Shown here piece after piece: positions 1 to 64,000 of a DNA stretch of 64,000 nt. Both the position numbers and the translations under genes were made by a program. The notes under the pieces were generated by a model. It was not told where the DNA came from. It was given only the letters and a program-made list of their open reading frames with translations, and did not search any database. The DNA lies in NCBI GenBank assembly GCA_020161695.1, contig JAIUOO010000023.1, forward strand, positions 1 to 64,000, read 5' to 3'. Positions within the stretch are counted from its first letter, which is position 1; each line of letters begins with the position of its first letter. This DNA comes from Pseudomonadota bacterium (GTDB lineage Bacteria > Pseudomonadota > Alphaproteobacteria > Rhizobiales > Phreatobacteraceae).

Positions 1-415
1 GGATCTGCACGCCGTAATTGTTGATCCATTTCAGCGCGCCGCCCGGCCCGTAGATGAACAGGACGAGAAACGGAAAGACGAACAGAAACACCAGGCCCGA
101 GATGGAGATGGCCTTGGCGAAGAGATCGGAGGCCGCCGTCGCCGCCTTGGCCGGCTTGCGCACCCGCACGGCGGCGCGCGCGGCCATCCGGCCCTGTAGC
201 GCGATCATGACGAGGCGCCCGACAAAGACGACCGCCGCCGCGATCAAAACCCATGACCATCGCGTCTCCAGCACCAGCCGGTTGCTCATGTCCTGATCGG
301 ATCGCAGCGCGATGATCGGGAAGCACAGGCCCGCCGTGACGAGCGCCGCAAAAGCGGCGTCCTTGAGGGCGGCGCTGGAGCCGCCCGTGGGCGTCGTGGA
401 AGAGGTCATGGACAT
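1..415 (-). CDS. livM: Branched-chain amino acid ABC transporter permease LivM, N-terminal part
   Basis: One of the two inner-membrane permease subunits of a Liv-type importer for branched-chain amino acids or related amides. About 138 codons are present and the gene runs off the left edge. Three hydrophobic segments are visible, at about residues 19-37, 53-72 and 102-122. The ATG at 415 lies 4 bases past the livH stop on the same strand, the usual livH-livM order; an ATG two codons later is an alternative. The substrate cannot be read from this fragment, and amide or urea importers share the same architecture. Confidence 0.85.
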   Translation of the reverse strand, partial: MSMTSSTTPTGGSSAALKDAAFAALVTAGLCFPIIALRSDQDMSNRLVLETRWSWVLIAAAVVFVGRLVMIALQGRMAARAAVRVRKPAKAATAASDLFAKAISISGLVFLFVFPFLVLFIYGPGGALKWINNYGVQI

Positions 416-419
416 GGCC

Positions 420-1337
420 TCACACCTTCTCGACTTCGGGCCGGCCCAGAAGACCGGATGGCATGAAGATCAGCACGATGGCCAGAATGGAAAAAGCGGC
501 GACGTCCTTGTAGTCGGTGGAAAAATAAGCCGACCAGAAGACTTCGATCAGGCCAATCAGAAGGCCGCCGATCACCGCGCCCGGCAGCGAGCCGATCCCG
601 CCGAGAACGGCCGCCGTGAAGGCTTTCACGCCGGGCACGAAGCCATCGGCGAAATTCACGACGCCATAATATAACATGTACAGCGACCCCGCGACGGCCG
701 CGAGCGCCGCGCCGATGACAAACGTCAGCGAGATCGTGCGATCGACGTCGATGCCGAGCAGCGAGGCCATTCTGCGGTCCTGCTCGCAGGCGCGCTGCGC
801 CCGGCCGAGCGCCGTATGGGTCACCACCCACCAGAAGATGGTGAGCAGGATGGCGGTGACGACGATGATCAGGATCTGCTTGTAGGACAGCGTCACGGCG
901 TAGTTGCCGCCGTCATAGAGGGTGATGACGCTGTTGAGGATCGGATCGATGGCCTTGTTGCGGGGGCCCTGCGAAATCTGCACGAAGTTCGACAGCACGA
1001 TCGACATGCCGATGGCCGAGATCAGCGGGGCGAGGCGGAACGAACCGCGCAGGGGCCGGTAGGCGACGCGCTCGATGGTCCAGCTCACCAGCGAGGTGAA
1101 GACCATGGCGACGATCAGCACGATGAGCAGCGCCAGCAGCACCGAGGAGATGCCGAGCCAGGTGGTGAGGATCATCAGGGCGATCAGCGCGATGAAGGTC
1201 GACACCATGAACACGTCGCCATGGGAGAAATTCACCATGCCGATGATGCCGAAGACCATCGTGTAGCCGATGGCGATGAGCCCGTAGATCGAGCCGAGCG
1301 TCAGCCCGTTGATGAGCTGCTGGAAGAAAACTTCCAT
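420..1337 (-). CDS. livH: Branched-chain amino acid ABC transporter permease LivH
   Basis: Inner-membrane permease, 305 aa, the usual LivH length. The N-terminus (NGLTLGSIYGLIAIGYTMVF, then NFSHGDVFM) is diagnostic of LivH proteins, and hydrophobic segments continue along the chain. It would pair with LivM and the LivG/LivF ATPases, which must lie beyond the left edge if the operon is complete. The start at 1337 was preferred because an upstream extension is Arg-rich and unlike the family. Substrates of close relatives include leucine-type amino acids, short amides and urea, so the exact substrate is open. Confidence 0.9.
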   Translation of the reverse strand: MEVFFQQLINGLTLGSIYGLIAIGYTMVFGIIGMVNFSHGDVFMVSTFIALIALMILTTWLGISSVLLALLIVLIVAMVFTSLVSWTIERVAYRPLRGSFRLAPLISAIGMSIVLSNFVQISQGPRNKAIDPILNSVITLYDGGNYAVTLSYKQILIIVVTAILLTIFWWVVTHTALGRAQRACEQDRRMASLLGIDVDRTISLTFVIGAALAAVAGSLYMLYYGVVNFADGFVPGVKAFTAAVLGGIGSLPGAVIGGLLIGLIEVFWSAYFSTDYKDVAAFSILAIVLIFMPSGLLGRPEVEKV

Positions 1338-1600
1338 GCCGCCGCCTTCCCGTTCAGATTCCCCTCGGCGCGCGGGAGCGCGCCGCGACGTTGCGTCCGC
1401 CGGTGTCCGTGTCTTGGGCACGATCCGGCCGGCGGCGCCGTCACCGAATGCGTAGCAGCGGCCATGCGGGGCCACAATGGCAGCACGGCGAAATTCACAT
1501 GCCGGATGCGAGGAGAAGCCTTAACCGGCCTCGGATAGGCTCGAAACTTGGAAAAGGCTGCCGGCAGCGCCTATATGCGGCCTTCCAGCTGGGGATCGCG

Positions 1601-2128
1601 ATGGATGGCGGTATGAACGGCCCGATCGTTCCGGGGATGACGAGCGCGACGCCACAGGCCTATCGCGACGGAATGGCGCATGTGGCGGGCCACGTCCATG
1701 TCGTCACCACGGCCGGCGCGGCCGGCACCAGCGGCTTCACCGCCATCGCGGTGGCCTCGGTGTCCGACGATCCCCCGACCATGCTGGTCTGCCTCAACCG
1801 CAAGTCGCTGAACGGCGGGCTGATCGAGGCCAATGGCGTCTTCGCCGTCAACGCCCTGCCGGCGGGCGCCGAGGTGCTGGCCGAGACCTTCGCCGGGCGG
1901 CGCGGTCTTGCCGGTGCGGACCGCTTCGCCTTCGGCTCGTGGTCGACGCTGTCGACGGGCTCGCCGACGCTCGACGAGGCGCTCGTCTCCTTCGACTGCC
2001 GGCTTGCCGAAGTCCGGCCGGTGGCGACCCACATCATCGTCATCGGGCAGGTCGTCGCCGTGCGCGTCGGTCCGGCCGGGGCGGCGCTCGCCTATTTCGA
2101 CCGCGCCTACCGGCCGATCCCGCGCTGA
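1601..2128 (+). CDS. Flavin reductase family protein
   Basis: Flavin reductase-like FMN-binding split-barrel protein, 175 aa. Such proteins reduce FMN or FAD with NAD(P)H, often to supply a partner monooxygenase. The family pattern is clear: GFTAIAVASVSDDPPTMLVC at about residues 46-65 forms the flavin site, followed by a FAVNAL strand. ATG at 1601 is used; ATG at 1613 is an alternative. No flavin-dependent oxygenase lies beside it, so its partner is unknown. It is divergent from livH, and the 263 bases between them show no clear regulatory motif. Confidence 0.82.
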   Translation: MDGGMNGPIVPGMTSATPQAYRDGMAHVAGHVHVVTTAGAAGTSGFTAIAVASVSDDPPTMLVCLNRKSLNGGLIEANGVFAVNALPAGAEVLAETFAGRRGLAGADRFAFGSWSTLSTGSPTLDEALVSFDCRLAEVRPVATHIIVIGQVVAVRVGPAGAALAYFDRAYRPIPR

Positions 2129-2224
2129 GGCGCGATTTTAAGGTAAACAAACGGTTTCGATTGTGTCCCGTCCCGATCGCGGGAACATGCGCCCACGCCT
2201 CTGAACGACGGCGGGGAGGGATGC

Positions 2225-2767
2225 ATGAACGGGCTGTTCGCGCGGCCGGCCAGCGGCGCATCGATAGCGATCGCGACCTTCTGGGCGCTGGTCTTCCTGA
2301 TCGACGGCCTGATGCGCCTGCTGCTGGCCGACGACAACTGGCTGATCCGGGCGCTCGGCACCGACATCGTGCCGCAGACGGCGCGCATCTTCGCCGGCAT
2401 GGGCTGGCCGCTCGGCAAGGTGCGGATGATCGTGCCCTTCGCCGGGGCATGGGAAATCGCCATCGCGATGTTCCTGATCGGCGCGCTCTACGAACAGATG
2501 ACCCACGACAGCGACGATCTCGTGCCGGGATCGGCCATGCTGATCCTCGGCCTGTCGATGGCGGTGACGACGGTCGCCATCGTGCTCGTCGCGGCGGTGC
2601 TGGCGCGCGAGACGGCGCCGGTTCTCGCGACGCTCTGGTGGCCGACGGCGCTGCTGCTCGCCTCGCTCGTGGCCGTGATCGCCGAGCGCCTTCATGCCGA
2701 GGAGCACCCGCTCTGGCAGGCGGCGCCTGAGGTCGCGGCGCCGCTCGAGCCGTTCCACCGGCGCTGA
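2225..2767 (+). CDS. Uncharacterised four-helix membrane protein
   Basis: A 180 aa protein with about four hydrophobic segments (roughly residues 13-37, 72-92, 102-125 and 134-152) and an acidic, soluble C-terminal tail. I do not recognise the family with certainty. The segment layout is loosely like small DoxX-type proteins, but I see no diagnostic motif. The ATG at 2225 follows a GGGGAGGG Shine-Dalgarno sequence. An AT-rich stretch at 2137-2160 may hold its promoter. It stands alone between the flavin reductase and the convergent pcaC gene. Confidence 0.7.
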   Translation: MNGLFARPASGASIAIATFWALVFLIDGLMRLLLADDNWLIRALGTDIVPQTARIFAGMGWPLGKVRMIVPFAGAWEIAIAMFLIGALYEQMTHDSDDLVPGSAMLILGLSMAVTTVAIVLVAAVLARETAPVLATLWWPTALLLASLVAVIAERLHAEEHPLWQAAPEVAAPLEPFHRR

Positions 2768-2786
2768 TCAGGCAGGTTCGTGCCGA

Positions 2787-3173
2787 TCAGGTCTTGATGC
2801 CGAGTTCGGCGAAGACCTCCTTCGCCTCCTTCACCGCGGTATTGGCGGCGGGAACGCCGGCATAGACGGCGATCTGCAGGCAGACCTCCTTGATATCGTC
2901 GGTGGTGACGCCATTGGCGAAGGAAGCGCGGCAGTGCAGCCGGAATTCCTCCCAGCGGCCGAGCGAGGCGGTCATGGCGAGGACGAGGAAGCTGCGGGTC
3001 TTGCGGTCGAGGCCGGGCCGGGTCCAGATCTCGCCCCATGCATAGCGGGTGATCAGATCCTGGAACTCGGTGGTGAAGCTGTCGCGGGCCGCGAGCGACC
3101 TGTCGACATGGGCATCGCCCAGCACCGCGCGGCGGACCGCGAGGCCCTTCTCGAAACGTTCCTTCTCGTCCAT
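2787..3173 (-). CDS. pcaC: 4-carboxymuconolactone decarboxylase
   Basis: Enzyme of the protocatechuate branch of the beta-ketoadipate pathway, converting gamma-carboxymuconolactone to beta-ketoadipate enol-lactone. The 128 aa length and the layout match PcaC: an N-terminal RRAVLGDAHVDRS, the central ITRYAWGEIWTRPGLDRKTR, and the core SLGRWEEFRLHCRA. The next enzyme, PcaD, is encoded upstream on the same strand (3791-4570), but a toxin-antitoxin pair on the other strand lies between them. The other pca genes are not in the window. Confidence 0.88.
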   Translation of the reverse strand: MDEKERFEKGLAVRRAVLGDAHVDRSLAARDSFTTEFQDLITRYAWGEIWTRPGLDRKTRSFLVLAMTASLGRWEEFRLHCRASFANGVTTDDIKEVCLQIAVYAGVPAANTAVKEAKEVFAELGIKT

Positions 3174-3263
3174 GGGGCGACTTCCTCCGTGATTGCCCGA
3201 TAGGCGGCAGCATAGAGATGGCCGCCGCTTTCATTGCTATTCAATTCCTGCGATAATCGAACC

Positions 3264-3452
3264 ATGCCCACGAGGGACAAGCCGATCTCCATTGCCGAGG
3301 CGATCTCGCCGGCTCCGCCAGAGCCTGCTGCCGATGTACAGGCATGGCACATGGACAAGGTGAGGGAGCGACGCGAGGCGGCCGATGCCGGGCGTTTCGC
3401 CTCCGCCGACGCTGTCAAAGCCGTGATCCGCAAATTCGTCCCCAATGGATGA
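3264..3452 (+). CDS. Putative antitoxin of a ParDE-like module
   Basis: A 62 aa, charged protein encoded directly upstream of a ParE-like toxin; the toxin ATG lies inside its last codons (8-base overlap). The C-terminal part (GRFASADAVKAVIRKFVPNG) resembles antitoxins that pair with RelE/ParE toxins. The N-terminal half is Pro/Ala-rich rather than an obvious ribbon-helix-helix, so DNA binding is inferred from context. The ATG at 3264 follows a GATAAT hexamer (3252-3257) at very short distance, suggesting a very short leader. Confidence 0.7.
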   Translation: MPTRDKPISIAEAISPAPPEPAADVQAWHMDKVRERREAADAGRFASADAVKAVIRKFVPNG

Positions 3453-3735
3453 AGTCGTCTGGCTGGACGATGCGCTGCGCGATCTCGACGACATAGGTTC
3501 CCACATCGCCTTCGATAGTCCGCGTGCTGCCGAGCACATTGTACGCCGTATCGTCGAGGCCGTGGCGATGCTCGCCTGGCATCCCAAGCTCGGACGCGTC
3601 CTGATGGATGGCGATACCCGTCGGCTCACCATCACGGGGACGCCCTACATCGCCTTCTATCGGCTCCGCACGAGAATCGAGGTCCTCGCCGTGCTGCACG
3701 GCGCGCGCCAATGGCCGGACAGGTTCGGGATGTAG
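3445..3735 (+). CDS. RelE/ParE family toxin
   Basis: A 96 aa toxin of the RelE/ParE fold. Visible family features are an N-terminal VVWLDDALRDLDDI helix, the RAAEHIVRRIVEAV segment, a HPKLGRV turn and the C-terminal strand pair containing YIAFYRLR and EVLAVLHGARQWP. ParE members poison DNA gyrase and RelE members cleave mRNA; the HGARQWP ending is typical of the ParE side. It is translationally coupled to its antitoxin. The pair stands against the strand of the flanking pca genes, consistent with later insertion. Confidence 0.85.
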   Translation: MDEVVWLDDALRDLDDIGSHIAFDSPRAAEHIVRRIVEAVAMLAWHPKLGRVLMDGDTRRLTITGTPYIAFYRLRTRIEVLAVLHGARQWPDRFGM

Positions 3736-3790
3736 TTTTTGATCCTCTCCCGATCGTCCGGGCCTTTGCTGCGTCCTCAAGTTGCTCCGT

Positions 3791-4570
3791 TCAGCGCCGC
3801 AGGAACTGCATCACCGCATCGGTGAAGGCCTTTTCCTGCTCGATGTTCGAGAGATGCGCGGCGTCCAGTTCGACATAGGCGGCGCCGGGGATGGCGGCGG
3901 CGATCTCGCGCCCCTTGGCGGCGGGGGTGGAGCCGTCATGGGTGCCGGCGATCACCAGAACCGGATTGGTGATGGAGCGGATCGGCCAGCGCTGGTCCAT
4001 GTCGCGGATGGCGGAGGAGCAGGCGGCGTAGCCCTCCGGCGGCGTGGTGTTCAGCATATCGACCACGCGGGCGACTGCCGCCTTGTCCGCCTCCTGGAAG
4101 CGCCTGGTGAACCAGCGGTCGACGATGGTGGGGATGAGCGGGCCGAGGCCCTTGGTCTTCACCACTGCGATGCGCTGGTTCCAGAGCTCGGGCGGGCCCA
4201 TGCCCGCCGAGGTGTTGCAGAGCACGACGCGGCCGAAGCGGTCGCGGTGATGGGTGGCCGCCCACATGCCGCTCATGCCGCCCATGGAGAGGCCGCACCA
4301 GTCGGCCCGGGCGATGTTCAGATGATCGAGCAGTTCGACGGCGTCGCAGGTGAGGCGGGCGAAGCTGGTGGGCCCGACGCGCAGTTCGCTCTCGCCATGG
4401 CCGCGCTTGTCGTAGCGCAGGACGCGGAAGTCTTGCGCGAAGGCGGCCATCTGCGGGTCCCACATTTCGAGGCGGGTGCCGAGCGAATTGGACAGCAGCA
4501 GGACCGGCCTGTCGCCGCCGGTATCCTCGTAGCGCAGCGACAGCCCGTCGGACGTGGTGAAGCGCGGCAT
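3791..4570 (-). CDS. pcaD: 3-oxoadipate enol-lactonase
   Basis: Alpha/beta hydrolase of 259 aa that opens beta-ketoadipate enol-lactone to 3-oxoadipate. The catalytic triad is readable: Ser95 in GLSMGG, Asp212 in the AGTHDGSTP turn and His239 in LDAAHLSN. The N-terminus (SDGLSLRYEDTG) and length fit PcaD. The ATG at 4570 begins the conserved domain; upstream in-frame codons show no homology and were excluded. PcaC, the preceding enzyme of the pathway, is encoded downstream on the same strand. Confidence 0.87.
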   Translation of the reverse strand: MPRFTTSDGLSLRYEDTGGDRPVLLLSNSLGTRLEMWDPQMAAFAQDFRVLRYDKRGHGESELRVGPTSFARLTCDAVELLDHLNIARADWCGLSMGGMSGMWAATHHRDRFGRVVLCNTSAGMGPPELWNQRIAVVKTKGLGPLIPTIVDRWFTRRFQEADKAAVARVVDMLNTTPPEGYAACSSAIRDMDQRWPIRSITNPVLVIAGTHDGSTPAAKGREIAAAIPGAAYVELDAAHLSNIEQEKAFTDAVMQFLRR

Positions 4571-4818
4571 GGTTCTCTCCCGGGAATCTTCGCGGAACAC
4601 TAGGTCACGCCGCCGCCAAAGCAACGGGCGGGAGGTCTGCAGGCACCACATCCGGCTCTCGTCGGATGCGCCGGGTTTCGTCTTGACGCTTTCTTGAGAA
4701 CGGGTCCAAAGTGCAAAAATCTGCAAATGACCCGCTATTCCGGGATCAGCGCGGACGGCCAAAACAAAAACCAGGCCGAAAGCGCCCGTTGTCGAACGAT
4801 TTTCGAGGAGGAACGCCC

Positions 4819-5313
<495 letters not shown>

Positions 5314-5378
5314 ACGGCGCCACAAGCCGAAACCGCAACCCGCCTGTCCGTTCCAGAGGTCCTTAGGGAGGATCCGCC

Positions 5379-7748
<2,370 letters not shown>

Positions 7749-7766
7749 GGTTCGGGAGAGGCTCAG

Positions 7767-8561
7767 ATGTATCCCTTCAAGTACCACAAGGCCGCCACCG
7801 TCCGCGGCGCCGTTGCGATCCTCAAGAAGGCCGAGGAGCCGAAGCTCCTTGCCGGTGGGCAGACGCTGATCCCGACCATGAAGCAGCGGCTCGCCAGCCC
7901 CAAGGCGCTGGTGGACCTCGCCGGCGCGGGGCTCTCGGGCATCGAGCAGAAGGGCCGCACCATCGTCATCGGCGCGATGACCACCCATGCGGAGGTCGCC
8001 AACTCGGCCGTGGTGCAGGCCGCGATCCCGGCGCTCGCCAAGCTCGCCGGCCATATCGGCGATCCGCAGGTGCGCCATCGCGGCACGATCGGCGGTTCGG
8101 TCGCCAACAACGATCCGGCGGCGGACTATCCGGCGGCGCTGATGGCGCTGGGCGCAACCGTGCACACCAACAAGCGCAAGCTGGCGGCCGAGGAGTTCTT
8201 CGCCGGCCTGTTCTCGACGGCGCTGGACGAGGACGAGATCGTCACCAAGGTCGCTTTCCCGGTGCCGGGCAAGGCGGGCTATGTGAAGTTCCCCAACCCG
8301 GCCTCGCGCTACGCCATCGTCGGCGTCTTCGTCGCCAAGAAGGGCCGTTCCGTGCGCGTCGCGGTGACGGGCGCGGGTTCGGACGGCGTGTTCCGCCACG
8401 AGGCGATGGAGGAGGCGCTGGGCAAGCGCTTCAACCCGAAATCGCTCGACGGGATCGCGACGCCGGCCGGCAACCTCAACGGCGATATCCACGCCTCGGC
8501 GGAATATCGCGCGCACCTGATCGGCGTGATCGCGAAGCGGGCGGTGGCGGCTGCGGCCTGA
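7767..8561 (+). CDS. coxM: CO dehydrogenase-type molybdenum hydroxylase, FAD-binding medium subunit
   Basis: Flavoprotein subunit, 264 aa, that takes electrons from CoxS and passes them on to the respiratory chain. FAD-binding motifs of the family are clear: AGGQTLIP near residues 31-38 and TIGGSVANNDPAADYPAA near 109-126. The C-terminal CO_deh_flav_C-type domain follows. The gene lies 18 bases after coxL and completes the structural set. A GC-rich hairpin 25 bases after its stop probably ends the transcript in part. Confidence 0.92.
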   Translation: MYPFKYHKAATVRGAVAILKKAEEPKLLAGGQTLIPTMKQRLASPKALVDLAGAGLSGIEQKGRTIVIGAMTTHAEVANSAVVQAAIPALAKLAGHIGDPQVRHRGTIGGSVANNDPAADYPAALMALGATVHTNKRKLAAEEFFAGLFSTALDEDEIVTKVAFPVPGKAGYVKFPNPASRYAIVGVFVAKKGRSVRVAVTGAGSDGVFRHEAMEEALGKRFNPKSLDGIATPAGNLNGDIHASAEYRAHLIGVIAKRAVAAAA

Positions 8562-8585
8562 CACCCGCTATTCTCCGGAATTGCC

Positions 8586-8614
8586 GAGGGCCGGGCGATC
8601 GCCGTCCGGCCCTC
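8586..8614 (+). terminator. Candidate terminator after coxSLM
   Basis: Inverted repeat with 9-bp perfect arms (GAGGGCCGG at 8586-8594 and CCGGCCCTC at 8606-8614) and an 11-base loop, followed by the weakly T-rich GTTGCGTTT. It lies between coxM and the LysE gene. The short T-run makes it a weak intrinsic terminator. Confidence 0.45.
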
Positions 8615-8643
8615 GTTGCGTTTGAGCGCGGGGAGCGCGGCCG

Positions 8644-9285
8644 ATGATGCTCGACACGTCCGTCCTTCTCACCCTGACGCTGATGTGGCTGGTGATCGTG
8701 CCGACGCCGGGGGCGAACTCCCTGCTGGTCACGCATCTGGCGGTGACGCGCCCCGCCCAGGACGTCGCCTTCGCGCTGGCCGGCAATCTCGCGGGCGTCG
8801 CCATGCTGGCGCTGCTTGCGCTGTTCGGCTGGGCAGCGCTGCTGCAACTGTTCCCGTGGCTGAGGCTGGCGGTGACGATTTTCGGCGCGCTCTATCTCGT
8901 CTGGTTCGGCGCACGGCTGGTGAGGCGCAGCCTGACGCCTGCCGCGACCGCCGCCGCCGGATCGGATGGCGCGGAGGCGGGCGGCGCGCGGCGCATGGTG
9001 CTGCTCGGCCTCGTCACGGCCCTGTCCAACGCGCAGGCGATCATCTTCATCACCTCGATCTTCGCGGTGTCCGGCGTGCTGAATGCCGGCGTCGCGACCG
9101 GCCTTGCGGCCATTCTCATCATGATCACCTGCAACGGCCTCTATCTCTCCACGCTTGCCTGGCTGTTCCAGCGGCCGGCGGTCAGGCGCTTCTACCAGCG
9201 GTTCCGGCGGGTTCTGGAGGGAACGGTCGGCGCGCTGTTCGCGGTCTTCGGCGGCCGGCTGCTGCTGCGCGAACTGGTTCGCTGA
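8644..9285 (+). CDS. LysE/RhtB family amino acid exporter
   Basis: Inner-membrane exporter of 213 aa with about six hydrophobic segments. The signature PTPGANSLLV near residues 20-29 matches the conserved PGP-type motif of the LysE/RhtB family. Family members export amino acids or homoserine lactones; the cargo cannot be predicted. It lies between coxM and the coxD/coxE maturation genes, but nothing ties it to molybdenum metabolism. The ATG at 8644 is followed directly by another ATG. Confidence 0.85.
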   Translation: MMLDTSVLLTLTLMWLVIVPTPGANSLLVTHLAVTRPAQDVAFALAGNLAGVAMLALLALFGWAALLQLFPWLRLAVTIFGALYLVWFGARLVRRSLTPAATAAAGSDGAEAGGARRMVLLGLVTALSNAQAIIFITSIFAVSGVLNAGVATGLAAILIMITCNGLYLSTLAWLFQRPAVRRFYQRFRRVLEGTVGALFAVFGGRLLLRELVR

Positions 9286-9412
9286 CGGGCGGGTGGCGGT
9301 TGTCCGGCGTTCATCTCCCGGCTTGCCGTTTGCCGGTTCCACGCCGCAAAATCGCCTGATCGGCCGCTGCATGATCGCAATCTGGTCCGCTCCAATTCCA
9401 GGGTCCCGAGGC

Positions 9413-10243
9413 ATGAACCCCCGTCTTGCCGCCTTCGGCCTCGTTCTGGCCGCTCCCTTCGCCATCCAGCCGGTCGCCGCACAGAGCGCCGGCCAGATTT
9501 CGGCCGACTACGCGGTCAGCTTCCTCGGCATGTCGATCGGCTCGGGCACGATGGTCTCGACCACGGACGGGCGCAGCTACCGCACGACGCTGAACGCCAG
9601 GGTCACCGGCATGGCCGCGATGTTCTCCGGCGGTTCGGGCACGGCGAGCGCCTCCGGGCAGATCGCAGGCGCGAACCCTGTCCCCGCCAATTATTCGGTC
9701 GAGGTGCGTTCGGGCGGCAAGACCGAGACGACGCAGATCGGCATGGCGGGCGGCAATGTCGCTTCCGTCGTGCGCAATCCCGACAAGCCGCCGCATACAC
9801 GGGCGACGCCGGTGCTGCCCGAGCATCTGCGCGGCGTGGTCGATCCGCTGTCGGCCGGCATTTTCGTTGCCGGCGGCTCCGGCCCGGTGACAGGGGCTGC
9901 CGCCTGCGACCGGCGCTCGCGCATCTATAACGGCGTGGTGCGTTTCGACCTGATCTATTCCTTCGCCGAGACCCGTCAGGTCGATATCGGCGGCTACAAG
10001 GGCGAGGCGGCCGTCTGCCGCGTGCGGTTCGAGCCGGTTGCCGGCTATCGCGCCGACCGCTCGGACATCGCGGCGGCGCGGCGGCGTTCGGCCGAGGTGA
10101 TCCTCGTGCCGGTCGCGGGCACGCGGACGCTGATCCCCGCGAAGATCACGCTGTCCACCGGCTACGGCACCGGCATCGCCGAGGCGACGCGCCTCGCGCT
10201 CAATCCCGGCCAGCCCGCCGCGCGGCGCGCCTCTGCGGATTGA
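9413..10243 (+). CDS. DUF3108 domain-containing exported protein
   Basis: A 276 aa exported protein. Residues 1 to about 23 form a signal peptide ending in a PVAAQS cleavage region, followed by a beta-rich domain of the DUF3108 type (YAVSFLGMSIGSG at the start, IYNGVVRFDLIYS in the middle, a late PVAGTRTLIPAKI). Members are periplasmic and uncharacterised. ATG 9413 is chosen because the signal peptide starts there; ATG at 9371 would add 14 residues. It sits in the same direction as coxD, separated by 57 bases. Confidence 0.8.
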   Translation: MNPRLAAFGLVLAAPFAIQPVAAQSAGQISADYAVSFLGMSIGSGTMVSTTDGRSYRTTLNARVTGMAAMFSGGSGTASASGQIAGANPVPANYSVEVRSGGKTETTQIGMAGGNVASVVRNPDKPPHTRATPVLPEHLRGVVDPLSAGIFVAGGSGPVTGAAACDRRSRIYNGVVRFDLIYSFAETRQVDIGGYKGEAAVCRVRFEPVAGYRADRSDIAAARRRSAEVILVPVAGTRTLIPAKITLSTGYGTGIAEATRLALNPGQPAARRASAD

Positions 10244-10300
10244 GGCTCTCGCGAAGGCTGTCCGCTGCGCTATGGTGGGACCAGCAGCCGGAGCGCCTTC

Positions 10301-11218
10301 GTGACATCGCCTTCCCAGCAGAACCTTCCCGCTTCCATCGACGAGACGCTGGCGCTGCTGAAGCGCGGCCAGTACGTGGCCGACCGGTCGCTGGCGACCG
10401 TCCTGTTCCTTGCCCTGAAGATGGGCCGGCCGATCCTCCTCGAAGGCGAGGCGGGCGTCGGCAAGACCGAGATCGCCAAGGTTCTGGCGGCGACGCTCGG
10501 GCGCAGCCTCATCCGCTTGCAATGCTACGAGGGGCTGGACGTCTCCGCCGCCGTCTACGAGTGGAACTATGCCGCGCAGATGATCGCCATCCGCCTTGCC
10601 GAGGCGGAGGGGGCGGTCGACCGCGAGCAGCTCTCGGCCGGCATCTTCTCCGAGCGCTATCTGGTCAAGCGGCCGCTGCTGCAGGCGCTGGAGCCGGACA
10701 TGCGCGGTCCGCCAGTGCTGCTGATCGACGAACTCGACCGCACCGACGAGGCATTCGAGGCCTTTTTGCTGGAGGTTCTGTCGGATTTTCAGGTGACGGT
10801 GCCCGAACTCGGCACGATCAGGGCGCCGGCCGCGCCCATCGTCATCGTCACCTCCAACCGCACGCGCGAAATCCACGACGCGTTGAAGCGTCGCTGCCTC
10901 TATCACTGGGTGGATTACCCGGATGCGGCGCGTGAACTCGCCATCCTCAAGGCCAAGGCGCCGGGCGCGCCGGAAAAGCTGACGAAGGAAATCGTCGCCT
11001 TCGTGCAGCGCCTCAGGAAATCCGACCTGTTCAAGGTGCCGGGCGTCGCGGAGACCATCGACTGGGCGACGGCGCTGACCGAGCTCGATGCGGTCGGCCT
11101 CGACCCGCAGGGCGTCACCGATACGCTGGGCGTGCTGCTCAAATATCAGGACGACATCCAGAAGATGCAGGGCGGCGAGGCCAAGGCCATTCTCGACGAG
11201 GTGAGGGCGGGGCGGTGA
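10301..11218 (+). CDS. coxD: MoxR-type AAA ATPase, CoxD-like maturation factor
   Basis: A 305 aa AAA+ ATPase of the MoxR group. Walker A is GEAGVGKT at residues 49-56 and Walker B is LLIDELD near 145-151, with a sensor-like VTSNRTREI segment. In Afipia (Oligotropha) carboxidovorans, CoxD acts with CoxE to insert sulfur and copper into the CO dehydrogenase Mo site. This protein is the equivalent by position and sequence, although a form II enzyme needs no copper. The start is GTG at 10301, preceded by a short GGAGC. Confidence 0.88.
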   Translation: MTSPSQQNLPASIDETLALLKRGQYVADRSLATVLFLALKMGRPILLEGEAGVGKTEIAKVLAATLGRSLIRLQCYEGLDVSAAVYEWNYAAQMIAIRLAEAEGAVDREQLSAGIFSERYLVKRPLLQALEPDMRGPPVLLIDELDRTDEAFEAFLLEVLSDFQVTVPELGTIRAPAAPIVIVTSNRTREIHDALKRRCLYHWVDYPDAARELAILKAKAPGAPEKLTKEIVAFVQRLRKSDLFKVPGVAETIDWATALTELDAVGLDPQGVTDTLGVLLKYQDDIQKMQGGEAKAILDEVRAGR

Positions 11219-11246
11219 CGAATGGCTGGGCTCCGCTCGACCTTTC

Positions 11247-11395
11247 CCGTCATGCCCGGCCTTGTGCCGGGCATCCACGACTTCCTTTTGATGTCATGTT
11301 CAAGTCGTGGATGGCCGGCATAGCCGAGGCCCTGCCTCGGCGTTCAACATTCAAGAGCGGCGGCCTCCGGGCCGCCGATGGCCCGGCCATGACGG
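11247..11395. repeat. Palindromic intergenic repeat element between coxD and coxE
   Basis: A 149-bp non-coding element with nested symmetry. Outer ends are inverted (CCGTCATG at 11247-11254, CATGACGG at 11388-11395), an inner pair is inverted (CCACGACTT at 11275-11283, AAGTCGTGG at 11302-11310), and three further hairpins lie inside: the ATGCCCGGC / GCCGGGCAT pair, GCCGAGGC / GCCTCGGC and GGCGGCC / GGGCCGCC. Palindromes starting with CCGTCATGCCCGG are common interspersed repeats in Hyphomicrobiales genomes. It fills nearly all of the coxD-coxE gap and would fold strongly in the transcript. Confidence 0.75.
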
Positions 11396-11429
11396 ACAAG
11401 TTTCCGCCGCCTTGGCGAGCGGACATCTG

Positions 11430-12620
11430 ATGCCCCACGCGCTGCCCGAGAACATCGCCCATTTCGCCCGCGCGCTGCGGGTCGCGGGCCTGCCCGTCGG
11501 GCCCGGCACGGTGCTGGACGCCATCGCGGCGGTCGAGGCGGCGGGGATCGGCTCGCGCGACGATTTCTACTGGACGCTGCATTCCGTCTTCGTGACGAAG
11601 CACGAGCATTCCGTCATCTTCCGCACCGCCTTCGAGATCTTCTGGAAGCGGCGGCACCTGATGGAGAAGCTGCTGTCCATCCTGATGCCGGTCGCCCATG
11701 CACCGGAGCGCAAACCCGACCCGGTGTCGCTGCGCCTGCAGGAGGCCTTCTTCAGGGATGTCGAGAGCGTGCCGGTGGAACGGCCGGAGATCGAGGTCGA
11801 CGCGCGGTTCACCGTTTCCGATGTCGAGGTGCTCGGCACCAAGGACTTCGCGCAGATGACGGCCGCCGAGATCGCCGAGGCGAACCGGCGGGTGGCGGCG
11901 CTGGTCCTGCCCGACGACGCCGTGCCGACGCGGCGGCTGGCGCCCGATCCCCGCGGCCACCGGATCGACATCCGCCGGACGCTCCGCCGCTCGATCGGGG
12001 AGGGCGGCGGCATCATCGATCTCGCCCGGCGAGGGCGGAAGGACAAGCACCCGCCGCTGGTCGTGCTCTGCGACATTTCCGGGTCGATGAGCCAGTACAC
12101 ACGGGTGATGCTGCACTTCATTCACGCGCTGATGGAGAAGCGTGCACGCGTGCATGCCTTCACCTTCGGCACGCGGCTGACCAACATCACGCGGATGCTC
12201 AAGGCCAAGGACCCCGACGAGGCGCTGGCCGCCTGCACGGCGGCGGTGCAGGACTGGTCGGGCGGCACGCGCATTGCGCCCTCGCTCCACGCCTTCAACA
12301 AGCTGTGGTCGCGCCGGGTGCTGACCGGCGGGGCGGTCGTGCTGCTGGTCACGGACGGGCTGGAACGCGATGGTAGCGGTGACCTCGCGCGCGAGGCGGA
12401 CCGGCTGCACCGCTCCTGCCGGCGGCTGGTCTGGCTCAATCCGCTGCTGCGCTACGACGGTTTCGAGGCCAAGGCCTCCGGCATCCGCACGCTGCTGCCG
12501 CATGTCGACGAGTTCCGCACCATCCACAATATCGCGGCGGTGGCCGACCTCGTCACCGCGCTCGATGCGCGCCGGGCGGATCGCTCCCATGATCCGCGGC
12601 TGTGGCTGAAGGCGGCGTGA
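11430..12620 (+). CDS. coxE: VWA domain protein, CoxE-like maturation factor
   Basis: A 396 aa protein with a C-terminal von Willebrand A domain. The metal-site motif is complete: Asp215 in DISGSMSQY, then TRIAPSL and VTDGLERDG further on. MoxR ATPases work with VWA proteins as paired chaperones; CoxD and CoxE serve CO dehydrogenase active-site assembly. The N-terminal half carries the CoxE-type region (FARALRVAGLPVGPG). ATG 11430 is used because upstream in-frame sequence lies in the palindromic repeat. The protein is cytoplasmic. Confidence 0.87.
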   Translation: MPHALPENIAHFARALRVAGLPVGPGTVLDAIAAVEAAGIGSRDDFYWTLHSVFVTKHEHSVIFRTAFEIFWKRRHLMEKLLSILMPVAHAPERKPDPVSLRLQEAFFRDVESVPVERPEIEVDARFTVSDVEVLGTKDFAQMTAAEIAEANRRVAALVLPDDAVPTRRLAPDPRGHRIDIRRTLRRSIGEGGGIIDLARRGRKDKHPPLVVLCDISGSMSQYTRVMLHFIHALMEKRARVHAFTFGTRLTNITRMLKAKDPDEALAACTAAVQDWSGGTRIAPSLHAFNKLWSRRVLTGGAVVLLVTDGLERDGSGDLAREADRLHRSCRRLVWLNPLLRYDGFEAKASGIRTLLPHVDEFRTIHNIAAVADLVTALDARRADRSHDPRLWLKAA

Positions 12621-12739
12621 GCCCATCCGCGTAAGGGGAAGCGCGCCAGCCTCGCTCGTGCAATGCAACGCCTGCCCTTGCGCCGAGGCGATGATCATCC
12701 GATGTCTTGTGAAATTGGACCCTTTCCAAGGAGGCGCCC

Positions 12740-13063
12740 ATGCTGTCGACCGACGAGGACATCCTGAGCCAGGCGGAAGCCTGGGCGAAGGCCGGCAAGG
12801 GCGTGGCGGTGGCGACTGTCGTGGAGACGTGGGGATCGGCGCCGCGTCCCGTCGGCTCGCATCTGGTCATCGACGAGGAGGGCACCTTCCTCGGCTCCGT
12901 GTCCGGCGGTTGCGTCGAGGGCGAGGTGGTGACCGAGGCGCTCGACGTGATCGGCTCCGGCAAGGCGAAGCTGCTGGAATTCGGCGTCGCCGACGAGACG
13001 GCATGGCGGGCGGGCCTGTCCTGCGGCGGCCGCATCGCCGTTTACGTCGAGAAGGTCGGCTGA
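12740..13063 (+). CDS. XdhC/CoxI domain protein, small half
   Basis: A 107 aa protein consisting only of the XdhC_CoxI domain, with the conserved ATVVETWGSAPRPVG segment near residues 25-39 and SGGCVEGEVV near 54-63. XdhC proteins bind molybdenum cofactor and help to sulfurate and insert it into hydroxylases. Here the usual single protein is split: the NAD-binding-like half is the next gene, whose ATG overlaps this stop (ATGA). A strong AAGGAGG Shine-Dalgarno precedes ATG 12740. The cognate enzyme is very probably CoxSLM. Confidence 0.87.
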   Translation: MLSTDEDILSQAEAWAKAGKGVAVATVVETWGSAPRPVGSHLVIDEEGTFLGSVSGGCVEGEVVTEALDVIGSGKAKLLEFGVADETAWRAGLSCGGRIAVYVEKVG

Positions 13064-13743
13064 TGGACCTGAAACTGCTCTCCGCGCTGAATGCGGCGCG
13101 GGCGGACCGCAAGGCGGCGGTGCTGGTCACCGACCTCGACGGCGCGGCGCCCGCCCGGCTGGTCACCGACGCGAATTTGGCCGGAGACGCGCTGGAGGAG
13201 CCGATCCGCGCTGCCTTGCGCTCCGGCAAGAGCGGCGTCGTCGGCGAGACGCGCGTGTTTCTGACCGTGCAGGTGCCGCCCGCGCAGATGGTGATCATCG
13301 GGGCGGTCCATATCAGCCAGGCGCTGGTGCCGATGGCCCGCCAGCTCGGCTACGATCCGGTGATCGTCGATCCGCGCACCGCCTTCGCGACGCCGGAGCG
13401 CTTCCCCGACGTGGCGCTGAAGGCGGAATGGCCCGACGTGGCGCTTCCCCCCCTCGGGGTGGACCGCTACACCGCCTTCATCGCGCTGACCCACGATCCC
13501 AAGATCGACGATCCCGCGCTGCTGCATGCCTTCGAGAAGGACTGCTTCTATATCGGCGCGCTCGGCTCCCGCCGCACCCATGCCAAGCGCGTCGAGCGGC
13601 TGACGGCGGCCGGGGCTTCGCCTGAGGCGGTGGCGCGCATCAAGGCGCCGGTCGGTCTCAATATCGGAGCGATCTCGCCGGCCGAAATCGCCGTGTCGAT
13701 CCTCGCCGAGGTGACGCAGGCGTGGCGGCAGGGGATCGCGTGA
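13063..13743 (+). CDS. XdhC family protein, Rossmann half
   Basis: A 226 aa protein with a short N-terminal region and the XdhC C-terminal Rossmann domain: VIIGAVHISQALVPMARQLG near residues 91-110, GALGSRRTHAKR near 165-176, and PVGLNIGAISPAEIAVSI toward the end. It is translationally coupled to the small XdhC half by a one-base overlap and lies 21 bases before the mocA fusion gene. The two halves probably form one Moco chaperone for the hydroxylase encoded upstream. Confidence 0.87.
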   Translation: MDLKLLSALNAARADRKAAVLVTDLDGAAPARLVTDANLAGDALEEPIRAALRSGKSGVVGETRVFLTVQVPPAQMVIIGAVHISQALVPMARQLGYDPVIVDPRTAFATPERFPDVALKAEWPDVALPPLGVDRYTAFIALTHDPKIDDPALLHAFEKDCFYIGALGSRRTHAKRVERLTAAGASPEAVARIKAPVGLNIGAISPAEIAVSILAEVTQAWRQGIA

Positions 13744-13764
13744 GGACGTGACGGGCATCGCGCC

Positions 13765-15375
13765 ATGAAGTTCGGACCCGTTCCCGTCGCCGAGGCTCTG
13801 GGCGGCGTCGTCGCCCATGCGGTGCGTTCCGGCGGCCTCGTGCTCAAGAAGGGCGCGGTGGTCCGCGAGGCGGAGATCGCGGCGCTGAAGGCGGCAGGCA
13901 TCGACACCGTGACGGTGGCGATGGTCGAGGGCGGCGATATCGGCGAGGACGAGGCCGCGGGGCGGATCGCCGCGGCGGTTGCCGGGGATGGCGTCAGGGT
14001 CGATGCGGCCTTCACGGGACGCGCCAACCTGTTCGCGGAGGTCGCGGGCGTGCTGGTCGTCGAGCGCGACGGCATCGACGCCGTCAACCGGATCGACGAG
14101 GCGATCACGCTGGCGACCCTGCCGGCCTTCGCCGCGGTCGAGCCGGGCGAAATGATCGCAACCGTCAAGATCATCCCCTATGCCGCGTCCGGCGACGCGG
14201 TGGAGAGGGCCGCCGGACCGCGCCCCCTGATCCGCGTCGCGCCCTTCGTGCTGAAGCGCGTCGCGGTGATATCGACGCTGCTGCCGGGCCTTGCCGACAA
14301 GGTCGTCGACAAGACCTTGCGGGTGACCGCCGAGCGGCTGGCGCCGGCCGGCGCTTCCATCGTCTCCGAGCGGCGCGTGCCGCACGAGGCCGAAGCGCTG
14401 TGCAAGGCGATTGAGGCGGCGAGGACCGAGGGCGCCGACCTCGTGCTCGTCTTCGGCGCTTCCGCCATCGCCGACCGGCGCGACGTGATCCCGGCCGCGC
14501 TGGAGGCGGCCGGCGGGCGGATCGCCCATTTCGGCATGCCGGTCGACCCCGGCAACCTGCTGCTGGTCGGCGATCTCGGCGGCGCGCCGGTGATCGGCGC
14601 GCCGGGCTGCGCGCGGTCGCCCAAGGAAAACGGCTTCGACTGGGTGCTGATGCGGCTGCTCGCGGGGCTGCCGGTCTCCAAGGCCGACATCACCGGGATG
14701 GGCGTCGGCGGACTGCTGATGGAGATCGTGTCGCGGCCCCAGCCGCGCGAGAGCGAGGTCGCGATGCCGGTCCGGCCGAAAGTGGCGGGGCTCGTGCTGG
14801 CGGCGGGCCGCTCGACCCGCATGGGCGGGCCGAACAAGCTACTGGCGACGCTCGACGGCAAGCCGCTGGTGCGCCATGCCGCCGAGGCGGCCCTCGGAGC
14901 GGGCCTTGCCGGCGTGACGGTGGTGACCGGCCATCAGGGCGAACGCGTGCGCGCGGCGCTCGGCGGCCTCGATGTCGCCTTTGCCGACAATCCCGATTTC
15001 GCGGAGGGGCTGTCGACGTCGCTCCGGGCCGGGCTAGCCGCGCTTCCGGACGATGTCGATGCCGCCATCGTCCTGCTTGGCGACATGCCGCGCGTCGATG
15101 CTGCGCTGGTGGCGCGGCTCGCGGCCGCCTTCGATCCAGCCGCCGGACGGCATGTCGTGGTGCCCGTTGCGGAGGGGCGGCGCGGCAATCCCGTGCTGTG
15201 GGGACGGCGGTTCTTCGCGGAGCTTGCGCGCGTGACCGGCGACCAGGGCGGGCGAGCGGTGCTCGCGGCCTATCCGGAGGCGGTATTCGAGGTGCCGGCG
15301 GAGGACGATGCCGTCCATCTCGACCTCGATACGCCCGAAGCGCTGGCGGCGGCGGGCGGCACGCCGTCCGCGTAA
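13765..15375 (+). CDS. mocA: Molybdopterin-binding domain fused to MocA-type cytidylyltransferase
   Basis: A 536 aa two-domain cofactor protein. Residues 1 to about 335 form a molybdopterin-binding domain of the MoeA/MogA fold (LVFGASAIADRRD near 230, GMPVDPGNLLLVG near 257). Residues from about 343 form an NTP-transferase domain opening with LVLAAGRSTRMGGPNKLLA, the nucleotide-binding loop of MocA/MobA. MocA makes the molybdopterin cytosine dinucleotide that xanthine oxidase-family enzymes such as CoxL use, so its place at the end of the locus is logical. This fusion is a known alphaproteobacterial architecture. Confidence 0.9.
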   Translation: MKFGPVPVAEALGGVVAHAVRSGGLVLKKGAVVREAEIAALKAAGIDTVTVAMVEGGDIGEDEAAGRIAAAVAGDGVRVDAAFTGRANLFAEVAGVLVVERDGIDAVNRIDEAITLATLPAFAAVEPGEMIATVKIIPYAASGDAVERAAGPRPLIRVAPFVLKRVAVISTLLPGLADKVVDKTLRVTAERLAPAGASIVSERRVPHEAEALCKAIEAARTEGADLVLVFGASAIADRRDVIPAALEAAGGRIAHFGMPVDPGNLLLVGDLGGAPVIGAPGCARSPKENGFDWVLMRLLAGLPVSKADITGMGVGGLLMEIVSRPQPRESEVAMPVRPKVAGLVLAAGRSTRMGGPNKLLATLDGKPLVRHAAEAALGAGLAGVTVVTGHQGERVRAALGGLDVAFADNPDFAEGLSTSLRAGLAALPDDVDAAIVLLGDMPRVDAALVARLAAAFDPAAGRHVVVPVAEGRRGNPVLWGRRFFAELARVTGDQGGRAVLAAYPEAVFEVPAEDDAVHLDLDTPEALAAAGGTPSA

Positions 15376-15689
15376 CCACCGCCGGCCTCAGGGTGAACGC
15401 GAAGACTTGAATGCCGCGGGCAAAAAAAATGCCCCGGATCGGGGCCGATCCAGGGCAATTGGGGTCTCCGTGGACGCGGAGTGTTGAGACGACACTGCCT
15501 CGTGTGCGGCCGCGGCACAATGCAGACCGCATTTTTACCCTACCGGTTGACCCTAATGGGCGGTCAGAAAGTCCGTTCTATTTTTCAGACACTTGGCTGC
15601 ATCGCGCGGGAACGTGACGCCGGTGCGCCCGGTGCGGGGCCGGGCTTCCCTTGACCCCTCCGCCGGGCGGGGTCTATCACCCGCGCCAG
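15376..15689. other. Intergenic region with a minus-strand terminator
   Basis: A 314-base gap between the mocA fusion and the glycosyltransferase gene. It contains a strong minus-strand intrinsic terminator at 15421-15457 and, upstream of it in that direction, sequence able to form smaller hairpins, for example CTCCG / CGGAG near 15466-15482. A GGAAC (15609-15613) with CGGT 16 bases later weakly resembles an EcfG general-stress promoter facing the glycosyltransferase gene. No convincing coding sequence is present. Confidence 0.5.
15421..15457 (-). terminator. Intrinsic terminator on the minus strand, possible sRNA end
   Basis: Read on the minus strand, an interrupted stem (TGCCC-TGGATCG paired with CGATCC-GGGGCA, 10 paired bases around one mismatch) is followed at once by eight T residues (15422-15429). 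This is a textbook Rho-independent terminator, but no minus-strand gene ends here. The transcript it would end must start within about 200 bases, which suggests a small RNA. Confidence 0.7.
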
Positions 15690-16793
15690 ATGACCCCGAC
15701 CCAGACAGCCACTGCCGCACCCGAACTGACGGTGGTGGTGCCCAGCTACAACGAACGCGACAACGTGCCGGAGCTTGCCCGGCGGCTCGACCATGTCCTT
15801 TCCGGCATCGCCTGGGAGATGATCGTGGTCGACGACGACAGCCCGGACGGCACCTCCGCCGTGGTCAAGGCGCTGTCGCGGACCGACCCGCGCGTGCGCT
15901 GCATCCGCCGCGTCGGCCGGCGGGGTCTCGCGGGCGCCTGTATCGAGGGCATGCTGGCCTCCTCCGCGCCGGTCGTGGCAGTCATGGATGCCGACCTCCA
16001 GCACGACGAGACCATCCTGCCGGCCATGCTCGCCCATATCCGCGACGGCCGGGAACTGGTGGTCGCGAGCCGCAATATCGAGGGCGGGTCGAAGACCGAG
16101 GGGCTGTCGCCGATCCGGCAGGCGATTTCGGACCTCGGCCGCAAGCTCTCGGCCATGATCCTCCGTGCGCCGCTGTCCGACCCGATGTCCGGCTTCTTCA
16201 TGCTGAAGCGCGAACTCGTGGAGGAGATCGCGCCGAAGCTCTCCACCGCCGGCTTCAAGATCCTTGCGGATATCGCGGCCTCGGTGCCGCGTGCGCCGAG
16301 CGTCGCAGAAGTGCCGTTCGTGTTCCGCGAGCGCGTTCACGGCGAGAGCAAGCTCGACGCCAAGGTGGCGCTCGACTATCTCGGTTTCGTCCTCAACAAG
16401 CTGTCCGGCGGGCTGATCCCGCTGCGATTCATCTTCTTCGCGCTCGTCGGCGCGAGCGGCCTGCTCGTCCACATGCTGGTGCTCTATGCCGCGCTGCGCA
16501 GCGGCGTCGGCTTCGAATGGTCGCAGACGCTGGCGACCGTGATCGCGATGACCTCGAACTTCGCCATCAATAACGAGGTCACCTATCGCGACGGTCGGCT
16601 GCGCGGGTCGAAATTCTGGGTCGGCCTCGCCCTGTTCTATGTCGTCTGCAGCATCGGCGCGCTCGGCAATGTCGGCGTCGCGAGCTGGCTCTATTCCGGC
16701 CACGCGCAATGGTGGGTGGCGGGCATTGCCGGCGCGGTGATGGGCGCGGTGTTCAACTATGCCGCTTCGTCCGCCTTCGTCTGGCGTCGCTGA
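15690..16793 (+). CDS. Family 2 glycosyltransferase with GtrA-like membrane domain
   Basis: A 367 aa fusion. The N-terminal 240 residues are a dolichol/polyprenyl-phosphate mannosyltransferase-like GT2 domain (TVVVPSYNERDNVPEL near residue 14, DADLQHDE as the metal-binding site). The C-terminus has four hydrophobic segments of the GtrA type. Such proteins make a polyprenyl-phosphate sugar on the inner membrane for later transfer. ATG 15690 was preferred to the upstream TTG. The next gene overlaps by 35 bases and encodes a GT39-type transferase that could use the lipid-linked sugar. Confidence 0.88.
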   Translation: MTPTQTATAAPELTVVVPSYNERDNVPELARRLDHVLSGIAWEMIVVDDDSPDGTSAVVKALSRTDPRVRCIRRVGRRGLAGACIEGMLASSAPVVAVMDADLQHDETILPAMLAHIRDGRELVVASRNIEGGSKTEGLSPIRQAISDLGRKLSAMILRAPLSDPMSGFFMLKRELVEEIAPKLSTAGFKILADIAASVPRAPSVAEVPFVFRERVHGESKLDAKVALDYLGFVLNKLSGGLIPLRFIFFALVGASGLLVHMLVLYAALRSGVGFEWSQTLATVIAMTSNFAINNEVTYRDGRLRGSKFWVGLALFYVVCSIGALGNVGVASWLYSGHAQWWVAGIAGAVMGAVFNYAASSAFVWRR

Positions 16794-18318
16794 CGCGCCG
16801 CTCGATCCGCGCCCGGTCTGGGCGGGGTCGGCAGCCGCGGTCATCGCGCTCGTCGCCGTCCTGACGGCGCTGCGCCTCTGGGCGGCGGGCGCGGTCGGCC
16901 TTGCAGCCGACGAGGCCTATTACTGGCTGTGGGCGAAGAACCTCGCCTGGGGCTATCTCGATCATCCCCCGATGGTGGCGGTGCTGATCCGCGCCTCCAT
17001 CGCCGTATTCGGCGATACCGAATTCGGCATCCGCTGGCTGTCGGTGCTGCTGGGGGCGGCAGCGAGCCTCGGCGTCTGGCGGCTGGTCTGGCGCCTGACC
17101 GACGACCGCGCCGCGGCGATCGCCGCCGCAGGGCTCGTTCAGGGCACGCTGTTCCTCGGCGCGGGCGCGATGCTGGTGACGCCGGACACGCCGCTGGTGC
17201 TGTTCTGGACACTGGCGCTGCTGGCACTCGTCGAGATCTGGCGGACGGGCAGGGGCGCGTGGTGGCTGGCGGCGGGCCTCTCGGTCGGCCTTGCCTTCGT
17301 GTCGAAATACACCGCCGTCTTCCTCGGGCTCGGTATCGTGCTCTGGCTGCTGTGGGTGCCGGAGATGCGGCGTTGGTTCGCCTCGCCCTGGCCCTATGCG
17401 GGCGGTGCCCTCTGCCTCGCGGTCATTGCGCCGGTCATCGCCTGGAACCTCACGCATGGCGGCGCTTCGCTGACGAAGCAGTTTGGCCGCGCCGTGCCGC
17501 AGGCCTTCGATCCGCGCTTCGTACCAGAGTTCGTCGCGGGGCAGGCCGCGCTGCTGACGCCGCTGATCGGCCTCGTCGTCCTCTGGGGGCTGTGGGTGGC
17601 GACGCGCCGGACGCTCGCCGGCCGCACTTCGGGCGAGACGCTGATCGCCGCGACGACGCTGCCGCTCGTCGCCTATCTCGTCTGGTACGGCCTGTTCGAC
17701 CGGGTGCAGGGCAACTGGACCGCCTGCCTGCTGCCGGCATCCATCGCGGCGGCCGTCCTCGGCGGCAAGGCCTGGCCGGCCATCGGCTGGATGCGGGCGG
17801 TGTTGCGCGCCTCCCTGCGCTGGGGTCTGGTGCTCGGCGCGATGCTGGGCGTCGTCGTGATTGGCCACGCTGCTTTCCGGATCGTGCCGCTCGCCATCGA
17901 CCCGACCGGGCAGCTTCACGGCTGGCGCGCCGCGGCGACGGCCATCGAGACAGCGGCGGCGGCGCGCGGCGCGGCGACTGTCGGCACGGTCAGCTACACG
18001 ACCACGGCGCACCTGCGCTTCTACGGCTCCCGCACGGTTCCGGTCGTCCAGCTCGGCGAGCGACTGCGTTACGCGATGGAGCCACCGCCCGATATCGACA
18101 TGCTGCGGTCGCGGTCGATTCTCGTCGCCGTGGAGAGCCGGCGCGAGACGGAGGCGCTTGCGGCGCTCCGAGCGACGTTCCGGTCGGTTCAGCGGGCTGG
18201 CTCGGTCGAGCGCCACTGGGTGCCGCGATTCTGGCGCAGCGGCTACGTCGACACGCTGGCGTTGTTTCTTGTCGCGGAGCCGCTGCGCGAGGGTTTCCCC
18301 GACATCGGAACTCAGTAA
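16759..18318 (+). CDS. ArnT/PMT-like family 39 glycosyltransferase
   Basis: A 519 aa integral membrane glycosyltransferase of the GT39 fold. The first periplasmic loop carries the DEAYYW motif (Asp51-Glu52), which binds the lipid-phosphate sugar, and GYLDHPP near 65-71, both hallmarks of this group. Multiple membrane segments follow, then a soluble C-terminal domain. Its start lies inside the preceding GT2-GtrA gene, implying translational coupling. The pair probably adds a sugar to a surface glycan, lipid A or protein; the acceptor is unknown. Confidence 0.88.
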   Translation: MPLRPPSSGVADAPLDPRPVWAGSAAAVIALVAVLTALRLWAAGAVGLAADEAYYWLWAKNLAWGYLDHPPMVAVLIRASIAVFGDTEFGIRWLSVLLGAAASLGVWRLVWRLTDDRAAAIAAAGLVQGTLFLGAGAMLVTPDTPLVLFWTLALLALVEIWRTGRGAWWLAAGLSVGLAFVSKYTAVFLGLGIVLWLLWVPEMRRWFASPWPYAGGALCLAVIAPVIAWNLTHGGASLTKQFGRAVPQAFDPRFVPEFVAGQAALLTPLIGLVVLWGLWVATRRTLAGRTSGETLIAATTLPLVAYLVWYGLFDRVQGNWTACLLPASIAAAVLGGKAWPAIGWMRAVLRASLRWGLVLGAMLGVVVIGHAAFRIVPLAIDPTGQLHGWRAAATAIETAAAARGAATVGTVSYTTTAHLRFYGSRTVPVVQLGERLRYAMEPPPDIDMLRSRSILVAVESRRETEALAALRATFRSVQRAGSVERHWVPRFWRSGYVDTLALFLVAEPLREGFPDIGTQ

Positions 18319-19040
18319 TTCAGCCAGAGCGACATCGCGCCGTAGGGGCCTGCGCGGCCGGCGCGATCCATGGCCCAGCCGCCGGAGAAGCGCAGGCCGA
18401 GCGCGCCGAGCCGCAGCCCGGTGACGTGAAGCCCGAGCCGCGTGCGCAGCGTGCCGTGATGGAAGCTGAGCGTGCCCTCGGGGCCGACGAACAGGCCATC
18501 GCCGATGTCGTAGCCGGGCGCGACGCGCAGCGTTCCCGCATGATAGGCCGTCGTGTAGTCGGCGAAGACATGGACCGCGACGCGCTCCATCGGCTTCAGC
18601 CAGGCGTCGAGCGCGATGGCGGGACCGAAGCGGGTCCCGGTCTGAGTATCCCACAGCAGCGCAGGCACGAGCCGTCGCGATTCCAGCGCGCCGCCGATGA
18701 ACAGGGTGGCGACGCCCCATGATCCGCTCTCGCGCCAGCCGAGAAGCAGCCGGGCCGTCTGCGTGACCTCGACTATGCGGCCGGGCAGCAGCGGATCGGC
18801 GCGAAACTGCGACAGGCCCGTGCCTGCCGTCGCGCGCAGGGCGAAGCCGCGGCCATCGACATGCGAGCCGATGGTGGCATCGACCCCGGCCGAGAAGTGA
18901 CCGCCGTCAAAAGCACCCTCGATGCCAAGGAAGGTTGTGACGCGCGGCGAAACCACTTCCGCCGCAGCTGGAGCCGTGGCGAGCCAGAGCTTCATGACGC
19001 AACAGAACGCCACCGATAGCCGCATGGCCCATCTGGCCAC
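18312..19040 (-). CDS. BcsS-like outer-membrane beta-barrel protein
   Basis: A 242 aa exported protein with a signal peptide (cleavage near residue 27 after APAAA) followed by alternating beta strands ending in aromatic YGAMSLWLNY, typical of an outer-membrane barrel. The strand pattern and the GGWAMDRAGRAGPYGA turn resemble the alphaproteobacterial cellulose-associated BcsS family, but no cellulose synthase gene is in the window, so that name is a family guess. The stop overlaps the end of the convergent GT39 gene by 7 bases. ATG 19025 is an alternative start. Confidence 0.65.
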   Translation of the reverse strand: MARWAMRLSVAFCCVMKLWLATAPAAAEVVSPRVTTFLGIEGAFDGGHFSAGVDATIGSHVDGRGFALRATAGTGLSQFRADPLLPGRIVEVTQTARLLLGWRESGSWGVATLFIGGALESRRLVPALLWDTQTGTRFGPAIALDAWLKPMERVAVHVFADYTTAYHAGTLRVAPGYDIGDGLFVGPEGTLSFHHGTLRTRLGLHVTGLRLGALGLRFSGGWAMDRAGRAGPYGAMSLWLNY

Positions 19041-19233
19041 GCCTTTCGCGCGCGAGACATCGGGATGGACCCGGATGGAGGTAGCCGGCGGCGGGAGCGT
19101 GCCGGCGAGGGGCTGTCGTTAACCGGGCGCTAACCATGACGGTCGCCCAATCCCCATATTCGGAGTCGGCAAAGAGATCACCGGCCAGGGACCTCGACCG
19201 CAAGTGCATCCCGACGTCGCGTTGGAGATCGCC

Positions 19234-19545
19234 ATGCCCATTGACCTGAAGCCTGCAATCCGCCCGGCCGCGCCTGCCGTCGATGCCGACTTCCTCCGGA
19301 TGATCGAGGGCTATTCGCTGACGACGGCGGAAATCCTCTACCGGATGCCCGACCATCCGCTGCTGCTGCAGAGCTATATCTGGCAAGACTACGATCAGGC
19401 GCCGCATTTCCCGGTGCTGCAGCGTTTCCTGTCCTTCTGGCAACGCTCGCTGGAGGGCCGCCTGCACACGGTGCGGGTGACGTCTTCGCGCCTGATGCGG
19501 CCCTGCGAGGTGGCGGTGGCGCAGCCTGTCGGCCTGCTGCACTGA
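19234..19545 (+). CDS. usg: Usg family protein
   Basis: A 103 aa protein of the Usg family, found widely in Alphaproteobacteria and of unknown function. The core is unmistakable: GYSLTTAEILYRMPDHPLLL (about residues 27-46), then YIWQDYDQAPHFPVLQRFL and FWQRSLEGRLHTVRV. ATG 19234 fits the usual length better than the upstream GTG at 19204. It is divergent from the BcsS-like gene and precedes the exoD pair. Confidence 0.85.
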   Translation: MPIDLKPAIRPAAPAVDADFLRMIEGYSLTTAEILYRMPDHPLLLQSYIWQDYDQAPHFPVLQRFLSFWQRSLEGRLHTVRVTSSRLMRPCEVAVAQPVGLLH

Positions 19546-19611
19546 CGCGCCAATTGTCGCACCCGGATACCGGGATCGACGGCGTCGTGGAAAAGCCACG
19601 ACGGACATTCT

Positions 19612-20265
19612 ATGGTTCCGGTTCTGTCGAATGCCGGTACCCACGTGGCGAGCCCCGAGAAGACATCGCAAATCCTGGCTTCGCTCATGTCGGCGCAGTC
19701 CTCGACCCATTCCGAGATACTCGCCACCGTGACGGTCGGCGACCTGCTCGCGGCGTTGCGGAACCGCGCCTTCGGCATATCGCTGATCCTGTTCGGCCTG
19801 CCGAACCTCCTGCCAATTCCGGGTCTGCCCATCATCACTGGCATCGTGCTGGTGGTGCTGGCCCTGCAGATCGTCGTCGGCCGCGACGTACCCTGGCTGC
19901 CCGACCGCATCGCCCGCACGGCACTGCCGCGCGCCAAGCTGACCGCGGTCATGGACCGGACACTGCCGCTGCTCGCCTCGCTGGAGAAGGTCACGCGGCC
20001 GCGCTTCCGCCTTGCCGCCGGACCGGCGGCCCGCAGGGCCGTGGGCCTCGCGGTGCTGGTGCTGGCGGTGCTGCTGATCATCGTGCCGATCCCATGGATC
20101 GGCTCCATGCCGCAGGGGCTGGCGCTCTGCGTGTTCGGCCTCGGCCTGACCGAGCGCGACGGCGTGCTGGTCGCGGCCGGCTTCCTGCTTGCCGCCATTG
20201 CCGCGGCGATCGGCGCCGGCATCGGCTACACAGTCATAGCCAGCCTGTTTTCGTTCATCTTCTGA
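19612..20265 (+). CDS. exoD: ExoD family exopolysaccharide-related membrane protein, copy 1
   Basis: A 217 aa inner-membrane protein of the ExoD family, linked in rhizobia to exopolysaccharide production and alkaline tolerance by an unknown mechanism. The family pattern is clear: TVGDLLAALRNRAFGISLIL, then LFGLPNLLPIPGLPIITG, then PWLPDRIARTALPRAKL, and a C-terminal pair of hydrophobic segments. A second ExoD gene lies 49 bases downstream with the same segment order, so the two are tandem paralogues. Confidence 0.87.
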   Translation: MVPVLSNAGTHVASPEKTSQILASLMSAQSSTHSEILATVTVGDLLAALRNRAFGISLILFGLPNLLPIPGLPIITGIVLVVLALQIVVGRDVPWLPDRIARTALPRAKLTAVMDRTLPLLASLEKVTRPRFRLAAGPAARRAVGLAVLVLAVLLIIVPIPWIGSMPQGLALCVFGLGLTERDGVLVAAGFLLAAIAAAIGAGIGYTVIASLFSFIF

Positions 20266-20314
20266 GCCTCAGGTCCCCGGCGGGCGATGGCGGGATTGCG
20301 CCTGCCCGGTATGC

Positions 20315-20989
20315 ATGGCCACCCGCGATGCGCTAGAAGCGCGGCGCGGAGGCGCGCCATTGACCGTCGATTCCCCTGACCATGCCCAGTCCACGTCCGA
20401 GGTCTTCCTCGGCCTGAAGACCCTCGGCGAGGGCGAGCGCATCTCGCTCGGCGCCCTGACGGCGGCCCTCGGCGACCGCGCCTTCGGCCTTCTGGTGCTG
20501 ATCTTCGCCCTGCCGAACATCATTCCGATGATTCCCGGCGTCTCGACGGTGTCGGGCATCGTCATCGCCGTGGTCGGGTTGCAGATGCTGATCGGCCGCC
20601 GCGACCCCTGGCTGCCGGCGACGCTGGCCGACAGGACGCTGCCGCGCGAACAACTCGCCTCGATGGTCGACCGGACGGTGTCCTGGGTCGTCAAGCTCGA
20701 GGCCGTCGCGAAGCCCCGCTGGACGTTCATGACGCGCGGCGCCATGCGTCTCGCGCTCGGCGCCATGTTCGTGCTGCTGGGCGGCATTCTGGCGCTGCCG
20801 CTGTCGTGGATCGGCAATTTCCCGCCCGGTGTGGCGCTGGTGGTGCTGTCGGTCGGCTTTCTCGAGGAGGACGGCATGCTGGTCGCCGCCGGCCATGCCA
20901 TCGGCATCCTCGCGACGCTCCTGGTGGTGGCGCTGGTGGCCGCGCTTGTCGCCGCCGCGCTGGTCAGTTTCGGCTGGCTGGCGGGCTGA
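20315..20989 (+). CDS. exoD: ExoD family exopolysaccharide-related membrane protein, copy 2
   Basis: A 224 aa paralogue of the preceding gene. Matching landmarks are ISLGALTAALGDRAFGLLVL, FALPNIIPMIPGVSTVSG, PWLPATLADRTLPREQL and PLSWIGNFPPGVALVVLSVG. The two proteins are similar but clearly diverged, suggesting an old duplication and perhaps a heteromer. The N-terminal 30 residues differ most. ATG 20315 is used; the segment from the GTC-rich linker onward is the conserved part, so a later start is possible. Confidence 0.85.
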   Translation: MATRDALEARRGGAPLTVDSPDHAQSTSEVFLGLKTLGEGERISLGALTAALGDRAFGLLVLIFALPNIIPMIPGVSTVSGIVIAVVGLQMLIGRRDPWLPATLADRTLPREQLASMVDRTVSWVVKLEAVAKPRWTFMTRGAMRLALGAMFVLLGGILALPLSWIGNFPPGVALVVLSVGFLEEDGMLVAAGHAIGILATLLVVALVAALVAAALVSFGWLAG

Positions 20990-21052
20990 TCCCGCGCTTC
21001 CGTTTCGGGGCGGGCCGCACTATGGTCCGCCAAAATCTGACGAGGACGTGCC

Positions 21053-21301
21053 ATGGCCGCTCATGTCGTGCCCCATTTCGCCAATGACGACGGCGTCGCC
21101 GCTATTCATATCGGCGTGAAGGAATTCCAGTGCATGGGCGCGCGCGCGCCCTACGATCACCCGCACGTCTTCCTCGACATGGGCAGCGAGGCCGAGATCG
21201 TCTGTCCCTATTGCTCGACGTTGTTCAAGTATGACGCCTCGCTGCACGCCGACGAGACCAAGCCGGCAGGCGCCTATGTGAAGGCGCTCGCCGAGGCCTG
21301 A
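21053..21301 (+). CDS. Zinc-finger (CHCC-type) protein
   Basis: An 82 aa protein of the zf-CHCC family, related to the NDUFS6 accessory subunit of respiratory complex I. Candidate zinc ligands are Cys27, His36 or His38, Cys51 and Cys54 (IVCPYCSTLFKYD). In alphaproteobacteria such small proteins are common and may help complex I assembly; that role is inferred from the family. The next gene starts 10 bases downstream. Confidence 0.85.
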   Translation: MAAHVVPHFANDDGVAAIHIGVKEFQCMGARAPYDHPHVFLDMGSEAEIVCPYCSTLFKYDASLHADETKPAGAYVKALAEA

Positions 21302-21311
21302 TGGCAGGCCG

Positions 21312-22475
21312 ATGGGCCGGATCGCCATTGTCGGGGCGGGGATCGGCGGGCTGACCGCCGCGCTGGCGCTCGCGCGCGAAGGCTTTTCCGTCGAGGTTCT
21401 GGAGCGCGCCGCTGTGCTGGAGGAAGTCGGGGCTGGCATCCAGCTCGGCCCCAATGCCAGCCGCATCCTGATCCGGCTCGGGCTGGCGGAGCGGCTGGCG
21501 CCCGTCGTCGTCGTGCCCGAGGGCATGGATGTCCGCTCCGGACGGAGCGGCGACACCATCCTGTCCGCCGAACTCGGAGATGCGGTTGCCGCCCGCTACG
21601 GCGCGCCATGGTGGGTGGTCCATCGCGGCGACCTGCAGGCGGCGCTGGCCGAGGCGGCGCGCGAGGACCGGTCCATCCAGTTGCGCACCGGCGCGGCCGT
21701 CAGCGCCGTGACCGAGGTTGCCGGCGGGATCGCCGTGGCGACCGGGGACGGCGACTGCCTCGCCGATGCGGTGATCGGTGCCGACGGGGTGCGATCGGCC
21801 GTCAGGCGGGCCTTGGGCGATGGGTCCGGCCCGGTTTTCCGCAGGCGCACCGCCTGGCGCGCGACGCTGCCGGTGGCCGATGCGCCGAGGGCCCTGCGTG
21901 GCCGGCGGCTCGGGCTCTGGCTCGGTCCCAACGCCCATGTGGTTCATTATCCGCTACGCGGCGGCGCGGCGGTGAACGTCGTCGCCTTCGTCGAGGATGG
22001 CGCGCCGATGGAGGGCTGGAGCGGCCCGGGCGAGGCTGCCGACCTCATGTCCCGTTTCGCCGGATGGGCAGGCCCGCTGCGCGACCTGCTCGCCGCCGCG
22101 CCCGGCTGGACCCGCTGGTCGCTCGCCGACCGTCCCGTCTGGTTCGGGCCGGGGCAGGGGGCCGCGACCCTGATCGGCGATGCCGCGCACGCCATGCTGC
22201 CCTTCGCCGCGCAGGGCGGCGCCATGGCCATCGAGGATGCGGCGGTGGTCGCGCGGCTGGCGGCGGGCCGGCGCGACGACCTTGCCGGCGCCTTCCGCGC
22301 CTATGAGCAGGCGCGGCGCGGCCGGGTGAAGGCGGTGCAGCAACTGGCTGCCCGCAACGGCGCGATCTATCACCTGACGGGGCCGATGGCGTTCGCGCGC
22401 GATACCGCCATGCGCCTGATGGGCGGCGAGCGCCTCGTCGCCCGGCAGGACTGGATCTACCGCTTCGGCGCGTGA
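21312..22475 (+). CDS. FAD-dependent monooxygenase
   Basis: A 387 aa class A flavoprotein monooxygenase of the salicylate hydroxylase / UbiH superfamily. The dinucleotide fold opens with GAGIGGLTAALALA (residues 8-21), the DG motif is GADGVRSAVR near 156-165, and the GD motif is LIGDAAHAMLPFAAQGG near 288-304. Family members hydroxylate aromatic or related substrates with NAD(P)H and oxygen. GAGIQLGPNA near residue 41 resembles 3-hydroxybenzoate 6-hydroxylase and salicylate hydroxylase, but the substrate is not determined. Confidence 0.85.
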   Translation: MGRIAIVGAGIGGLTAALALAREGFSVEVLERAAVLEEVGAGIQLGPNASRILIRLGLAERLAPVVVVPEGMDVRSGRSGDTILSAELGDAVAARYGAPWWVVHRGDLQAALAEAAREDRSIQLRTGAAVSAVTEVAGGIAVATGDGDCLADAVIGADGVRSAVRRALGDGSGPVFRRRTAWRATLPVADAPRALRGRRLGLWLGPNAHVVHYPLRGGAAVNVVAFVEDGAPMEGWSGPGEAADLMSRFAGWAGPLRDLLAAAPGWTRWSLADRPVWFGPGQGAATLIGDAAHAMLPFAAQGGAMAIEDAAVVARLAAGRRDDLAGAFRAYEQARRGRVKAVQQLAARNGAIYHLTGPMAFARDTAMRLMGGERLVARQDWIYRFGA

Positions 22476-22482
22476 CGCCGCG

Positions 22483-23025
22483 CTACGGGCGGCGGGGCTG
22501 CGCCGCGCCGCCGCCGAAGCCGGGCATGTTCCGGATATTGACCTTGTGGCCCATGGTCTGGATGTCGCCGGGCACGAGGCCGCCGGTGCAGGCGGCGCCC
22601 ACCCAGCGGGCGTTCTGCACCATGCTGGTCGCCTGCGGCTGGGACTGGCCGGGCGTGGTCATGGTACCCTCGATCCGCACGGAATAGCTCGACTGGAAGT
22701 CGCCGGACATCACCGACCGCGAGACCGAGCGCATCGGCCCCATCTGGCAATCGGTCTCGATGTGGAATTCCTGACCGACGCGCCGGATGTCGTAGCGCTG
22801 GCACACCTGGCCGGCCATGCCCATGCCGAATTGCAGCATCTGGCGTTCGGTCGCGGCGTCGGTGCAGGTCTGCGCGACCATTTCGGGGCCGCCCTCGCGC
22901 CCCTCCATCAGTGTCCTGATCTCCCAGTGGCCGGCGCGACGGCTCGGCAGTTCGACGGAAGGCGTCTGGGCGAGGGCAGGAGTGGTGAGCAGGGCGGCCA
23001 GAGCGGCAAGCTGTGCTGCGTGCAT
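22483..23025 (-). CDS. DUF3617 domain-containing exported protein
   Basis: A 180 aa protein with an N-terminal signal peptide (cleavage near residue 20, ALA-Q) and a DUF3617-type domain: RRAGHWEIRTLMEG, then AQTCTDAATERQML, C-rich strands and SVMSGDFQSSYSVRIEGTMT. Members are periplasmic and uncharacterised. It is convergent with the monooxygenase gene, with only 7 bases between stops. Confidence 0.78.
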   Translation of the reverse strand: MHAAQLAALAALLTTPALAQTPSVELPSRRAGHWEIRTLMEGREGGPEMVAQTCTDAATERQMLQFGMGMAGQVCQRYDIRRVGQEFHIETDCQMGPMRSVSRSVMSGDFQSSYSVRIEGTMTTPGQSQPQATSMVQNARWVGAACTGGLVPGDIQTMGHKVNIRNMPGFGGGAAQPRRP

Positions 23026-23211
23026 GATGGTCCTCGAAGATCAGCCCCCGAAGCGACCATAGGCGCGGGGCTTCCGATAGGGAAGCGGAGCCGCCGGAGT
23101 GGCGCTGCCCGCCTCCGGATCGCGGAGCCTTCCGATTCGCGTCCCGCCTGCATTTTCTTCGGGCGGGCCGGTATCCATCCCGCGCGAAAATGCTCTAGAG
23201 GTCGCATCGGC

Positions 23212-23296
23212 GCCCCCTTGGTGAAACTGGTAGCCACAAGGGACTTAAAATCCCTCGCCTTCGGGCATGCCGGTTCGAGTCCGGCAGGGGGCACCA
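23212..23296 (+). tRNA. tRNA-Leu (anticodon UAA)
   Basis: A complete class II tRNA. The acceptor arms GCCCCCT and AGGGGGC pair perfectly, the anticodon stem GGGA(C)...TCCC encloses the loop CTTAAAA with anticodon TAA, a long variable arm follows (TCGCCTTCGGGCA region), and the T arm GCCGGTTCGAGTCCGGC is intact. The 3' CCA (23294-23296) is encoded. No integrase gene or repeated 3' end is seen nearby. Confidence 0.96.
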
Positions 23297-23348
23297 TCTT
23301 TTCCACATGGGATGCGGAACTCGGGCCACAGATCGGCGTTGAAGCCGC

Positions 23349-23705
23349 ATGGATTCGCGCCAGTACCGCACCGCGATTCTACCGCTTGTCGCGCTCATCG
23401 CAACGGGTGTGACGGGTTGCGCTGCGATCCCGGCCTCACGGGGCGCGCTGGTCGTCTCCTCGCCGATGGCGCCCGATCAGCTCGCCAATTGCGTCGCGCA
23501 TGTCTTCGACAGCCGCCTGCCGCTGGTGCGCCGGCAGAACCGCCGGGGTGGCGCGGATATCGTCGTTCGCGACCTGCGGGACAGCATCATCGTGACGGTC
23601 AGCGTCGATGCAGCGCCGGGCGGCAGCCGCCTGGTCCTCATGTCGGACCACGCCGATCGCGGCGGGTACGAACGCCTGCTGACCCATTGCGTGCGCCTGC
23701 CATAG
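23349..23705 (+). CDS. Small putative lipoprotein
   Basis: A 118 aa protein with a lipoprotein signal: a hydrophobic stretch at about residues 8-20 and a lipobox VTGC with Cys24. The mature part (ANCVAHVFDSRLPLVRR, then DIVVRDLRDSIIVTVSVDA) looks like a compact alpha/beta domain. I do not recognise the family. It begins 52 bases after the tRNA-Leu gene and could share its transcript. Confidence 0.72.
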   Translation: MDSRQYRTAILPLVALIATGVTGCAAIPASRGALVVSSPMAPDQLANCVAHVFDSRLPLVRRQNRRGGADIVVRDLRDSIIVTVSVDAAPGGSRLVLMSDHADRGGYERLLTHCVRLP

Positions 23706-23898
23706 GCGCGCTGTCCTCGTGGTTGTCCCGCTCGACATTCCCTAGCGTCAGCCGCAGGTCTTAACCATTCCCTGACGGAAGCGGTTCACTTCGCCAGCGC
23801 TTTGCGCGGGTCGGGTGAACCTCGTGTTGAAACGCGGCTGCTATCTGTAATTTCGGGGAAAACGGGTGGGGCAGGTTCGACGGACAGGAGAACCCGCC

Positions 23899-24069
23899 GT
23901 GACGCTGACGCCTGCCAAGATCGTCCTGTTCTTCGGGGTGATCGTCGTTCTGCTGAACCCGCCCATGGTGCTCGGACTGCTCGGCCCGGAAGGCCGACGC
24001 ATGGGCAACATCATCGAGGAAGGGCTCGGCACGGACACGATGCGCATCGCGCTGTTCGGCCGGCGCTGA
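23899..24069 (+). CDS. Small single-helix membrane protein
   Basis: A 56 aa protein with one hydrophobic segment (about residues 6-27) and a charged C-terminal tail (GPEGRRMGNIIEEGL). GTG 23899 is chosen because GGAG lies 8-10 bases upstream; GTG at 23866 would add 11 residues. The family is not recognised. Its codon use resembles its neighbours and the frame is free of stops, but the small size limits confidence. Confidence 0.6.
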   Translation: MTLTPAKIVLFFGVIVVLLNPPMVLGLLGPEGRRMGNIIEEGLGTDTMRIALFGRR

Positions 24070-24134
24070 CCGCGCTTCCGCCCCTTTGAGCGGGGCGAGG
24101 ACGCCCGGCCCCTTCGCGCGCTCGGAACGCTGGT

Positions 24135-24629
24135 TCAGCCGGCGTCGCGGATCGGCGGCTGGAACGTGTAGCCCATGTCCCACGGGAAATAGATCCAGGT
24201 GTCCTGCGACACCTCGGTGACGAAGGTATCGACCAGCGGCCGGCCCTGCGGCTTGGCATAGACAGTGGCGAAATGCGCCTTCGGCAGCATGTCGCGGACC
24301 ACCTTGGCGGTCTTGCCGGTGTCGACGAGATCATCGACCACGAGGATGCCTTCGCCGCCGCCCTCGGTGAGGTCGTCGGAGACCTTCTTGATTACCTGCA
24401 GCTGCCCCTGGTTCTGGTAGTCGTGGTAGCTCGCGACGCAGACCGTCTCGATCAGCCGGATGCCGAGCTCGCGGGTGACGATGGCCGCCGGCACGAGACC
24501 GCCGCGGGTGATGCAGACGATGGCGCGGAAGGGGCCGGCGCTGCTGATGCGCCAGGCAAGGGCGCGCGCGTCGCGATGGAACTGGTCCCACGAGACGGGG
24601 AAGGCCTTGTCGGGGTTCGGGGTCGCCAT
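24135..24629 (-). CDS. gpt: Xanthine phosphoribosyltransferase
   Basis: A 164 aa purine salvage enzyme that converts xanthine (and guanine) with PRPP to the nucleotide. The PRPP-binding motif [17 protein letters not shown] is at about residues 94-110, with the early [12 protein letters not shown] loop near 40-51. Length and the C-terminal [13 protein letters not shown] match Gpt. It has its own start, 87 bases after the end of the CinA-type gene upstream on the same strand. Confidence 0.92.
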
Positions 24630-24715
24630 GGGCAGGTCTCCGGATAGGGCGGCGACACTAGCGGGGCCGGCCCCTGCCGCAAAAGCAGGGAATCGGGCTT
24701 TTCCGCAGGAATCTG

Positions 24716-25489
24716 TCAGCCGCCGCGCGTCACCGTGACCACGGCGGCCGGCGCCTTGTGCGCCTCGGCCATGGCGACGACCTCGGTCTCGGCGACCGCG
24801 AGCAGCGCGGCGTCCTTCGAGCGCAGGACGAGGCGGGTCCAGAAGCGGCCGTCCTGCATCATCGGATAGGAGCCCATGATGACGCCGGGATGGGCCTTGG
24901 CGAGGGCCGCATAAGGCGTGCCGATATCGCCCTCCTTCATGCCGGGCGCCTCGATGGAGACCTGCAGCATCTTCGTGCCGGTCTTTAGGCGCGGGGCGAC
25001 CACGTCGAGCATGGCCTGCATGACGGCGGGAACGCCGGCCATCGTGATGACGTTGCCGATCATGAAGCCGGGGGCCTTCGACACCGGGTTCTCGATCAGT
25101 TCGGCGCCGGCCGGAATGCGCGCCATGCGCAGGCGCGCCTCGTTCAGGTCCTTTTCCGGGATGCGCTCCAGCAGCATGGCGCGGGCGCGCGGATCGACAT
25201 CGATGGACACGCCGAAAGCCTTGGCGATGCAGTCGGCGGTGATGTCGTCGTGGGTCGGCCCGATGCCGCCAGTGGTGAAGACATAGGCGTAGCGGGTGCG
25301 CAGAGCGTTCAGCGCCGTGACGATCTCGTCCTCTTCGTCGGGAACGACGCGCACTTCCTTCACGTCGATGCCGATGGCCGTGCAGTACTCGGCGATGTAG
25401 CCGATGTTCCGGTCCTTGGTGCGCCCCGAGAGGATCTCGTCGCCGATGACGAGAATGGCGGCGGTGACGGTGTCGGGGGTCGAGGTCAT
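24716..25489 (-). CDS. CinA N-terminal type molybdopterin-binding domain protein
   Basis: A 257 aa protein of the MoCF-biosynthesis fold found at the N-terminus of CinA. Signature segments are [14 protein letters not shown] near residues 15-28 and [14 protein letters not shown] near 70-83. The C-terminal nicotinamide nucleotide deamidase domain of full CinA is absent, as in many alphaproteobacteria where the two domains are separate genes. A stand-alone protein of this type may act as a nucleotide pyrophosphatase; the substrate is unproven. It lies upstream of gpt on the same strand. Confidence 0.87.
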
Positions 25490-25563
25490 GGAGCGCTCCG
25501 GTCTCGTGACGAGTTAGGGCCAGCGGCGGCCGGGCGGCAAGTGGCCGCAGGACGGAGGCAGGG

Positions 25564-25607
25564 TTGACGGGAAAGGGCGCATCCAGTACTTAACCATTTA
25601 GTTAAGT
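25564..25607 (+). promoter_or_regulatory. Promoter with an ArsR-type operator
   Basis: TTGACG (25564-25569) and TACTTA (25587-25592) form a -35/-10 pair with 17-base spacing. The -10 is overlapped by a perfect inverted repeat, ACTTAAC (25588-25594) and GTTAAGT (25601-25607), around six bases. TTAAC...GTTAA palindromes are the common target of ArsR/SmtB-family repressors. The next gene starts 17 bases downstream. No ArsR gene is in the window, so the repressor must be encoded elsewhere. Confidence 0.7.
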
Positions 25608-25623
25608 AATAGGGAGAAGGCGC

Positions 25624-26109
25624 ATGGCCAGCATCGTGTCCAACCGCATCACGCCCTGCCTCTGGTTCGACGGCAACGGCGAGGACGCGGCAAAGTTCTA
25701 TACGGCGTTGTTCCCCAACTCCGGGATCGGCAGCATCATGCGCTGGGGTGAGGGCGGCCATGCCCCGGCGGGCACGGCGCTGACCGTCGAGTTCAAGCTC
25801 GACGGCATGGAGTTCCTCGCCCTCAACGGCGGCCCGCAGTTCAAGTTCACGGAGGCCGTGTCGTTCCAGGTCTTCTGCAAGGACCAGGCGGAGGTCGACC
25901 ATTACTGGGACAGGCTCTCGGAAGGCGGCGAGACGAGCGTCTGCAGCTGGCTCAAGGACAAGTTCGGCCTGTCCTGGCAGATCGTGCCGGCCATGATGCC
26001 GGAGATTTTCCGCAGCGGCGACCAGAAGAAGATCGACCGCGTCATGCAGGCGATGATGCAGATGACCAAGCTCGATATCGCGACGCTGGAAAAGGCGGCG
26101 AAGGGATAA
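25624..26109 (+). CDS. VOC family (PhnB-like) protein
   Basis: A 161 aa vicinal-oxygen-chelate fold protein of the PhnB / 3-demethylubiquinone methyltransferase-like group. Landmarks are ITPCLWFDGNGEDAAKFYTA near residues 9-28, VEFKLDGMEFLALNGGP near 56-72, and the closing KDKFGLSWQIVP. Members are mostly uncharacterised and often sit in ArsR-controlled gene sets, matching the operator seen at its promoter. The start is fixed by AGGGAGAAGG just upstream. Confidence 0.85.
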   Translation: MASIVSNRITPCLWFDGNGEDAAKFYTALFPNSGIGSIMRWGEGGHAPAGTALTVEFKLDGMEFLALNGGPQFKFTEAVSFQVFCKDQAEVDHYWDRLSEGGETSVCSWLKDKFGLSWQIVPAMMPEIFRSGDQKKIDRVMQAMMQMTKLDIATLEKAAKG

Positions 26110-26127
26110 GGCAGAGCTGGGGGTGAG

Positions 26128-26958
26128 CTACTGCACCTGCACCTGCCGCGCGGCCTGATCGACCCTGACCTTCACGGTCAGAAACTCGCCGTCGCCGCCG
26201 TGGCGCGAACCGCGCACGGGGGCGGCGTTAAGGTAGTCGAGGCCGCAGGCGATGCGGATATGCTGTTCGGCCGGGCAGATGGCGTTGGCGGGATCGAAGC
26301 CGACCCAGCCGAGATCCTCGACATAGGCCTCGGCCCAGGCGTGCCCCGCCTCCTGGTCGATGGTGCCGTCGGCATGCAGGAAATAGCCGCCGACATAGCG
26401 CGCGGGAATGCCGAGGTGGCGCGCGGCGGCGATGAAGATGTGCGCGAAATCCTGGCACACGCCGCTCTTCAGCGCGAAGGCCTCGGTCGCGGTGGTGGAG
26501 GCGTGGGTTGGGTCCTTGTCGTAGGCCATGCCGGCGGGCAGATCGTCGAGCAGGGCGTGGAGGATGGACAGCGTGCCGTTGCCGGCTTTGGCGCGCCGGG
26601 CCTCGGCATAGGCGCGGATTTCGGCGTCGGCCTTGGTCAGATCGGTTTCGCGGAGATAGAGCCCCGGCGGAAATCGCTCGATGGCGCCGCGCACCACGCC
26701 GGCCGTGTCGGAGGTTTCGATCAGCCCGTCGACGCGGATGGTCATGGACTGGATCGGCCCGCTCGCGGAGAAGGTGTGGGTGATGTTGCCGAAGGCGTCC
26801 TCGTGGGCGTCGAGCCGGCAGTCCTGATCGACGTCGAGCCGCCAGTTGGCGACGTGCTGGCCGGAGAAGTTGCGCGGTGTCAGGCGCAGCGTCTGGATCA
26901 CCGCATTGGCGGGCACCGCGTAGGTGTAGAGCGTCTCGTGGGCGATGCGGATGCGCAT
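26128..26958 (-). CDS. Transglutaminase-like protein of the ATP-grasp / alpha-E cluster
   Basis: A 276 aa protein with an N-terminal beta domain (MRIRIAHETLYTYAVPA) and a transglutaminase-fold catalytic core. The triad is intact: Cys167 in SGVCQDFAH, His206 in GHAWAEAYV and Asp222 in GFDPAN. Members are predicted peptidases or amidases. It is the last gene of a tight minus-strand operon with alpha-E (7-base gap) and the permuted ATP-grasp gene. In many proteobacteria the same set travels with the Anbu peptidase, here encoded at 31554-32309. Confidence 0.9.
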   Translation of the reverse strand: MRIRIAHETLYTYAVPANAVIQTLRLTPRNFSGQHVANWRLDVDQDCRLDAHEDAFGNITHTFSASGPIQSMTIRVDGLIETSDTAGVVRGAIERFPPGLYLRETDLTKADAEIRAYAEARRAKAGNGTLSILHALLDDLPAGMAYDKDPTHASTTATEAFALKSGVCQDFAHIFIAAARHLGIPARYVGGYFLHADGTIDQEAGHAWAEAYVEDLGWVGFDPANAICPAEQHIRIACGLDYLNAAPVRGSRHGGDGEFLTVKVRVDQAARQVQVQ

Positions 26959-26965
26959 GGGCCGC

Positions 26966-27910
26966 TCAGGTCAGGTATTGCTGGGTGATGGCCGCGCCCA
27001 GCCGGTTGTTCTCGCCGATGAAGTCCGAGACGAATTCGTGCAGGCCTGACTGGAAGATGTCGTCGATGCGGGCGTTTTCCAGCCGCGTGCGGATGGCGCG
27101 GGCGCTGCGCTGGGCCGGGCCCTGCCGCCCATAGGCGAGCGAGAGGCTGTCGAGGTTGCGCACGATGCTCTCGTAGCAGGCGGCGAGCGAGCGCGGCATC
27201 TGGTCGTTGAGGATCAGCAGGTCGGCGACCAGCCAGGGCTTCAGGCTCTCCTTGTAGACCCAGTGATAGGCGGTCAGCGCCGACACCGCGCGCAGGATCG
27301 CCGACCACTGGAAATAGTCGAGCGAGCCGCCGACATGCTCCGCGTCCGGCAGCAGCACGTGATATTTCACGTCGAGGATGCGGGCGGTGTTGTCGGCACG
27401 CTCGATCATCACGCCGAGGCGCGAGAACCAGTAGCCGTCCGAGCGCAGCATGGTGCGGTAGGCCGAACCGTCGAACCTGAGGCCCGTCTCCTTCACGAAG
27501 GACAGGAAGCTCGTCAGGTGCTCGTCCTGATTGAGGCCGCTGGCGCGGTATTTCGACAGCTCCAGCCAGGCGGAGTTGATCGCGTCCCACATCTCGCCTG
27601 TCAGCGCGGTTCGCACCGAGCGGGCATTGGTGCGCGCGGTCTCGAAGCAGGAGCGGATGGAGGAGGGATTGTCGGGCGAGAAGGCGAGGAAGTCGATGAC
27701 CGTCTCGCGCGTCGCCTTCTCGTGCGCCTGGAAGAACAGGTTGGCGCAGCCGGCGGTCGCCACAGCCGATTCCCATTCGTTGGAGGTGCCGGCATAGGCG
27801 GAGGGCAGATTGGCGAGGCGGGTCGAGGCCTCGATGATGCGGGCGAGGTACTCGGCGCGCTCGACGTAGCGGGCGAGCCAGAACAGGTTGTCGGCGGTGC
27901 GGGAGAGCAT
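26966..27910 (-). CDS. Alpha-E domain protein
   Basis: A 314 aa all-helical protein of the alpha-E family. The start, MLSRTADNLFWLARYVERAE, is almost invariant in the family, and ANRLGAAITQQYLT closes it. Its function is unknown; it is always found with circularly permuted ATP-grasp proteins, either as a neighbour or as a fused domain, and so is thought to bind or position the substrate. It lies between the ATP-grasp gene (14-base gap) and the transglutaminase gene. Confidence 0.92.
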   Translation of the reverse strand: MLSRTADNLFWLARYVERAEYLARIIEASTRLANLPSAYAGTSNEWESAVATAGCANLFFQAHEKATRETVIDFLAFSPDNPSSIRSCFETARTNARSVRTALTGEMWDAINSAWLELSKYRASGLNQDEHLTSFLSFVKETGLRFDGSAYRTMLRSDGYWFSRLGVMIERADNTARILDVKYHVLLPDAEHVGGSLDYFQWSAILRAVSALTAYHWVYKESLKPWLVADLLILNDQMPRSLAACYESIVRNLDSLSLAYGRQGPAQRSARAIRTRLENARIDDIFQSGLHEFVSDFIGENNRLGAAITQQYLT

Positions 27911-27924
27911 GGTTCAGCCGATCC

Positions 27925-29352
27925 TCACGAGTCCAGCACCCAGGTGTCCTTGGTGCCGCCGCCCTGGCTGGAATTGACCACCAGCGAACCCTCCTTCAGC
28001 GCGACGCGGGTGAGGCCGCCCGGCACGATGCGCACCTTGTCGCGGCCCGTCAGCACATAGGGGCGCAGGTCGACGTGGCGGGGCGCGACCCCCTCATCGA
28101 CGAGGGTCGGGCAGGTGGAGAGCGCGAGGGTCGGCTGCGCGATGAAGCCGGCGGGGTCCTTGATCAGCTTGTCGCGGAAGGTTTCGATCTCGGCCTTGGT
28201 CGCCTTCGGGCCGATCAGCATGCCATAGCCGCCGGAGCCGTGGACTTCCTTGACGACGAGGTCGGCGAGGTTCTCGAGCACGTATTTGAGTTCGTCGGGC
28301 TCGCGGCAGCGATGGGTCGGCACGTTCTTCAGGATCGGCTCCTCGCCGAGGTAGAACTTCACGATCTCCGGCATGTAGCTGTAGACGGCCTTGTCGTCGG
28401 AGACGCCGGTGCCCACCGCATTGGCCAGCGTCACGTTGCCGGCATGGTAGGCGGACATGATGCCGGGCACGCCGAGCGCCGAATCCGGCCTAAAGGCGAG
28501 GGGGTCGAGGAAGTCGTCATCGAGGCGGCGGTAGATGACATCGACCCGCTTCGGGCCTTCTGTCGTCCGCATGTAGACGATGTCGGCCTTGACGAAGAGG
28601 TCGCGGCCCTCGACCAGTTCGACGCCCAGCTTGTCGGCCAGGAAGGTGTGCTCGTAATAGGCCGAGTTGAACAGGCCGGGCGTCAGCAGCACGCAGGTCG
28701 GGTCGGATGAGGCCGAGCGGGGCGCTACCGACTTCATCGTTGCCAGGAGATCGTCGGTATAGTTCTCGACCGGCGCGACGCGGTGCTGCGAGAACAGTTC
28801 GGGAAACAGGCGGATCATCACCTCCCGGTTCTCCAGCATGTAGGAGACGCCGGAGGGCGTGCGGGCATTGTCCTCCAGCACGTAGAAAGTGTCGGCATCG
28901 ACGCGGACGATGTCGATGCCGGCGATCATCACGTAGATGCCGTGCGGCACCGGCTGCTGGTTCATCTCGGGCCGGAAGGCCGGGTTGCGATAGACGAGAT
29001 CCTCCGGCACGAGGCCGGCGCGCAGGATCTCGCGCTTGGAATAGACGTCGTTGAGGAAGGCGTTGATCGCCTTCACGCGCTGGGTCAGTCCCTTGGACAG
29101 GCGCCCCCATTCGTCATTGGTGAGGATGCGCGGAATGACGTCGAAGGGGATGAGGCGCTCGGTGGAGGCGGCGTCGCCATAGACCGCGAAGGTGATGCCG
29201 ATGCGCCGGAACAGCGCCTCCGCCTCGCGGGAGCGGGTCGCGAGCAGGTCCGTGGGGATCGTCTTCAGCCAGCGGGCGAGGGTTTCGTAGGCGGGGCGGA
29301 CCGCACCGTCCGCGAGGGTCATTTCGTCGAAGATCGGTGCAGTGCCTGCCAT
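27925..29352 (-). CDS. Circularly permuted ATP-grasp type 2 protein
   Basis: A 475 aa predicted ATP-dependent carboxylate-amine ligase with a permuted ATP-grasp fold. Hallmarks are the central EDNARTPSGVSYMLENR (near residue 165), VKEVHGSGGYGML (near 380) and the C-terminal SSQGGGTKDTWVL. Such enzymes are predicted to join amino acids or peptides, but no product is known. The ATG at 29352 starts the conserved region; 29 upstream in-frame codons show no homology. It is the first gene of the operon with alpha-E and transglutaminase genes. Confidence 0.92.
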   Translation of the reverse strand: MAGTAPIFDEMTLADGAVRPAYETLARWLKTIPTDLLATRSREAEALFRRIGITFAVYGDAASTERLIPFDVIPRILTNDEWGRLSKGLTQRVKAINAFLNDVYSKREILRAGLVPEDLVYRNPAFRPEMNQQPVPHGIYVMIAGIDIVRVDADTFYVLEDNARTPSGVSYMLENREVMIRLFPELFSQHRVAPVENYTDDLLATMKSVAPRSASSDPTCVLLTPGLFNSAYYEHTFLADKLGVELVEGRDLFVKADIVYMRTTEGPKRVDVIYRRLDDDFLDPLAFRPDSALGVPGIMSAYHAGNVTLANAVGTGVSDDKAVYSYMPEIVKFYLGEEPILKNVPTHRCREPDELKYVLENLADLVVKEVHGSGGYGMLIGPKATKAEIETFRDKLIKDPAGFIAQPTLALSTCPTLVDEGVAPRHVDLRPYVLTGRDKVRIVPGGLTRVALKEGSLVVNSSQGGGTKDTWVLDS

Positions 29353-29544
29353 TGCCGGCCAAGGTCCCCTCTGGAAGACGAAACGCGGTCCCTCTCTTGT
29401 CGGAGCGATCCGGACGCTTCGCCAACAAGCTAGCGGCAAAATGCGCCGCTAGGGAAGGGGCCTTTCGCAGTTGCGGTATGTGGATAGATCGACATCATCC
29501 GAAACGGCGGGTGCGCCCGGCGCAAAGGCGTGACGCTTGCCGGT

Positions 29545-30273
29545 TCAGAACAGTCCGAGCGAGTAGAGCCTCGCCACCGCCTGCGCGCGGGTCTTCGCAC
29601 CGAGCTTGCGCTTGGCGCTCTCGACATGGGCGTGCGCCGTCGTCTGCGATATCCCGAGCTTCCCGCCGATATCGGCATCGGAAAGACCCTCGGCGACGAA
29701 GGCGAGACAGTCGCGCTCGCGCGGGGTAAGGGTGGGTTTCCCTGGTGCCGGGATGAACGGGGACAATTCGACCATGCGCTCATGGGCGACGGCCGAGGCG
29801 AGTGCGATGGTCAGCGTTTCCTGCCGTGACAGGTCGAACCGCTCGAAGCCGAGGCTGACCACGTCCACGCGGTTGCCGGGGGTGTGGAAGGGAATGGTCA
29901 GGCCGTCCTGGATGCCGAGGTCGCGGGCGAGATCGAAGCCCGGCCAGTTCTTGAGATCGTCGAATCCGGGATCGGACCAGCGGAAGGCCGTGGTACGGCG
30001 CGCCGATGCGAAGACAACGGGGTTGCGGGTGTGGAGACCGCGCTGGTAGTAGGCCTCGACCCAGCCGCGCGGCGATTGCTGTGCGAACAGGTGGCGATCA
30101 GCGGCGAAATCCTCGACTTTCTTGTAGGGCGGCACCTTGAACGAGGCCGAGAAGATGCTGCGCGCGCCGTAGGGCGCGATGGCGGCGAGCAGGAGCCGGC
30201 CGACGGCCTCTGCTGTCGGGGCCGTGTCGAGCCTGGCCGAGAGGTCGAGGGCCCTGGTTACCGAGGCCATCAT
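29545..30273 (-). CDS. LuxR family transcriptional regulator (solo)
   Basis: A 242 aa regulator with an N-terminal autoinducer-binding-like domain (about residues 25-165) and a C-terminal LuxR helix-turn-helix (LTPRERDCLAFVAEGLSDAD, then GISQTTAHAHVESAKRKLGA). There is no luxI-type synthase in the window, so it is a solo that may sense foreign or non-AHL signals. It lies directly upstream of the ATP-grasp operon on the same strand, 192 bases away, which makes that operon a plausible target. The start at 30273 has a second ATG right after it. Confidence 0.87.
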   Translation of the reverse strand: MMASVTRALDLSARLDTAPTAEAVGRLLLAAIAPYGARSIFSASFKVPPYKKVEDFAADRHLFAQQSPRGWVEAYYQRGLHTRNPVVFASARRTTAFRWSDPGFDDLKNWPGFDLARDLGIQDGLTIPFHTPGNRVDVVSLGFERFDLSRQETLTIALASAVAHERMVELSPFIPAPGKPTLTPRERDCLAFVAEGLSDADIGGKLGISQTTAHAHVESAKRKLGAKTRAQAVARLYSLGLF

Positions 30274-30445
30274 GCGTGTCACTCCCGCATGGGCGAAGCG
30301 CTTGCGTGACCTTACGTCATGAGGGGGCACGACGCCATGCCGGATGCTCGGCGTCGGGGTGACGGCCGTGTCGCGGCGTCGCCCCGGCCGAGCGCGGTTC
30401 GCGTCCAGCGTTGCCATGGTCCGCTCCGCGGGCTATTGCGCCGCC

Positions 30446-31231
30446 ATGGCGCCTGATCTTCTGCCGGGCGGTGCGTCCCTGACGGTCGCCGCCCTCTATC
30501 GCTTCGTGCCGCTGCCGGACCATGTCGCGCTGCAGCCGGAACTGCTCGCGCTCTGCGAGGAGCTCGGCATCCGCGGCACCCTGCTGCTGGCGCCGGAAGG
30601 CATCAACGGCACTGTGGCGGGCCAATCTGCAGCCATCGACCGGCTGATCGCCGCGCTGCGCGAAGGGCCGCTGTTCGGCGGCCGGCTGGCCGGGCTCGAC
30701 GTCAAGCTCTCGGCTGCCTCGGCCATGCCGTTCAAGCGACTCAAGGTGAAGGCGAAGCGCGAGATCGTCGCCTTCGACGGCGGCGAGACCGATCCGGCGC
30801 GCCGCGTCGGCACCTATGTCGCGCCAGCGGACTGGAATGCGCTGATCGACGACCCGGACGTGCTGGTGATCGACACGCGCAACGCCTTCGAGGTGGCGAT
30901 CGGCACGTTCGAAGGCGCCACCGATCCCGCGACCACCACTTTCGGCGAATTCCGCGACTATGTGGCCGGGAAGCTCGATCCCGCGCGGCACAGGCGGATC
31001 GCCATGTTCTGCACCGGCGGCATACGCTGCGAGAAGGCGAGCGCCTATCTGCTCGACAGGGGCTTTGCCGAGGTGTTCCACCTCAAGGGTGGCATCCTCA
31101 ATTATCTCGCCTCTGTGCCGGAGGCGGAAAGCCGCTGGCGTGGCGGCTGTTTCGTGTTCGACGAGCGGGTGGCGCTCGGCCACGGCCTCGCCGAGGTGCC
31201 GGAAACGGCGAAGGGGATCAGGCTGCCATGA
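30446..31231 (+). CDS. trhO: tRNA uridine(34) hydroxylase, rhodanese-type
   Basis: A 261 aa protein of the YceA/TrhO family, which hydroxylates uridine 34 of certain tRNAs to 5-hydroxyuridine. An N-terminal UPF0176-type domain (LLLAPEGINGTVAG near residues 46-59) is followed by a rhodanese domain (VLVIDTRNAFEVAIGTFEGA) with the active-site cysteine in MFCTGGIRCEKA. ATG 30446 fits the family length. The slyX start overlaps its stop. Confidence 0.9.
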   Translation: MAPDLLPGGASLTVAALYRFVPLPDHVALQPELLALCEELGIRGTLLLAPEGINGTVAGQSAAIDRLIAALREGPLFGGRLAGLDVKLSAASAMPFKRLKVKAKREIVAFDGGETDPARRVGTYVAPADWNALIDDPDVLVIDTRNAFEVAIGTFEGATDPATTTFGEFRDYVAGKLDPARHRRIAMFCTGGIRCEKASAYLLDRGFAEVFHLKGGILNYLASVPEAESRWRGGCFVFDERVALGHGLAEVPETAKGIRLP

Positions 31232-31449
31232 CCGCAACCACCGACCTCCTGTCCCGGCTGGAAGCGCTGGAGGTGCGCGCCGCCTATCAGGACCAGACCA
31301 TCGAGGACCTGAACGCGACGATCACCGCCCAGTGGCGGGAACTGGACCGGCTGAAGCGCCATATCGACCGGCTGGAGGACCAGGTTCGCGAGGCGGAGGC
31401 GCGTTCCGGCGGGCCGCAGCAGCCCGAGCCTCCGCCGCCGCACTACTGA
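31228..31449 (+). CDS. slyX: SlyX family protein
   Basis: A 73 aa coiled-coil protein of the SlyX family. Heptad-like spacing runs from LLSRLEALEVRAAYQDQTIE through WRELDRLKRHIDRLEDQV, and the tail is the typical Pro-rich EPPPPHY. Function is unknown. Its ATG overlaps the trhO stop by four bases, so the two are translationally coupled; the Anbu gene starts 105 bases further on. Confidence 0.87.
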   Translation: MTATTDLLSRLEALEVRAAYQDQTIEDLNATITAQWRELDRLKRHIDRLEDQVREAEARSGGPQQPEPPPPHY

Positions 31450-31553
31450 AGGCGTAACCCGTTGCGCCTGTGGATGAACGGTGGTGCAACGGTCGCCGCG
31501 TTGCCCCGGTCGGTATCGGCCGTTACACCCGTCCGGTTCCTGGAGAATCGCTG

Positions 31554-32309
31554 ATGACCTATTGCTGCGGCATTCTGGTGCGCGACGGGCTGGTGATGAT
31601 CGCCGACACCCGCACCAATGCCGGCCTCGACAACATCTCGACCTTCCGCAAGCTGCACGTGTTCCAGAAGCCCGGCGAGCGGGTCATGGTGCTCGCCTCG
31701 GCCGGCAATCTGTCGATCACGCAGTCGGTGATCGGCTTCCTGCACGAGGGCCTGCCGAACACCGAGACCGGCGAGATCGAGACGATCATGAACGCGCCGA
31801 CCATGTTTCAGGCGGCGCAGCGCGTCGGGCGGGCGATCCGCGAGGTCAGGCGCATCGACGGGCCGGGGCTCGACGAGGACGGCATCAAGTTCGAGGCGTC
31901 ATTCCTGTTCGGCGGGCAGATCGCCGGCCGGGCGCTGCGGCTGTTCATGGTCTATGCGGCCGGCAATTACATCGAGTGCACGGTCGACACGCCCTATCTC
32001 CAGATCGGCGAGCACAAATACGGCAAGCCGATCCTCGACCGTGCCATCAAGTTTGACACCAACCTGAACGACGCGCTGAAGATCGGCCTCGTTTCGATGG
32101 ATTCGACCATGCGGTCCAATCTCGGCGTGGGCATGCCGATCGACCTCGCGGTGATCCCGCGCGGCGACGCGATCCTGCAGACGCACTACCGTATCGAGCC
32201 GGGCGAGCCCTATTTCCACGATCTGCGCGAGCGCTGGTCCGCGGCGCTCCGGCGCGCCCACATGGACATTCCGCCGCCGCCCTATGCCGGCTCCAACGTC
32301 GTGAAATAG
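31554..32309 (+). CDS. Anbu proteasome-related peptidase
   Basis: A 251 aa bacterial proteasome-like peptidase of the Anbu (BPH) family. The nucleophile should be Thr2 of MTYCCGILV, exposed after Met removal, with Asp18 in IADTRTNAG and Lys33 in FRKLHVF as the partner residues of the Ntn-hydrolase site. Anbu proteins form open helical or ring-like assemblies and their natural substrate is unknown. The ATG at 31554 follows TGGAGAA. The functional partners predicted from genome context (permuted ATP-grasp, alpha-E, transglutaminase) lie nearby on the opposite strand. Confidence 0.93.
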   Translation: MTYCCGILVRDGLVMIADTRTNAGLDNISTFRKLHVFQKPGERVMVLASAGNLSITQSVIGFLHEGLPNTETGEIETIMNAPTMFQAAQRVGRAIREVRRIDGPGLDEDGIKFEASFLFGGQIAGRALRLFMVYAAGNYIECTVDTPYLQIGEHKYGKPILDRAIKFDTNLNDALKIGLVSMDSTMRSNLGVGMPIDLAVIPRGDAILQTHYRIEPGEPYFHDLRERWSAALRRAHMDIPPPPYAGSNVVK

Positions 32310-32531
32310 GGCCGCAGAGCCCAGCTCCCCCTCTCTGAACGGAGGATGTTCCGCCTCCTTCCCAAACGGCATCATGGTCCAGTCGTCGTGGTTGCGGATC
32401 AACGCCCGGCCATGTCCGCGCAATGCCAGCCCAAGGGCCTGCAAGGCGCCGCAATGCCCCGGACCGGTCGCCGCCGCTACTCATATCCCCAACGGCGCAC
32501 GACGCAGCCGGTTTGAACGAGGAGATATGAC

Positions 32532-33140
32532 ATGGCCTTCAATCGCACCCGCACCATGCTCGCCGGCCTCGCGATCGCCGCAGCCGCCTTCCAGGCCGCG
32601 CCTGCCGCCGCGCAGAACCTCAACGCGATGAACGATGCGTTCAATGCCCGGATGAACGGGGCCATGCAGTCGCAGTACCAGAACCAGTATGCCCAGCTGA
32701 TGCAGAACCCGCGCTTCCAGCAGATGTACCATCAACATCGGGCACAGGGCGGCCAGATGTCGGTGCAGCAGTTCGCCTACAACTACATGGCGACCGGCGG
32801 TTTCACCGAGCAGGGCATGCGCAACTATCAGAACTCGCGCAGCCAGATCGAGGATCAGCAGCGCCGCGGCATGCAGGACATGCGCGCCGCCGAGGAGGCC
32901 CGCGCCCGTGCCCAGATGGGCTATGCCAACGGCTACCACCGCAACAATGGCGAATTCGGTCGCACGTTGCAGGGCAACTCGACCTATACCGGTCCGAACG
33001 GGCAGAACCACGTTCTGCCGCATACCCAGCCGGGCGTCGTCCAGCGCGACGCACAGGGACGGGCCTTCGTGATGGACAATAACGGCCAGTACTACCAGTA
33101 CACGCCCTACGGCTGGCAGCCGATGCGCTCGGGCTACTGA
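32532..33140 (+). CDS. Exported Gln/Asn/Met-rich protein
   Basis: A 202 aa exported protein. Residues 1 to about 28 form a signal peptide ending in PAAAQ. The mature chain is unusually rich in Gln, Asn, Tyr and Met (for example NARMNGAMQSQYQNQYAQLM) with helical periodicity in the middle and a Tyr/Gly-rich end (NGQYYQYTPYGWQPM). I do not recognise a family. A GAGGAGATAT Shine-Dalgarno precedes ATG 32532. It is probably periplasmic or surface-associated. Confidence 0.78.
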   Translation: MAFNRTRTMLAGLAIAAAAFQAAPAAAQNLNAMNDAFNARMNGAMQSQYQNQYAQLMQNPRFQQMYHQHRAQGGQMSVQQFAYNYMATGGFTEQGMRNYQNSRSQIEDQQRRGMQDMRAAEEARARAQMGYANGYHRNNGEFGRTLQGNSTYTGPNGQNHVLPHTQPGVVQRDAQGRAFVMDNNGQYYQYTPYGWQPMRSGY

Positions 33141-33160
33141 TATCCCGGCACTTGCGGAAC

Positions 33161-33187
33161 AGGGCGGACGCTCAGGGCGTCCGCCCT
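33161..33187. terminator. Hairpin between convergent genes
   Basis: Perfect 10-bp arms (AGGGCGGACG at 33161-33170 and CGTCCGCCCT at 33178-33187) enclose seven bases. It lies after the exported Gln-rich gene and covers the stop of the convergent DUF1176 gene, so it may end both transcripts. T-runs are short in both directions. Confidence 0.5.
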
Positions 33188-34299
33188 TCCTGCGTCCGGT
33201 AAAGCGAGAACCAGTGCGACGGCAGAATGCCGCGGCATGCCGGCATCAGCGTCAGCCGGGTAGGCTGGAAGGCACGGCCGTCCCAGACCCAGCCGCCCAG
33301 TTCGCCGCAATCGCCAATGCCGCGACCCTTGGAATAGTGATCGATGCTGCCGGTTTCGCCGACATAGTCGGCATTGACCAGCACGTTGTCGGCCTCGGCC
33401 ACATCCCGTTCCTGGCTAGGCGCCGGCGTCGCCGGGCGCGGGAAGGAGGCGGGCCTGACGTTCGGCTGCGGACCCTCGTCCACGAGATAGTAGGCGCGGC
33501 TGAAATTGTAGGCGCCGCGCCAGCAGCGCACGCCGACGAGCAACTGGCCGGGGCCGAGACGATCGATGCTCGGGGCGTCGCGTTCCTCGTCCTCCTGGTT
33601 GCAGGTGTCGCCGGGCAGGGCGCGGAAGGCCGCCATCACCGCATTCATCGTGGCGGGCGTCAGTTCCGATGGTGCCGGGCCGCCCGTCGATGGCAGTCCC
33701 TGCGGTTCGGCCGGGACGACAGGCACGGGCACGGCGGCGGCCGGAGCGCTGCCCCGGCGGGCGAGGGCGGTGACCGTGCCGATGCGCATCTGGCGATCGT
33801 CGATCCAGAGGAGCGCCGCCGCCGCGCCGTCGAGCGAGATGCGCAGCGCAGCGCGATCCACGTTCGGCAGGGGCGGCTCGAAGACGAGGCGCAACTCCCG
33901 GGATCGGCGTGCCTCCGCGAGGATGGCGGCGGCCGCGCGGGCATCGGCGATCCTGAAGATGTTGTCATCGGCCGTCAGCCCGCCGCCGGGGGACAGGGTG
34001 GCGACGACGCCCGCCTCGGAGCGGATGGTGACGCGGCGAACGCGTCCGACCAGTTCCTCGTCGGTGAAGTGAAGGTAGAGCTGGGGCGCCGCGTCAGAGG
34101 CTCCGGTGCGCAGCAGGCCGAGCGTGATGCGCGGGACATCGGGGTCGGCGGGCAGCGCATAGGCCCGGCAGGTGCGGGTGTTGTCACAGGCGGCCATCCA
34201 GTCGCGGAACTCCCGATAGGTGCCGGGTTCCTGCGCGCTGGCAGGGGCCGCCGCGAACAGAAGGGTGGCGAGGGGGGCGAGACGTCTGGCGAGCGGCAT
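33172..34299 (-). CDS. DUF1176 domain-containing exported protein
   Basis: A 375 aa periplasmic protein with a signal peptide (cleavage near residue 22, ASAQE) and a DUF1176 domain. Family landmarks are REFRDWMAACDNTRTCRAYA near residues 29-48, IDDRQMRIGTVTALARRG in the middle, and CGELGGWVWDGRAFQPTRL with CRGILPSHWF near the end. Function is unknown. The Pro-rich linker at about residues 195-220 separates two halves. Confidence 0.85.
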   Translation of the reverse strand: MPLARRLAPLATLLFAAAPASAQEPGTYREFRDWMAACDNTRTCRAYALPADPDVPRITLGLLRTGASDAAPQLYLHFTDEELVGRVRRVTIRSEAGVVATLSPGGGLTADDNIFRIADARAAAAILAEARRSRELRLVFEPPLPNVDRAALRISLDGAAAALLWIDDRQMRIGTVTALARRGSAPAAAVPVPVVPAEPQGLPSTGGPAPSELTPATMNAVMAAFRALPGDTCNQEDEERDAPSIDRLGPGQLLVGVRCWRGAYNFSRAYYLVDEGPQPNVRPASFPRPATPAPSQERDVAEADNVLVNADYVGETGSIDHYSKGRGIGDCGELGGWVWDGRAFQPTRLTLMPACRGILPSHWFSLYRTQEGRTP

Positions 34300-34409
34300 G
34301 GCGATGCTCCGGCGAGCCGCGGGTGCGGCACGGGGCGCGAGACTTACCGCGACGCGCGTTTCCCGCGCGTGACGCCGGCCCGCGCGCCGGATTGCATGGG
34401 CGCGGCGGC

Positions 34410-36668
34410 TCAGGGCGTCGTGACGATGGCCTCGCCGGTAACGGTCACGGTTGCCGCGAGCGTCGCGTTCGAGTCCGTGCCGGCATAGATCTCGTACTCG
34501 CCGGGCTCGACATGGTAGCGGCCCTGGTCGTCGTGGAAACCGAGCGAGCGGACCGGCAGCGCGAAGCGCACGGCGCGTGCCGCGCCTGGCTCCAGCGTAA
34601 CCTTCTCGAAATGGCGGAGCTGGCGCAACGGCCGGGACCGCGAGGCGACCTTCTGGCGGACGTAGAACTGCACGACCTCCTGGCCGGCGGGGCCGCCGGT
34701 ATGGGCGAGGCGCACTTCGCCGGCAATGGTGCCGCCGATCGGCACGGCGGGCGCGTCGAGACGCAGGCCGTCCAGTGCGAAGCGCGAATAGGACAGACCG
34801 AAGCCGAAGGGGAACAGCGGCTCGAGGCTCTCGTCGAGATAGCCGGTCTCGTAGCGGAAGTGCTTCACGCGCGGCCGGCCGGTCGGCAGGCGGTCATAGT
34901 AGATCGGCACCTGCCCGGTGGCGCGCGGGAAGGTCATCGGCAGCTTGCCGCTCGGATTGACCCGGCCGGCGATCACCTCGGCGATGGCGGTGCGGCCCTC
35001 GGTGCCGAGGTGGAACGCCTGAAGGATGGCCGCGACGCGGCCGACGAAGCGGGTCAGCACGAAGGGGCGCGAAGTGTGCATGACGACCACGACCGGCTTG
35101 CCGGTGGCGATCAGCGCGTCGAGCAACGCCTGCTGCGGCTGCGGCAGGTCGAGATGGGCGCGCGATGTACCCTCGCCGATCTGCTCGCAGTCTTCGCCGA
35201 GCATGACCACGACGAGATCGGCGCTGCGTGCGGTCGCGACGGCGCCGGCCGTGTCGCCGGCCGCGAGGTTGCAGTGGGTGGCAAGGCCCGGCGCAGCCGA
35301 CACGGTGACGTTGGCGCCAAGCAGACGGCGCAGCTCATCCGGCAGGCGGTCCGGCCTGACGCGGGGCAGGCCGGCATTGTCGGAGTACTGCCAGTCTTCC
35401 TGATGGGTGGCGAGCCCGCCGATCACCGCGATGGACCGCACCGACGGTTTCACGGGCAGCGCGTCGCCCTCGTTCCGGAGCAGGACGATCGACTCGCGCG
35501 CAACAGCCAGCGAGTCCGCCCGGGACTGCGGCGTCGCGAGGTCGCGCCTTGCGAGCGCGGGATCGTAGGGCGCCTCGTCGAACAGGCCCATATGCATCTT
35601 GACCCGCAGCACGCGGCGCACGGCGTCGTCGAGCCGCGCCGCCGGCACGGTGCCCGAGCGCACGAGATCGGCGAGGTGAGCGTCGTAGAGGCCGGACATC
35701 ATGTCCATGTCGACGCCGGCCATGAAGGCCCGGCGCACCGCGTCGGGGCCATCGGCCGCCGTGCCGTGGTTCAACAGTTCGCGGACCGACTCGAAGTCCG
35801 AGACGACGAAGCCGCGGAAGCCGAAGCGGCCCTTCAGGATCTCGGTGACGAGGCCACGATCCGCCGTCGACGCCACGCCGTTCATGGCGCTGAGCGAGGT
35901 CATCACCGTGAAGGTTCCGGCGGCGAGCGCCGCCTGGAACGGCGGCATGTGGTAGTCCCAGAGCTTGGAGACGGGGATCCAGACACTGTTGTAGTCGCGT
36001 CCGCCCTCCGCCTCGCCATAGCCGATGAAATGCTTGGCGGAGGTGGCAAGGCCGCCCCGGTGATAGCCGGTAACGCGGGCGGCGGCGATCAGGGTCGCCA
36101 GATGCACGTCCTCGCCGGCGCCTTCCATGACGCGGCCCCAGCGGGCATCGCGCGTCATGTCGATCATCGGCGCGAAGGTCCAGTTGATGCCGGCGGCGCG
36201 CGCCTCGCGGGCGGACCAGTAGGAGGCGAGCTCGACAAGACGCAGGTTGAAGGTGGCCGCCTGGCCTATGGGCTGCGGGAAATAGGTCGCGAAGCCGTTG
36301 ATGGCGTCGAGCGCGATGATCGGCGGAATGCCGAGCCGCGAGCGCGCGGCATGTTGCTGGACCTCGCGGATATGCGCCGGCTCGGTGAAGTTCATCACGG
36401 CGCCGGTGCGGCCCTCGCGAAGCCATTCCATGCGGAACTCGTCGCCGCGCCCCCACAGGTTGAGCTGGCCGACCTTCTCGGCGAGCGTCATGCGGGCGAG
36501 AAGCTCGTCGATCCGCTGCTCGATCCGCTGCGCTTCCTCGCCGGTCTTCCAGGCGAGATGCGGCGGCTGCGCGGGCTGCGCCGCCGCCGGTGTCGCGGAA
36601 AGAAGCACTGCCAATGCAAGGGGCGCGAGGGCCAACGTCGCCGGAACACGGCGCAGAAATGAGTTCAT
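34410..36668 (-). CDS. bglX: Periplasmic beta-glucosidase, glycoside hydrolase family 3
   Basis: A 752 aa exported enzyme of family GH3, close to BglX in length and order of domains. A signal peptide ends near residue 30 (PAAAQ). The catalytic N-terminal domain has MTLAEKVGQLN, KHFIGYGEAEGGRDYN and the nucleophile aspartate in FVVSDFESV; the second domain and a C-terminal fibronectin III-like domain (GPAGQEVVQFYV) follow. It should release glucose from beta-linked oligosaccharides in the periplasm. No sugar transport genes are adjacent, so the substrate is uncertain. Confidence 0.92.
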   Translation of the reverse strand: MNSFLRRVPATLALAPLALAVLLSATPAAAQPAQPPHLAWKTGEEAQRIEQRIDELLARMTLAEKVGQLNLWGRGDEFRMEWLREGRTGAVMNFTEPAHIREVQQHAARSRLGIPPIIALDAINGFATYFPQPIGQAATFNLRLVELASYWSAREARAAGINWTFAPMIDMTRDARWGRVMEGAGEDVHLATLIAAARVTGYHRGGLATSAKHFIGYGEAEGGRDYNSVWIPVSKLWDYHMPPFQAALAAGTFTVMTSLSAMNGVASTADRGLVTEILKGRFGFRGFVVSDFESVRELLNHGTAADGPDAVRRAFMAGVDMDMMSGLYDAHLADLVRSGTVPAARLDDAVRRVLRVKMHMGLFDEAPYDPALARRDLATPQSRADSLAVARESIVLLRNEGDALPVKPSVRSIAVIGGLATHQEDWQYSDNAGLPRVRPDRLPDELRRLLGANVTVSAAPGLATHCNLAAGDTAGAVATARSADLVVVMLGEDCEQIGEGTSRAHLDLPQPQQALLDALIATGKPVVVVMHTSRPFVLTRFVGRVAAILQAFHLGTEGRTAIAEVIAGRVNPSGKLPMTFPRATGQVPIYYDRLPTGRPRVKHFRYETGYLDESLEPLFPFGFGLSYSRFALDGLRLDAPAVPIGGTIAGEVRLAHTGGPAGQEVVQFYVRQKVASRSRPLRQLRHFEKVTLEPGAARAVRFALPVRSLGFHDDQGRYHVEPGEYEIYAGTDSNATLAATVTVTGEAIVTTP

Positions 36669-36786
36669 CGGACGGGCAAGGCTCCCCCAGAGGCTGCATC
36701 TTCCTAGCCGTGACGCCCGACGCTTCGCAATGCGGCATTGCGCAGCCCGCCTTTCGTTGGCGGTATGCGAGCGCTAAGGAAGCCAG

Positions 36787-37569
36787 ATGCCAGCTTTTCC
36801 TTCCCCCCTGCCGATGCAGACCTTTTCATCCTCCGGCGTCGAGATCGCCTATTTCGACACCGGCGAGGGCGACCCGGTCCTCTGCATTCACGGCTTCGCC
36901 TCGACCGCCCATATCAACTGGACGTATCCGGGCTGGGTCGACACGCTGACCAAAGCCGGCCGGCGCGTCATCGCGCTGGACAATCGCGGCCATGGCGGTT
37001 CCGCGAAGCTCTACGATCCGGCCCAGTATCACACCACGCTGATGGCGGAGGATGCCCGCGCGCTGCTCGATCATCTCGGCATCGAGCGCACGGTGGTGCT
37101 CGGCTATTCGATGGGCTCGCGGATCACGGCCTTCCTCGCCCAGCGCCATCCAGACCGGGTGAGCGCGGCGATCATGGGCGGGCTCGGCATCAAGCTGGTC
37201 GACGGGGTCGGCCTGCCGGAGAGCATTGCCGAGGCGCTGGAAGCCGGGACGCTGGAGGAGGTGACCGACCCGCAGGGCCGGATGTTCCGGGCCTTCGCCA
37301 TGCAGACCAGGTCCGACCGGCGGGCGCTGGCGGCCTGCATCCGCGGTTCACGCAATCTGATGAGTCGCGAGGACGCCGCCACGATCCGCTGCCCGGTGCT
37401 GATCGCCGTCGGCACCAAGGACGCCATTGCCGGCGAGCCGGAGCCGCTCGCCGCGATCATCCCAAAGGGGGAGGCGCTTTCCATCCCGGACCGGGATCAT
37501 ATGCCGGCCGTGGGCGACAAGGTGTTCAAGGCAGGCGCTCTCGATTTCCTCGAACGCACCGGGGCCTGA
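36787..37569 (+). CDS. Alpha/beta hydrolase
   Basis: A 260 aa alpha/beta-fold hydrolase. The nucleophile elbow is GYSMGSR (Ser near residue 106), with the oxyanion region IHGFAS, an RGHGGS loop, an acid in VGTKDAIAG and a histidine in PDRDHMPAV. The substrate is unknown; relatives include esterases and enol-lactonases. The next gene, another alpha/beta hydrolase, begins 6 bases later, so the two are an operon. It is divergent from bglX. Confidence 0.87.
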   Translation: MPAFPSPLPMQTFSSSGVEIAYFDTGEGDPVLCIHGFASTAHINWTYPGWVDTLTKAGRRVIALDNRGHGGSAKLYDPAQYHTTLMAEDARALLDHLGIERTVVLGYSMGSRITAFLAQRHPDRVSAAIMGGLGIKLVDGVGLPESIAEALEAGTLEEVTDPQGRMFRAFAMQTRSDRRALAACIRGSRNLMSREDAATIRCPVLIAVGTKDAIAGEPEPLAAIIPKGEALSIPDRDHMPAVGDKVFKAGALDFLERTGA

Positions 37570-37575
37570 GCGCAC

Positions 37576-38430
37576 ATGTCCATCCATCCCCGCCATGCGA
37601 CCTTCACTGGCGCCGCCGGCAACCGGCTCGAGGCCGACATCTACGGCCACGGCGAGCGGACAGCGCTGCTGCTGCACGGCGGCGGGCAGACGCGTCATGC
37701 CTGGCGCGGCGCGGCACGCAAGCTTGCCGAGCGCGGCTTCACGGCGATCCCGGTCGATCAGCGCGGCCACGGCGACAGCGAGTGGGTGAAAAGCGGCCAT
37801 TACGGCTTTCTCGATTATGCGGATGACGCCGCCCTGCTTGGCAGGCAGATCCTGGAACGCTTCGGCACCAAACCGGTCGCCATCGGCGCGTCGCTGGGCG
37901 GCATGGCCTCGCTGACCGCTATCGGGCGCGAGCCCTGCTTTTCGGCGCTGGTCCTCGTCGACATCGTGCCAAGGATGGAAGAGGAGGGCGTCCGGCACGT
38001 CCACGCCTTCATGCAGGCGCGGATGAAGGAGGGCTTCGCGACCATCGAGGAAGCGGCCGAACAGGTCGCCGCCTATCTGCCGAACCGGACGCGGCCCCCC
38101 TCCGTCGACGGCCTGCGCAAGAACCTGCGGCAGAAGCCGGACGGACGCTGGTACTGGCACTGGGACCCGGCCTTCGTGAACGGCCTGCGTACTCCCGGCA
38201 CAGACCGCAGGCAGGTCGTCGAGACGATGGAAGCGGCCGCGAAGGGTCTGACCGTTCCGACCCTGCTGGTGCGCGGCGGGGCCTCCGACATCGTCTCACC
38301 GGAAGCCGCCAAGGCTTTCCTCGACATTGTTCCGCACGCGCGCCTGGTCGACGTGGGCGGTGCCGGCCACATGGTCGCCGGCGACAAGAACGATGTCTTC
38401 GCCGCAGCGATCATCGACTTCCTCGGCTGA
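37576..38430 (+). CDS. Alpha/beta hydrolase
   Basis: A 284 aa alpha/beta-fold hydrolase, second in a two-gene operon. The nucleophile elbow is GASLGGM (Ser near residue 99), the oxyanion loop is LHGGGQTRHAW, the acid lies in RGGASDIVSPE and the histidine in GGAGHMVAG. It is only distantly like its neighbour, so the pair is not a recent duplication. The ending and length resemble peroxidase- or epoxide hydrolase-like members; the substrate is not predicted. Confidence 0.87.
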   Translation: MSIHPRHATFTGAAGNRLEADIYGHGERTALLLHGGGQTRHAWRGAARKLAERGFTAIPVDQRGHGDSEWVKSGHYGFLDYADDAALLGRQILERFGTKPVAIGASLGGMASLTAIGREPCFSALVLVDIVPRMEEEGVRHVHAFMQARMKEGFATIEEAAEQVAAYLPNRTRPPSVDGLRKNLRQKPDGRWYWHWDPAFVNGLRTPGTDRRQVVETMEAAAKGLTVPTLLVRGGASDIVSPEAAKAFLDIVPHARLVDVGGAGHMVAGDKNDVFAAAIIDFLG

Positions 38431-38582
38431 TTCCGAAAACTGCGCCAAGGCTCTGGCATTGCGTGGAAATATCCGCGCATGTTCAGGGATCGATTCCGCC
38501 TGCCGGGCGCGCGTCTTCATGTTCTGATTCAGATTCAACGGGCGACGCGAGTCGCCTGTCGCGCAGAAAATTTCGGCGGCCG

Positions 38583-38610
38583 TGTCACATTCGCTTGTGC
38601 CAGTCTCGTC
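38583..38610 (+). promoter_or_regulatory. Candidate ECF41-dependent promoter
   Basis: TGTCACA (38583-38589) and CGTC (38607-38610), 17 bases apart, match the promoter pattern reported for ECF41 sigma factors (TGTCACA, about 16 bases, CGTC). It lies 50 bases upstream of the carboxymuconolactone decarboxylase-like gene, which is in an operon with an ECF41 sigma gene. A GGCGAC / GTCGCC hairpin (38541-38556) lies just upstream and may end the preceding operon. Confidence 0.78.
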
Positions 38611-38660
38611 CTGGCGTCGAGGAGCCGAGAGGACCTCGACAGGACCGATGGAGAGACCGA

Positions 38661-39116
38661 ATGAAAGCCCGCCTGAACGCCTTTTCCGCTTCGCCAGCGG
38701 CGATGAAGGTGATGATGGATTTTTCGACAGCCGTGACCGCGCTCGACATCGAGCACAGCCTGCAGGAACTGGTGAAGATCCGCGCCTCGCAGATCAACGG
38801 CTGCGGTTTCTGCCTGCACATGCACACGCGCGACGCGCTGAAGCAGGGCGAGAGCGCCGAGCGCATCTTCCTGCTCGACGGCTGGCGCGAGTCGCCGCTC
38901 TACACCGAACGCGAGCGCGCCGCGCTGGCCTGGACCGAAGCGCTGACGCGGCTGCCGGGCACGGTGGTTTCCGACGATGTCTACGAGCAGGTGAAGGCGC
39001 ATTTCACGCCTGACGAGCAGGTGAAGCTGACCGTGATCATCGGTGCGATCAATACCTGGAACCGGATCAATGTCGGCTTCCAGGTGCCTCATCCCGTGAG
39101 CCGGGCAGCTGCCTGA
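38661..39116 (+). CDS. Carboxymuconolactone decarboxylase/AhpD family protein
   Basis: A 151 aa AhpD-fold protein. The redox-type motif is CGFC (Cys48, Cys51) with His55, as in alkylhydroperoxidase-like members. This type of protein is the usual target gene of ECF41 sigma factors, and here the sigma gene starts one base after its stop. The natural substrate is unknown; a role in disposing of peroxides or reactive carbonyls is a guess. The ATG at 38661 lies 50 bases after the ECF41 promoter motif. Confidence 0.9.
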   Translation: MKARLNAFSASPAAMKVMMDFSTAVTALDIEHSLQELVKIRASQINGCGFCLHMHTRDALKQGESAERIFLLDGWRESPLYTERERAALAWTEALTRLPGTVVSDDVYEQVKAHFTPDEQVKLTVIIGAINTWNRINVGFQVPHPVSRAAA

Positions 39117-39117
39117 C

Positions 39118-39990
39118 ATGAGGGGCGACGGCGAGGCGGCAGCGATCTTCGATGCGCAGCGGCCGCGGCTGGTGCGCATCGCCTACCGGATGCTTGGCTC
39201 GCTCGCCGAGGCCGAGGATGTGGTCCAGGACGCCTGGCTGCGGTGGCATCAGGCGGATCGCTCGAGCGTGCGCGACCCCGCGGCCTTCCTCGCCCGCACG
39301 GTGTCGCGGCTGTCGCTCGACGTGCTCAAATCGGCCCGGGTGAGGCGGGAGGCCTATGTCGGCCCGTGGTTGCCCGAGCCGATCCTCGTCACGGAGGCGG
39401 AGCCCGAGGACGACGTGACGCTGACGCTGATGATGGCGCTGGAGCGTCTGTCGCCGCTGGAGCGCGCCGCCTTCCTGCTCCACGACGTGTTCGGCATGCC
39501 GTTCGAGGAGGTGGCGATCGCCATCGACCGGGACGCGGCTGCCTGCCGGCAGCTCGCGGCGCGGGCGCGCACGCACGTGCGGGGCGAGCGTCCCCGCTAC
39601 CGCGTCGAGAAGGAGAAGGGACTTGCGATCGCCAGCGCTTTTCTCGATGCGTCGCGCTCCGGCGATGTCGGTGCGCTGAAGGGCCTGCTGGCGGCCGATG
39701 TCGTCCTTCACTCGGATGGCGGCGGCAAGCGCGTGTCGGCGCAGAAGCCGGTCATAGGCGAGGCGGTGGTGACGCGCTTCTACCGCCATTGGGCGGAGAA
39801 GGGCGGCTATCGAAGGCCGGCCGTGCTTCACGTCGGGCTGATCGACGGACTGCCGGGATATGTGACCGAGGAGGCCGACGGCATCCAGGTCACGGCGCTA
39901 GGCATCGAGGATGGGCGCATCGCGGCGATCTATGTCGTGCGCAATCCCGACAAGCTCCAGCGGCTGGCGGCGCAGTTCGCCCGTAGCTGA
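39118..39990 (+). CDS. ECF41-type RNA polymerase sigma factor with SnoaL-like C-terminus
   Basis: A 290 aa extracytoplasmic function sigma factor. Region 2 is at about residues 10-75 (YRMLGSLAEAEDVVQDAWLR), region 4 at about 105-155, and a SnoaL-like domain fills 165-285. Both ECF41 hallmarks are present: WLPEP at residues 84-88 in the linker and DGGGK at 200-204 in the C-terminal domain. ECF41 proteins have no separate anti-sigma factor; the C-terminal domain controls activity. It is coupled to the CMD gene and probably transcribes its own operon. Confidence 0.94.
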   Translation: MRGDGEAAAIFDAQRPRLVRIAYRMLGSLAEAEDVVQDAWLRWHQADRSSVRDPAAFLARTVSRLSLDVLKSARVRREAYVGPWLPEPILVTEAEPEDDVTLTLMMALERLSPLERAAFLLHDVFGMPFEEVAIAIDRDAAACRQLAARARTHVRGERPRYRVEKEKGLAIASAFLDASRSGDVGALKGLLAADVVLHSDGGGKRVSAQKPVIGEAVVTRFYRHWAEKGGYRRPAVLHVGLIDGLPGYVTEEADGIQVTALGIEDGRIAAIYVVRNPDKLQRLAAQFARS

Positions 39991-40088
39991 AACATGACCC
40001 GAAGCAGTGGAAACATCGCAGCGGCGGCGCGGCATGGCGGGGTAATCGTCCACCGGTAGAGGCATGGCGACCCACAGGGGAGATCGTC

Positions 40089-40892
40089 ATGACCGCCGCC
40101 CGCTTCGCCCTCGTCCCCGTCTTCGCGCTCGTCGCATTCGCGCCGGCCTCCGCGCAGCAGCCGAGCTTGCCGCCCGGTATTCCGCCGTCTGTCGGGCAGG
40201 AGATCGACCGGGCGCTGTCGCAGGTGCCGGGAAGCGCGCGTGGCCGGGCCGGTGCGCCTACGGTCGGCGCCGAGGTCGATGCGATGATCAGCGGCGCGCG
40301 CGCCGGCCGCCCGGCGGCATCCCGCCAGGTGGCGGTGGCCTTCACGAACCGCACGCCCCACAAGGCGCTGGTCGTCCAGTTCACGCAGGTCGGCCGTCCG
40401 GACTGGGGCGCCAACCGCCTCGTCCGCGAGCGCTTCAACGCCGGGGCGACCATGCGCTGGCGCGTCAATGGCCCGGATTGCCGCTACGACGTGCGGATCA
40501 CCTTCGAGGAGGGCAATGAGTTCGTCCGCCTCGACCATGACTTCTGCGCGCAGGAGAAGATCGAGATCACCGCCATCGACGCACCGGCGGCCGTCATGCC
40601 GGCGCGCGACGCCGTTGCCCTCTACCGGGTGGTCAACCCGACCGATCGCGTCGTCTCGGTGCTGCGCGTGACGCCGTCGGGCGCCGGCCGGCCCGGTCCC
40701 GACCTGCTCGGCGAATGGGTGATGATGAAGGGCGACCACTATACCGGCCGCGTCGCCCGCGGCGGCCAGTGCCTCTACGACATCCGTATCGGCTTCAATC
40801 CCGAGGAGACGCAGACCGCGACCATCGCACGGCAGAACCTGTGCGAGACCTCGGAGATCGTCGTTCCGGCCCGCGCAACGACGGGTGGATGA
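40089..40892 (+). CDS. Exported protein with an internal duplication
   Basis: A 267 aa exported protein with a signal peptide ending near residue 22 (ASAQQ), a Pro/Ala-rich linker, and two similar beta-rich repeats at about residues 82-162 and 176-260. Each repeat has a Cys-x-Tyr-Asp-x-Arg-Ile core (CRYDVRITF at 131, CLYDIRIGF at 228) and a second cysteine 22-24 residues later, probably a disulfide. I do not recognise the family. It stands alone between the ECF41 operon and the DUF3126-type gene. Confidence 0.8.
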   Translation: MTAARFALVPVFALVAFAPASAQQPSLPPGIPPSVGQEIDRALSQVPGSARGRAGAPTVGAEVDAMISGARAGRPAASRQVAVAFTNRTPHKALVVQFTQVGRPDWGANRLVRERFNAGATMRWRVNGPDCRYDVRITFEEGNEFVRLDHDFCAQEKIEITAIDAPAAVMPARDAVALYRVVNPTDRVVSVLRVTPSGAGRPGPDLLGEWVMMKGDHYTGRVARGGQCLYDIRIGFNPEETQTATIARQNLCETSEIVVPARATTGG

Positions 40893-40978
40893 GTTCCCTT
40901 CAGTCGGCTGTCGCCTTTGACTTGTAGCCCCCGGCCGTGGCACACGGCCCGCTCACCGACAGGATTTGGAGACGGGCC

Positions 40979-41194
40979 GTGGACAGGACCGAGATCACGA
41001 AGCTGCAGGACTATCTGCGCCGCAAGTTCGGCAACGACACCATCAAGCTGCAGCCCAACATGCGGCGCAAGGAGATGGTCGAAGTGATGATCGGCGACGA
41101 GCAGATCGGCACGCTCTACAAGGACGTGGACGAGGGCGAGACCTCCTACACGGTGACCATCTCGATCCTCGACATCGACCTCGACGAGGCGTGA
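40979..41194 (+). CDS. DUF3126 family protein
   Basis: A 71 aa protein of the small alphaproteobacterial DUF3126 family: EITKLQDYLRRKFGND at the start, a MEVMIG-like VEVMIGDEQIGTLYKDVDEG core and SILDIDLDEA at the end. Function is unknown. GTG 40979 is chosen because the family starts there and TTGGAGACGG precedes it at normal spacing; the longer reading from 40937 adds unrelated residues. Confidence 0.85.
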   Translation: MDRTEITKLQDYLRRKFGNDTIKLQPNMRRKEMVEVMIGDEQIGTLYKDVDEGETSYTVTISILDIDLDEA

Positions 41195-41322
41195 GGCATT
41201 GAGGGCCGGGCGTTAACCGCTTCTTAAGGAAGTGAGTTCCGGCCCTTAACAGAACCTTACCGACGCGCTACCGATTGGGACGCCGCCATGTGGCTTACGT
41301 CCCGTCAGTCGAGTACCGCGTC

Positions 41323-41643
41323 ATGTCCGCGCAAAGCCTGCAGCTCTTCCATTCGCTCGCCCTCGGTTTCGCCGTTTCCGGACTGCTCGTCGCGCTCTAC
41401 CGGACGCTTGCCGACAAGCCCGCGAGCTTCCGCCTGCTGCAGGCCGGCGGCTTCGGCGCGGTACTGGCCGTGCCGTTCCTCGCCTTCGCGGCCCCCGCGA
41501 TCATCGTGCGCAACACGATCCGCGGCCGCCGCATCGAGAACCGGCGCTTCGAGTTCGTGTTCCTGGCGACCACGCTGGCGCTGTTCTGGAGCCTGATGTC
41601 CGGCCGCGTCGTGACGATGGTTGCCCGCTCCTTCGGGCTTTGA
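41323..41643 (+). CDS. Small membrane protein (DUF6949-like)
   Basis: A 106 aa protein with three hydrophobic segments (about residues 9-25, 37-58 and 78-97) and a basic loop (RNTIRGRRIENRRFEF) between the last two. It resembles small conserved membrane proteins of Hyphomicrobiales; the DUF6949 name is a tentative match. ATG 41323 is chosen over a TTG at 41275. The upstream DNA (41210-41275) is relatively AT-rich with repeated TTAA and may hold its promoter. Confidence 0.75.
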   Translation: MSAQSLQLFHSLALGFAVSGLLVALYRTLADKPASFRLLQAGGFGAVLAVPFLAFAAPAIIVRNTIRGRRIENRRFEFVFLATTLALFWSLMSGRVVTMVARSFGL

Positions 41644-41720
41644 TCCCGGCCGAACGCCCCTGACACTCCCTGTCAGCGGGGCAGGCGCAGACTGACCCCG
41701 TCACTCACGGGGAAGTTCCC

Positions 41721-42230
41721 ATGCCGATCAGCGCCGCCCATCTCGACGCCCGCACCGCGACCCGCGACGGCCGGCACGATTTCGACTTCCTGCTGGGCGC
41801 CTGGACAGTGCGGCATCGCCGCCTCAGGACACGGCTCGCCGGTGACACGGCCTGGGACGATTTCGACGGCACCTGCGCCGCGCTGCCGGTTCTGGGGGGC
41901 CTCGGCAATCTCGACGACAACCTCCTCAACCTGCCGGACGGCGCCTACCGCGCCGCGACGCTGCGCGCCTATCACGTCGAGGAGCGCTGCTGGTCGATCT
42001 GGTGGCTGGACGCGCGCCGCACGGCGATCGACCCGCCGGTGCGCGGCACGTTCGAGGACGGCGTCGGCGTGTTCCATGGCGACGACGCGCTGGACGGGCG
42101 GCCGGTGAAGGTGCGTTTCGTCTGGTCGGACATCACCCCGCATTCGGCGCGGTGGGAGCAGGCCTTTTCCGGCGACGACGGTGCGAACTGGGAGGTCAAC
42201 TGGGTCATGGATTTCCGGCGGGTCGCGTGA
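41721..42230 (+). CDS. Uncharacterised lipocalin-like protein
   Basis: A 169 aa cytoplasmic protein with no signal peptide. The opening HDFDFLLGAWTVRHRRL and the later ERCWSIWWLDAR, VRGTFEDGVGVF and VRFVWSDITPHSARWEQAFS give a beta-barrel-like alternation reminiscent of DUF1579-type proteins of unknown function. No catalytic motif is evident. The ATG at 41721 follows GGGGAAG. Confidence 0.75.
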   Translation: MPISAAHLDARTATRDGRHDFDFLLGAWTVRHRRLRTRLAGDTAWDDFDGTCAALPVLGGLGNLDDNLLNLPDGAYRAATLRAYHVEERCWSIWWLDARRTAIDPPVRGTFEDGVGVFHGDDALDGRPVKVRFVWSDITPHSARWEQAFSGDDGANWEVNWVMDFRRVA

Positions 42231-42294
42231 GGGCGGCCCCGCTTCTCAGCAGGCGGCGGCCGTGCCATAGCTCGGCCACCAGCGGAGGAAGCCC

Positions 42295-42825
42295 ATGCCC
42301 ATCTATGCGATCGACGGCATCAAGCCGGTCCTGCCCGAAGGGGACCGCTATTTCGTCGCCCCCGACGCCCACGTGATCGGCAATGTCCGCCTCGGCGCGG
42401 ATGTCGGCATCTGGTTCGGCGCGGTGATCCGCGGCGACAACGAGCCCATCGAGATCGGCGAGCGCACCAATATCCAGGAAATGTGCATGCTGCACACCGA
42501 TCCCGGCGCACCCATGACCATCGGTGCGGATTGCACGATCGGCCACAAGGTGATCCTGCACGGCTGCGTCATCGGTTCGTCGACGCTGATCGGCATGGGC
42601 TCGACCATCCTCAACCGCGCGCGGATCGGCAACAACTGCCTCGTCGGAGCGAATTCGCTTGTCACCGAGGGCAAGGAATTTCCCGACAATTCGCTGATCG
42701 TCGGCGCTCCCGCCCGCGCCGTGCGAACGCTGGACGAGGCGGCCATTGCGCGCCTGAAGGTCTCGGCCGCGCATTACGTGCAGAACGCCTACCGGTTCAA
42801 GAAGGGCCTGACGCCGGTCGGGTGA
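42295..42825 (+). CDS. Gamma carbonic anhydrase family protein
   Basis: A 176 aa left-handed beta-helix protein built from hexapeptide repeats. The three zinc-ligand histidines of gamma carbonic anhydrases are present: His67 (MLHTDP), His84 (IGHKVI) and His89 (LHGC). Many bacterial members of this length (YrdA/PaaY type) lack the acidic loop of Cam and their activity is unproven. A strong AGCGGAGGAA site precedes ATG 42295. The isomerase gene starts 4 bases after its stop. Confidence 0.9.
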   Translation: MPIYAIDGIKPVLPEGDRYFVAPDAHVIGNVRLGADVGIWFGAVIRGDNEPIEIGERTNIQEMCMLHTDPGAPMTIGADCTIGHKVILHGCVIGSSTLIGMGSTILNRARIGNNCLVGANSLVTEGKEFPDNSLIVGAPARAVRTLDEAAIARLKVSAAHYVQNAYRFKKGLTPVG

Positions 42826-42829
42826 CGCC

Positions 42830-43435
42830 ATGACGATGCCGGCTGTCGACTTCTTCTACGAATTCGCCTCGACCTATTCCTATCCTGCGGCCATGCGGAT
42901 CGGGGCGGTGGCGGAAGCGGCCGGCGTCTCCCTCCGGTGGCGGCCGTTCCTGCTCGGGCCGATCTTCACGGAAGCGGGCTGGACCACGTCCCCGTTCAAC
43001 CTGATCCTCGCCAAGGGGCGGAACATGTGGCGCGACCTCGAACGGACCACGGAGGCCATGGGCCTGCCGTTCCGCCGGCCCGACCCATTCCCGCAGAACA
43101 GCCTTCTCGCTGCGCGGATCGCGACGGCGCTGCCGGATGACGGCAAGCGGGCGGCGTTCTCGAAGCAGGTCTATCGCGCCGAGTTCGGCGAGGGGCTATC
43201 GATTGCCGATGCCGAGGTGCTGGGCGCGATCCTGAAGCGGCTGGGCGTGGAGCCTGCGCCGCTGATCGTCGCGGCAGGCTCGGAGGCGAACAAGCAGGCG
43301 TTGCGCGCGACGACCGACGAGGCCAAAGCGAAGGGCCTCTACGGTGCGCCGAGCATCGTCACCGCGGACGGCGAGCTGTTCTGGGGCAATGACCGGATCG
43401 AGCAGGCGGTCGAATGGGCCAAGACGCACGCCTGA
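42830..43435 (+). CDS. 2-hydroxychromene-2-carboxylate isomerase family protein
   Basis: A 201 aa thioredoxin-fold protein of the kappa-class GST / HCCA isomerase family. Landmarks are VDFFYEFASTYSYPAAMRIG near residues 4-23, RWRPFLLGPIFTEAGW, and GLYGAPSIVTADGELFWGNDRI near the end. HCCA isomerase acts with glutathione in naphthalene breakdown, but most members outside such operons have unknown substrates. It is coupled to the carbonic anhydrase-like gene upstream. Confidence 0.88.
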   Translation: MTMPAVDFFYEFASTYSYPAAMRIGAVAEAAGVSLRWRPFLLGPIFTEAGWTTSPFNLILAKGRNMWRDLERTTEAMGLPFRRPDPFPQNSLLAARIATALPDDGKRAAFSKQVYRAEFGEGLSIADAEVLGAILKRLGVEPAPLIVAAGSEANKQALRATTDEAKAKGLYGAPSIVTADGELFWGNDRIEQAVEWAKTHA

Positions 43436-43471
43436 TCTCGCGCGCCGGCGCATGCGTCATCCTGAAAAGGT

Positions 43472-43505
43472 GACGGCCGGCCCTCGTTCTGAGGTACCGG
43501 CCGTC
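43472..43505. terminator. Hairpin between convergent genes
   Basis: Perfect 9-bp arms (GACGGCCGG at 43472-43480 and CCGGCCGTC at 43497-43505) with a 16-base loop. It lies between the isomerase gene and the convergent BTLCP gene and could end both. No long T-run follows on either strand. Confidence 0.45.
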
Positions 43506-43572
43506 TATCGCGAACCCGGTCTGGGGACGGGGAGGGGTGGGACGTGACCGAGGACGCGAATTCCTGAAATCG

Positions 43573-44208
43573 TTACTGGGTGGCGACCGCGGCGGGAGCC
43601 GATGCCGGGCCGATGGTGACCCAACGATCGGGATCGGCCTCGGACTGGCGCTTCACGAAGCGGTAGCCGGTCTGGCTCCAGAGGCGGATTTCGTCCGTCT
43701 CGTTGTCCAGGATGTAGTCGCCGCGGTCCGTGCGGACCGTGAGGATGGCGTGGCCGTCGCCCTTGCGGTCGCGGACGACGGTGATGAGCAGGGCGCTGGC
43801 CGGAAAGCCGGCGCGGATCAGCATCTGCTTCTTCAGGAGGACATAGTCCTCGCAATCGCCCTTGCCCGAGATCGGATAGGTCCAGTGCTCCTCGACGCCG
43901 TACTGATCCATGTCGGTCACCGGCTCGACGGCGGTGTTCACATGGGCATTGATGCGGGTCAGCGCGGCCCAGTTGGCGCGGTCCGAGCGCACCAGTTCGA
44001 TCTGCGTCGGGCGTGCCCGGCAGTCGGCCGGAAAGTCGCGGCAGAACTGACGCCAGCCGATCGGCGCCGATGTCGCGCCCATTTCCCCGAGAAAAGCTGC
44101 CTGGCGCTGCTGCGCCGCGGCTTCCGAAATCGGCAGCGAAACAAGGAGGCCGGCGACCAGCGCACCTGCCAAACCCCAGTTCGACCAGCCGGTCGCCCCA
44201 CCCTGCAT
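43573..44208 (-). CDS. Bacterial transglutaminase-like cysteine peptidase (BTLCP)
   Basis: A 211 aa exported protein of the DUF920/BTLCP family. A signal peptide ends near residue 33 (SEAAAQ). The catalytic core has Cys in GKGDCEDYVLLKKQML, His in DGHAILTVRT and Asp in YILDNETDEI. Some members (LapG) are periplasmic proteases that cleave surface adhesins under c-di-GMP control, but LapD-like partners are not adjacent. ATG 44208 was preferred; ATG 44238 adds ten residues before the signal peptide. Confidence 0.87.
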   Translation of the reverse strand: MQGGATGWSNWGLAGALVAGLLVSLPISEAAAQQRQAAFLGEMGATSAPIGWRQFCRDFPADCRARPTQIELVRSDRANWAALTRINAHVNTAVEPVTDMDQYGVEEHWTYPISGKGDCEDYVLLKKQMLIRAGFPASALLITVVRDRKGDGHAILTVRTDRGDYILDNETDEIRLWSQTGYRFVKRQSEADPDRWVTIGPASAPAAVATQ

Positions 44209-44238
44209 TGACGTGTCCCTCCGTCGATGACCGGACAC

Positions 44239-44569
44239 TGGCAGGCGGCTTTTGCGGCGCGCTGAAACCGATCGGTGAAAGGCGAGGGATTTGGGTCAGG
44301 GTTCGTTCAGGTTGACGGCGCGTGGATTCACCACGGCGGATCGCGATCTGATTCAGGGAAAACGCGCAAGTATTTGAAATGGTGAGGCAATCGGCGGTTC
44401 AATACTCTTGGTCGGTTTGCGCGGCGTTACGATCGGCGCGGCGGCGGCCGGCGATCCGTTAATCGCGGAGCGGGGATTGCCGAGGGTGGTTTACCCGCGC
44501 TTCAGCACATCGCGAGCTTGCCGCGACGAAGGCTTTTGGGGATGGGTCGGGATTGGCCGCCGGGGCCGG
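44239..44569. other. Intergenic region, no gene seen
   Basis: About 330 bases between the BTLCP start and the end of the PilZ gene. It is slightly less GC-rich than the coding DNA, with no open frame that looks coded, no strong hairpin with a T-run and no repeat found elsewhere in the window. It should contain the BTLCP promoter. Confidence 0.5.
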
Positions 44570-45238
44570 TCAGTTCGGGAACAGGACCGGCTCGGGATCG
44601 GCCTTCAGGTCCGCGCCGAGCTCCTGGCCGAGCGCGATGATCGTCTCGATCGGCTGCTGGCGGGAGAACTCCACCGCCACGCCCTTGTCGAGAATGCGCA
44701 CGACACGCGCCATCGTGCGCGAGATCTGCACGATGTCGCCGGCCTTGAGGCCATCGGCGCCGCCGATGGCCGCGCCCGACAGCGAGATGTCGAGAACGCG
44801 CACCGGCACCTTTTCGCCGACCGGCGTGGTGATGGTGGTGAAGGGGTTGCGCGGAATGACGCGCTCGTGCCGCCGGTCCTCCGGCAGGCCGAGGATCTGG
44901 CGGTTGGCGAGCCAGGTCAGCTGGTCCGCCAGCTTGTCGCGCTTCCTGAGCGAGGCTTCGATGGTCATCGAGAAGCCGGTGTCGCTGACGCGGACGATCA
45001 TGCCCTCGATGCGGCCGACATGGTCGAGATAGGCGATGACCCGCTCGCCGAGCTTGCCGACGACGGGCGCGACGATGGCCGCACCACCCGGCGACATGTC
45101 CACGACCTGGCAGGGAAACTCGCGCCGGTCGGAGAGCATGAAGCGGCCGAGCACGTCCACCCGCACGCGCTGAAAGCGGCGATTTTCTTCCGACGAGGGC
45201 GCGGACAGGACTTTCGCTAGCGCTGACATGTTCGGCAA
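44570..45238 (-). CDS. Tandem PilZ domain protein
   Basis: A 222 aa cytoplasmic protein with two PilZ domains. The first has RRFQRVRVD near residue 20 and DMSPGGAAI near 48; the second has RRHERVIPR near 122 and DISLSGAAI near 149. These are the RxxxR and D/NxSxxG parts of the c-di-GMP binding site, so both domains may bind the second messenger. The output is unknown; motility and surface polysaccharide are the usual targets. An alternative ATG three codons later (45229) exists. Confidence 0.87.
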   Translation of the reverse strand: MPNMSALAKVLSAPSSEENRRFQRVRVDVLGRFMLSDRREFPCQVVDMSPGGAAIVAPVVGKLGERVIAYLDHVGRIEGMIVRVSDTGFSMTIEASLRKRDKLADQLTWLANRQILGLPEDRRHERVIPRNPFTTITTPVGEKVPVRVLDISLSGAAIGGADGLKAGDIVQISRTMARVVRILDKGVAVEFSRQQPIETIIALGQELGADLKADPEPVLFPN

Positions 45239-45315
45239 TGTTCGAGCATCGACCTGCCGAAGATTAAGGAAGGGGCGTTAACGTGTCGTTGCCATTACCG
45301 GAATCTACCGCACGA

Positions 45316-45909
45316 TCAAGCGGCATTCCCGCCCTGGATCAGCCGCAGGGCCGGGCGGTTGTCGAGAACGACGGTCGTGGGGGCGATTGCCGGGACGATT
45401 GCGGGCGCCGGCTGCCAGCTCGGCCAGAGGAGGCGAGCGCTGCCGAGCGACAGGGCGACGATCTGGTCGCGCCCCATCCAATAGGGCTGCTCGGCGACGG
45501 ATAGGCAGCCGATCATGCGTGCGCCGAGACGCGCGCGATGGACCAGCGGCAGAACCACGGCCTCGAGCGCAACGGTGCGTCCCTCGGCGGTCGCCCCGGA
45601 CATGGATATGAGCAGGCCGGCCTGCGCCGCATGGGCGTCGGACAGCGTGCGGGCGACCTGGCGGCGGTCGTCGGCCCCGAGACCGGCGAGGAAATCGGCG
45701 CCCTTCATGTCGCGGGCGAAGGTCTGGCAGATGCGCGAGCCGGCGAGGCGGTAGAAGATCTGCCCGGTGGGGTCGCGCTCCAGGATGAAGGTGTCGCCGA
45801 GTACGGAGGCGATCTCGCGCGGCTCGATTTCAGCGCGATCCGGGGCCGGGCGGCCGGCGCGCAGGCTGTTCCAGTAGGTGAAGAGCGTGCGGCTTTCGGT
45901 GTGGTGCAT
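45316..45909 (-). CDS. PAS domain protein
   Basis: A 197 aa protein with a PAS_5-type domain of the alphaproteobacterial group: LFTYWNSLRAGRPAPDRAEI near residues 9-28, FILERDPTGQIFYRLAGSRI near 42-61 and RMIGCLSVAEQPYWMGRD near 128. It has no obvious output domain, so it is probably a signalling adaptor. ATG 45909 starts the conserved region; an ATG at 45990 would add 27 unrelated residues. Confidence 0.82.
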   Translation of the reverse strand: MHHTESRTLFTYWNSLRAGRPAPDRAEIEPREIASVLGDTFILERDPTGQIFYRLAGSRICQTFARDMKGADFLAGLGADDRRQVARTLSDAHAAQAGLLISMSGATAEGRTVALEAVVLPLVHRARLGARMIGCLSVAEQPYWMGRDQIVALSLGSARLLWPSWQPAPAIVPAIAPTTVVLDNRPALRLIQGGNAA

Positions 45910-46390
45910 GGTGAGCCTCGTTGTGCCGGTTCGGGACAGGAAAGGGCTGTCCGGGCGGCTTGGGGAGAGGCTCAGCACCGGGCGTGCCATGGCGGCCGGC
46001 GAGGCGCAGGGTTAACGATCGGTCAACGAGGTAAGGTTAAGAAAGGGTTTCGATTGCGGTGCCCCGGCCGGCATGGTTGTTCAGGGGCGTTCCACGAATT
46101 CGGACCGGCGGTGTCGACTCCGCCTCCGGGCCGCTCAACTTCAAGGGCTACTTTCTCCGGGGACAGGAGGAGAGGGAGACGTGACAAACAGGACCGGTTC
46201 GCCGGTTCTGACGCTCCAGCCGGGGAGGGATCGCAAGATCTCTCCCCTTTTTTTGTCCGCGCGTCCGTTCCGGGCTCGTTTTCTCCGCGCATTCGGCCAT
46301 GCAGGGCAGCACGGCACCGCCGCCGACCTCGACTCCGCGCCACGGCTCGGCCTAGACAGGGCCTCCCGCCGGAGAAAGCGCATCCATACC
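45910..46390. other. Long regulatory gap with a structured RNA candidate
   Basis: About 480 bases between the divergent PAS and rhomboid genes. The left third is the AT-richer promoter zone (repeated GTTAA near 46010-46040). The right part holds a small hairpin (46191-46208), a strong plus-strand terminator (46222-46254) and a purine-rich AGGAGGAGAGGGAG followed by GTG at 46181. That GTG frame stays open into the rhomboid gene. Confidence 0.55.
46222..46254 (+). terminator. Strong intrinsic terminator upstream of the rhomboid gene
   Basis: An 11-bp stem (GGGGAGGGATC at 46222-46232 with GATCTCTCCCC at 46237-46247, one G-T pair) closed by a GCAA tetraloop and followed by seven T residues (46248-46254). 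It is preceded by a hairpin with a TTCG loop (46191-46208). It ends no recognised gene, so it is either the end of a small RNA or an attenuator in the rhomboid leader. Confidence 0.78.
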
Positions 46391-47125
46391 GTGTCCGACC
46401 GCGAACCGATCCTCAACATTCCCGGCGTGGTCTCGGCGCTGACCGGCGCAATGATCCTGATCCATGCGGCGCGCGACTGGCTGATCGGCGAGGATGCCGA
46501 CCGGCAGGTGCTGCTGACCTTCGCGTTCATTCCGGCGCGGTTCGAGCGTTCGCTGGCGGCGTCATGGGGGTTTCCGGGCGGCGTCGGCGGCGATGCCTGG
46601 ACTTTCGTGACCTATGCCTTCCTCCACGCCGACTGGACGCATCTTGGCGTCAACGTGCTGTGGTTCCTCGTCTTCGGCTCGGCGGTGGCTCGCCGTTTCG
46701 GCACGCTGCGCAGCCTGTTGTTCTTTGCCGCGACCTCGGCCGCGGGGGCGCTGGCCCATCTTGCCGCCGTCGGCACCGCCTTCGTGCCGGTGATCGGTGC
46801 GTCCGCCGCCGTCTCCGGATTCACGGCTGCGGCGCTGCGATTCGTGTTCCAGATGGGCGGGCCGCTGGGCGCGATGCGCGCCAGCACGGAGGAAGCCTAC
46901 CGCCAACCGGCGCTCAGCCTTGCCGAAATGGTCCGCAACGGGCCGATCATGGGCATGACCGTCGTCTGGATCGCGCTCAACGTGGCTTTCGGCGCCGTCA
47001 ATCTGCCGATGCCGGGTTTCGAGGGGCAGATCGCCTGGCAGGCCCATCTCGGCGGATTCGCTGCTGGGCTCCTGCTGTTCCGCCTGTTCGATCCGGTGCC
47101 CGCCGGCTCCATCGCGGCGCGATAG
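46391..47125 (+). CDS. Rhomboid family intramembrane serine protease
   Basis: A 244 aa polytopic membrane protease. The catalytic serine is in IGASAAVSG and its histidine partner in WQAHLGGFAAG, with the conserved HADWTHLGVNV in an early loop. Rhomboids cut membrane-spanning substrates; the target is unknown. GTG 46391 begins the family-like sequence (SDREPILNIPGVV). An in-frame GTG at 46181 would add 70 residues, but that stretch contains a terminator and has no rhomboid homology. Confidence 0.9.
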   Translation: MSDREPILNIPGVVSALTGAMILIHAARDWLIGEDADRQVLLTFAFIPARFERSLAASWGFPGGVGGDAWTFVTYAFLHADWTHLGVNVLWFLVFGSAVARRFGTLRSLLFFAATSAAGALAHLAAVGTAFVPVIGASAAVSGFTAAALRFVFQMGGPLGAMRASTEEAYRQPALSLAEMVRNGPIMGMTVVWIALNVAFGAVNLPMPGFEGQIAWQAHLGGFAAGLLLFRLFDPVPAGSIAAR

Positions 47126-47269
47126 GACAAGTCCTGCTGCATTTCCCCCGAGAGGGGTCTTGTCATCGACGCCAATCGTTGGAAATACTTGCTGTCCGGG
47201 AGACCGGACAGGCTTGACGTGGGCGTGTCGGCTCGGAGCACGCCCACCATGCAACCGGAGGCGCGCGCG

Positions 47270-47701
47270 ATGAACGTGAAGAGCATTCTGGACATCAAGG
47301 GCAGGGCGGTCGACACGATCGCCGCCGACGCATCGCTCGCCGATGCGGCGCACATGCTCGCGGACAAGAGAATCGGCGCCGTCGTGGTGACGGGGACAGG
47401 CTACGGCGTCGCCGGCATCCTGTCCGAGCGCGACATCGTCCGTCAGGTGTCGGAGCGCGGCGCGGCGGCGCTCGACCGGACGGTCGGCGAAACCATGACG
47501 ACAAAGGTGGTGACCTGCACCGAAGCCGATTCCATCGGACAACTGATGGAGCGCATGACGTCGGGCAAGTTCCGCCACCTGCCGGTGGTTGAGGGCGGGC
47601 GGCTGGTCGGCATCGTCTCGATCGGCGACGTGGTGAAGTGGCGGCTCGCCGAGATCGAGAGCGAGCATGAGGCGCTCAAGGGCTACATCATGAATTCCTG
47701 A
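47270..47701 (+). CDS. CBS domain pair protein
   Basis: A 143 aa protein of two CBS domains (about residues 8-62 and 72-128), with VTGTGYGVAGILSERDIVRQV and LPVVEGGRLVGIVSIGDVVKW as the typical ends of each. Stand-alone CBS proteins sense adenine nucleotides or NAD and regulate partner enzymes. ATG 47270 is preferred to 47249 because CGGAGG lies 9 bases before it. The partner is not apparent from neighbours. Confidence 0.9.
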   Translation: MNVKSILDIKGRAVDTIAADASLADAAHMLADKRIGAVVVTGTGYGVAGILSERDIVRQVSERGAAALDRTVGETMTTKVVTCTEADSIGQLMERMTSGKFRHLPVVEGGRLVGIVSIGDVVKWRLAEIESEHEALKGYIMNS

Positions 47702-47725
47702 CGCCGCCAGCGTCGGGAACTGGCG

Positions 47726-48802
47726 TCAGGCGACCGCCTTAATCGCCTCGGCGATATCCGGCAGCAGGCGCTCGGTCGCTTCCTCTCCGAGGGCGATGGC
47801 GTCGGCAGCGCGGTGAAACTCGAACAGGCCGAGGCGCGACAGGCGTGGGCCGATCAGCACATTCGGCGGGTCTCCGGCGAGGCGCGTGCGCGCGATGCGC
47901 TCCTGGCTGGCGTTGAAGGCCTTGGCCATGACCGTCGGGATGCCCGGCGAACGGGCGATGGCGATGCGCGGATCGATGGTGCCGCTCTGGGGCATGTCGT
48001 CCGGGTAGGAGCGGCGCAGCGCGCGGCCAAGACCGCGGCCCAGGCCCCTGCCGATGCCTCGCCCGATGCCCTTGCCGAGATTGACCACGGCCCTGACGCG
48101 CGGACGGCGCTCGACCAGCGGCATTTCCTCGTCTTCCGGACTGGTGCCGTGATCCTGGATGACCGTGGCGCGGCCGAGCGCGTCGGCATTGAGGCTGACC
48201 GCGATCACCATGCGCGCGCCGAGCGCGCGGGTGACGGAGACGGGCACGGGATTGGACAGGGCGCCGTCCATCAGCCAGCGGCCGCCGATGCGCACGGGCG
48301 GCAGGATGCCGGGCAGGGCGTAGGAGGCGCGCAGTGCGGTCATCAGCCGGCCGCGGGTGAGCCAGATTTCGTGGCCGGTGCCGATCTCGGTCGCGACGGC
48401 AGCGAAGGCGATCGGGAGGTCCTCGATCCGGGTTTCGCCGACCTCGCGCTCGAGCAGCTGCGCGACGCGCGAGCCGCCCATCAGCCCGCCGCCTGAAATC
48501 GCGATATCGACCAGCGAGATGACGTCGCGACGCTTCAGGGACAGGGCCCAGTCGGCCAGCGTGTCGAAACGGCCGGCGGCATAGAGCCCGCCGACCAGCG
48601 CGCCGATCGAGGTGCCGGCGATGATGTCGGGCTCGTAGCCAGCGCGGGTAAGCGCCCGAAGCACGCCGATATGGGCGAGGCCGCGCGCCGCGCCGCCGCC
48701 CAGCGCCAGGCCGATCGTCGGGCGCGGCGGCGAGGCCGGCTCCGGCTTCTCGCCTTCCGCAATGTCAGGATCCGCGGCGCGCCTTCGCTTCAGCCTCAGC
48801 AT
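47726..48802 (-). CDS. Patatin-like phospholipase
   Basis: A 358 aa patatin-fold hydrolase, RssA/NTE type. The oxyanion loop is GGGAARGLAHIGVLRAL near residue 34, the nucleophile serine is in GTSIGALVGG near 64, and the catalytic aspartate is in DGALSNPVPV near 170. A Gly/Arg repeat (GIGRGIGRGLGRGLGRAL) near residue 235 is unusual and may bind membrane or nucleic acid. The gene follows hisI after 4 bases on the same strand. Confidence 0.88.
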   Translation of the reverse strand: MLRLKRRRAADPDIAEGEKPEPASPPRPTIGLALGGGAARGLAHIGVLRALTRAGYEPDIIAGTSIGALVGGLYAAGRFDTLADWALSLKRRDVISLVDIAISGGGLMGGSRVAQLLEREVGETRIEDLPIAFAAVATEIGTGHEIWLTRGRLMTALRASYALPGILPPVRIGGRWLMDGALSNPVPVSVTRALGARMVIAVSLNADALGRATVIQDHGTSPEDEEMPLVERRPRVRAVVNLGKGIGRGIGRGLGRGLGRALRRSYPDDMPQSGTIDPRIAIARSPGIPTVMAKAFNASQERIARTRLAGDPPNVLIGPRLSRLGLFEFHRAADAIALGEEATERLLPDIAEAIKAVA

Positions 48803-48806
48803 GGGG

Positions 48807-49259
48807 CTAGCCGAAGGCCGGACGCAGCCGTTCGGCGTCGCGCGGCTCCAGCCGGACGCTGCCGGGCGCGCCGCCGGTTGGAATGGCGCGGTAGAAGCAG
48901 GTCTTCCGGCCGGTATGGCACGAGCCGCCGTCGCCGCCGACCTTCACCTTCAGCCAGACGGCGTCCTGGTCGCAGTCGATGCGCATCTCCACCACGGTCT
49001 GGATCTGCCCGGACGTGTCGCCCTTGTGCCAGAGCGCCTTGCGCGAGCGCGACCAGTAGTGCGCCTCGCCGGTCTCGACGGTTTTCCACAGGGCCTCGGA
49101 ATTCATGTGGGCAACCATCAGGAGGTCCCCGGTCTCCACATCGCTGGTGACCGCGGTGATCAGGCCGTCGGCGCCGAAGCGCGGCGACAGAATGTCGCCT
49201 TCCTCAAGGTCCGCCTTGGTTCCGGGGGGAGGGAAGCTCGGGGGGCATTCGGCGCACAT
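48807..49259 (-). CDS. hisI: Phosphoribosyl-AMP cyclohydrolase
   Basis: A 150 aa histidine biosynthesis enzyme (third step). Metal-binding residues are in the signature [20 protein letters not shown] followed by [10 protein letters not shown]. The N-terminus ([20 protein letters not shown]) is typical. The start at 49259 fits family length. The other his genes are elsewhere; hisI is coupled here with the patatin gene, an arrangement seen in other alphaproteobacteria. Confidence 0.93.
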
Positions 49260-49425
49260 GGCGGCTTTCCTGACAGCGGACGTGTCAAGCCTTCTACAGC
49301 GGCCGGCGGGCGATGCCAAAGGGCGGCAGTGCTCCGCCACCGCCGCGTCAAGGTTAACGAAACCTTCCGCTCGTGCGGCCCCTAGCCGGCGCGATAGTCA
49401 TGTTGCCCCATTCCCCGGAGGCCCC

Positions 49426-49776
49426 ATGACTGAAGCGACAGAGAGCCGCCCGCGCGACCTTTTCGCGGCTTCCGCAGTGCCGGACCAGACCGAGCTCAAG
49501 GCTCATGCGGCGCTCTATGCCGCGCGGGAGGCGTCGTCGTCGGCCGTCGTCCAGGAGCCGGAGGTCGTGACGGCGAGGCCTCGCGTCATCCCGCAGGGCG
49601 GCGCGGCGGCGGTCAGGACCGTGCGCGAGCGGCTGGTGGCCGAACACCGGGCCGTGGTGGTGGAGGCGGGCCAGCGTTTCGGCAGCGGCATCCCGAAATC
49701 GTCGATCCTGAAGATCAGGTTGTCGGACCTGCCGAAGCTGCTGCAGCCCGGCCGCGACACCGACCGGCTCACCTGA
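49426..49776 (+). CDS. Uncharacterised basic protein
   Basis: A 116 aa soluble protein of unknown function. The first 65 residues are Ala/Glu-rich and low in complexity; the C-terminal part (RQRFGSGIP-like GQRFGSGIPKSSILKIRLSD, then LPKLLQPGRD) is more conserved-looking. CCGGAGG precedes ATG 49426. Codon use is like the neighbours, so I take it as real. It lies upstream of gatC in the same direction. Confidence 0.65.
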   Translation: MTEATESRPRDLFAASAVPDQTELKAHAALYAAREASSSAVVQEPEVVTARPRVIPQGGAAAVRTVRERLVAEHRAVVVEAGQRFGSGIPKSSILKIRLSDLPKLLQPGRDTDRLT

Positions 49777-49846
49777 TCCGGTTGCGGCGCAAAAGCGGCG
49801 GATGCTATGAGGCCCGGTCCAGTTTTCTTCTCCGGGTGAATTCCGC

Positions 49847-50134
49847 ATGTCCGTCGATCAGGCGACCGTCCGGCGCATCGCGCATCTCGCGCGTATCGCC
49901 GTAACCGAGGAAGAGGTGCCCCACCTCCAGGGCGAGCTCAACGCGATCCTCGCCTTCGTCGAGCAGCTCAACGAGGTCGACGTGTCCGGTGTCGAGCCGA
50001 TGACCTCGGTGACGCCGATGGCCATGAAGAAGCGGCAGGACGTGGTGAGCGATGGCGGCATCGCCGACGAAGTCGTCGCCAATGCGCCCCAGCACGAGGG
50101 CCATTTCTTCTCGGTTCCGAAGGTCGTGGAGTGA
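49847..50134 (+). CDS. gatC: Asp/Glu-tRNA amidotransferase subunit C
   Basis: A 95 aa subunit of the GatCAB amidotransferase, which converts mischarged Glu-tRNA(Gln) and Asp-tRNA(Asn) to Gln-tRNA(Gln) and Asn-tRNA(Asn). The family opening ([20 protein letters not shown]) and [21 protein letters not shown] are clear. GatC wraps around GatA and GatB. gatA follows after 5 bases; gatB is about 2.7 kb further on. Confidence 0.95.
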
Positions 50135-50139
50135 CCGCC

Positions 50140-51663
50140 ATGACCAAGTCCGCATCCGACCTGACGACCCTGACCATCGCCGAGGCCCACGAGGGCCTGA
50201 CGAAGAAGTCGTTCTCGGCCACCGACCTCGCCAAGTCGTATCTCGCGGCCATGGAGAAGGGCCGCAAGCTCAACGCCTATGTGCTGGAGACGCCGGACAA
50301 GGCGCTGGCCATGGCCGCGGCGTCCGACACGCGCATCGCGAAGGGCGAGATCGGGCCGCTGGAGGGCATTCCGATCGGGGTCAAGGACCTGTTCTGCACC
50401 AAGGGCACGCGGACCACGGCCTGCTCGAACATCCTCGGCAACTTCGTGCCGCCCTACGAGTCGACGGTGACGTCGAACCTCTGGCGCGACGGCGCGGTCA
50501 TGCTCGGCAAGCTCAACAACGACGAGTTCGCCATGGGCTCGTCCAACGAGACCAGCTGCTTCCCCGGCCCGATCAACCCGTGGCGGCGGCAGGGCTCGAA
50601 TGTTGGCGCGGGCGCCGGCGGCGTCGAGGGTAATTATCTCGTGCCGGGCGGCTCCTCGGGCGGTTCTTCCGCGGCGGTCGCGGCGATGCTCTGCGCCGGC
50701 GCGACGGCGACCGATACCGGCGGCTCGATCCGCCAGCCGGCGGCGCTGACCGGCACGGTCGGCATCAAGCCGACCTATGGCCGCGTGTCCCGCTGGGGCA
50801 TCGTCGCCTTCGCCTCCTCGCTCGACCAGGCCGGCCCGATCGCCCGCGACGTGAAGGATGCGGCCATGCTGCTGCGTTCCTTCGCCGGTCCCGACGCCAA
50901 GGACACGACCTGCGTCGACCGCCCGGTGCCGGATTATGTGGCGGCCGTCGGCAAGTCGGTGCGCGACATGACCATCGGCATCCCCAAGGAGTACCGGATC
51001 GAGGGCATGCCGCCCGAGATCCAGAAGCTCTGGGACGACGGCGCGCGGATCCTGAAGGAAGCCGGCGCGAACATCGTCGAGATCTCGCTGCCGCACACGA
51101 AATATGCACTGCCGGCCTATTACATCGTCGCGCCGGCCGAGGCCTCCTCGAACCTCGCCCGCTATGACGGCGTGCGCTACGGCCTGCGCGAGCCGGGCAA
51201 GGACATTGTCGACCTCTACGAGAAGACCCGCGCCAAGGGCTTCGGCAAGGAGGTCAAGCGGCGCATCATGATCGGCACATACGTGCTCTCCGCCGGCTAT
51301 TACGACGCCTATTACGTGCGGGCGCAGAAGCTGCGGACGCTGATCAAGCAGGATTTCGAGCAGGCCTATGCCTCGGGCGTCGATGCGATCCTGACGCCCT
51401 CGACGCCGTCGGCCGCCTTCGGCATCGGCGAGAAGGGCTCGGCCGACCCGGTCGAGATGTACCTGCAGGACGTGTTCACGGTGACGGTGAACATGGCGGG
51501 ACTGCCGGGCATCGCCGTGCCGGCGGGGCTTGACCCTCAAGGCCTGCCGCTCGGGCTCCAGCTCATCGGCCGGGCCTTCGACGAGGAGACCCTGTTCTCG
51601 CTGGCCAGCGTCATCGAGAAGGAGAAGGGCCGCTTCCCCGTCACCGAGCGCTGGTGGGGATAG
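50140..51663 (+). CDS. gatA: Asp/Glu-tRNA amidotransferase subunit A
   Basis: A 507 aa amidase-signature enzyme that releases ammonia from glutamine for the amidotransferase. The Ser-cisSer-Lys centre is present: Lys in IPIGVKDLF near residue 81 and the [14 protein letters not shown] loop near 170. Subunit length and the AYGSD-type features match GatA. ATG 50140 follows the gatC stop directly. A short membrane-protein gene and the ECF sigma operon separate it from gatB. Confidence 0.95.
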
Positions 51664-51670
51664 AGCGGCC

Positions 51671-51883
51671 ATGCTGGTCTCCCGCGCCGTCGCCATCGCG
51701 TGCCTGACGGTGTTCGGGTGGCTGCTCTGGGCCCTGACGGCGCTGCTCGTCGTCTATGTCGCCATGGGCTGGCGGTCGGGCGATCCGAATTTCAAGCTCA
51801 CCTATCTCGCCGCGATGGCCGCCGGCGCCTTTGCCGGCGGTTTCCTCTGCCGCCATCTGGCGCGGCGGATCGAGGGTCTTTGA
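51671..51883 (+). CDS. Small membrane protein downstream of gatA
   Basis: A 70 aa protein with two hydrophobic segments (about residues 7-30 and 44-62) joined by a short polar loop (GWRSGDPNFK). It starts 7 bases after the gatA stop and may be cotranscribed. The family is not recognised. After it, a perfect 8-bp inverted repeat (ACGGCCCC 51892-51899 / GGGGCCGT 51912-51919) could act as a weak terminator. Confidence 0.65.
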   Translation: MLVSRAVAIACLTVFGWLLWALTALLVVYVAMGWRSGDPNFKLTYLAAMAAGAFAGGFLCRHLARRIEGL

Positions 51884-52128
51884 GGGGAGAAACGGCCCCG
51901 GCATTGGCGCAGGGGCCGTCCCCGGGGCCGTCACACAACGGGAGCTGCACTCTTACGGCCCCCGGGCGGAGGGGGCGTCCGCCCATGACCAGTACCCGGG
52001 GTGCGACCATTCGGATGCAGCGGCAGCCCGCATCTGCCGTATCGCGCGGGTACCACTCGTTCTAGCCTGCATCCAAACCCGCATCGGCCCGTGTAGGGAC
52101 GAGAGACAGCATGGTCTCGGGAGGCTCC

Positions 52129-52668
52129 ATGGCAACTGTCGCCATCGATCTGAAAGACGCGCTGGCGCGCTGCGGCCGGGGCGAGAAGGCGGCTCTGCGG
52201 GTGATCTACGAGTCCGAGTGCCCGGCAATGATCGGCGTGGCCCTGCGCATCGTGAAGCGCCGCGAGCTCGCCGAGGAGGTCGTGCAGGAGGCCTATGTGA
52301 AGATCTGGCGGAATGCCCATCGCTACGATCCCGAACTCGGCCCGCCCAAGGCCTGGCTCTATGCCATCGTCCGCAACCAGGCGCTCAACGTGTTGCGCGA
52401 CGGCCGGCGGGAGGATCTCGTCGACGAGGTGCCCGAGGATATGGGCTCGGCGGTGGAGGCCTATCAGGCGATCGAGCGCCTGCCGGACGCCAGCGCTCTC
52501 AGGCGCTGTCTCGACGGGCTGGAGCCGCGCCGGCGCGCCAGCCTGGTCATGGCCTATGTCGACGGCTTTTCCCACGGCGAGATCGCCGGCCGGCTCGCCG
52601 TGCCGCTTGGCACCGTGAAGGCGTGGATCAGACGGTCGCTCGTGGCGCTGAAGGAGTGCATGGGATGA
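52129..52668 (+). CDS. ECF RNA polymerase sigma factor
   Basis: A 179 aa sigma factor with region 2 (LRIVKRRELAEEVVQEAYVK, about residues 44-63) and region 4 (YVDGFSHGEIAGRLAVPLGT, then VKAWIRRSL). It is controlled by the anti-sigma protein encoded next, whose ATG overlaps its stop. ATG 52129 with GGGAGG before it is preferred; ATG 52111 would add 6 residues. The 245 bases upstream hold GC-rich hairpins but I see no clear ECF promoter. Confidence 0.92.
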   Translation: MATVAIDLKDALARCGRGEKAALRVIYESECPAMIGVALRIVKRRELAEEVVQEAYVKIWRNAHRYDPELGPPKAWLYAIVRNQALNVLRDGRREDLVDEVPEDMGSAVEAYQAIERLPDASALRRCLDGLEPRRRASLVMAYVDGFSHGEIAGRLAVPLGTVKAWIRRSLVALKECMG

Positions 52669-53369
52669 CGCACGACCTGATCGCGACGGCCGGGGAATAT
52701 GTCGCCGGCCTGATGACACCGGAGGAACTGGAAGCCTTCGAGCGGCGGATCGCGACCGATGCCGAGGCGCGCCGGGCTGTCGCCGACTGGCGCGAGAAGC
52801 TGGTGGCGCTTGACGAGACGGTGGCGCCGGTCGTGCCCTCCGAGAGCCTCTGGCCGCGGATCGAGGCGGCGGTCGGCAAGGCGCTGCCGGCGACCGCGGG
52901 CCGTCCGGGCTGGCTGGCCAGGGTCTGGGCGGATGTCTCGGCGCTGCGTTTCGCGGCGCTGGCGGGCGCGGCGGCGGCGCTGCTGCTCGCGGTCGTCCTG
53001 ATCACGCAGCCGTTCGGTGGCGCGCAGGCACCCGTGGTTGTCGCCGTCCTCAATGCGCCGAACACCAGCGAAGCCGGCGCCATCGTCGAGGCCTATGCCG
53101 ACGGGCGCATCCGCGTCGTGCCGCTGCGCGCCATTCCGGTGCCCGACGGCCGGACGCTGCAGGTCTGGACCCTGTGGGACCGGCAGGTCGGCCCGCGCTC
53201 CGTCGGCCTGATGCCGGTCGCGCGGCAGAGCGATTACCGGACGAGCGGCATGCCCCGGCCCATCGACAGCCAACTCTACGAGATCACGCTTGAGCCGGCC
53301 GGTGGCTCGCCAACCGGGCGGCCGACAGGGCCGATCCTCTATGTCGGCCGAGGCTCGGCGCCGCTGTGA
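52665..53369 (+). CDS. RskA-type anti-sigma factor
   Basis: A 234 aa membrane anti-sigma factor. The N-terminal cytoplasmic domain binds sigma (EYVAGLMTPEELEAFERRIA), one membrane helix lies at about residues 105-125, and the periplasmic RskA-type domain (LQVWTLWDRQVGPRSVGLM) fills the rest. It overlaps the sigma gene by 4 bases. Its last codons fall inside one copy of a 36-bp direct repeat, and its 3' end overlaps the transglutaminase gene on the other strand by 31 bases. Confidence 0.9.
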   Translation: MTHDLIATAGEYVAGLMTPEELEAFERRIATDAEARRAVADWREKLVALDETVAPVVPSESLWPRIEAAVGKALPATAGRPGWLARVWADVSALRFAALAGAAAALLLAVVLITQPFGGAQAPVVVAVLNAPNTSEAGAIVEAYADGRIRVVPLRAIPVPDGRTLQVWTLWDRQVGPRSVGLMPVARQSDYRTSGMPRPIDSQLYEITLEPAGGSPTGRPTGPILYVGRGSAPL

Positions 53370-54109
53370 GATCGTCCGGGGTGGTTTCCGCTGGTCTCCG
53401 AACGTCTGCGGATACGTCGCACCCGCAAATTCATGATGTGCCGCACGAGATGACGGAACAGGAAGCCCCTGAAGCCGGACAGATTGGCGCCATGGCGTGA
53501 GTAGAATGTATCGGGATCATCGAAAGTACCAAAATCGCCATTGATTCCGGTCGACTGGATCCATGTCGCCTCGCCGCGCCAGTCGATTTCCGGGGACGCC
53601 ATCCGATCGGTGCCGACGCCATATCCCAGAAGGGCCTGCGCGCCCGGCGACACCAGGCAGCGCACGCCTGCGAGGTAGGCCTTGTCGAGGATGACCCCTT
53701 CGAGTGGCAGCCAGCGCCCTTCGAAGAGCACCTCGGCCCATGAGTGTAGAATATTGTCGGGGGCGAGACGGTAGAACAGACCGGTCACCACGCCCTTCTG
53801 AAGGCTCTTGTGGATCGTCGCGCCATGGAACCGGCAGGCGGTGCCGGTGCCGCGCAGGAGCGCCATGAGCAGGATGGTCTTTGTGTTGCATTGGCCGCGG
53901 CCTTCCCCGAGCACGGCGGAGGCGCGAAGGTCATCGGACGCATTGTAGCCGAAGGCGACCTCGTCGCGGACGAAAGCGTAGACCGCGCCGATCCGTTCGC
54001 GCTCCGGCAAGTTCCTCCACTCCCGCGTCTCGATCAGCAATCGCAGCGAGGGATGCCCGAAATCGAGAAGGGTGGTGGGGCGGAGGTGAGGTGCGGCAGC
54101 ATCCGTCAT
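53339..54109 (-). CDS. Transglutaminase-like protein, probably inserted
   Basis: A 256 aa cytoplasmic transglutaminase-fold protein. The core is intact: Cys74 in GRGQCNTKT, His122 in LHSWAEVLF and an acidic partner in LPLEGVILD (Glu137 or Asp142). The last 14 codons and the stop are antisense to the end of the anti-sigma gene and to the direct repeat, so the C-terminal tail is a by-product of insertion. The DNA is visibly less GC-rich than its neighbours. Substrate and partner are unknown; it is not close to the 26128-26958 protein. Confidence 0.85.
   Translation of the reverse strand: MTDAAAPHLRPTTLLDFGHPSLRLLIETREWRNLPERERIGAVYAFVRDEVAFGYNASDDLRASAVLGEGRGQCNTKTILLMALLRGTGTACRFHGATIHKSLQKGVVTGLFYRLAPDNILHSWAEVLFEGRWLPLEGVILDKAYLAGVRCLVSPGAQALLGYGVGTDRMASPEIDWRGEATWIQSTGINGDFGTFDDPDTFYSRHGANLSGFRGFLFRHLVRHIMNLRVRRIRRRSETSGNHPGRSHSGAEPRPT
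53349..53384 (+). repeat. Direct repeat, left copy (anti-sigma 3' end)
   Basis: A 36-bp sequence that includes the last codons and stop of the anti-sigma gene. It recurs in the same orientation at 54201-54236 with 34 of 36 bases identical, the first 27 perfectly. The two copies bracket the transglutaminase gene. Confidence 0.85.
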
Positions 54110-54155
54110 GTGGTTCTCCAGCGAGTTCGATAGCCGATGGGGGAAGGCCTACATT

Positions 54156-54170
54156 CTCTAGTGACTAGAG
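54156..54170. promoter_or_regulatory. Inverted repeat upstream of the inserted transglutaminase gene
   Basis: Perfect palindrome CTCTAG-TGA-CTAGAG, 47 bases upstream of the minus-strand ATG at 54109. Its position and symmetry suggest an operator for a dimeric regulator of the transglutaminase gene, but no regulator is encoded inside the cassette. Confidence 0.45.
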
Positions 54171-54200
54171 GATCAAGCCCCTGCTGCCCGTCATCCGAGG

Positions 54201-54236
54201 CGAGGCTCGGCGCCGCTGTGAGATCGTGCGGGGCGG
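54201..54236 (+). repeat. Direct repeat, right copy
   Basis: Second copy of the 36-bp repeat (see 53349-53384), in the leader between the cassette and gatB, 80 bases before the gatB ATG. It still encodes the last anti-sigma codons and stop, out of context. Confidence 0.85.
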
Positions 54237-54315
54237 CCGTCGCCGGCAGCCCGCCCTTGCCGTAGCGCCGCTCATTGGCTACCCAAGCCGATCCCATTCA
54301 CGTCCGGGCCTGCCC

Positions 54316-55788
54316 ATGACCGCTCATGCCAATCCGAAGAATCTCATCCCCGGCGCCACCGGCGACTGGGAAGTGGTGATCGGCCTCGAAATCCACGCGC
54401 AGGTGGCGTCCAACGCCAAGCTGTTCTCGGGGGCCGCGGTCGGCTTCGGCGCGCCGGAAAACAGCCAGGTGAGCCTCGTGGATGCGGCCATGCCGGGCAT
54501 GCTGCCCGTGATCAACGAGGAATGCGTGCGCCAGGCGATCCGCACCGGCCTCGGCCTGAAGGCGAAGATCAACTACCGCTCGGTCTTCGACCGGAAGAAC
54601 TATTTCTATCCGGACCTGCCGCAGGGCTATCAGATCAGCCAGTACAAGAGCCCGATCGTCGGCGAGGGCGAGGTGACGGTGGACCTGTCGCCGACCGAGA
54701 GCTTCACGGTGGGCATCGAGCGCCTGCATCTCGAACAGGATGCCGGCAAGTCGATCCACGACCAGAGCCCGACTCTGTCCTATATCGACCTGAACCGCTC
54801 GGGCACCGCGCTGATGGAGATCGTTTCCAAGCCGGACATGCGCTCGGCCGACGAGGCCAAGGCCTATGTCACCAAGCTGCGGACAATCCTGCGCTATCTC
54901 GGCACCTGCGACGGCGACATGGAGAAGGGCAACCTCCGCGCCGACGTCAACGTCTCCGTCCGCAAGCCGGGCGATGCCTTCGGCACCCGCTGCGAGATCA
55001 AGAACGTCAACTCGATCCGGTTCATCGGTCAGGCCGTGGACTACGAAGCGCGCCGCCAGATCGGCATCATCGAGGATGGCGGCACGATCGCGCAGGAGAC
55101 GCGCCTGTTCGATGCCGGCAAGGGCGAGACGCGCTCCATGCGCTCGAAGGAGGAGGCGCACGACTACCGCTACTTCCCCGATCCCGACCTGCTGCCGCTC
55201 GAATTCGACCAGGCCTATGTCGATGATCTCGCGAAGCACCTCCCCGAACTGCCGGACGCGAAGAAGGCGCGGCTGATCGCGCAGTACGGGCTCACCCCCT
55301 ACGACGCCTCCATCCTCGTGCTGGAGAAGGAGAGCGCCGACTATTTCGAGGCCGTTGCGCGCGGCCGCGACGGCAAGCAGGCCGCCAACTGGGTGATCAA
55401 CGAGCTGTTCGGCCGCCTGAACAAGGAAGGCCACGACGTGACGGCCTCGCCGGTGACGCCCGCGCAGATCGGCGGCATCATCGACCTGATCCAGGCCGGC
55501 ACCATCTCCGGCAAGCTCGCCAAGGACCTGTTCGAGATCGTCTTCACCGAGGGCGGCGACCCCGCCGCGATCGTCGAGGCCCGCGGCATGAAGCAGGTCA
55601 CGGACACGGGCGCGATCGAGAAGGTGATCGACGAGGTGATCGCGGCCAATCCCGACAAAGTCGAGCAGGCCAAGGCGAAGCCCACGATGCTCGGCTGGTT
55701 CGTCGGGCAGGTGATGAAGGCCTCGGGTGGCAAGGCCAATCCGGGTGCGGTGAACGAGATCCTCAAGACCAAGCTCGGCATCGAATAG
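54316..55788 (+). CDS. gatB: Asp/Glu-tRNA amidotransferase subunit B
   Basis: A 490 aa subunit of GatCAB that binds the tRNA and activates the mischarged aminoacyl end. Landmarks are [20 protein letters not shown] near residues 21-40, [15 protein letters not shown] near 96-110, [17 protein letters not shown] near 276, and the C-terminal YqeY/tail region ([20 protein letters not shown]). ATG 54316 is the family start. It is separated from gatC-gatA by the sigma/anti-sigma pair and the inserted cassette. Confidence 0.95.
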
Positions 55789-55853
55789 GCGCCTGCTGCA
55801 CCGGGCGGCACGGGATTTGAATCCGTGATGCCGGCTGGAGCAGGAGGATCGCC

Positions 55854-56306
55854 TTGTTCAAGACATCGCCGGGACTTGCCCGGCTCGCCGCTTCGGCATG
55901 CGCTGCCGGGGCCGTCGTGCTGCTTGCGGCGCTCGGCTTCCGCTCGTTCTCGCTGCCGCTGCTCCTGGCCTCGATCGGTGGCTCCGCGGTCATCGTCTTC
56001 GGCATGCCGGACAGCCGCATGGCGCGCCCGCGCAGCCTCTATGGTGGTCACGTCATCGGCATCGCGGCCGGGTTTCTCGCGGTCCTGCTCGGACGCTCCG
56101 ACTATGCGGTCGCTGCCGCTGTCGCGCTGGCGCTGATCGCGATGCTGCTGACCGACAGCGTCCATTCGCCGGCCGGCGCCGATCCGATCATCGTGGCCAA
56201 TGCCGGAGCCGGCCCGGAATTCGTGCTGGTGGCGGCCGTGCTTCTCGTGCTGACCGACCTGCTTGGGCGGATCATCGGGTGGATGTTCGCCGACCAGCCC
56301 CGGTGA
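55854..56306 (+). CDS. HPP family membrane protein
   Basis: A 150 aa membrane protein of the HPP type, with four hydrophobic segments. The family-like motifs are FSLPLLLASIGGSAVIVFG near residues 32-50 and SRMARPRSLYGGHVIG near 54-69, and a later HSPAGADPI. HPP proteins in plants and cyanobacteria are linked to nitrite transport, but the bacterial role is unknown. The start is TTG at 55854 with CAGGAGGA placed 5-6 bases before it. Confidence 0.8.
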   Translation: MFKTSPGLARLAASACAAGAVVLLAALGFRSFSLPLLLASIGGSAVIVFGMPDSRMARPRSLYGGHVIGIAAGFLAVLLGRSDYAVAAAVALALIAMLLTDSVHSPAGADPIIVANAGAGPEFVLVAAVLLVLTDLLGRIIGWMFADQPR

Positions 56307-56411
56307 ATGGCAGCAACGGCATTTTCTCCCGTTGCGCGTGGGGAGGACATTCGTCTTCCATGCGCCTCCGCAACGGGACCATCCAGAGCGATGGCCCATG
56401 GGAGGATGACG

Positions 56412-57047
56412 ATGGCGAAGCGCTTTACGCTCAATGGTTCCTGGGTCTCGGGGCCGACTTACAAGGTCGGCCTCATGCTGAGCCTCTGCGGCGAGGATTT
56501 CGCCTACAATTCGATCAACCTGCGCGCGATGGAGCACAAGTCGGACGCCTATCTCGCCAAGAACCGCTTCGGACAGGTGCCGGCGCTGGAGGACGGCAAG
56601 GCCGGTTTCTCGCTCTGCCAGTCGGCCTCGATCCTCGAATATCTCGCCGTCGAGCTCGGCAAGTTCCAGGGCGACGGCAAGCTCGACCTGATCCGCGCCC
56701 GCGAATGGATGTTCTGGGATTTCGACCGGCTTGCGCCGCCGATCTACCGTTCGCGCGCCCAGCGCTTCGGCATCCGCAACTACAACCAGTCGACCATGGA
56801 GATGTATTTCGCCGACGGCACCGCCGCGCTGAAGACGCTGGAGGGCGCGCTGGCCAATGCCGACTGGCTGGTCGGCCGGGCGCCGACCATCGCCGACATC
56901 GACGTCTATGGCGCCGTCGCCTATGCGCCGCAGGCGGGCTTCGGGCTGGACGGCTATCCCGCCATCGCGGCGTGGATGAAGCGCATCGAGGCGCTGCCGG
57001 GCTTCGGACCCGTGACCAGCCTGCTGCCGCAGGCAAGCCGCCCGTGA
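56412..57047 (+). CDS. Glutathione S-transferase family protein
   Basis: A 211 aa GST. The N-terminal thioredoxin-fold domain (YKVGLMLSLCGEDFAYNSIN, then NRFGQVPALEDGKAGFSLCQ with the conserved cis-Pro at VPAL, and SQSASILEYLAV) is followed by an all-helical C-terminal domain with the NADWLVGRAPTIADIDVYG capping box. The substrate is unknown. GGAGG lies 6 bases before ATG 56412. The GNAT gene overlaps its stop (GTGA). Confidence 0.9.
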   Translation: MAKRFTLNGSWVSGPTYKVGLMLSLCGEDFAYNSINLRAMEHKSDAYLAKNRFGQVPALEDGKAGFSLCQSASILEYLAVELGKFQGDGKLDLIRAREWMFWDFDRLAPPIYRSRAQRFGIRNYNQSTMEMYFADGTAALKTLEGALANADWLVGRAPTIADIDVYGAVAYAPQAGFGLDGYPAIAAWMKRIEALPGFGPVTSLLPQASRP

Positions 57048-57517
57048 GCCCGGCAGCCGTCGTCCGTCCCGCGACGGCGGCCGACGCGCCTGTCATCGCG
57101 GCGCTGATCGCCATGGGCCACGCGTCCGCGCCCATGGACGCGGCCGCGGCCGAGGCCGAAGGGCGTCATCCCGCCTATGCGGCGGCTTTCGCGCGCGTCG
57201 CAGCCTCGGAGGCGAACCACCTGTTCGTCGCCGAGCAGGCGGGCAGGGTGGTCGGCACCTACCAGCTCACCGCGCTGCCGGGGATTGCCGAGCGCGGGCG
57301 CACGCGCGGCAAGATCGAGAGCGTCCATGTCGACCCGGCGCTGCGCGGTTCGGGCGTCGGCGCGGCGATGATGCGCCATGCCGTCGCCGAGGCACGGGCG
57401 CTCGGCATCGGCCTCCTGGAGCTGTCATCCAGCAAGAGCCGAAAGGACGCGCACCGCTTCTACGAGCGGCTCGGCTTCGCCCGAAGCCACGAGGGCTTCA
57501 AGATGGCGCTGGACTGA
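57044..57517 (+). CDS. GNAT family N-acetyltransferase
   Basis: A 157 aa GNAT acetyltransferase. The acetyl-CoA pyrophosphate-binding motif is VDPALRGSGVGAAMMRHAV near residues 93-111, and motif B has HRFYERLGF near 138-146. The acceptor is unknown. Its GTG overlaps the stop of the GST gene, so the two are coupled. Confidence 0.9.
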   Translation: MSPAAVVRPATAADAPVIAALIAMGHASAPMDAAAAEAEGRHPAYAAAFARVAASEANHLFVAEQAGRVVGTYQLTALPGIAERGRTRGKIESVHVDPALRGSGVGAAMMRHAVAEARALGIGLLELSSSKSRKDAHRFYERLGFARSHEGFKMALD

Positions 57518-57523
57518 CGGGCC

Positions 57524-57838
57524 TCAGCCGCGCGAGCGGCGGGCCCGGCATTCCGGCAGGAAGCTGCGCCAGGTTTTTCCCTGCGCCTGCAGGGCCGTCC
57601 TGTTGCCGCGCCATTCCGCGCCGCAGTCGCGCATCAGCTGGTCGTTGCGGAGCTGGGCGGCCGAGCGCGGCCGGCGGGTCGTGGTCGCGCCGGCGGCCGG
57701 CGTCGTCTGAGACGTGGATGCCGACGAGCCGCTGCGCGTACGCGTCTGTGTGGTCGACTGGGCGGCGGCGACGTCCACGGTGAGGACGAGCGCGGCGGCA
57801 GCCGCGAGCCAGTGCAGTTTCATCCGATTGGGTTTCAT
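57524..57838 (-). CDS. Small exported Ser/Thr-rich protein
   Basis: A 104 aa exported protein with a signal peptide (cleavage near residue 26, AAAQ), a Ser/Thr/Arg-rich low-complexity stretch, and a conserved-looking end with two cysteines (RDCGAEWRGNRTAL and LPECRARR). Similar Cys...Glu-Trp...Cys modules occur in many small exported proteins of Hyphomicrobiales. Function unknown. ATG 57823 is an alternative start. Confidence 0.7.
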   Translation of the reverse strand: MKPNRMKLHWLAAAAALVLTVDVAAAQSTTQTRTRSGSSASTSQTTPAAGATTTRRPRSAAQLRNDQLMRDCGAEWRGNRTALQAQGKTWRSFLPECRARRSRG

Positions 57839-58064
57839 GCGGCGATCCTCCCTCGATCCGCGCCAGTGTCGCGCCCGGTTGCCGAACGGGCGATGAACGC
57901 CGGAAGGTTGCAGTCTGTCCTGTCCTCGCCCGCCTGCAAATGAGGCATTGCACGGATGGAAGGGCGGAGGGCTTGGCCGGGCCGCCCGGCGTGGTAGCCT
58001 CCGGCTCCGCGGCCCGCCGGCATCGAGGCCGGACCGTCGCGGAAGGAACGTCCGGAGACCCTAC

Positions 58065-58766
58065 ATGTCGCAGCGCCCCATCGATCTTCACTACTGGCCG
58101 ACGCCGAATGGCTGGAAGATCACGATCATGCTGGAGGAATGCGGGCTCCCCTACAACGTGATCACCGTGAACATCGGCAAGGGCGACCAGTTCAAGCCGG
58201 ACTTCCTGAAGATCGCACCGAACAACCGCATGCCGGCCATCGTCGACCCCGACGGGCCGGGCGGCGAGCCGATCTCGGTCTTCGAGTCCGGGGCCATCCT
58301 CATGTATCTCGGGCGCAAGACCGGCCAGTTCTACCCGCAGGACGAGCGCAAGCGCGTCGCGGTCGAGGAATGGCTGATGTGGCAGATGGCCGGTTTCGGG
58401 CCGATGCTCGGCCAGACCCACCATTTCCGCATCTACGCGCCGGAAAAGCTCGAATATGCCATCAACCGCTATACCAACGAGGCGAACCGCCTCTATGGCG
58501 TGCTCAACCGCCGCCTCGAGGGCCGCGACTATATCTGCGACGACTACACGATCGCCGATATCGCCTGCATCGGCTGGGCCAAGGCCTGGGAGCGGCAGGG
58601 GCAGGACATCAACGAGTTCCCGAATGTGAAGGCGTGGCTCGAACGCATGCTCGCCCGTCCGGCCGTGCAGCGCGGCCTCATGGTCAACAAGGCGGACCGC
58701 AATCCGAACCAGCTGCGCGACGATCCGGCGGCGCAGGCGGTGCTGTTCGGGCAGAAGGCGCGCTGA
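58065..58766 (+). CDS. yfcG: Glutathione S-transferase, YfcG/YghU type
   Basis: A 233 aa GST close to YfcG/YghU (Nu class), which have disulfide reductase activity with glutathione. Landmarks are DLHYWPTPNGWKITIMLEEC near residues 7-26, KIAPNNRMPAIVD with the cis-Pro, FESGAILMYLGRKTGQF, and WLMWQMAGFGPMLGQTHHF near 108-126. The ATG at 58065 begins the conserved protein; earlier in-frame codons are not conserved. No partner is evident. Confidence 0.9.
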   Translation: MSQRPIDLHYWPTPNGWKITIMLEECGLPYNVITVNIGKGDQFKPDFLKIAPNNRMPAIVDPDGPGGEPISVFESGAILMYLGRKTGQFYPQDERKRVAVEEWLMWQMAGFGPMLGQTHHFRIYAPEKLEYAINRYTNEANRLYGVLNRRLEGRDYICDDYTIADIACIGWAKAWERQGQDINEFPNVKAWLERMLARPAVQRGLMVNKADRNPNQLRDDPAAQAVLFGQKAR

Positions 58767-58789
58767 CCGGGCGAGTTGCGTTCGGATGA

Positions 58790-58809
58790 GGGCGGCCGGA
58801 AGGCCGCCC
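58790..58809. terminator. Hairpin between convergent genes
   Basis: Perfect 8-bp arms (GGGCGGCC 58790-58797, GGCCGCCC 58802-58809) with a GGAA tetraloop. It lies between the YfcG-type gene and the convergent DUF2147 gene and may end both transcripts; T-runs are short. Confidence 0.55.
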
Positions 58810-58823
58810 TTGTCGTCCGTGCC

Positions 58824-59231
58824 TCAGTTCACCCGCGTCCAGGTCTGCGAGCGGCAGATCATGCCGCCGAGGACGCAGCCCGACAGCGACATGGAATTGG
58901 CCGACGGCATGGTCATGCGGCCGTTATAGGTCTTGCCGTCCTGGTAGTTGTAGAGCGTGCCCTGCCACGCATTCGGACCATTGGGGCGCATGGTGATCAT
59001 GCGCACGCCCGCGAGCGCGCGCGAGCGGAGCGAGGCGTTCTCGTTCTTCTCGTCGGTCGTCTGGCCGCGCACCGAGACGATGGTGCCGCAGATCTGGCCG
59101 CCGCAATCGGCGAAGCGCACGCGCGTATCGCCGGACTGGCTGACGAAGGTCCCGGTCGGGCTCTGGGCGAGGGCCGGGGCGGCAGTCAGGGCGAGGGCGA
59201 GCGCCGCGCCGGCGAGGGCGATGGTCTTCAT
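58824..59231 (-). CDS. DUF2147 domain-containing exported protein
   Basis: A 135 aa periplasmic protein with a signal peptide (cleavage near residue 22, ALAQS) and a DUF2147 domain: TFVSQSGDTRVRFADCGGQI with a Cys pair near 43-48, LYNYQDGKTYNGRMTM, and SLSGCVLGGMICRSQTW at the end. The four cysteines probably form two disulfides. Function is unknown; members are widespread in proteobacteria. Confidence 0.88.
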   Translation of the reverse strand: MKTIALAGAALALALTAAPALAQSPTGTFVSQSGDTRVRFADCGGQICGTIVSVRGQTTDEKNENASLRSRALAGVRMITMRPNGPNAWQGTLYNYQDGKTYNGRMTMPSANSMSLSGCVLGGMICRSQTWTRVN

Positions 59232-59402
59232 GGGATTTCCTCCGCGGCGCGTCGGTTGCAGCGCGCCTTGCGACCAATGTCGCGCGGCCCGCGCCGGCCG
59301 TCCAGTGTCGCCGGGGCACGCTTGCTTAAGGCTGACGTAGCGTTAATCGATCATTGACCCTTGGGAAGCACACTGCCGCGAAAGAGGTAGCCGGCGGACG
59401 TC

Positions 59403-59726
59403 ATGGCCTGGTCTGCCGTGACGCTGCGTGATCGGAGATCGCCCATGGTGATGGTCCTCGCCGAGGCTGATGCCCCGTCCATCGTGCCGATGGAACTGGA
59501 GAACTACGCGCCCCGCGAGCTCGGCACGCTCTATGCGGCGGGCCGGGTGGTTCCGCGCGATCTGGTTGCCGCCCACATGTGGTTCAACATCGCGGCGCTG
59601 CGCGGCGACCGCGAGGCCGCTGCCCAGCGCCAGGAAGTCGCCGCCGAGATGAGCAAGGACGAGATCGCGCAGGCGCTCGGCTGGGCTCGGGCCTGGCTCG
59701 AATCGCAGGCGCCCGTGCGGGCCTGA
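59403..59726 (+). CDS. Small protein with one Sel1-like repeat
   Basis: A 107 aa protein with a single Sel1-type helical repeat (LGTLYAAGRVVPRDLVAAHM followed by WFNIAALRGDREAA), which in longer proteins is an interaction module. ATG 59403 or, more likely for a shorter protein, the ATGs at 59445-59451 are possible starts. A short N-terminal stretch before the repeat has no recognisable signal peptide. Function unknown. Confidence 0.7.
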   Translation: MAWSAVTLRDRRSPMVMVLAEADAPSIVPMELENYAPRELGTLYAAGRVVPRDLVAAHMWFNIAALRGDREAAAQRQEVAAEMSKDEIAQALGWARAWLESQAPVRA

Positions 59727-59728
59727 CC

Positions 59729-62092
59729 TCAGCGCTTGCCGCGCACGGTCGCCAGCGCTGCCGACAGGTTCTCGGCGCTGAAGGGGCGAAATCGAAAGAC
59801 GATCTCATGCCGGCCCGGCGTCAGTTCGACGCCGCGGAACAGCACGTTGGCGCGCAGCAGCGGCCGGCGCTGGCCGTTCACGGTGACCTCCCAGCCGGGA
59901 TAGTCGAGGTCGTGCAGAACGAGGATGCTGGCGACCTCGGTCTCGGCCACCAGCCGCACGGAGTTGAGGCGATAGTCGGCAATGGCGACGCGACCCGGCG
60001 TCGGGCGGCCGGGATCGTCGGTCGCGGGAGGCACCGCCTCGACCGGATCGCCGCGCGAGATCAGCACTTCGGATTCGATGTCGAAGGCGGGGATCTCGCC
60101 AGCCTGCAGGGTCGCCTCGACGTCGATGGCGCGGTAGCGGGCGGCCAGCAGGGCGCGTGGCGCTGCCCGGGGCAGGCGGTAGATCCAGTAGGGTGGACCC
60201 TGCATCAGCGTTTCGAGCCGGGGGCGCGGCAGGCCCGCGGGCATCTCGCCGAGCGGCTTGTCGAACATGACGAGTTCGATGCCGAGAAGGCGGGCGAGCA
60301 GCGAACGATAACCGCGGAATGTCTGCGGAAAGGGCCGCAGGCGCGGCTCGTGGGCGGTCTCCGCGGCGCCCGTCGCGCGTTCGTAGAGCGCGAAGCGTAG
60401 CGGATTGTAGCCGAGCGTCGCCTCGATCCCGTAGGTCATGCCGGCATTCTGCCAGCCGTTCTCCGGTCCGAGAATTTCGACGCGCGGGCGGCGGCCGGCG
60501 GCATGATCGCCATTCGACGCGGCGAGCAGGATCGACAGCGCGGCGCGATCGGGCGAGGGCTCGTCGCGGAACACGGCATAGACGCTCTTCGCCTCGGCAT
60601 TGATCGGCGTCGTGACGTTGTGGAAGCAGAGCTCGGCTATCGCGAGCGCCGCGAGGGCCGTGGCGGCGAGCGTGACTCTTTCGGGCGTGCGCAACCGGCG
60701 CAGCAGCCAGAGCGTGACGGCGCAGACGACCGCCGCGCCGCCGAGCGCGGTCAGGGCCACGACGAGATGGGTGGAGGTCGGCGCGCGGGCGAGGGCGAAG
60801 CCGACGCCGACCGCCGCGAGCGCCGCGAAGGCGGCGAGCGAGATCCGGTTCAAGGCCAGCCGGCCGCGCATCGCTGCGTCGAGGCTGCCGCCGGCGATCA
60901 TCGCGATGGCGAGGATGAGGATGAAAGTGGCATCGGCCGGCCGGCGATAGAGGGACACGCCCGGGATGAGCTCAAAGGCGAAGCGGAACAGCGGCGTGTG
61001 CGCGCCGAGCGCATAGACGAGGCTCGCCGCGCCGAGACCGGCGAAAAAGCGCATCCCCGGACGGAATGCCGCGCCGCCCGCAAGGCCGATCCCGACCGTG
61101 AGCAGCGTTGCGACCGCGCCGACATGCAGGAAGTTCACGGAGCGGTCGGTCCAGTCGAAATTCGGCCAATGCGGCGTGCCGGGCCCGAAATAGAGGTCGG
61201 TGCGCTGCAGCCCGCCGAACATGTCGGCCGCGAACAGACCGATCAGGTTGAACGGGTCGAGCGAGCCATAGGCCGCGGTCTGGAACGCCACCATCGGCCG
61301 GTTGGAGAAGGCAGCGAACTGGAGGGTCAGCAGCAGCGGCACGGCGAGAATGGCAGCGCCAACCGCGCCCATCAGCAGAATGCATGGCCCTCGCGAGCGC
61401 AGCCAGCCTACGAGCGGGCGGTGCGTAGCCGCATGGGTCAGCGCGAAAGCGACCAGCACGAGGCAGCCGAGGAAGGCGATCTGGTCACGGCCCAGCGCCA
61501 TCACGGCGGCGGCGATGCCGAAGGCGACCGACCAGCGCCACGAACGGCGGTCGAGCGCGCGTTCGAGGAACAGGAGGCAGACCGGCAGCCAGGCGTAGGA
61601 GACGACGAGGCCGATATGCTGGAGCCGGCCCATGGCTGGGCCGCCGAAGAACACGATGGCGGCTGCGAGCACGGCCGCCTGCGGCGCGAAGCCCCGGCGC
61701 GCGCAGAGCGCGGCGGTGGCGGCAGCCGCGCCGGCGAGATGGGCCAGCGCGATCGCGTCGAAGGCGCCCATCGGCGCCTTGGGCGCCAGCCACGCGGCGA
61801 TCAGGAAGGTCGGCGAGAACAGCAGGGATTGCGGGTCGGCGACCGAGGGAAATCCCGAGAAATGGTAGGGATTCCACAGCGGCAGTTCGCACTGCGAGAG
61901 GGCTCGGCCGACGAAGCGGAAGAAATTGTAGAACTGCGACTTGGCGTCCCACGGAATGGTCACCGCCTCGACGGTGTAGGCCGCGACCGTGATGGCCCAG
62001 AAGGCGAGGATCGTGGCGGCAACGGCCAGCGTCTCGCGCCGCGTCCATGCGCGCGGATTGCCGGGCAGGCGGTCGGCTTCTGTGTCGCTCAC
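59729..62092 (-). CDS. YfhO-like multi-span membrane protein
   Basis: A 787 aa integral membrane protein, GT-C-like, with an N-terminal membrane part of about a dozen segments and a C-terminal soluble domain. The signature lies in the first loop: NPYHFSGFPSVADPQSLLFS near residues 78-97, and the tail carries LVLHDLDYPGWEVTVNGQRR near 740, both features of the YfhO family. YfhO in Bacillus is involved in glycosylation of lipoteichoic acid; here a role in surface glycan modification is likely but the acceptor is unknown. Confidence 0.85.
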   Translation of the reverse strand: MSDTEADRLPGNPRAWTRRETLAVAATILAFWAITVAAYTVEAVTIPWDAKSQFYNFFRFVGRALSQCELPLWNPYHFSGFPSVADPQSLLFSPTFLIAAWLAPKAPMGAFDAIALAHLAGAAAATAALCARRGFAPQAAVLAAAIVFFGGPAMGRLQHIGLVVSYAWLPVCLLFLERALDRRSWRWSVAFGIAAAVMALGRDQIAFLGCLVLVAFALTHAATHRPLVGWLRSRGPCILLMGAVGAAILAVPLLLTLQFAAFSNRPMVAFQTAAYGSLDPFNLIGLFAADMFGGLQRTDLYFGPGTPHWPNFDWTDRSVNFLHVGAVATLLTVGIGLAGGAAFRPGMRFFAGLGAASLVYALGAHTPLFRFAFELIPGVSLYRRPADATFILILAIAMIAGGSLDAAMRGRLALNRISLAAFAALAAVGVGFALARAPTSTHLVVALTALGGAAVVCAVTLWLLRRLRTPERVTLAATALAALAIAELCFHNVTTPINAEAKSVYAVFRDEPSPDRAALSILLAASNGDHAAGRRPRVEILGPENGWQNAGMTYGIEATLGYNPLRFALYERATGAAETAHEPRLRPFPQTFRGYRSLLARLLGIELVMFDKPLGEMPAGLPRPRLETLMQGPPYWIYRLPRAAPRALLAARYRAIDVEATLQAGEIPAFDIESEVLISRGDPVEAVPPATDDPGRPTPGRVAIADYRLNSVRLVAETEVASILVLHDLDYPGWEVTVNGQRRPLLRANVLFRGVELTPGRHEIVFRFRPFSAENLSAALATVRGKR

Positions 62093-62135
62093 GCGCCGCT
62101 TGTAGCCGAGCCGTCCGGGCGCGGATATGGCGGCG

Positions 62136-63356
62136 TCACGCGGCGGCCTTGCGGCGCTCGGCCTCGATGTCCGGGAGGAAGATGGTGAGGAGCCCGATCA
62201 GCGGCAGGAACGAGCAGACGGTGAAGACGAAGCCGATGCCACGCGCGTCGGCGATCTGGCCGAGCACCGCCGCGCCGATGCCGCCCATGCCGAAGGCGAA
62301 GCCGAAGAACAGTCCGGAGATCATGCCGACCTTCCCCGGCACCAGTTCCTGCGCATAGACGAGGATGGCGGAGAAGGCGGAGGCCATGATCAGACCGATC
62401 ACCACGGTGAGGACGGCCGTGCCGACGAGGCCCGCATAGGGCAGGACGAGGGTGAAGGGCAGGGCGCCGAGGATCGAACCCCAGATGACCAGCTTGCGTC
62501 CGAAGCGGTCGCCGATCGGGCCGCCGAGCAGCGTGCCGGCTGCGAGACCGCCGAGGAACATGAACAACAGGATCTGCGAGCCCTGTACCGACACGCCGAA
62601 GCGCTCGATGGCGTAGAACGTGTAGTAGCTCGAGAGACTCGCAATGTAGATGTATTTGGAGAAGATCAGCAGGGCGAGAACGATCAGGGTTCTCAGCACC
62701 AGTCCGCGAGGCAGGGCGGGCGGCAGCACCGCAGGCGCGGGGGATTTGGCCGCCGCGGCGCGCCTGCCGGCATACCAGGCGCCGACGCGGGCGAGCACGA
62801 CCATGCCGGTCAGCGCGAGGCCTGCGAACCAGGCAAGGCTCTCCTGGCCCCGGGGCAGAATGATGAAGGCGGCGAAGAGCGGGCCGGCCGCTGTGCCGAC
62901 ATTGCCGCCGACCTGGAACAGCGACTGTGCGAGGCCGTGCCGGCCGCCTGACGCGAGGCGCGCCATGCGCGAGGATTCCGGATGGAAGATCGCCGATCCA
63001 AGGCCGACCAGCGCCGCGCCGACCAGCAGCAGCCCGTAGCTGGTCGCATAGGCGAGCACGAACAGGCCGGCGAGCGAGGAGCCCATGCCGACAACCAGCG
63101 AATAGGGCTGGGGCCGCTTGTCGGTGTAGAAGCCGATCAGCGGCTGGAGCAGCGAGGCCGTGCCGTTGAAGACCAGGGTCAGAAGCCCGATCTGGCCGAA
63201 ATCGAGGGCGTAATTGTCCTTCAGCAACGGATAGATCGCCGTGATCAGCGACTGCATCACGTCGTTGAAGAAATGGCAGAGGCTAAGGGCCGCAAGGATG
63301 CCGAAAGTGGTCGTTTCGGCGGCGGGCCGCCGGTCCCCGGCAGTGGCGGTGGTCAC
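62136..63356 (-). CDS. fsr: MFS exporter, fosmidomycin resistance (Fsr) type
   Basis: A 406 aa twelve-span major facilitator exporter. The opening HFFNDVMQSLITAIYPLLKD near residues 28-47 and the GLGSAIFHPESSRMARLASG near 118-137 are typical of Fsr proteins, and the central GGPIGDRFGRKLVIWGS is the MFS loop motif. Fsr confers fosmidomycin resistance in E. coli, but natural cargo is unknown. ATG 63356 is used; it is the farthest upstream gene of this minus-strand block. Confidence 0.88.
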   Translation of the reverse strand: MTTATAGDRRPAAETTTFGILAALSLCHFFNDVMQSLITAIYPLLKDNYALDFGQIGLLTLVFNGTASLLQPLIGFYTDKRPQPYSLVVGMGSSLAGLFVLAYATSYGLLLVGAALVGLGSAIFHPESSRMARLASGGRHGLAQSLFQVGGNVGTAAGPLFAAFIILPRGQESLAWFAGLALTGMVVLARVGAWYAGRRAAAAKSPAPAVLPPALPRGLVLRTLIVLALLIFSKYIYIASLSSYYTFYAIERFGVSVQGSQILLFMFLGGLAAGTLLGGPIGDRFGRKLVIWGSILGALPFTLVLPYAGLVGTAVLTVVIGLIMASAFSAILVYAQELVPGKVGMISGLFFGFAFGMGGIGAAVLGQIADARGIGFVFTVCSFLPLIGLLTIFLPDIEAERRKAAA

Positions 63357-63504
63357 GGCATCATCCTCCCGCGGGGACGGATGCCCGCGCAGCGTCTCCG
63401 CCTCGGGAGGGGCGGTTCACGGGATAGAGGCTGACGGGACGCTACGGGTCAACGCGCGCCGCGCAGGGCGGCCCGGCGCGCAGGGCGGGGCTTGCTGCCA
63501 GCCT

Positions 63505-63645
63505 CTACTCGGCCTCGGGCGCGCCTGACAGTTCGAGCTCGGCCACGACCGATTTCATGATCTCGACCGGGCGATCGACGGCGTTGGATTCCGGCGGTCC
63601 CTCGAAGACGATGTCGCCGGCGGAGGCGCCGAGATTGCGCGCCAC
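63505..63645 (-). CDS. Short frame downstream of the SDR gene
   Basis: An open frame of about 46 codons with a protein-like composition (GASAGDIVFEGPPESNAVDR, ending VVAELELSGAPEAE). It lies in the same frame as the SDR gene, 54 bases after its stop, with GTG 63643-63645 as the only plausible start. It could be a small separate protein or a piece of a longer gene. I do not recognise it and give it low confidence. Confidence 0.3.
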   Translation of the reverse strand: MARNLGASAGDIVFEGPPESNAVDRPVEIMKSVVAELELSGAPEAE

Positions 63646-63699
63646 CAGGACAGCACGCGGTTCGAGGTTTCCTGCCGCTGGCCGCGCTGCCAGGGCGCG

Positions 63700-64000
63700 T
63701 CAGAACACCGTATAGCCGCCGTCGATGACCAGCGTCTGCGCCGTGTGATAGCTCGACGCGCCGCTCATCAGATAGACCGCGATGCCGCCGAAATCCGAGG
63801 GCTGGCCGAACCGCCGCACGGGAATGCGCGGCGTCACGGCGCCCGCGAATTTCGGATTGGCGAAGGTCGCCTCGGTCATGTCGGTGGCGATCCAGCCGGG
63901 CAGGATGGTGTTGGCGGTGACGCCGTAGCGGGCGAGTTCCACGGCCAGCGCGCGCACCATGGCGTTCACCGCGCCCTTGGAGGCGCCGTAATGCTCGTTG
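63700..64000 (-). CDS. SDR family oxidoreductase, C-terminal part
   Basis: The last 99 codons of a short-chain dehydrogenase/reductase; the gene continues past the right edge. The catalytic YxxxK is complete (YGASK near the right end of the window), followed by the PGWIATDMT loop that covers the cofactor and the typical ending VIDGGYTVF. The substrate cannot be predicted from this part. Confidence 0.92.
   Translation of the reverse strand, partial: NEHYGASKGAVNAMVRALAVELARYGVTANTILPGWIATDMTEATFANPKFAGAVTPRIPVRRFGQPSDFGGIAVYLMSGASSYHTAQTLVIDGGYTVF

Follow-up and report, generated by a model that had tools for sequence, protein, structure and literature searches.

A metal-operon gene and its candidate MerR-type promoter, probably captured behind an anti-sigma factor gene with duplication of a 36-bp target

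The Cd/Zn/Pb efflux operons of the cadR/pbrR kind, which unite a regulator of the MerR family with cadA/zntA and CDF genes, are the closest described relatives of the locus presented here. MerR-family regulators act on promoters with over-long spacers, and our locus has the same type of operator with the same spacer of 19 bp; on plasmids, moreover, the transglutaminase family to which its gene belongs lies inside such operons. Unlike them, it consists of one accessory gene standing alone among housekeeping genes, with the presumed regulator elsewhere in the genome. The locus also calls to mind the genomic islands that enter the ends of genes by way of the att sites of tyrosine recombinases. 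Like these it lies at the 3′ end of a gene, has direct repeats, and restores the interrupted gene through the left-hand copy. Yet the insert is smaller than 1 kb and contains no integrase, its only gene being one that matches PF01841, the repeat occurs nowhere else in the genome, and the frame of the cargo is broken at the junction. A further comparison is with template switching as a route of illegitimate capture of foreign DNA, with which the locus shares a lone fragment that lacks ends of its own, together with duplication of host sequence nearby; here, however, there is a direct duplication of 36 bp with little microhomology at the junctions, and the mechanics are ones that we infer.

The window analysed is a continuous stretch of 64,000 nucleotides. 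Within it an anti-sigma factor gene (RskA_C; 52665-53369, plus strand) and gatB (54316-55788, plus strand) are separated by an insert of 816 bp (53385-54200, not assigned to a strand), bounded by two copies of a 36-bp direct repeat on the plus strand. The left copy (53349-53384) comprises the last 18 coding bases of the anti-sigma gene, its TGA stop codon (53367-53369) and the following 15 bases, and the anti-sigma protein is intact. The right copy (54201-54236) stands ahead of gatB. The copies begin 852 bp apart and are identical at 34 of 36 positions, with both mismatches falling in the non-coding part. The first-pass annotation had described the repeats, the stop codon within the left copy and the position of the right copy in these terms, and direct comparison confirms all three.

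Eleven other genomes of the genus were available for comparison, the species itself being represented by one genome. In all 11 the anti-sigma gene is followed by gatB and the transglutaminase-like gene is missing, together with the rest of the insert; the sole trace of the superfamily is a distant match (E 1e-4) elsewhere in the genome of congener G006. The distance separating gatB from the end of the coding match to anti-sigma is 950 bp in this genome and 98 bp in G011, the closest congener, a difference of exactly 852 bp, and in eight further congeners it is 91-182 bp. When the joined flanks are aligned with six congeners, the right copy and the bases that follow it run on as in the uninterrupted site of G011. 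The insertion is thus specific to this lineage, and its target is duplicated; parsimony favours a gain on this branch. The earlier proposal that acquired DNA had entered at the end of a gene is thereby supported by the empty site that it suggested seeking in relatives, and the finding that would have spoken against it, close relatives all carrying the gene at this place, is seen in none of the 11. The lower GC content that it reported also holds, at 0.639 for the gene (about the 6th percentile of sampled genes) against 0.679 for the sampled genome, with a GC3 of 0.766 (about the 11th percentile). The same intergenic gap has been filled in other ways elsewhere in the genus. In G006 it is 338 bp long (L030, about 1200-1450) and contains two copies of the CCCTCACCCTAGCCCTCTCCCC type of palindromic repeat in inverted orientation to each other, while in G010 (about 1,050 bp; L027, about 450-1400) it holds a different gene, which lies on the opposite strand, encodes a protein resembling outer-membrane beta-barrels and has no direct repeats of at least 11 bp about it.

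The repeat pair is not a product of chance, an alternative that had been raised for it as a local duplication. In about 7.9 million comparisons of 36 bases, made over 1.99 Mb at four fixed spacings (852, 700, 1000 and 1200 bp), a match of 34/36 was reached once, and this we take to be the pair at 53349 and 54201. The scan covered 42% of the genome and gave no comparable two-copy case; the pairs that it met were paralogues, repeats within genes, dispersed palindromes and terminator-like repeats, as judged from the printed list. A search of the whole 4.69-Mb genome for the 27-base core of the repeat, allowing up to three mismatches, found no place beyond the two known copies, so that the same repeat does not recur beside other cargo genes, and a search of viral contigs for the 36-bp repeat found none. 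Where did the duplicated sequence come from? The 21 coding and stop bases are equal in the two copies, and G011 differs from them at three positions; at the 4-fold sites of the anti-sigma gene this genome and G011 are 27% different, a figure taken from the anti-sigma gene alone because the congener gatB match is 15 bp longer and unaligned, making a count there unreliable. Since the copies agree where G011 differs, and against this level of divergence, the 36 bp are the host lineage's own sequence, and the duplication is much younger than the split of the species.

The gene carried by the insert (53339-54109, minus strand) encodes a protein of 256 amino acids that matches the PF01841 (Transglut_core) profile with an E value of 4e-12, above the gathering score; there is no match in NCBIfam. 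Cys74, His122 and Asp142 are invariant across an alignment of 24 homologous sequences. The AlphaFold model (pLDDT 87.9) is confident except at its ends, residues 1-4 and 242-256, the latter forming a disordered tail. Its nearest solved structure is 3isr, a putative cysteine protease, with a Foldseek probability of 1.00 and an E value of 2e-5. The profile match, the three invariant residues and the fold match are thus those of the transglutaminase/cysteine-protease fold, though the protein is distant from 3isr itself (~13% identity, TM-score 0.44), and the product is predicted to be a cysteine-dependent enzyme of this fold. The first-pass annotation was right that the insert holds one transglutaminase-like gene and no recombinase, to which must be added that the gene lies on the minus strand and that its frame runs on past the end of the insert. 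The inserted DNA codes for residues as far as 241, and the codon of residue 242 spans the junction; for residues 243-256 and the stop codon the frame draws on the left repeat and on the anti-sigma gene read antisense. The donor gene thus lost its own end and stop at the junction, the open reading frame now borrowing antisense anti-sigma sequence. The ends of the homologues vary, extending from one to a few tens of residues past the conserved core.

The insert also contains, upstream of the gene, a candidate promoter of the MerR family (54146-54176, minus strand) with the layout TTGATC-CTCTAGTCACTAGAGAATG-TAGGCC. The -35 hexamer (54171-54176) and the -10 hexamer (54146-54151) are separated by the 19-bp spacer, and the latter is a poor one. 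Sequence comparison places within the spacer a dyad operator of the MerR/CadR type, CTCTAGTGACTAGAG (54156-54170, on neither strand in particular). This has one other exact match in the genome, at 145745-145759 of contig C15, between a gene for a MerR-family regulator and that of a ZntA-type P-type ATPase; a copy with two mismatches precedes a second metal ATPase gene on contig C9, and these three are the only sites in the whole genome at up to two mismatches. In five Alphaproteobacteria the gene has the same dyad 53 bp upstream of it, and seven further homologues are preceded by similar dyads. The insert therewith carries what is presumably a metal-responsive promoter of the MerR type. CadR activates a remote promoter in Pseudomonas putida (PMC8469834). 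Because the resident MerR-family regulator on C15 has an identical operator and can act in trans, the captured gene is probably expressed under metal stress.

The C15 ATPase is itself accessory, with a close copy (93%) in one congener only. It belongs to an accessory metal-resistance cluster (138000-154000 of C15; L084) with two MerR-type regulators, the ZntA-type ATPase and a CDF transporter, and the same cluster also holds LspA-like, L,D-transpeptidase-like and IS66-like genes. Derivation of the gene from this cluster was considered and rejected, as only a 29-bp match in the promoter links the two. A further CadR-like regulator of the MerR family is encoded just past the window (contig C33, 64942-65310), some 11 kb from the insertion.

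How general is the association of this gene family with metal resistance? Homologues are patchy, occurring in nine of 397 genomes of the order, and were found at 34 homologous loci in species genomes, including Actinobacteria, Burkholderiales, Rhodobacterales and Acinetobacter, and in 211 plasmid records; a search in phages gave none. On at least eight plasmids of Alpha-, Beta- and Gammaproteobacteria they lie in cadR/CDF/P-type-ATPase operons, and on a mycobacterial plasmid there are metal genes near the homologue. The plasmid neighbours may be cadR with a P-type ATPase, a MerR-type or other helix-turn-helix regulator with a CDF transporter, or a nearby cadmium transporter; two neighbourhoods are less clear, with a cation transporter near one homologue and an RND efflux subunit at the other. 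The order MerR, operator, transglutaminase, CDF recurs in several Alphaproteobacterial loci. L,D-transpeptidase genes adjoin the transglutaminase gene in plasmids of Roseibium and Roseobacter too. The family is thus found in the context of metal operons, and in open-access papers we found no description of it there. It is a widespread and apparently undescribed part of Cd/Zn/Pb resistance operons. Both this membership and the candidate promoter in the insert had been missed in the first reading of the sequence.

We consider it probable that the insert is a promoter-plus-gene fragment from a heavy-metal efflux operon under MerR/CadR control, and that it entered by illegitimate capture immediately after the anti-sigma stop codon, causing 36 bp of host target to be duplicated. 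The event has the look of a single accident, not of an element on the move, since there is no comparable pair in the 1.99 Mb scanned and none of the 40 homologous loci searched is flanked by direct repeats of at least 18 bp. Against illegitimate capture it may be said that so tidy a unit of promoter and gene is unexpected, which selection could explain. The contrary idea, that some undescribed dedicated process moves promoter-plus-gene units of metal operons singly, with target duplications of about 36 bp and an enzyme supplied in trans, strikes us as quite improbable. The locus is not an integron gene cassette, for the gene has its own candidate promoter and the repeat lacks the GTT of the attC core, GTTRRRY; searches for Rfam matches and for defence systems likewise gave none.

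Site-specific integration was the reading to which the first-pass annotation inclined, and in its present form it would have a small element without an integrase recombined into a 36-bp att site by a tyrosine recombinase acting in trans. The position at the end of a gene, the near-perfect direct repeats and the restoration of the anti-sigma end by the left copy are what such an event would leave. Yet the repeat is derived from the host, it was met neither in other parts of the genome nor in viral contigs, and no such repeats accompany the homologues at the 40 loci searched; it has no clear inverted arms, the best pair of eight bases being just 63% complementary. An evolved cassette would also normally keep its own stop codon, and that of the donor gene was lost, so we regard integration of this kind as unlikely. 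Transposition in trans, by some transposase that makes long target duplications of 36 bp, would account for a clean direct duplication of the host target on either side of foreign DNA. It is an improbable explanation none the less: a duplication of 36 bp exceeds those made by the usual families of insertion sequences, the terminal 60 bases share no inverted stretch of 7 bases where a DDE transposon or MITE has terminal inverted repeats, and the 42% of the genome that was scanned yielded no further case.

Capture could instead have proceeded by Ku/LigD end-joining at a staggered break whose ends were filled in, and this would leave the target duplicated and the donor end truncated. Six other congeners have Ku, but neither this genome nor its nearest congener G011 does, which makes classical end-joining very unlikely. 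Across the genus Ku genes occur as divergent pairs in six of 12 genomes, this genome being among the six without them. It is also conceivable that the ancestor already had the gene here and that every congener has since lost it, each time by a slipped deletion that took one repeat copy with it, since deletion between direct repeats is easy and leaves a single copy. This is extremely improbable. It needs the loss to have occurred in 11 of 11 congeners, the low GC content of the gene suggests arrival, and the two copies of the repeat are far more alike than the divergence of the genus would allow.

For illegitimate capture of an operon fragment the likeliest mechanics would be a template switch during repair or replication, restarting 36 bp upstream, or the filling-in of a staggered break, and the mode was probably template switching. 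The microhomology at the junctions is weak, amounting to a tandem of CGAGGCGAGG at the right junction only, which gives a faint hint of microhomology or slippage. Under metal stress the C15 regulator would then act in trans on the captured promoter, and the product may serve as an accessory of Cd/Zn/Pb resistance.

Our analysis suggests that a component of a resistance operon has been detached, with its promoter included, and set down among housekeeping genes, in a genome whose resident regulator can probably put it to immediate use. The main interest lies in the cargo, a metal-linked family of transglutaminases, more than in the insertion itself. Here is an enzyme of the transglutaminase fold that recurs in Cd/Zn/Pb efflux operons of the Proteobacteria and is found near metal genes in a mycobacterial plasmid.
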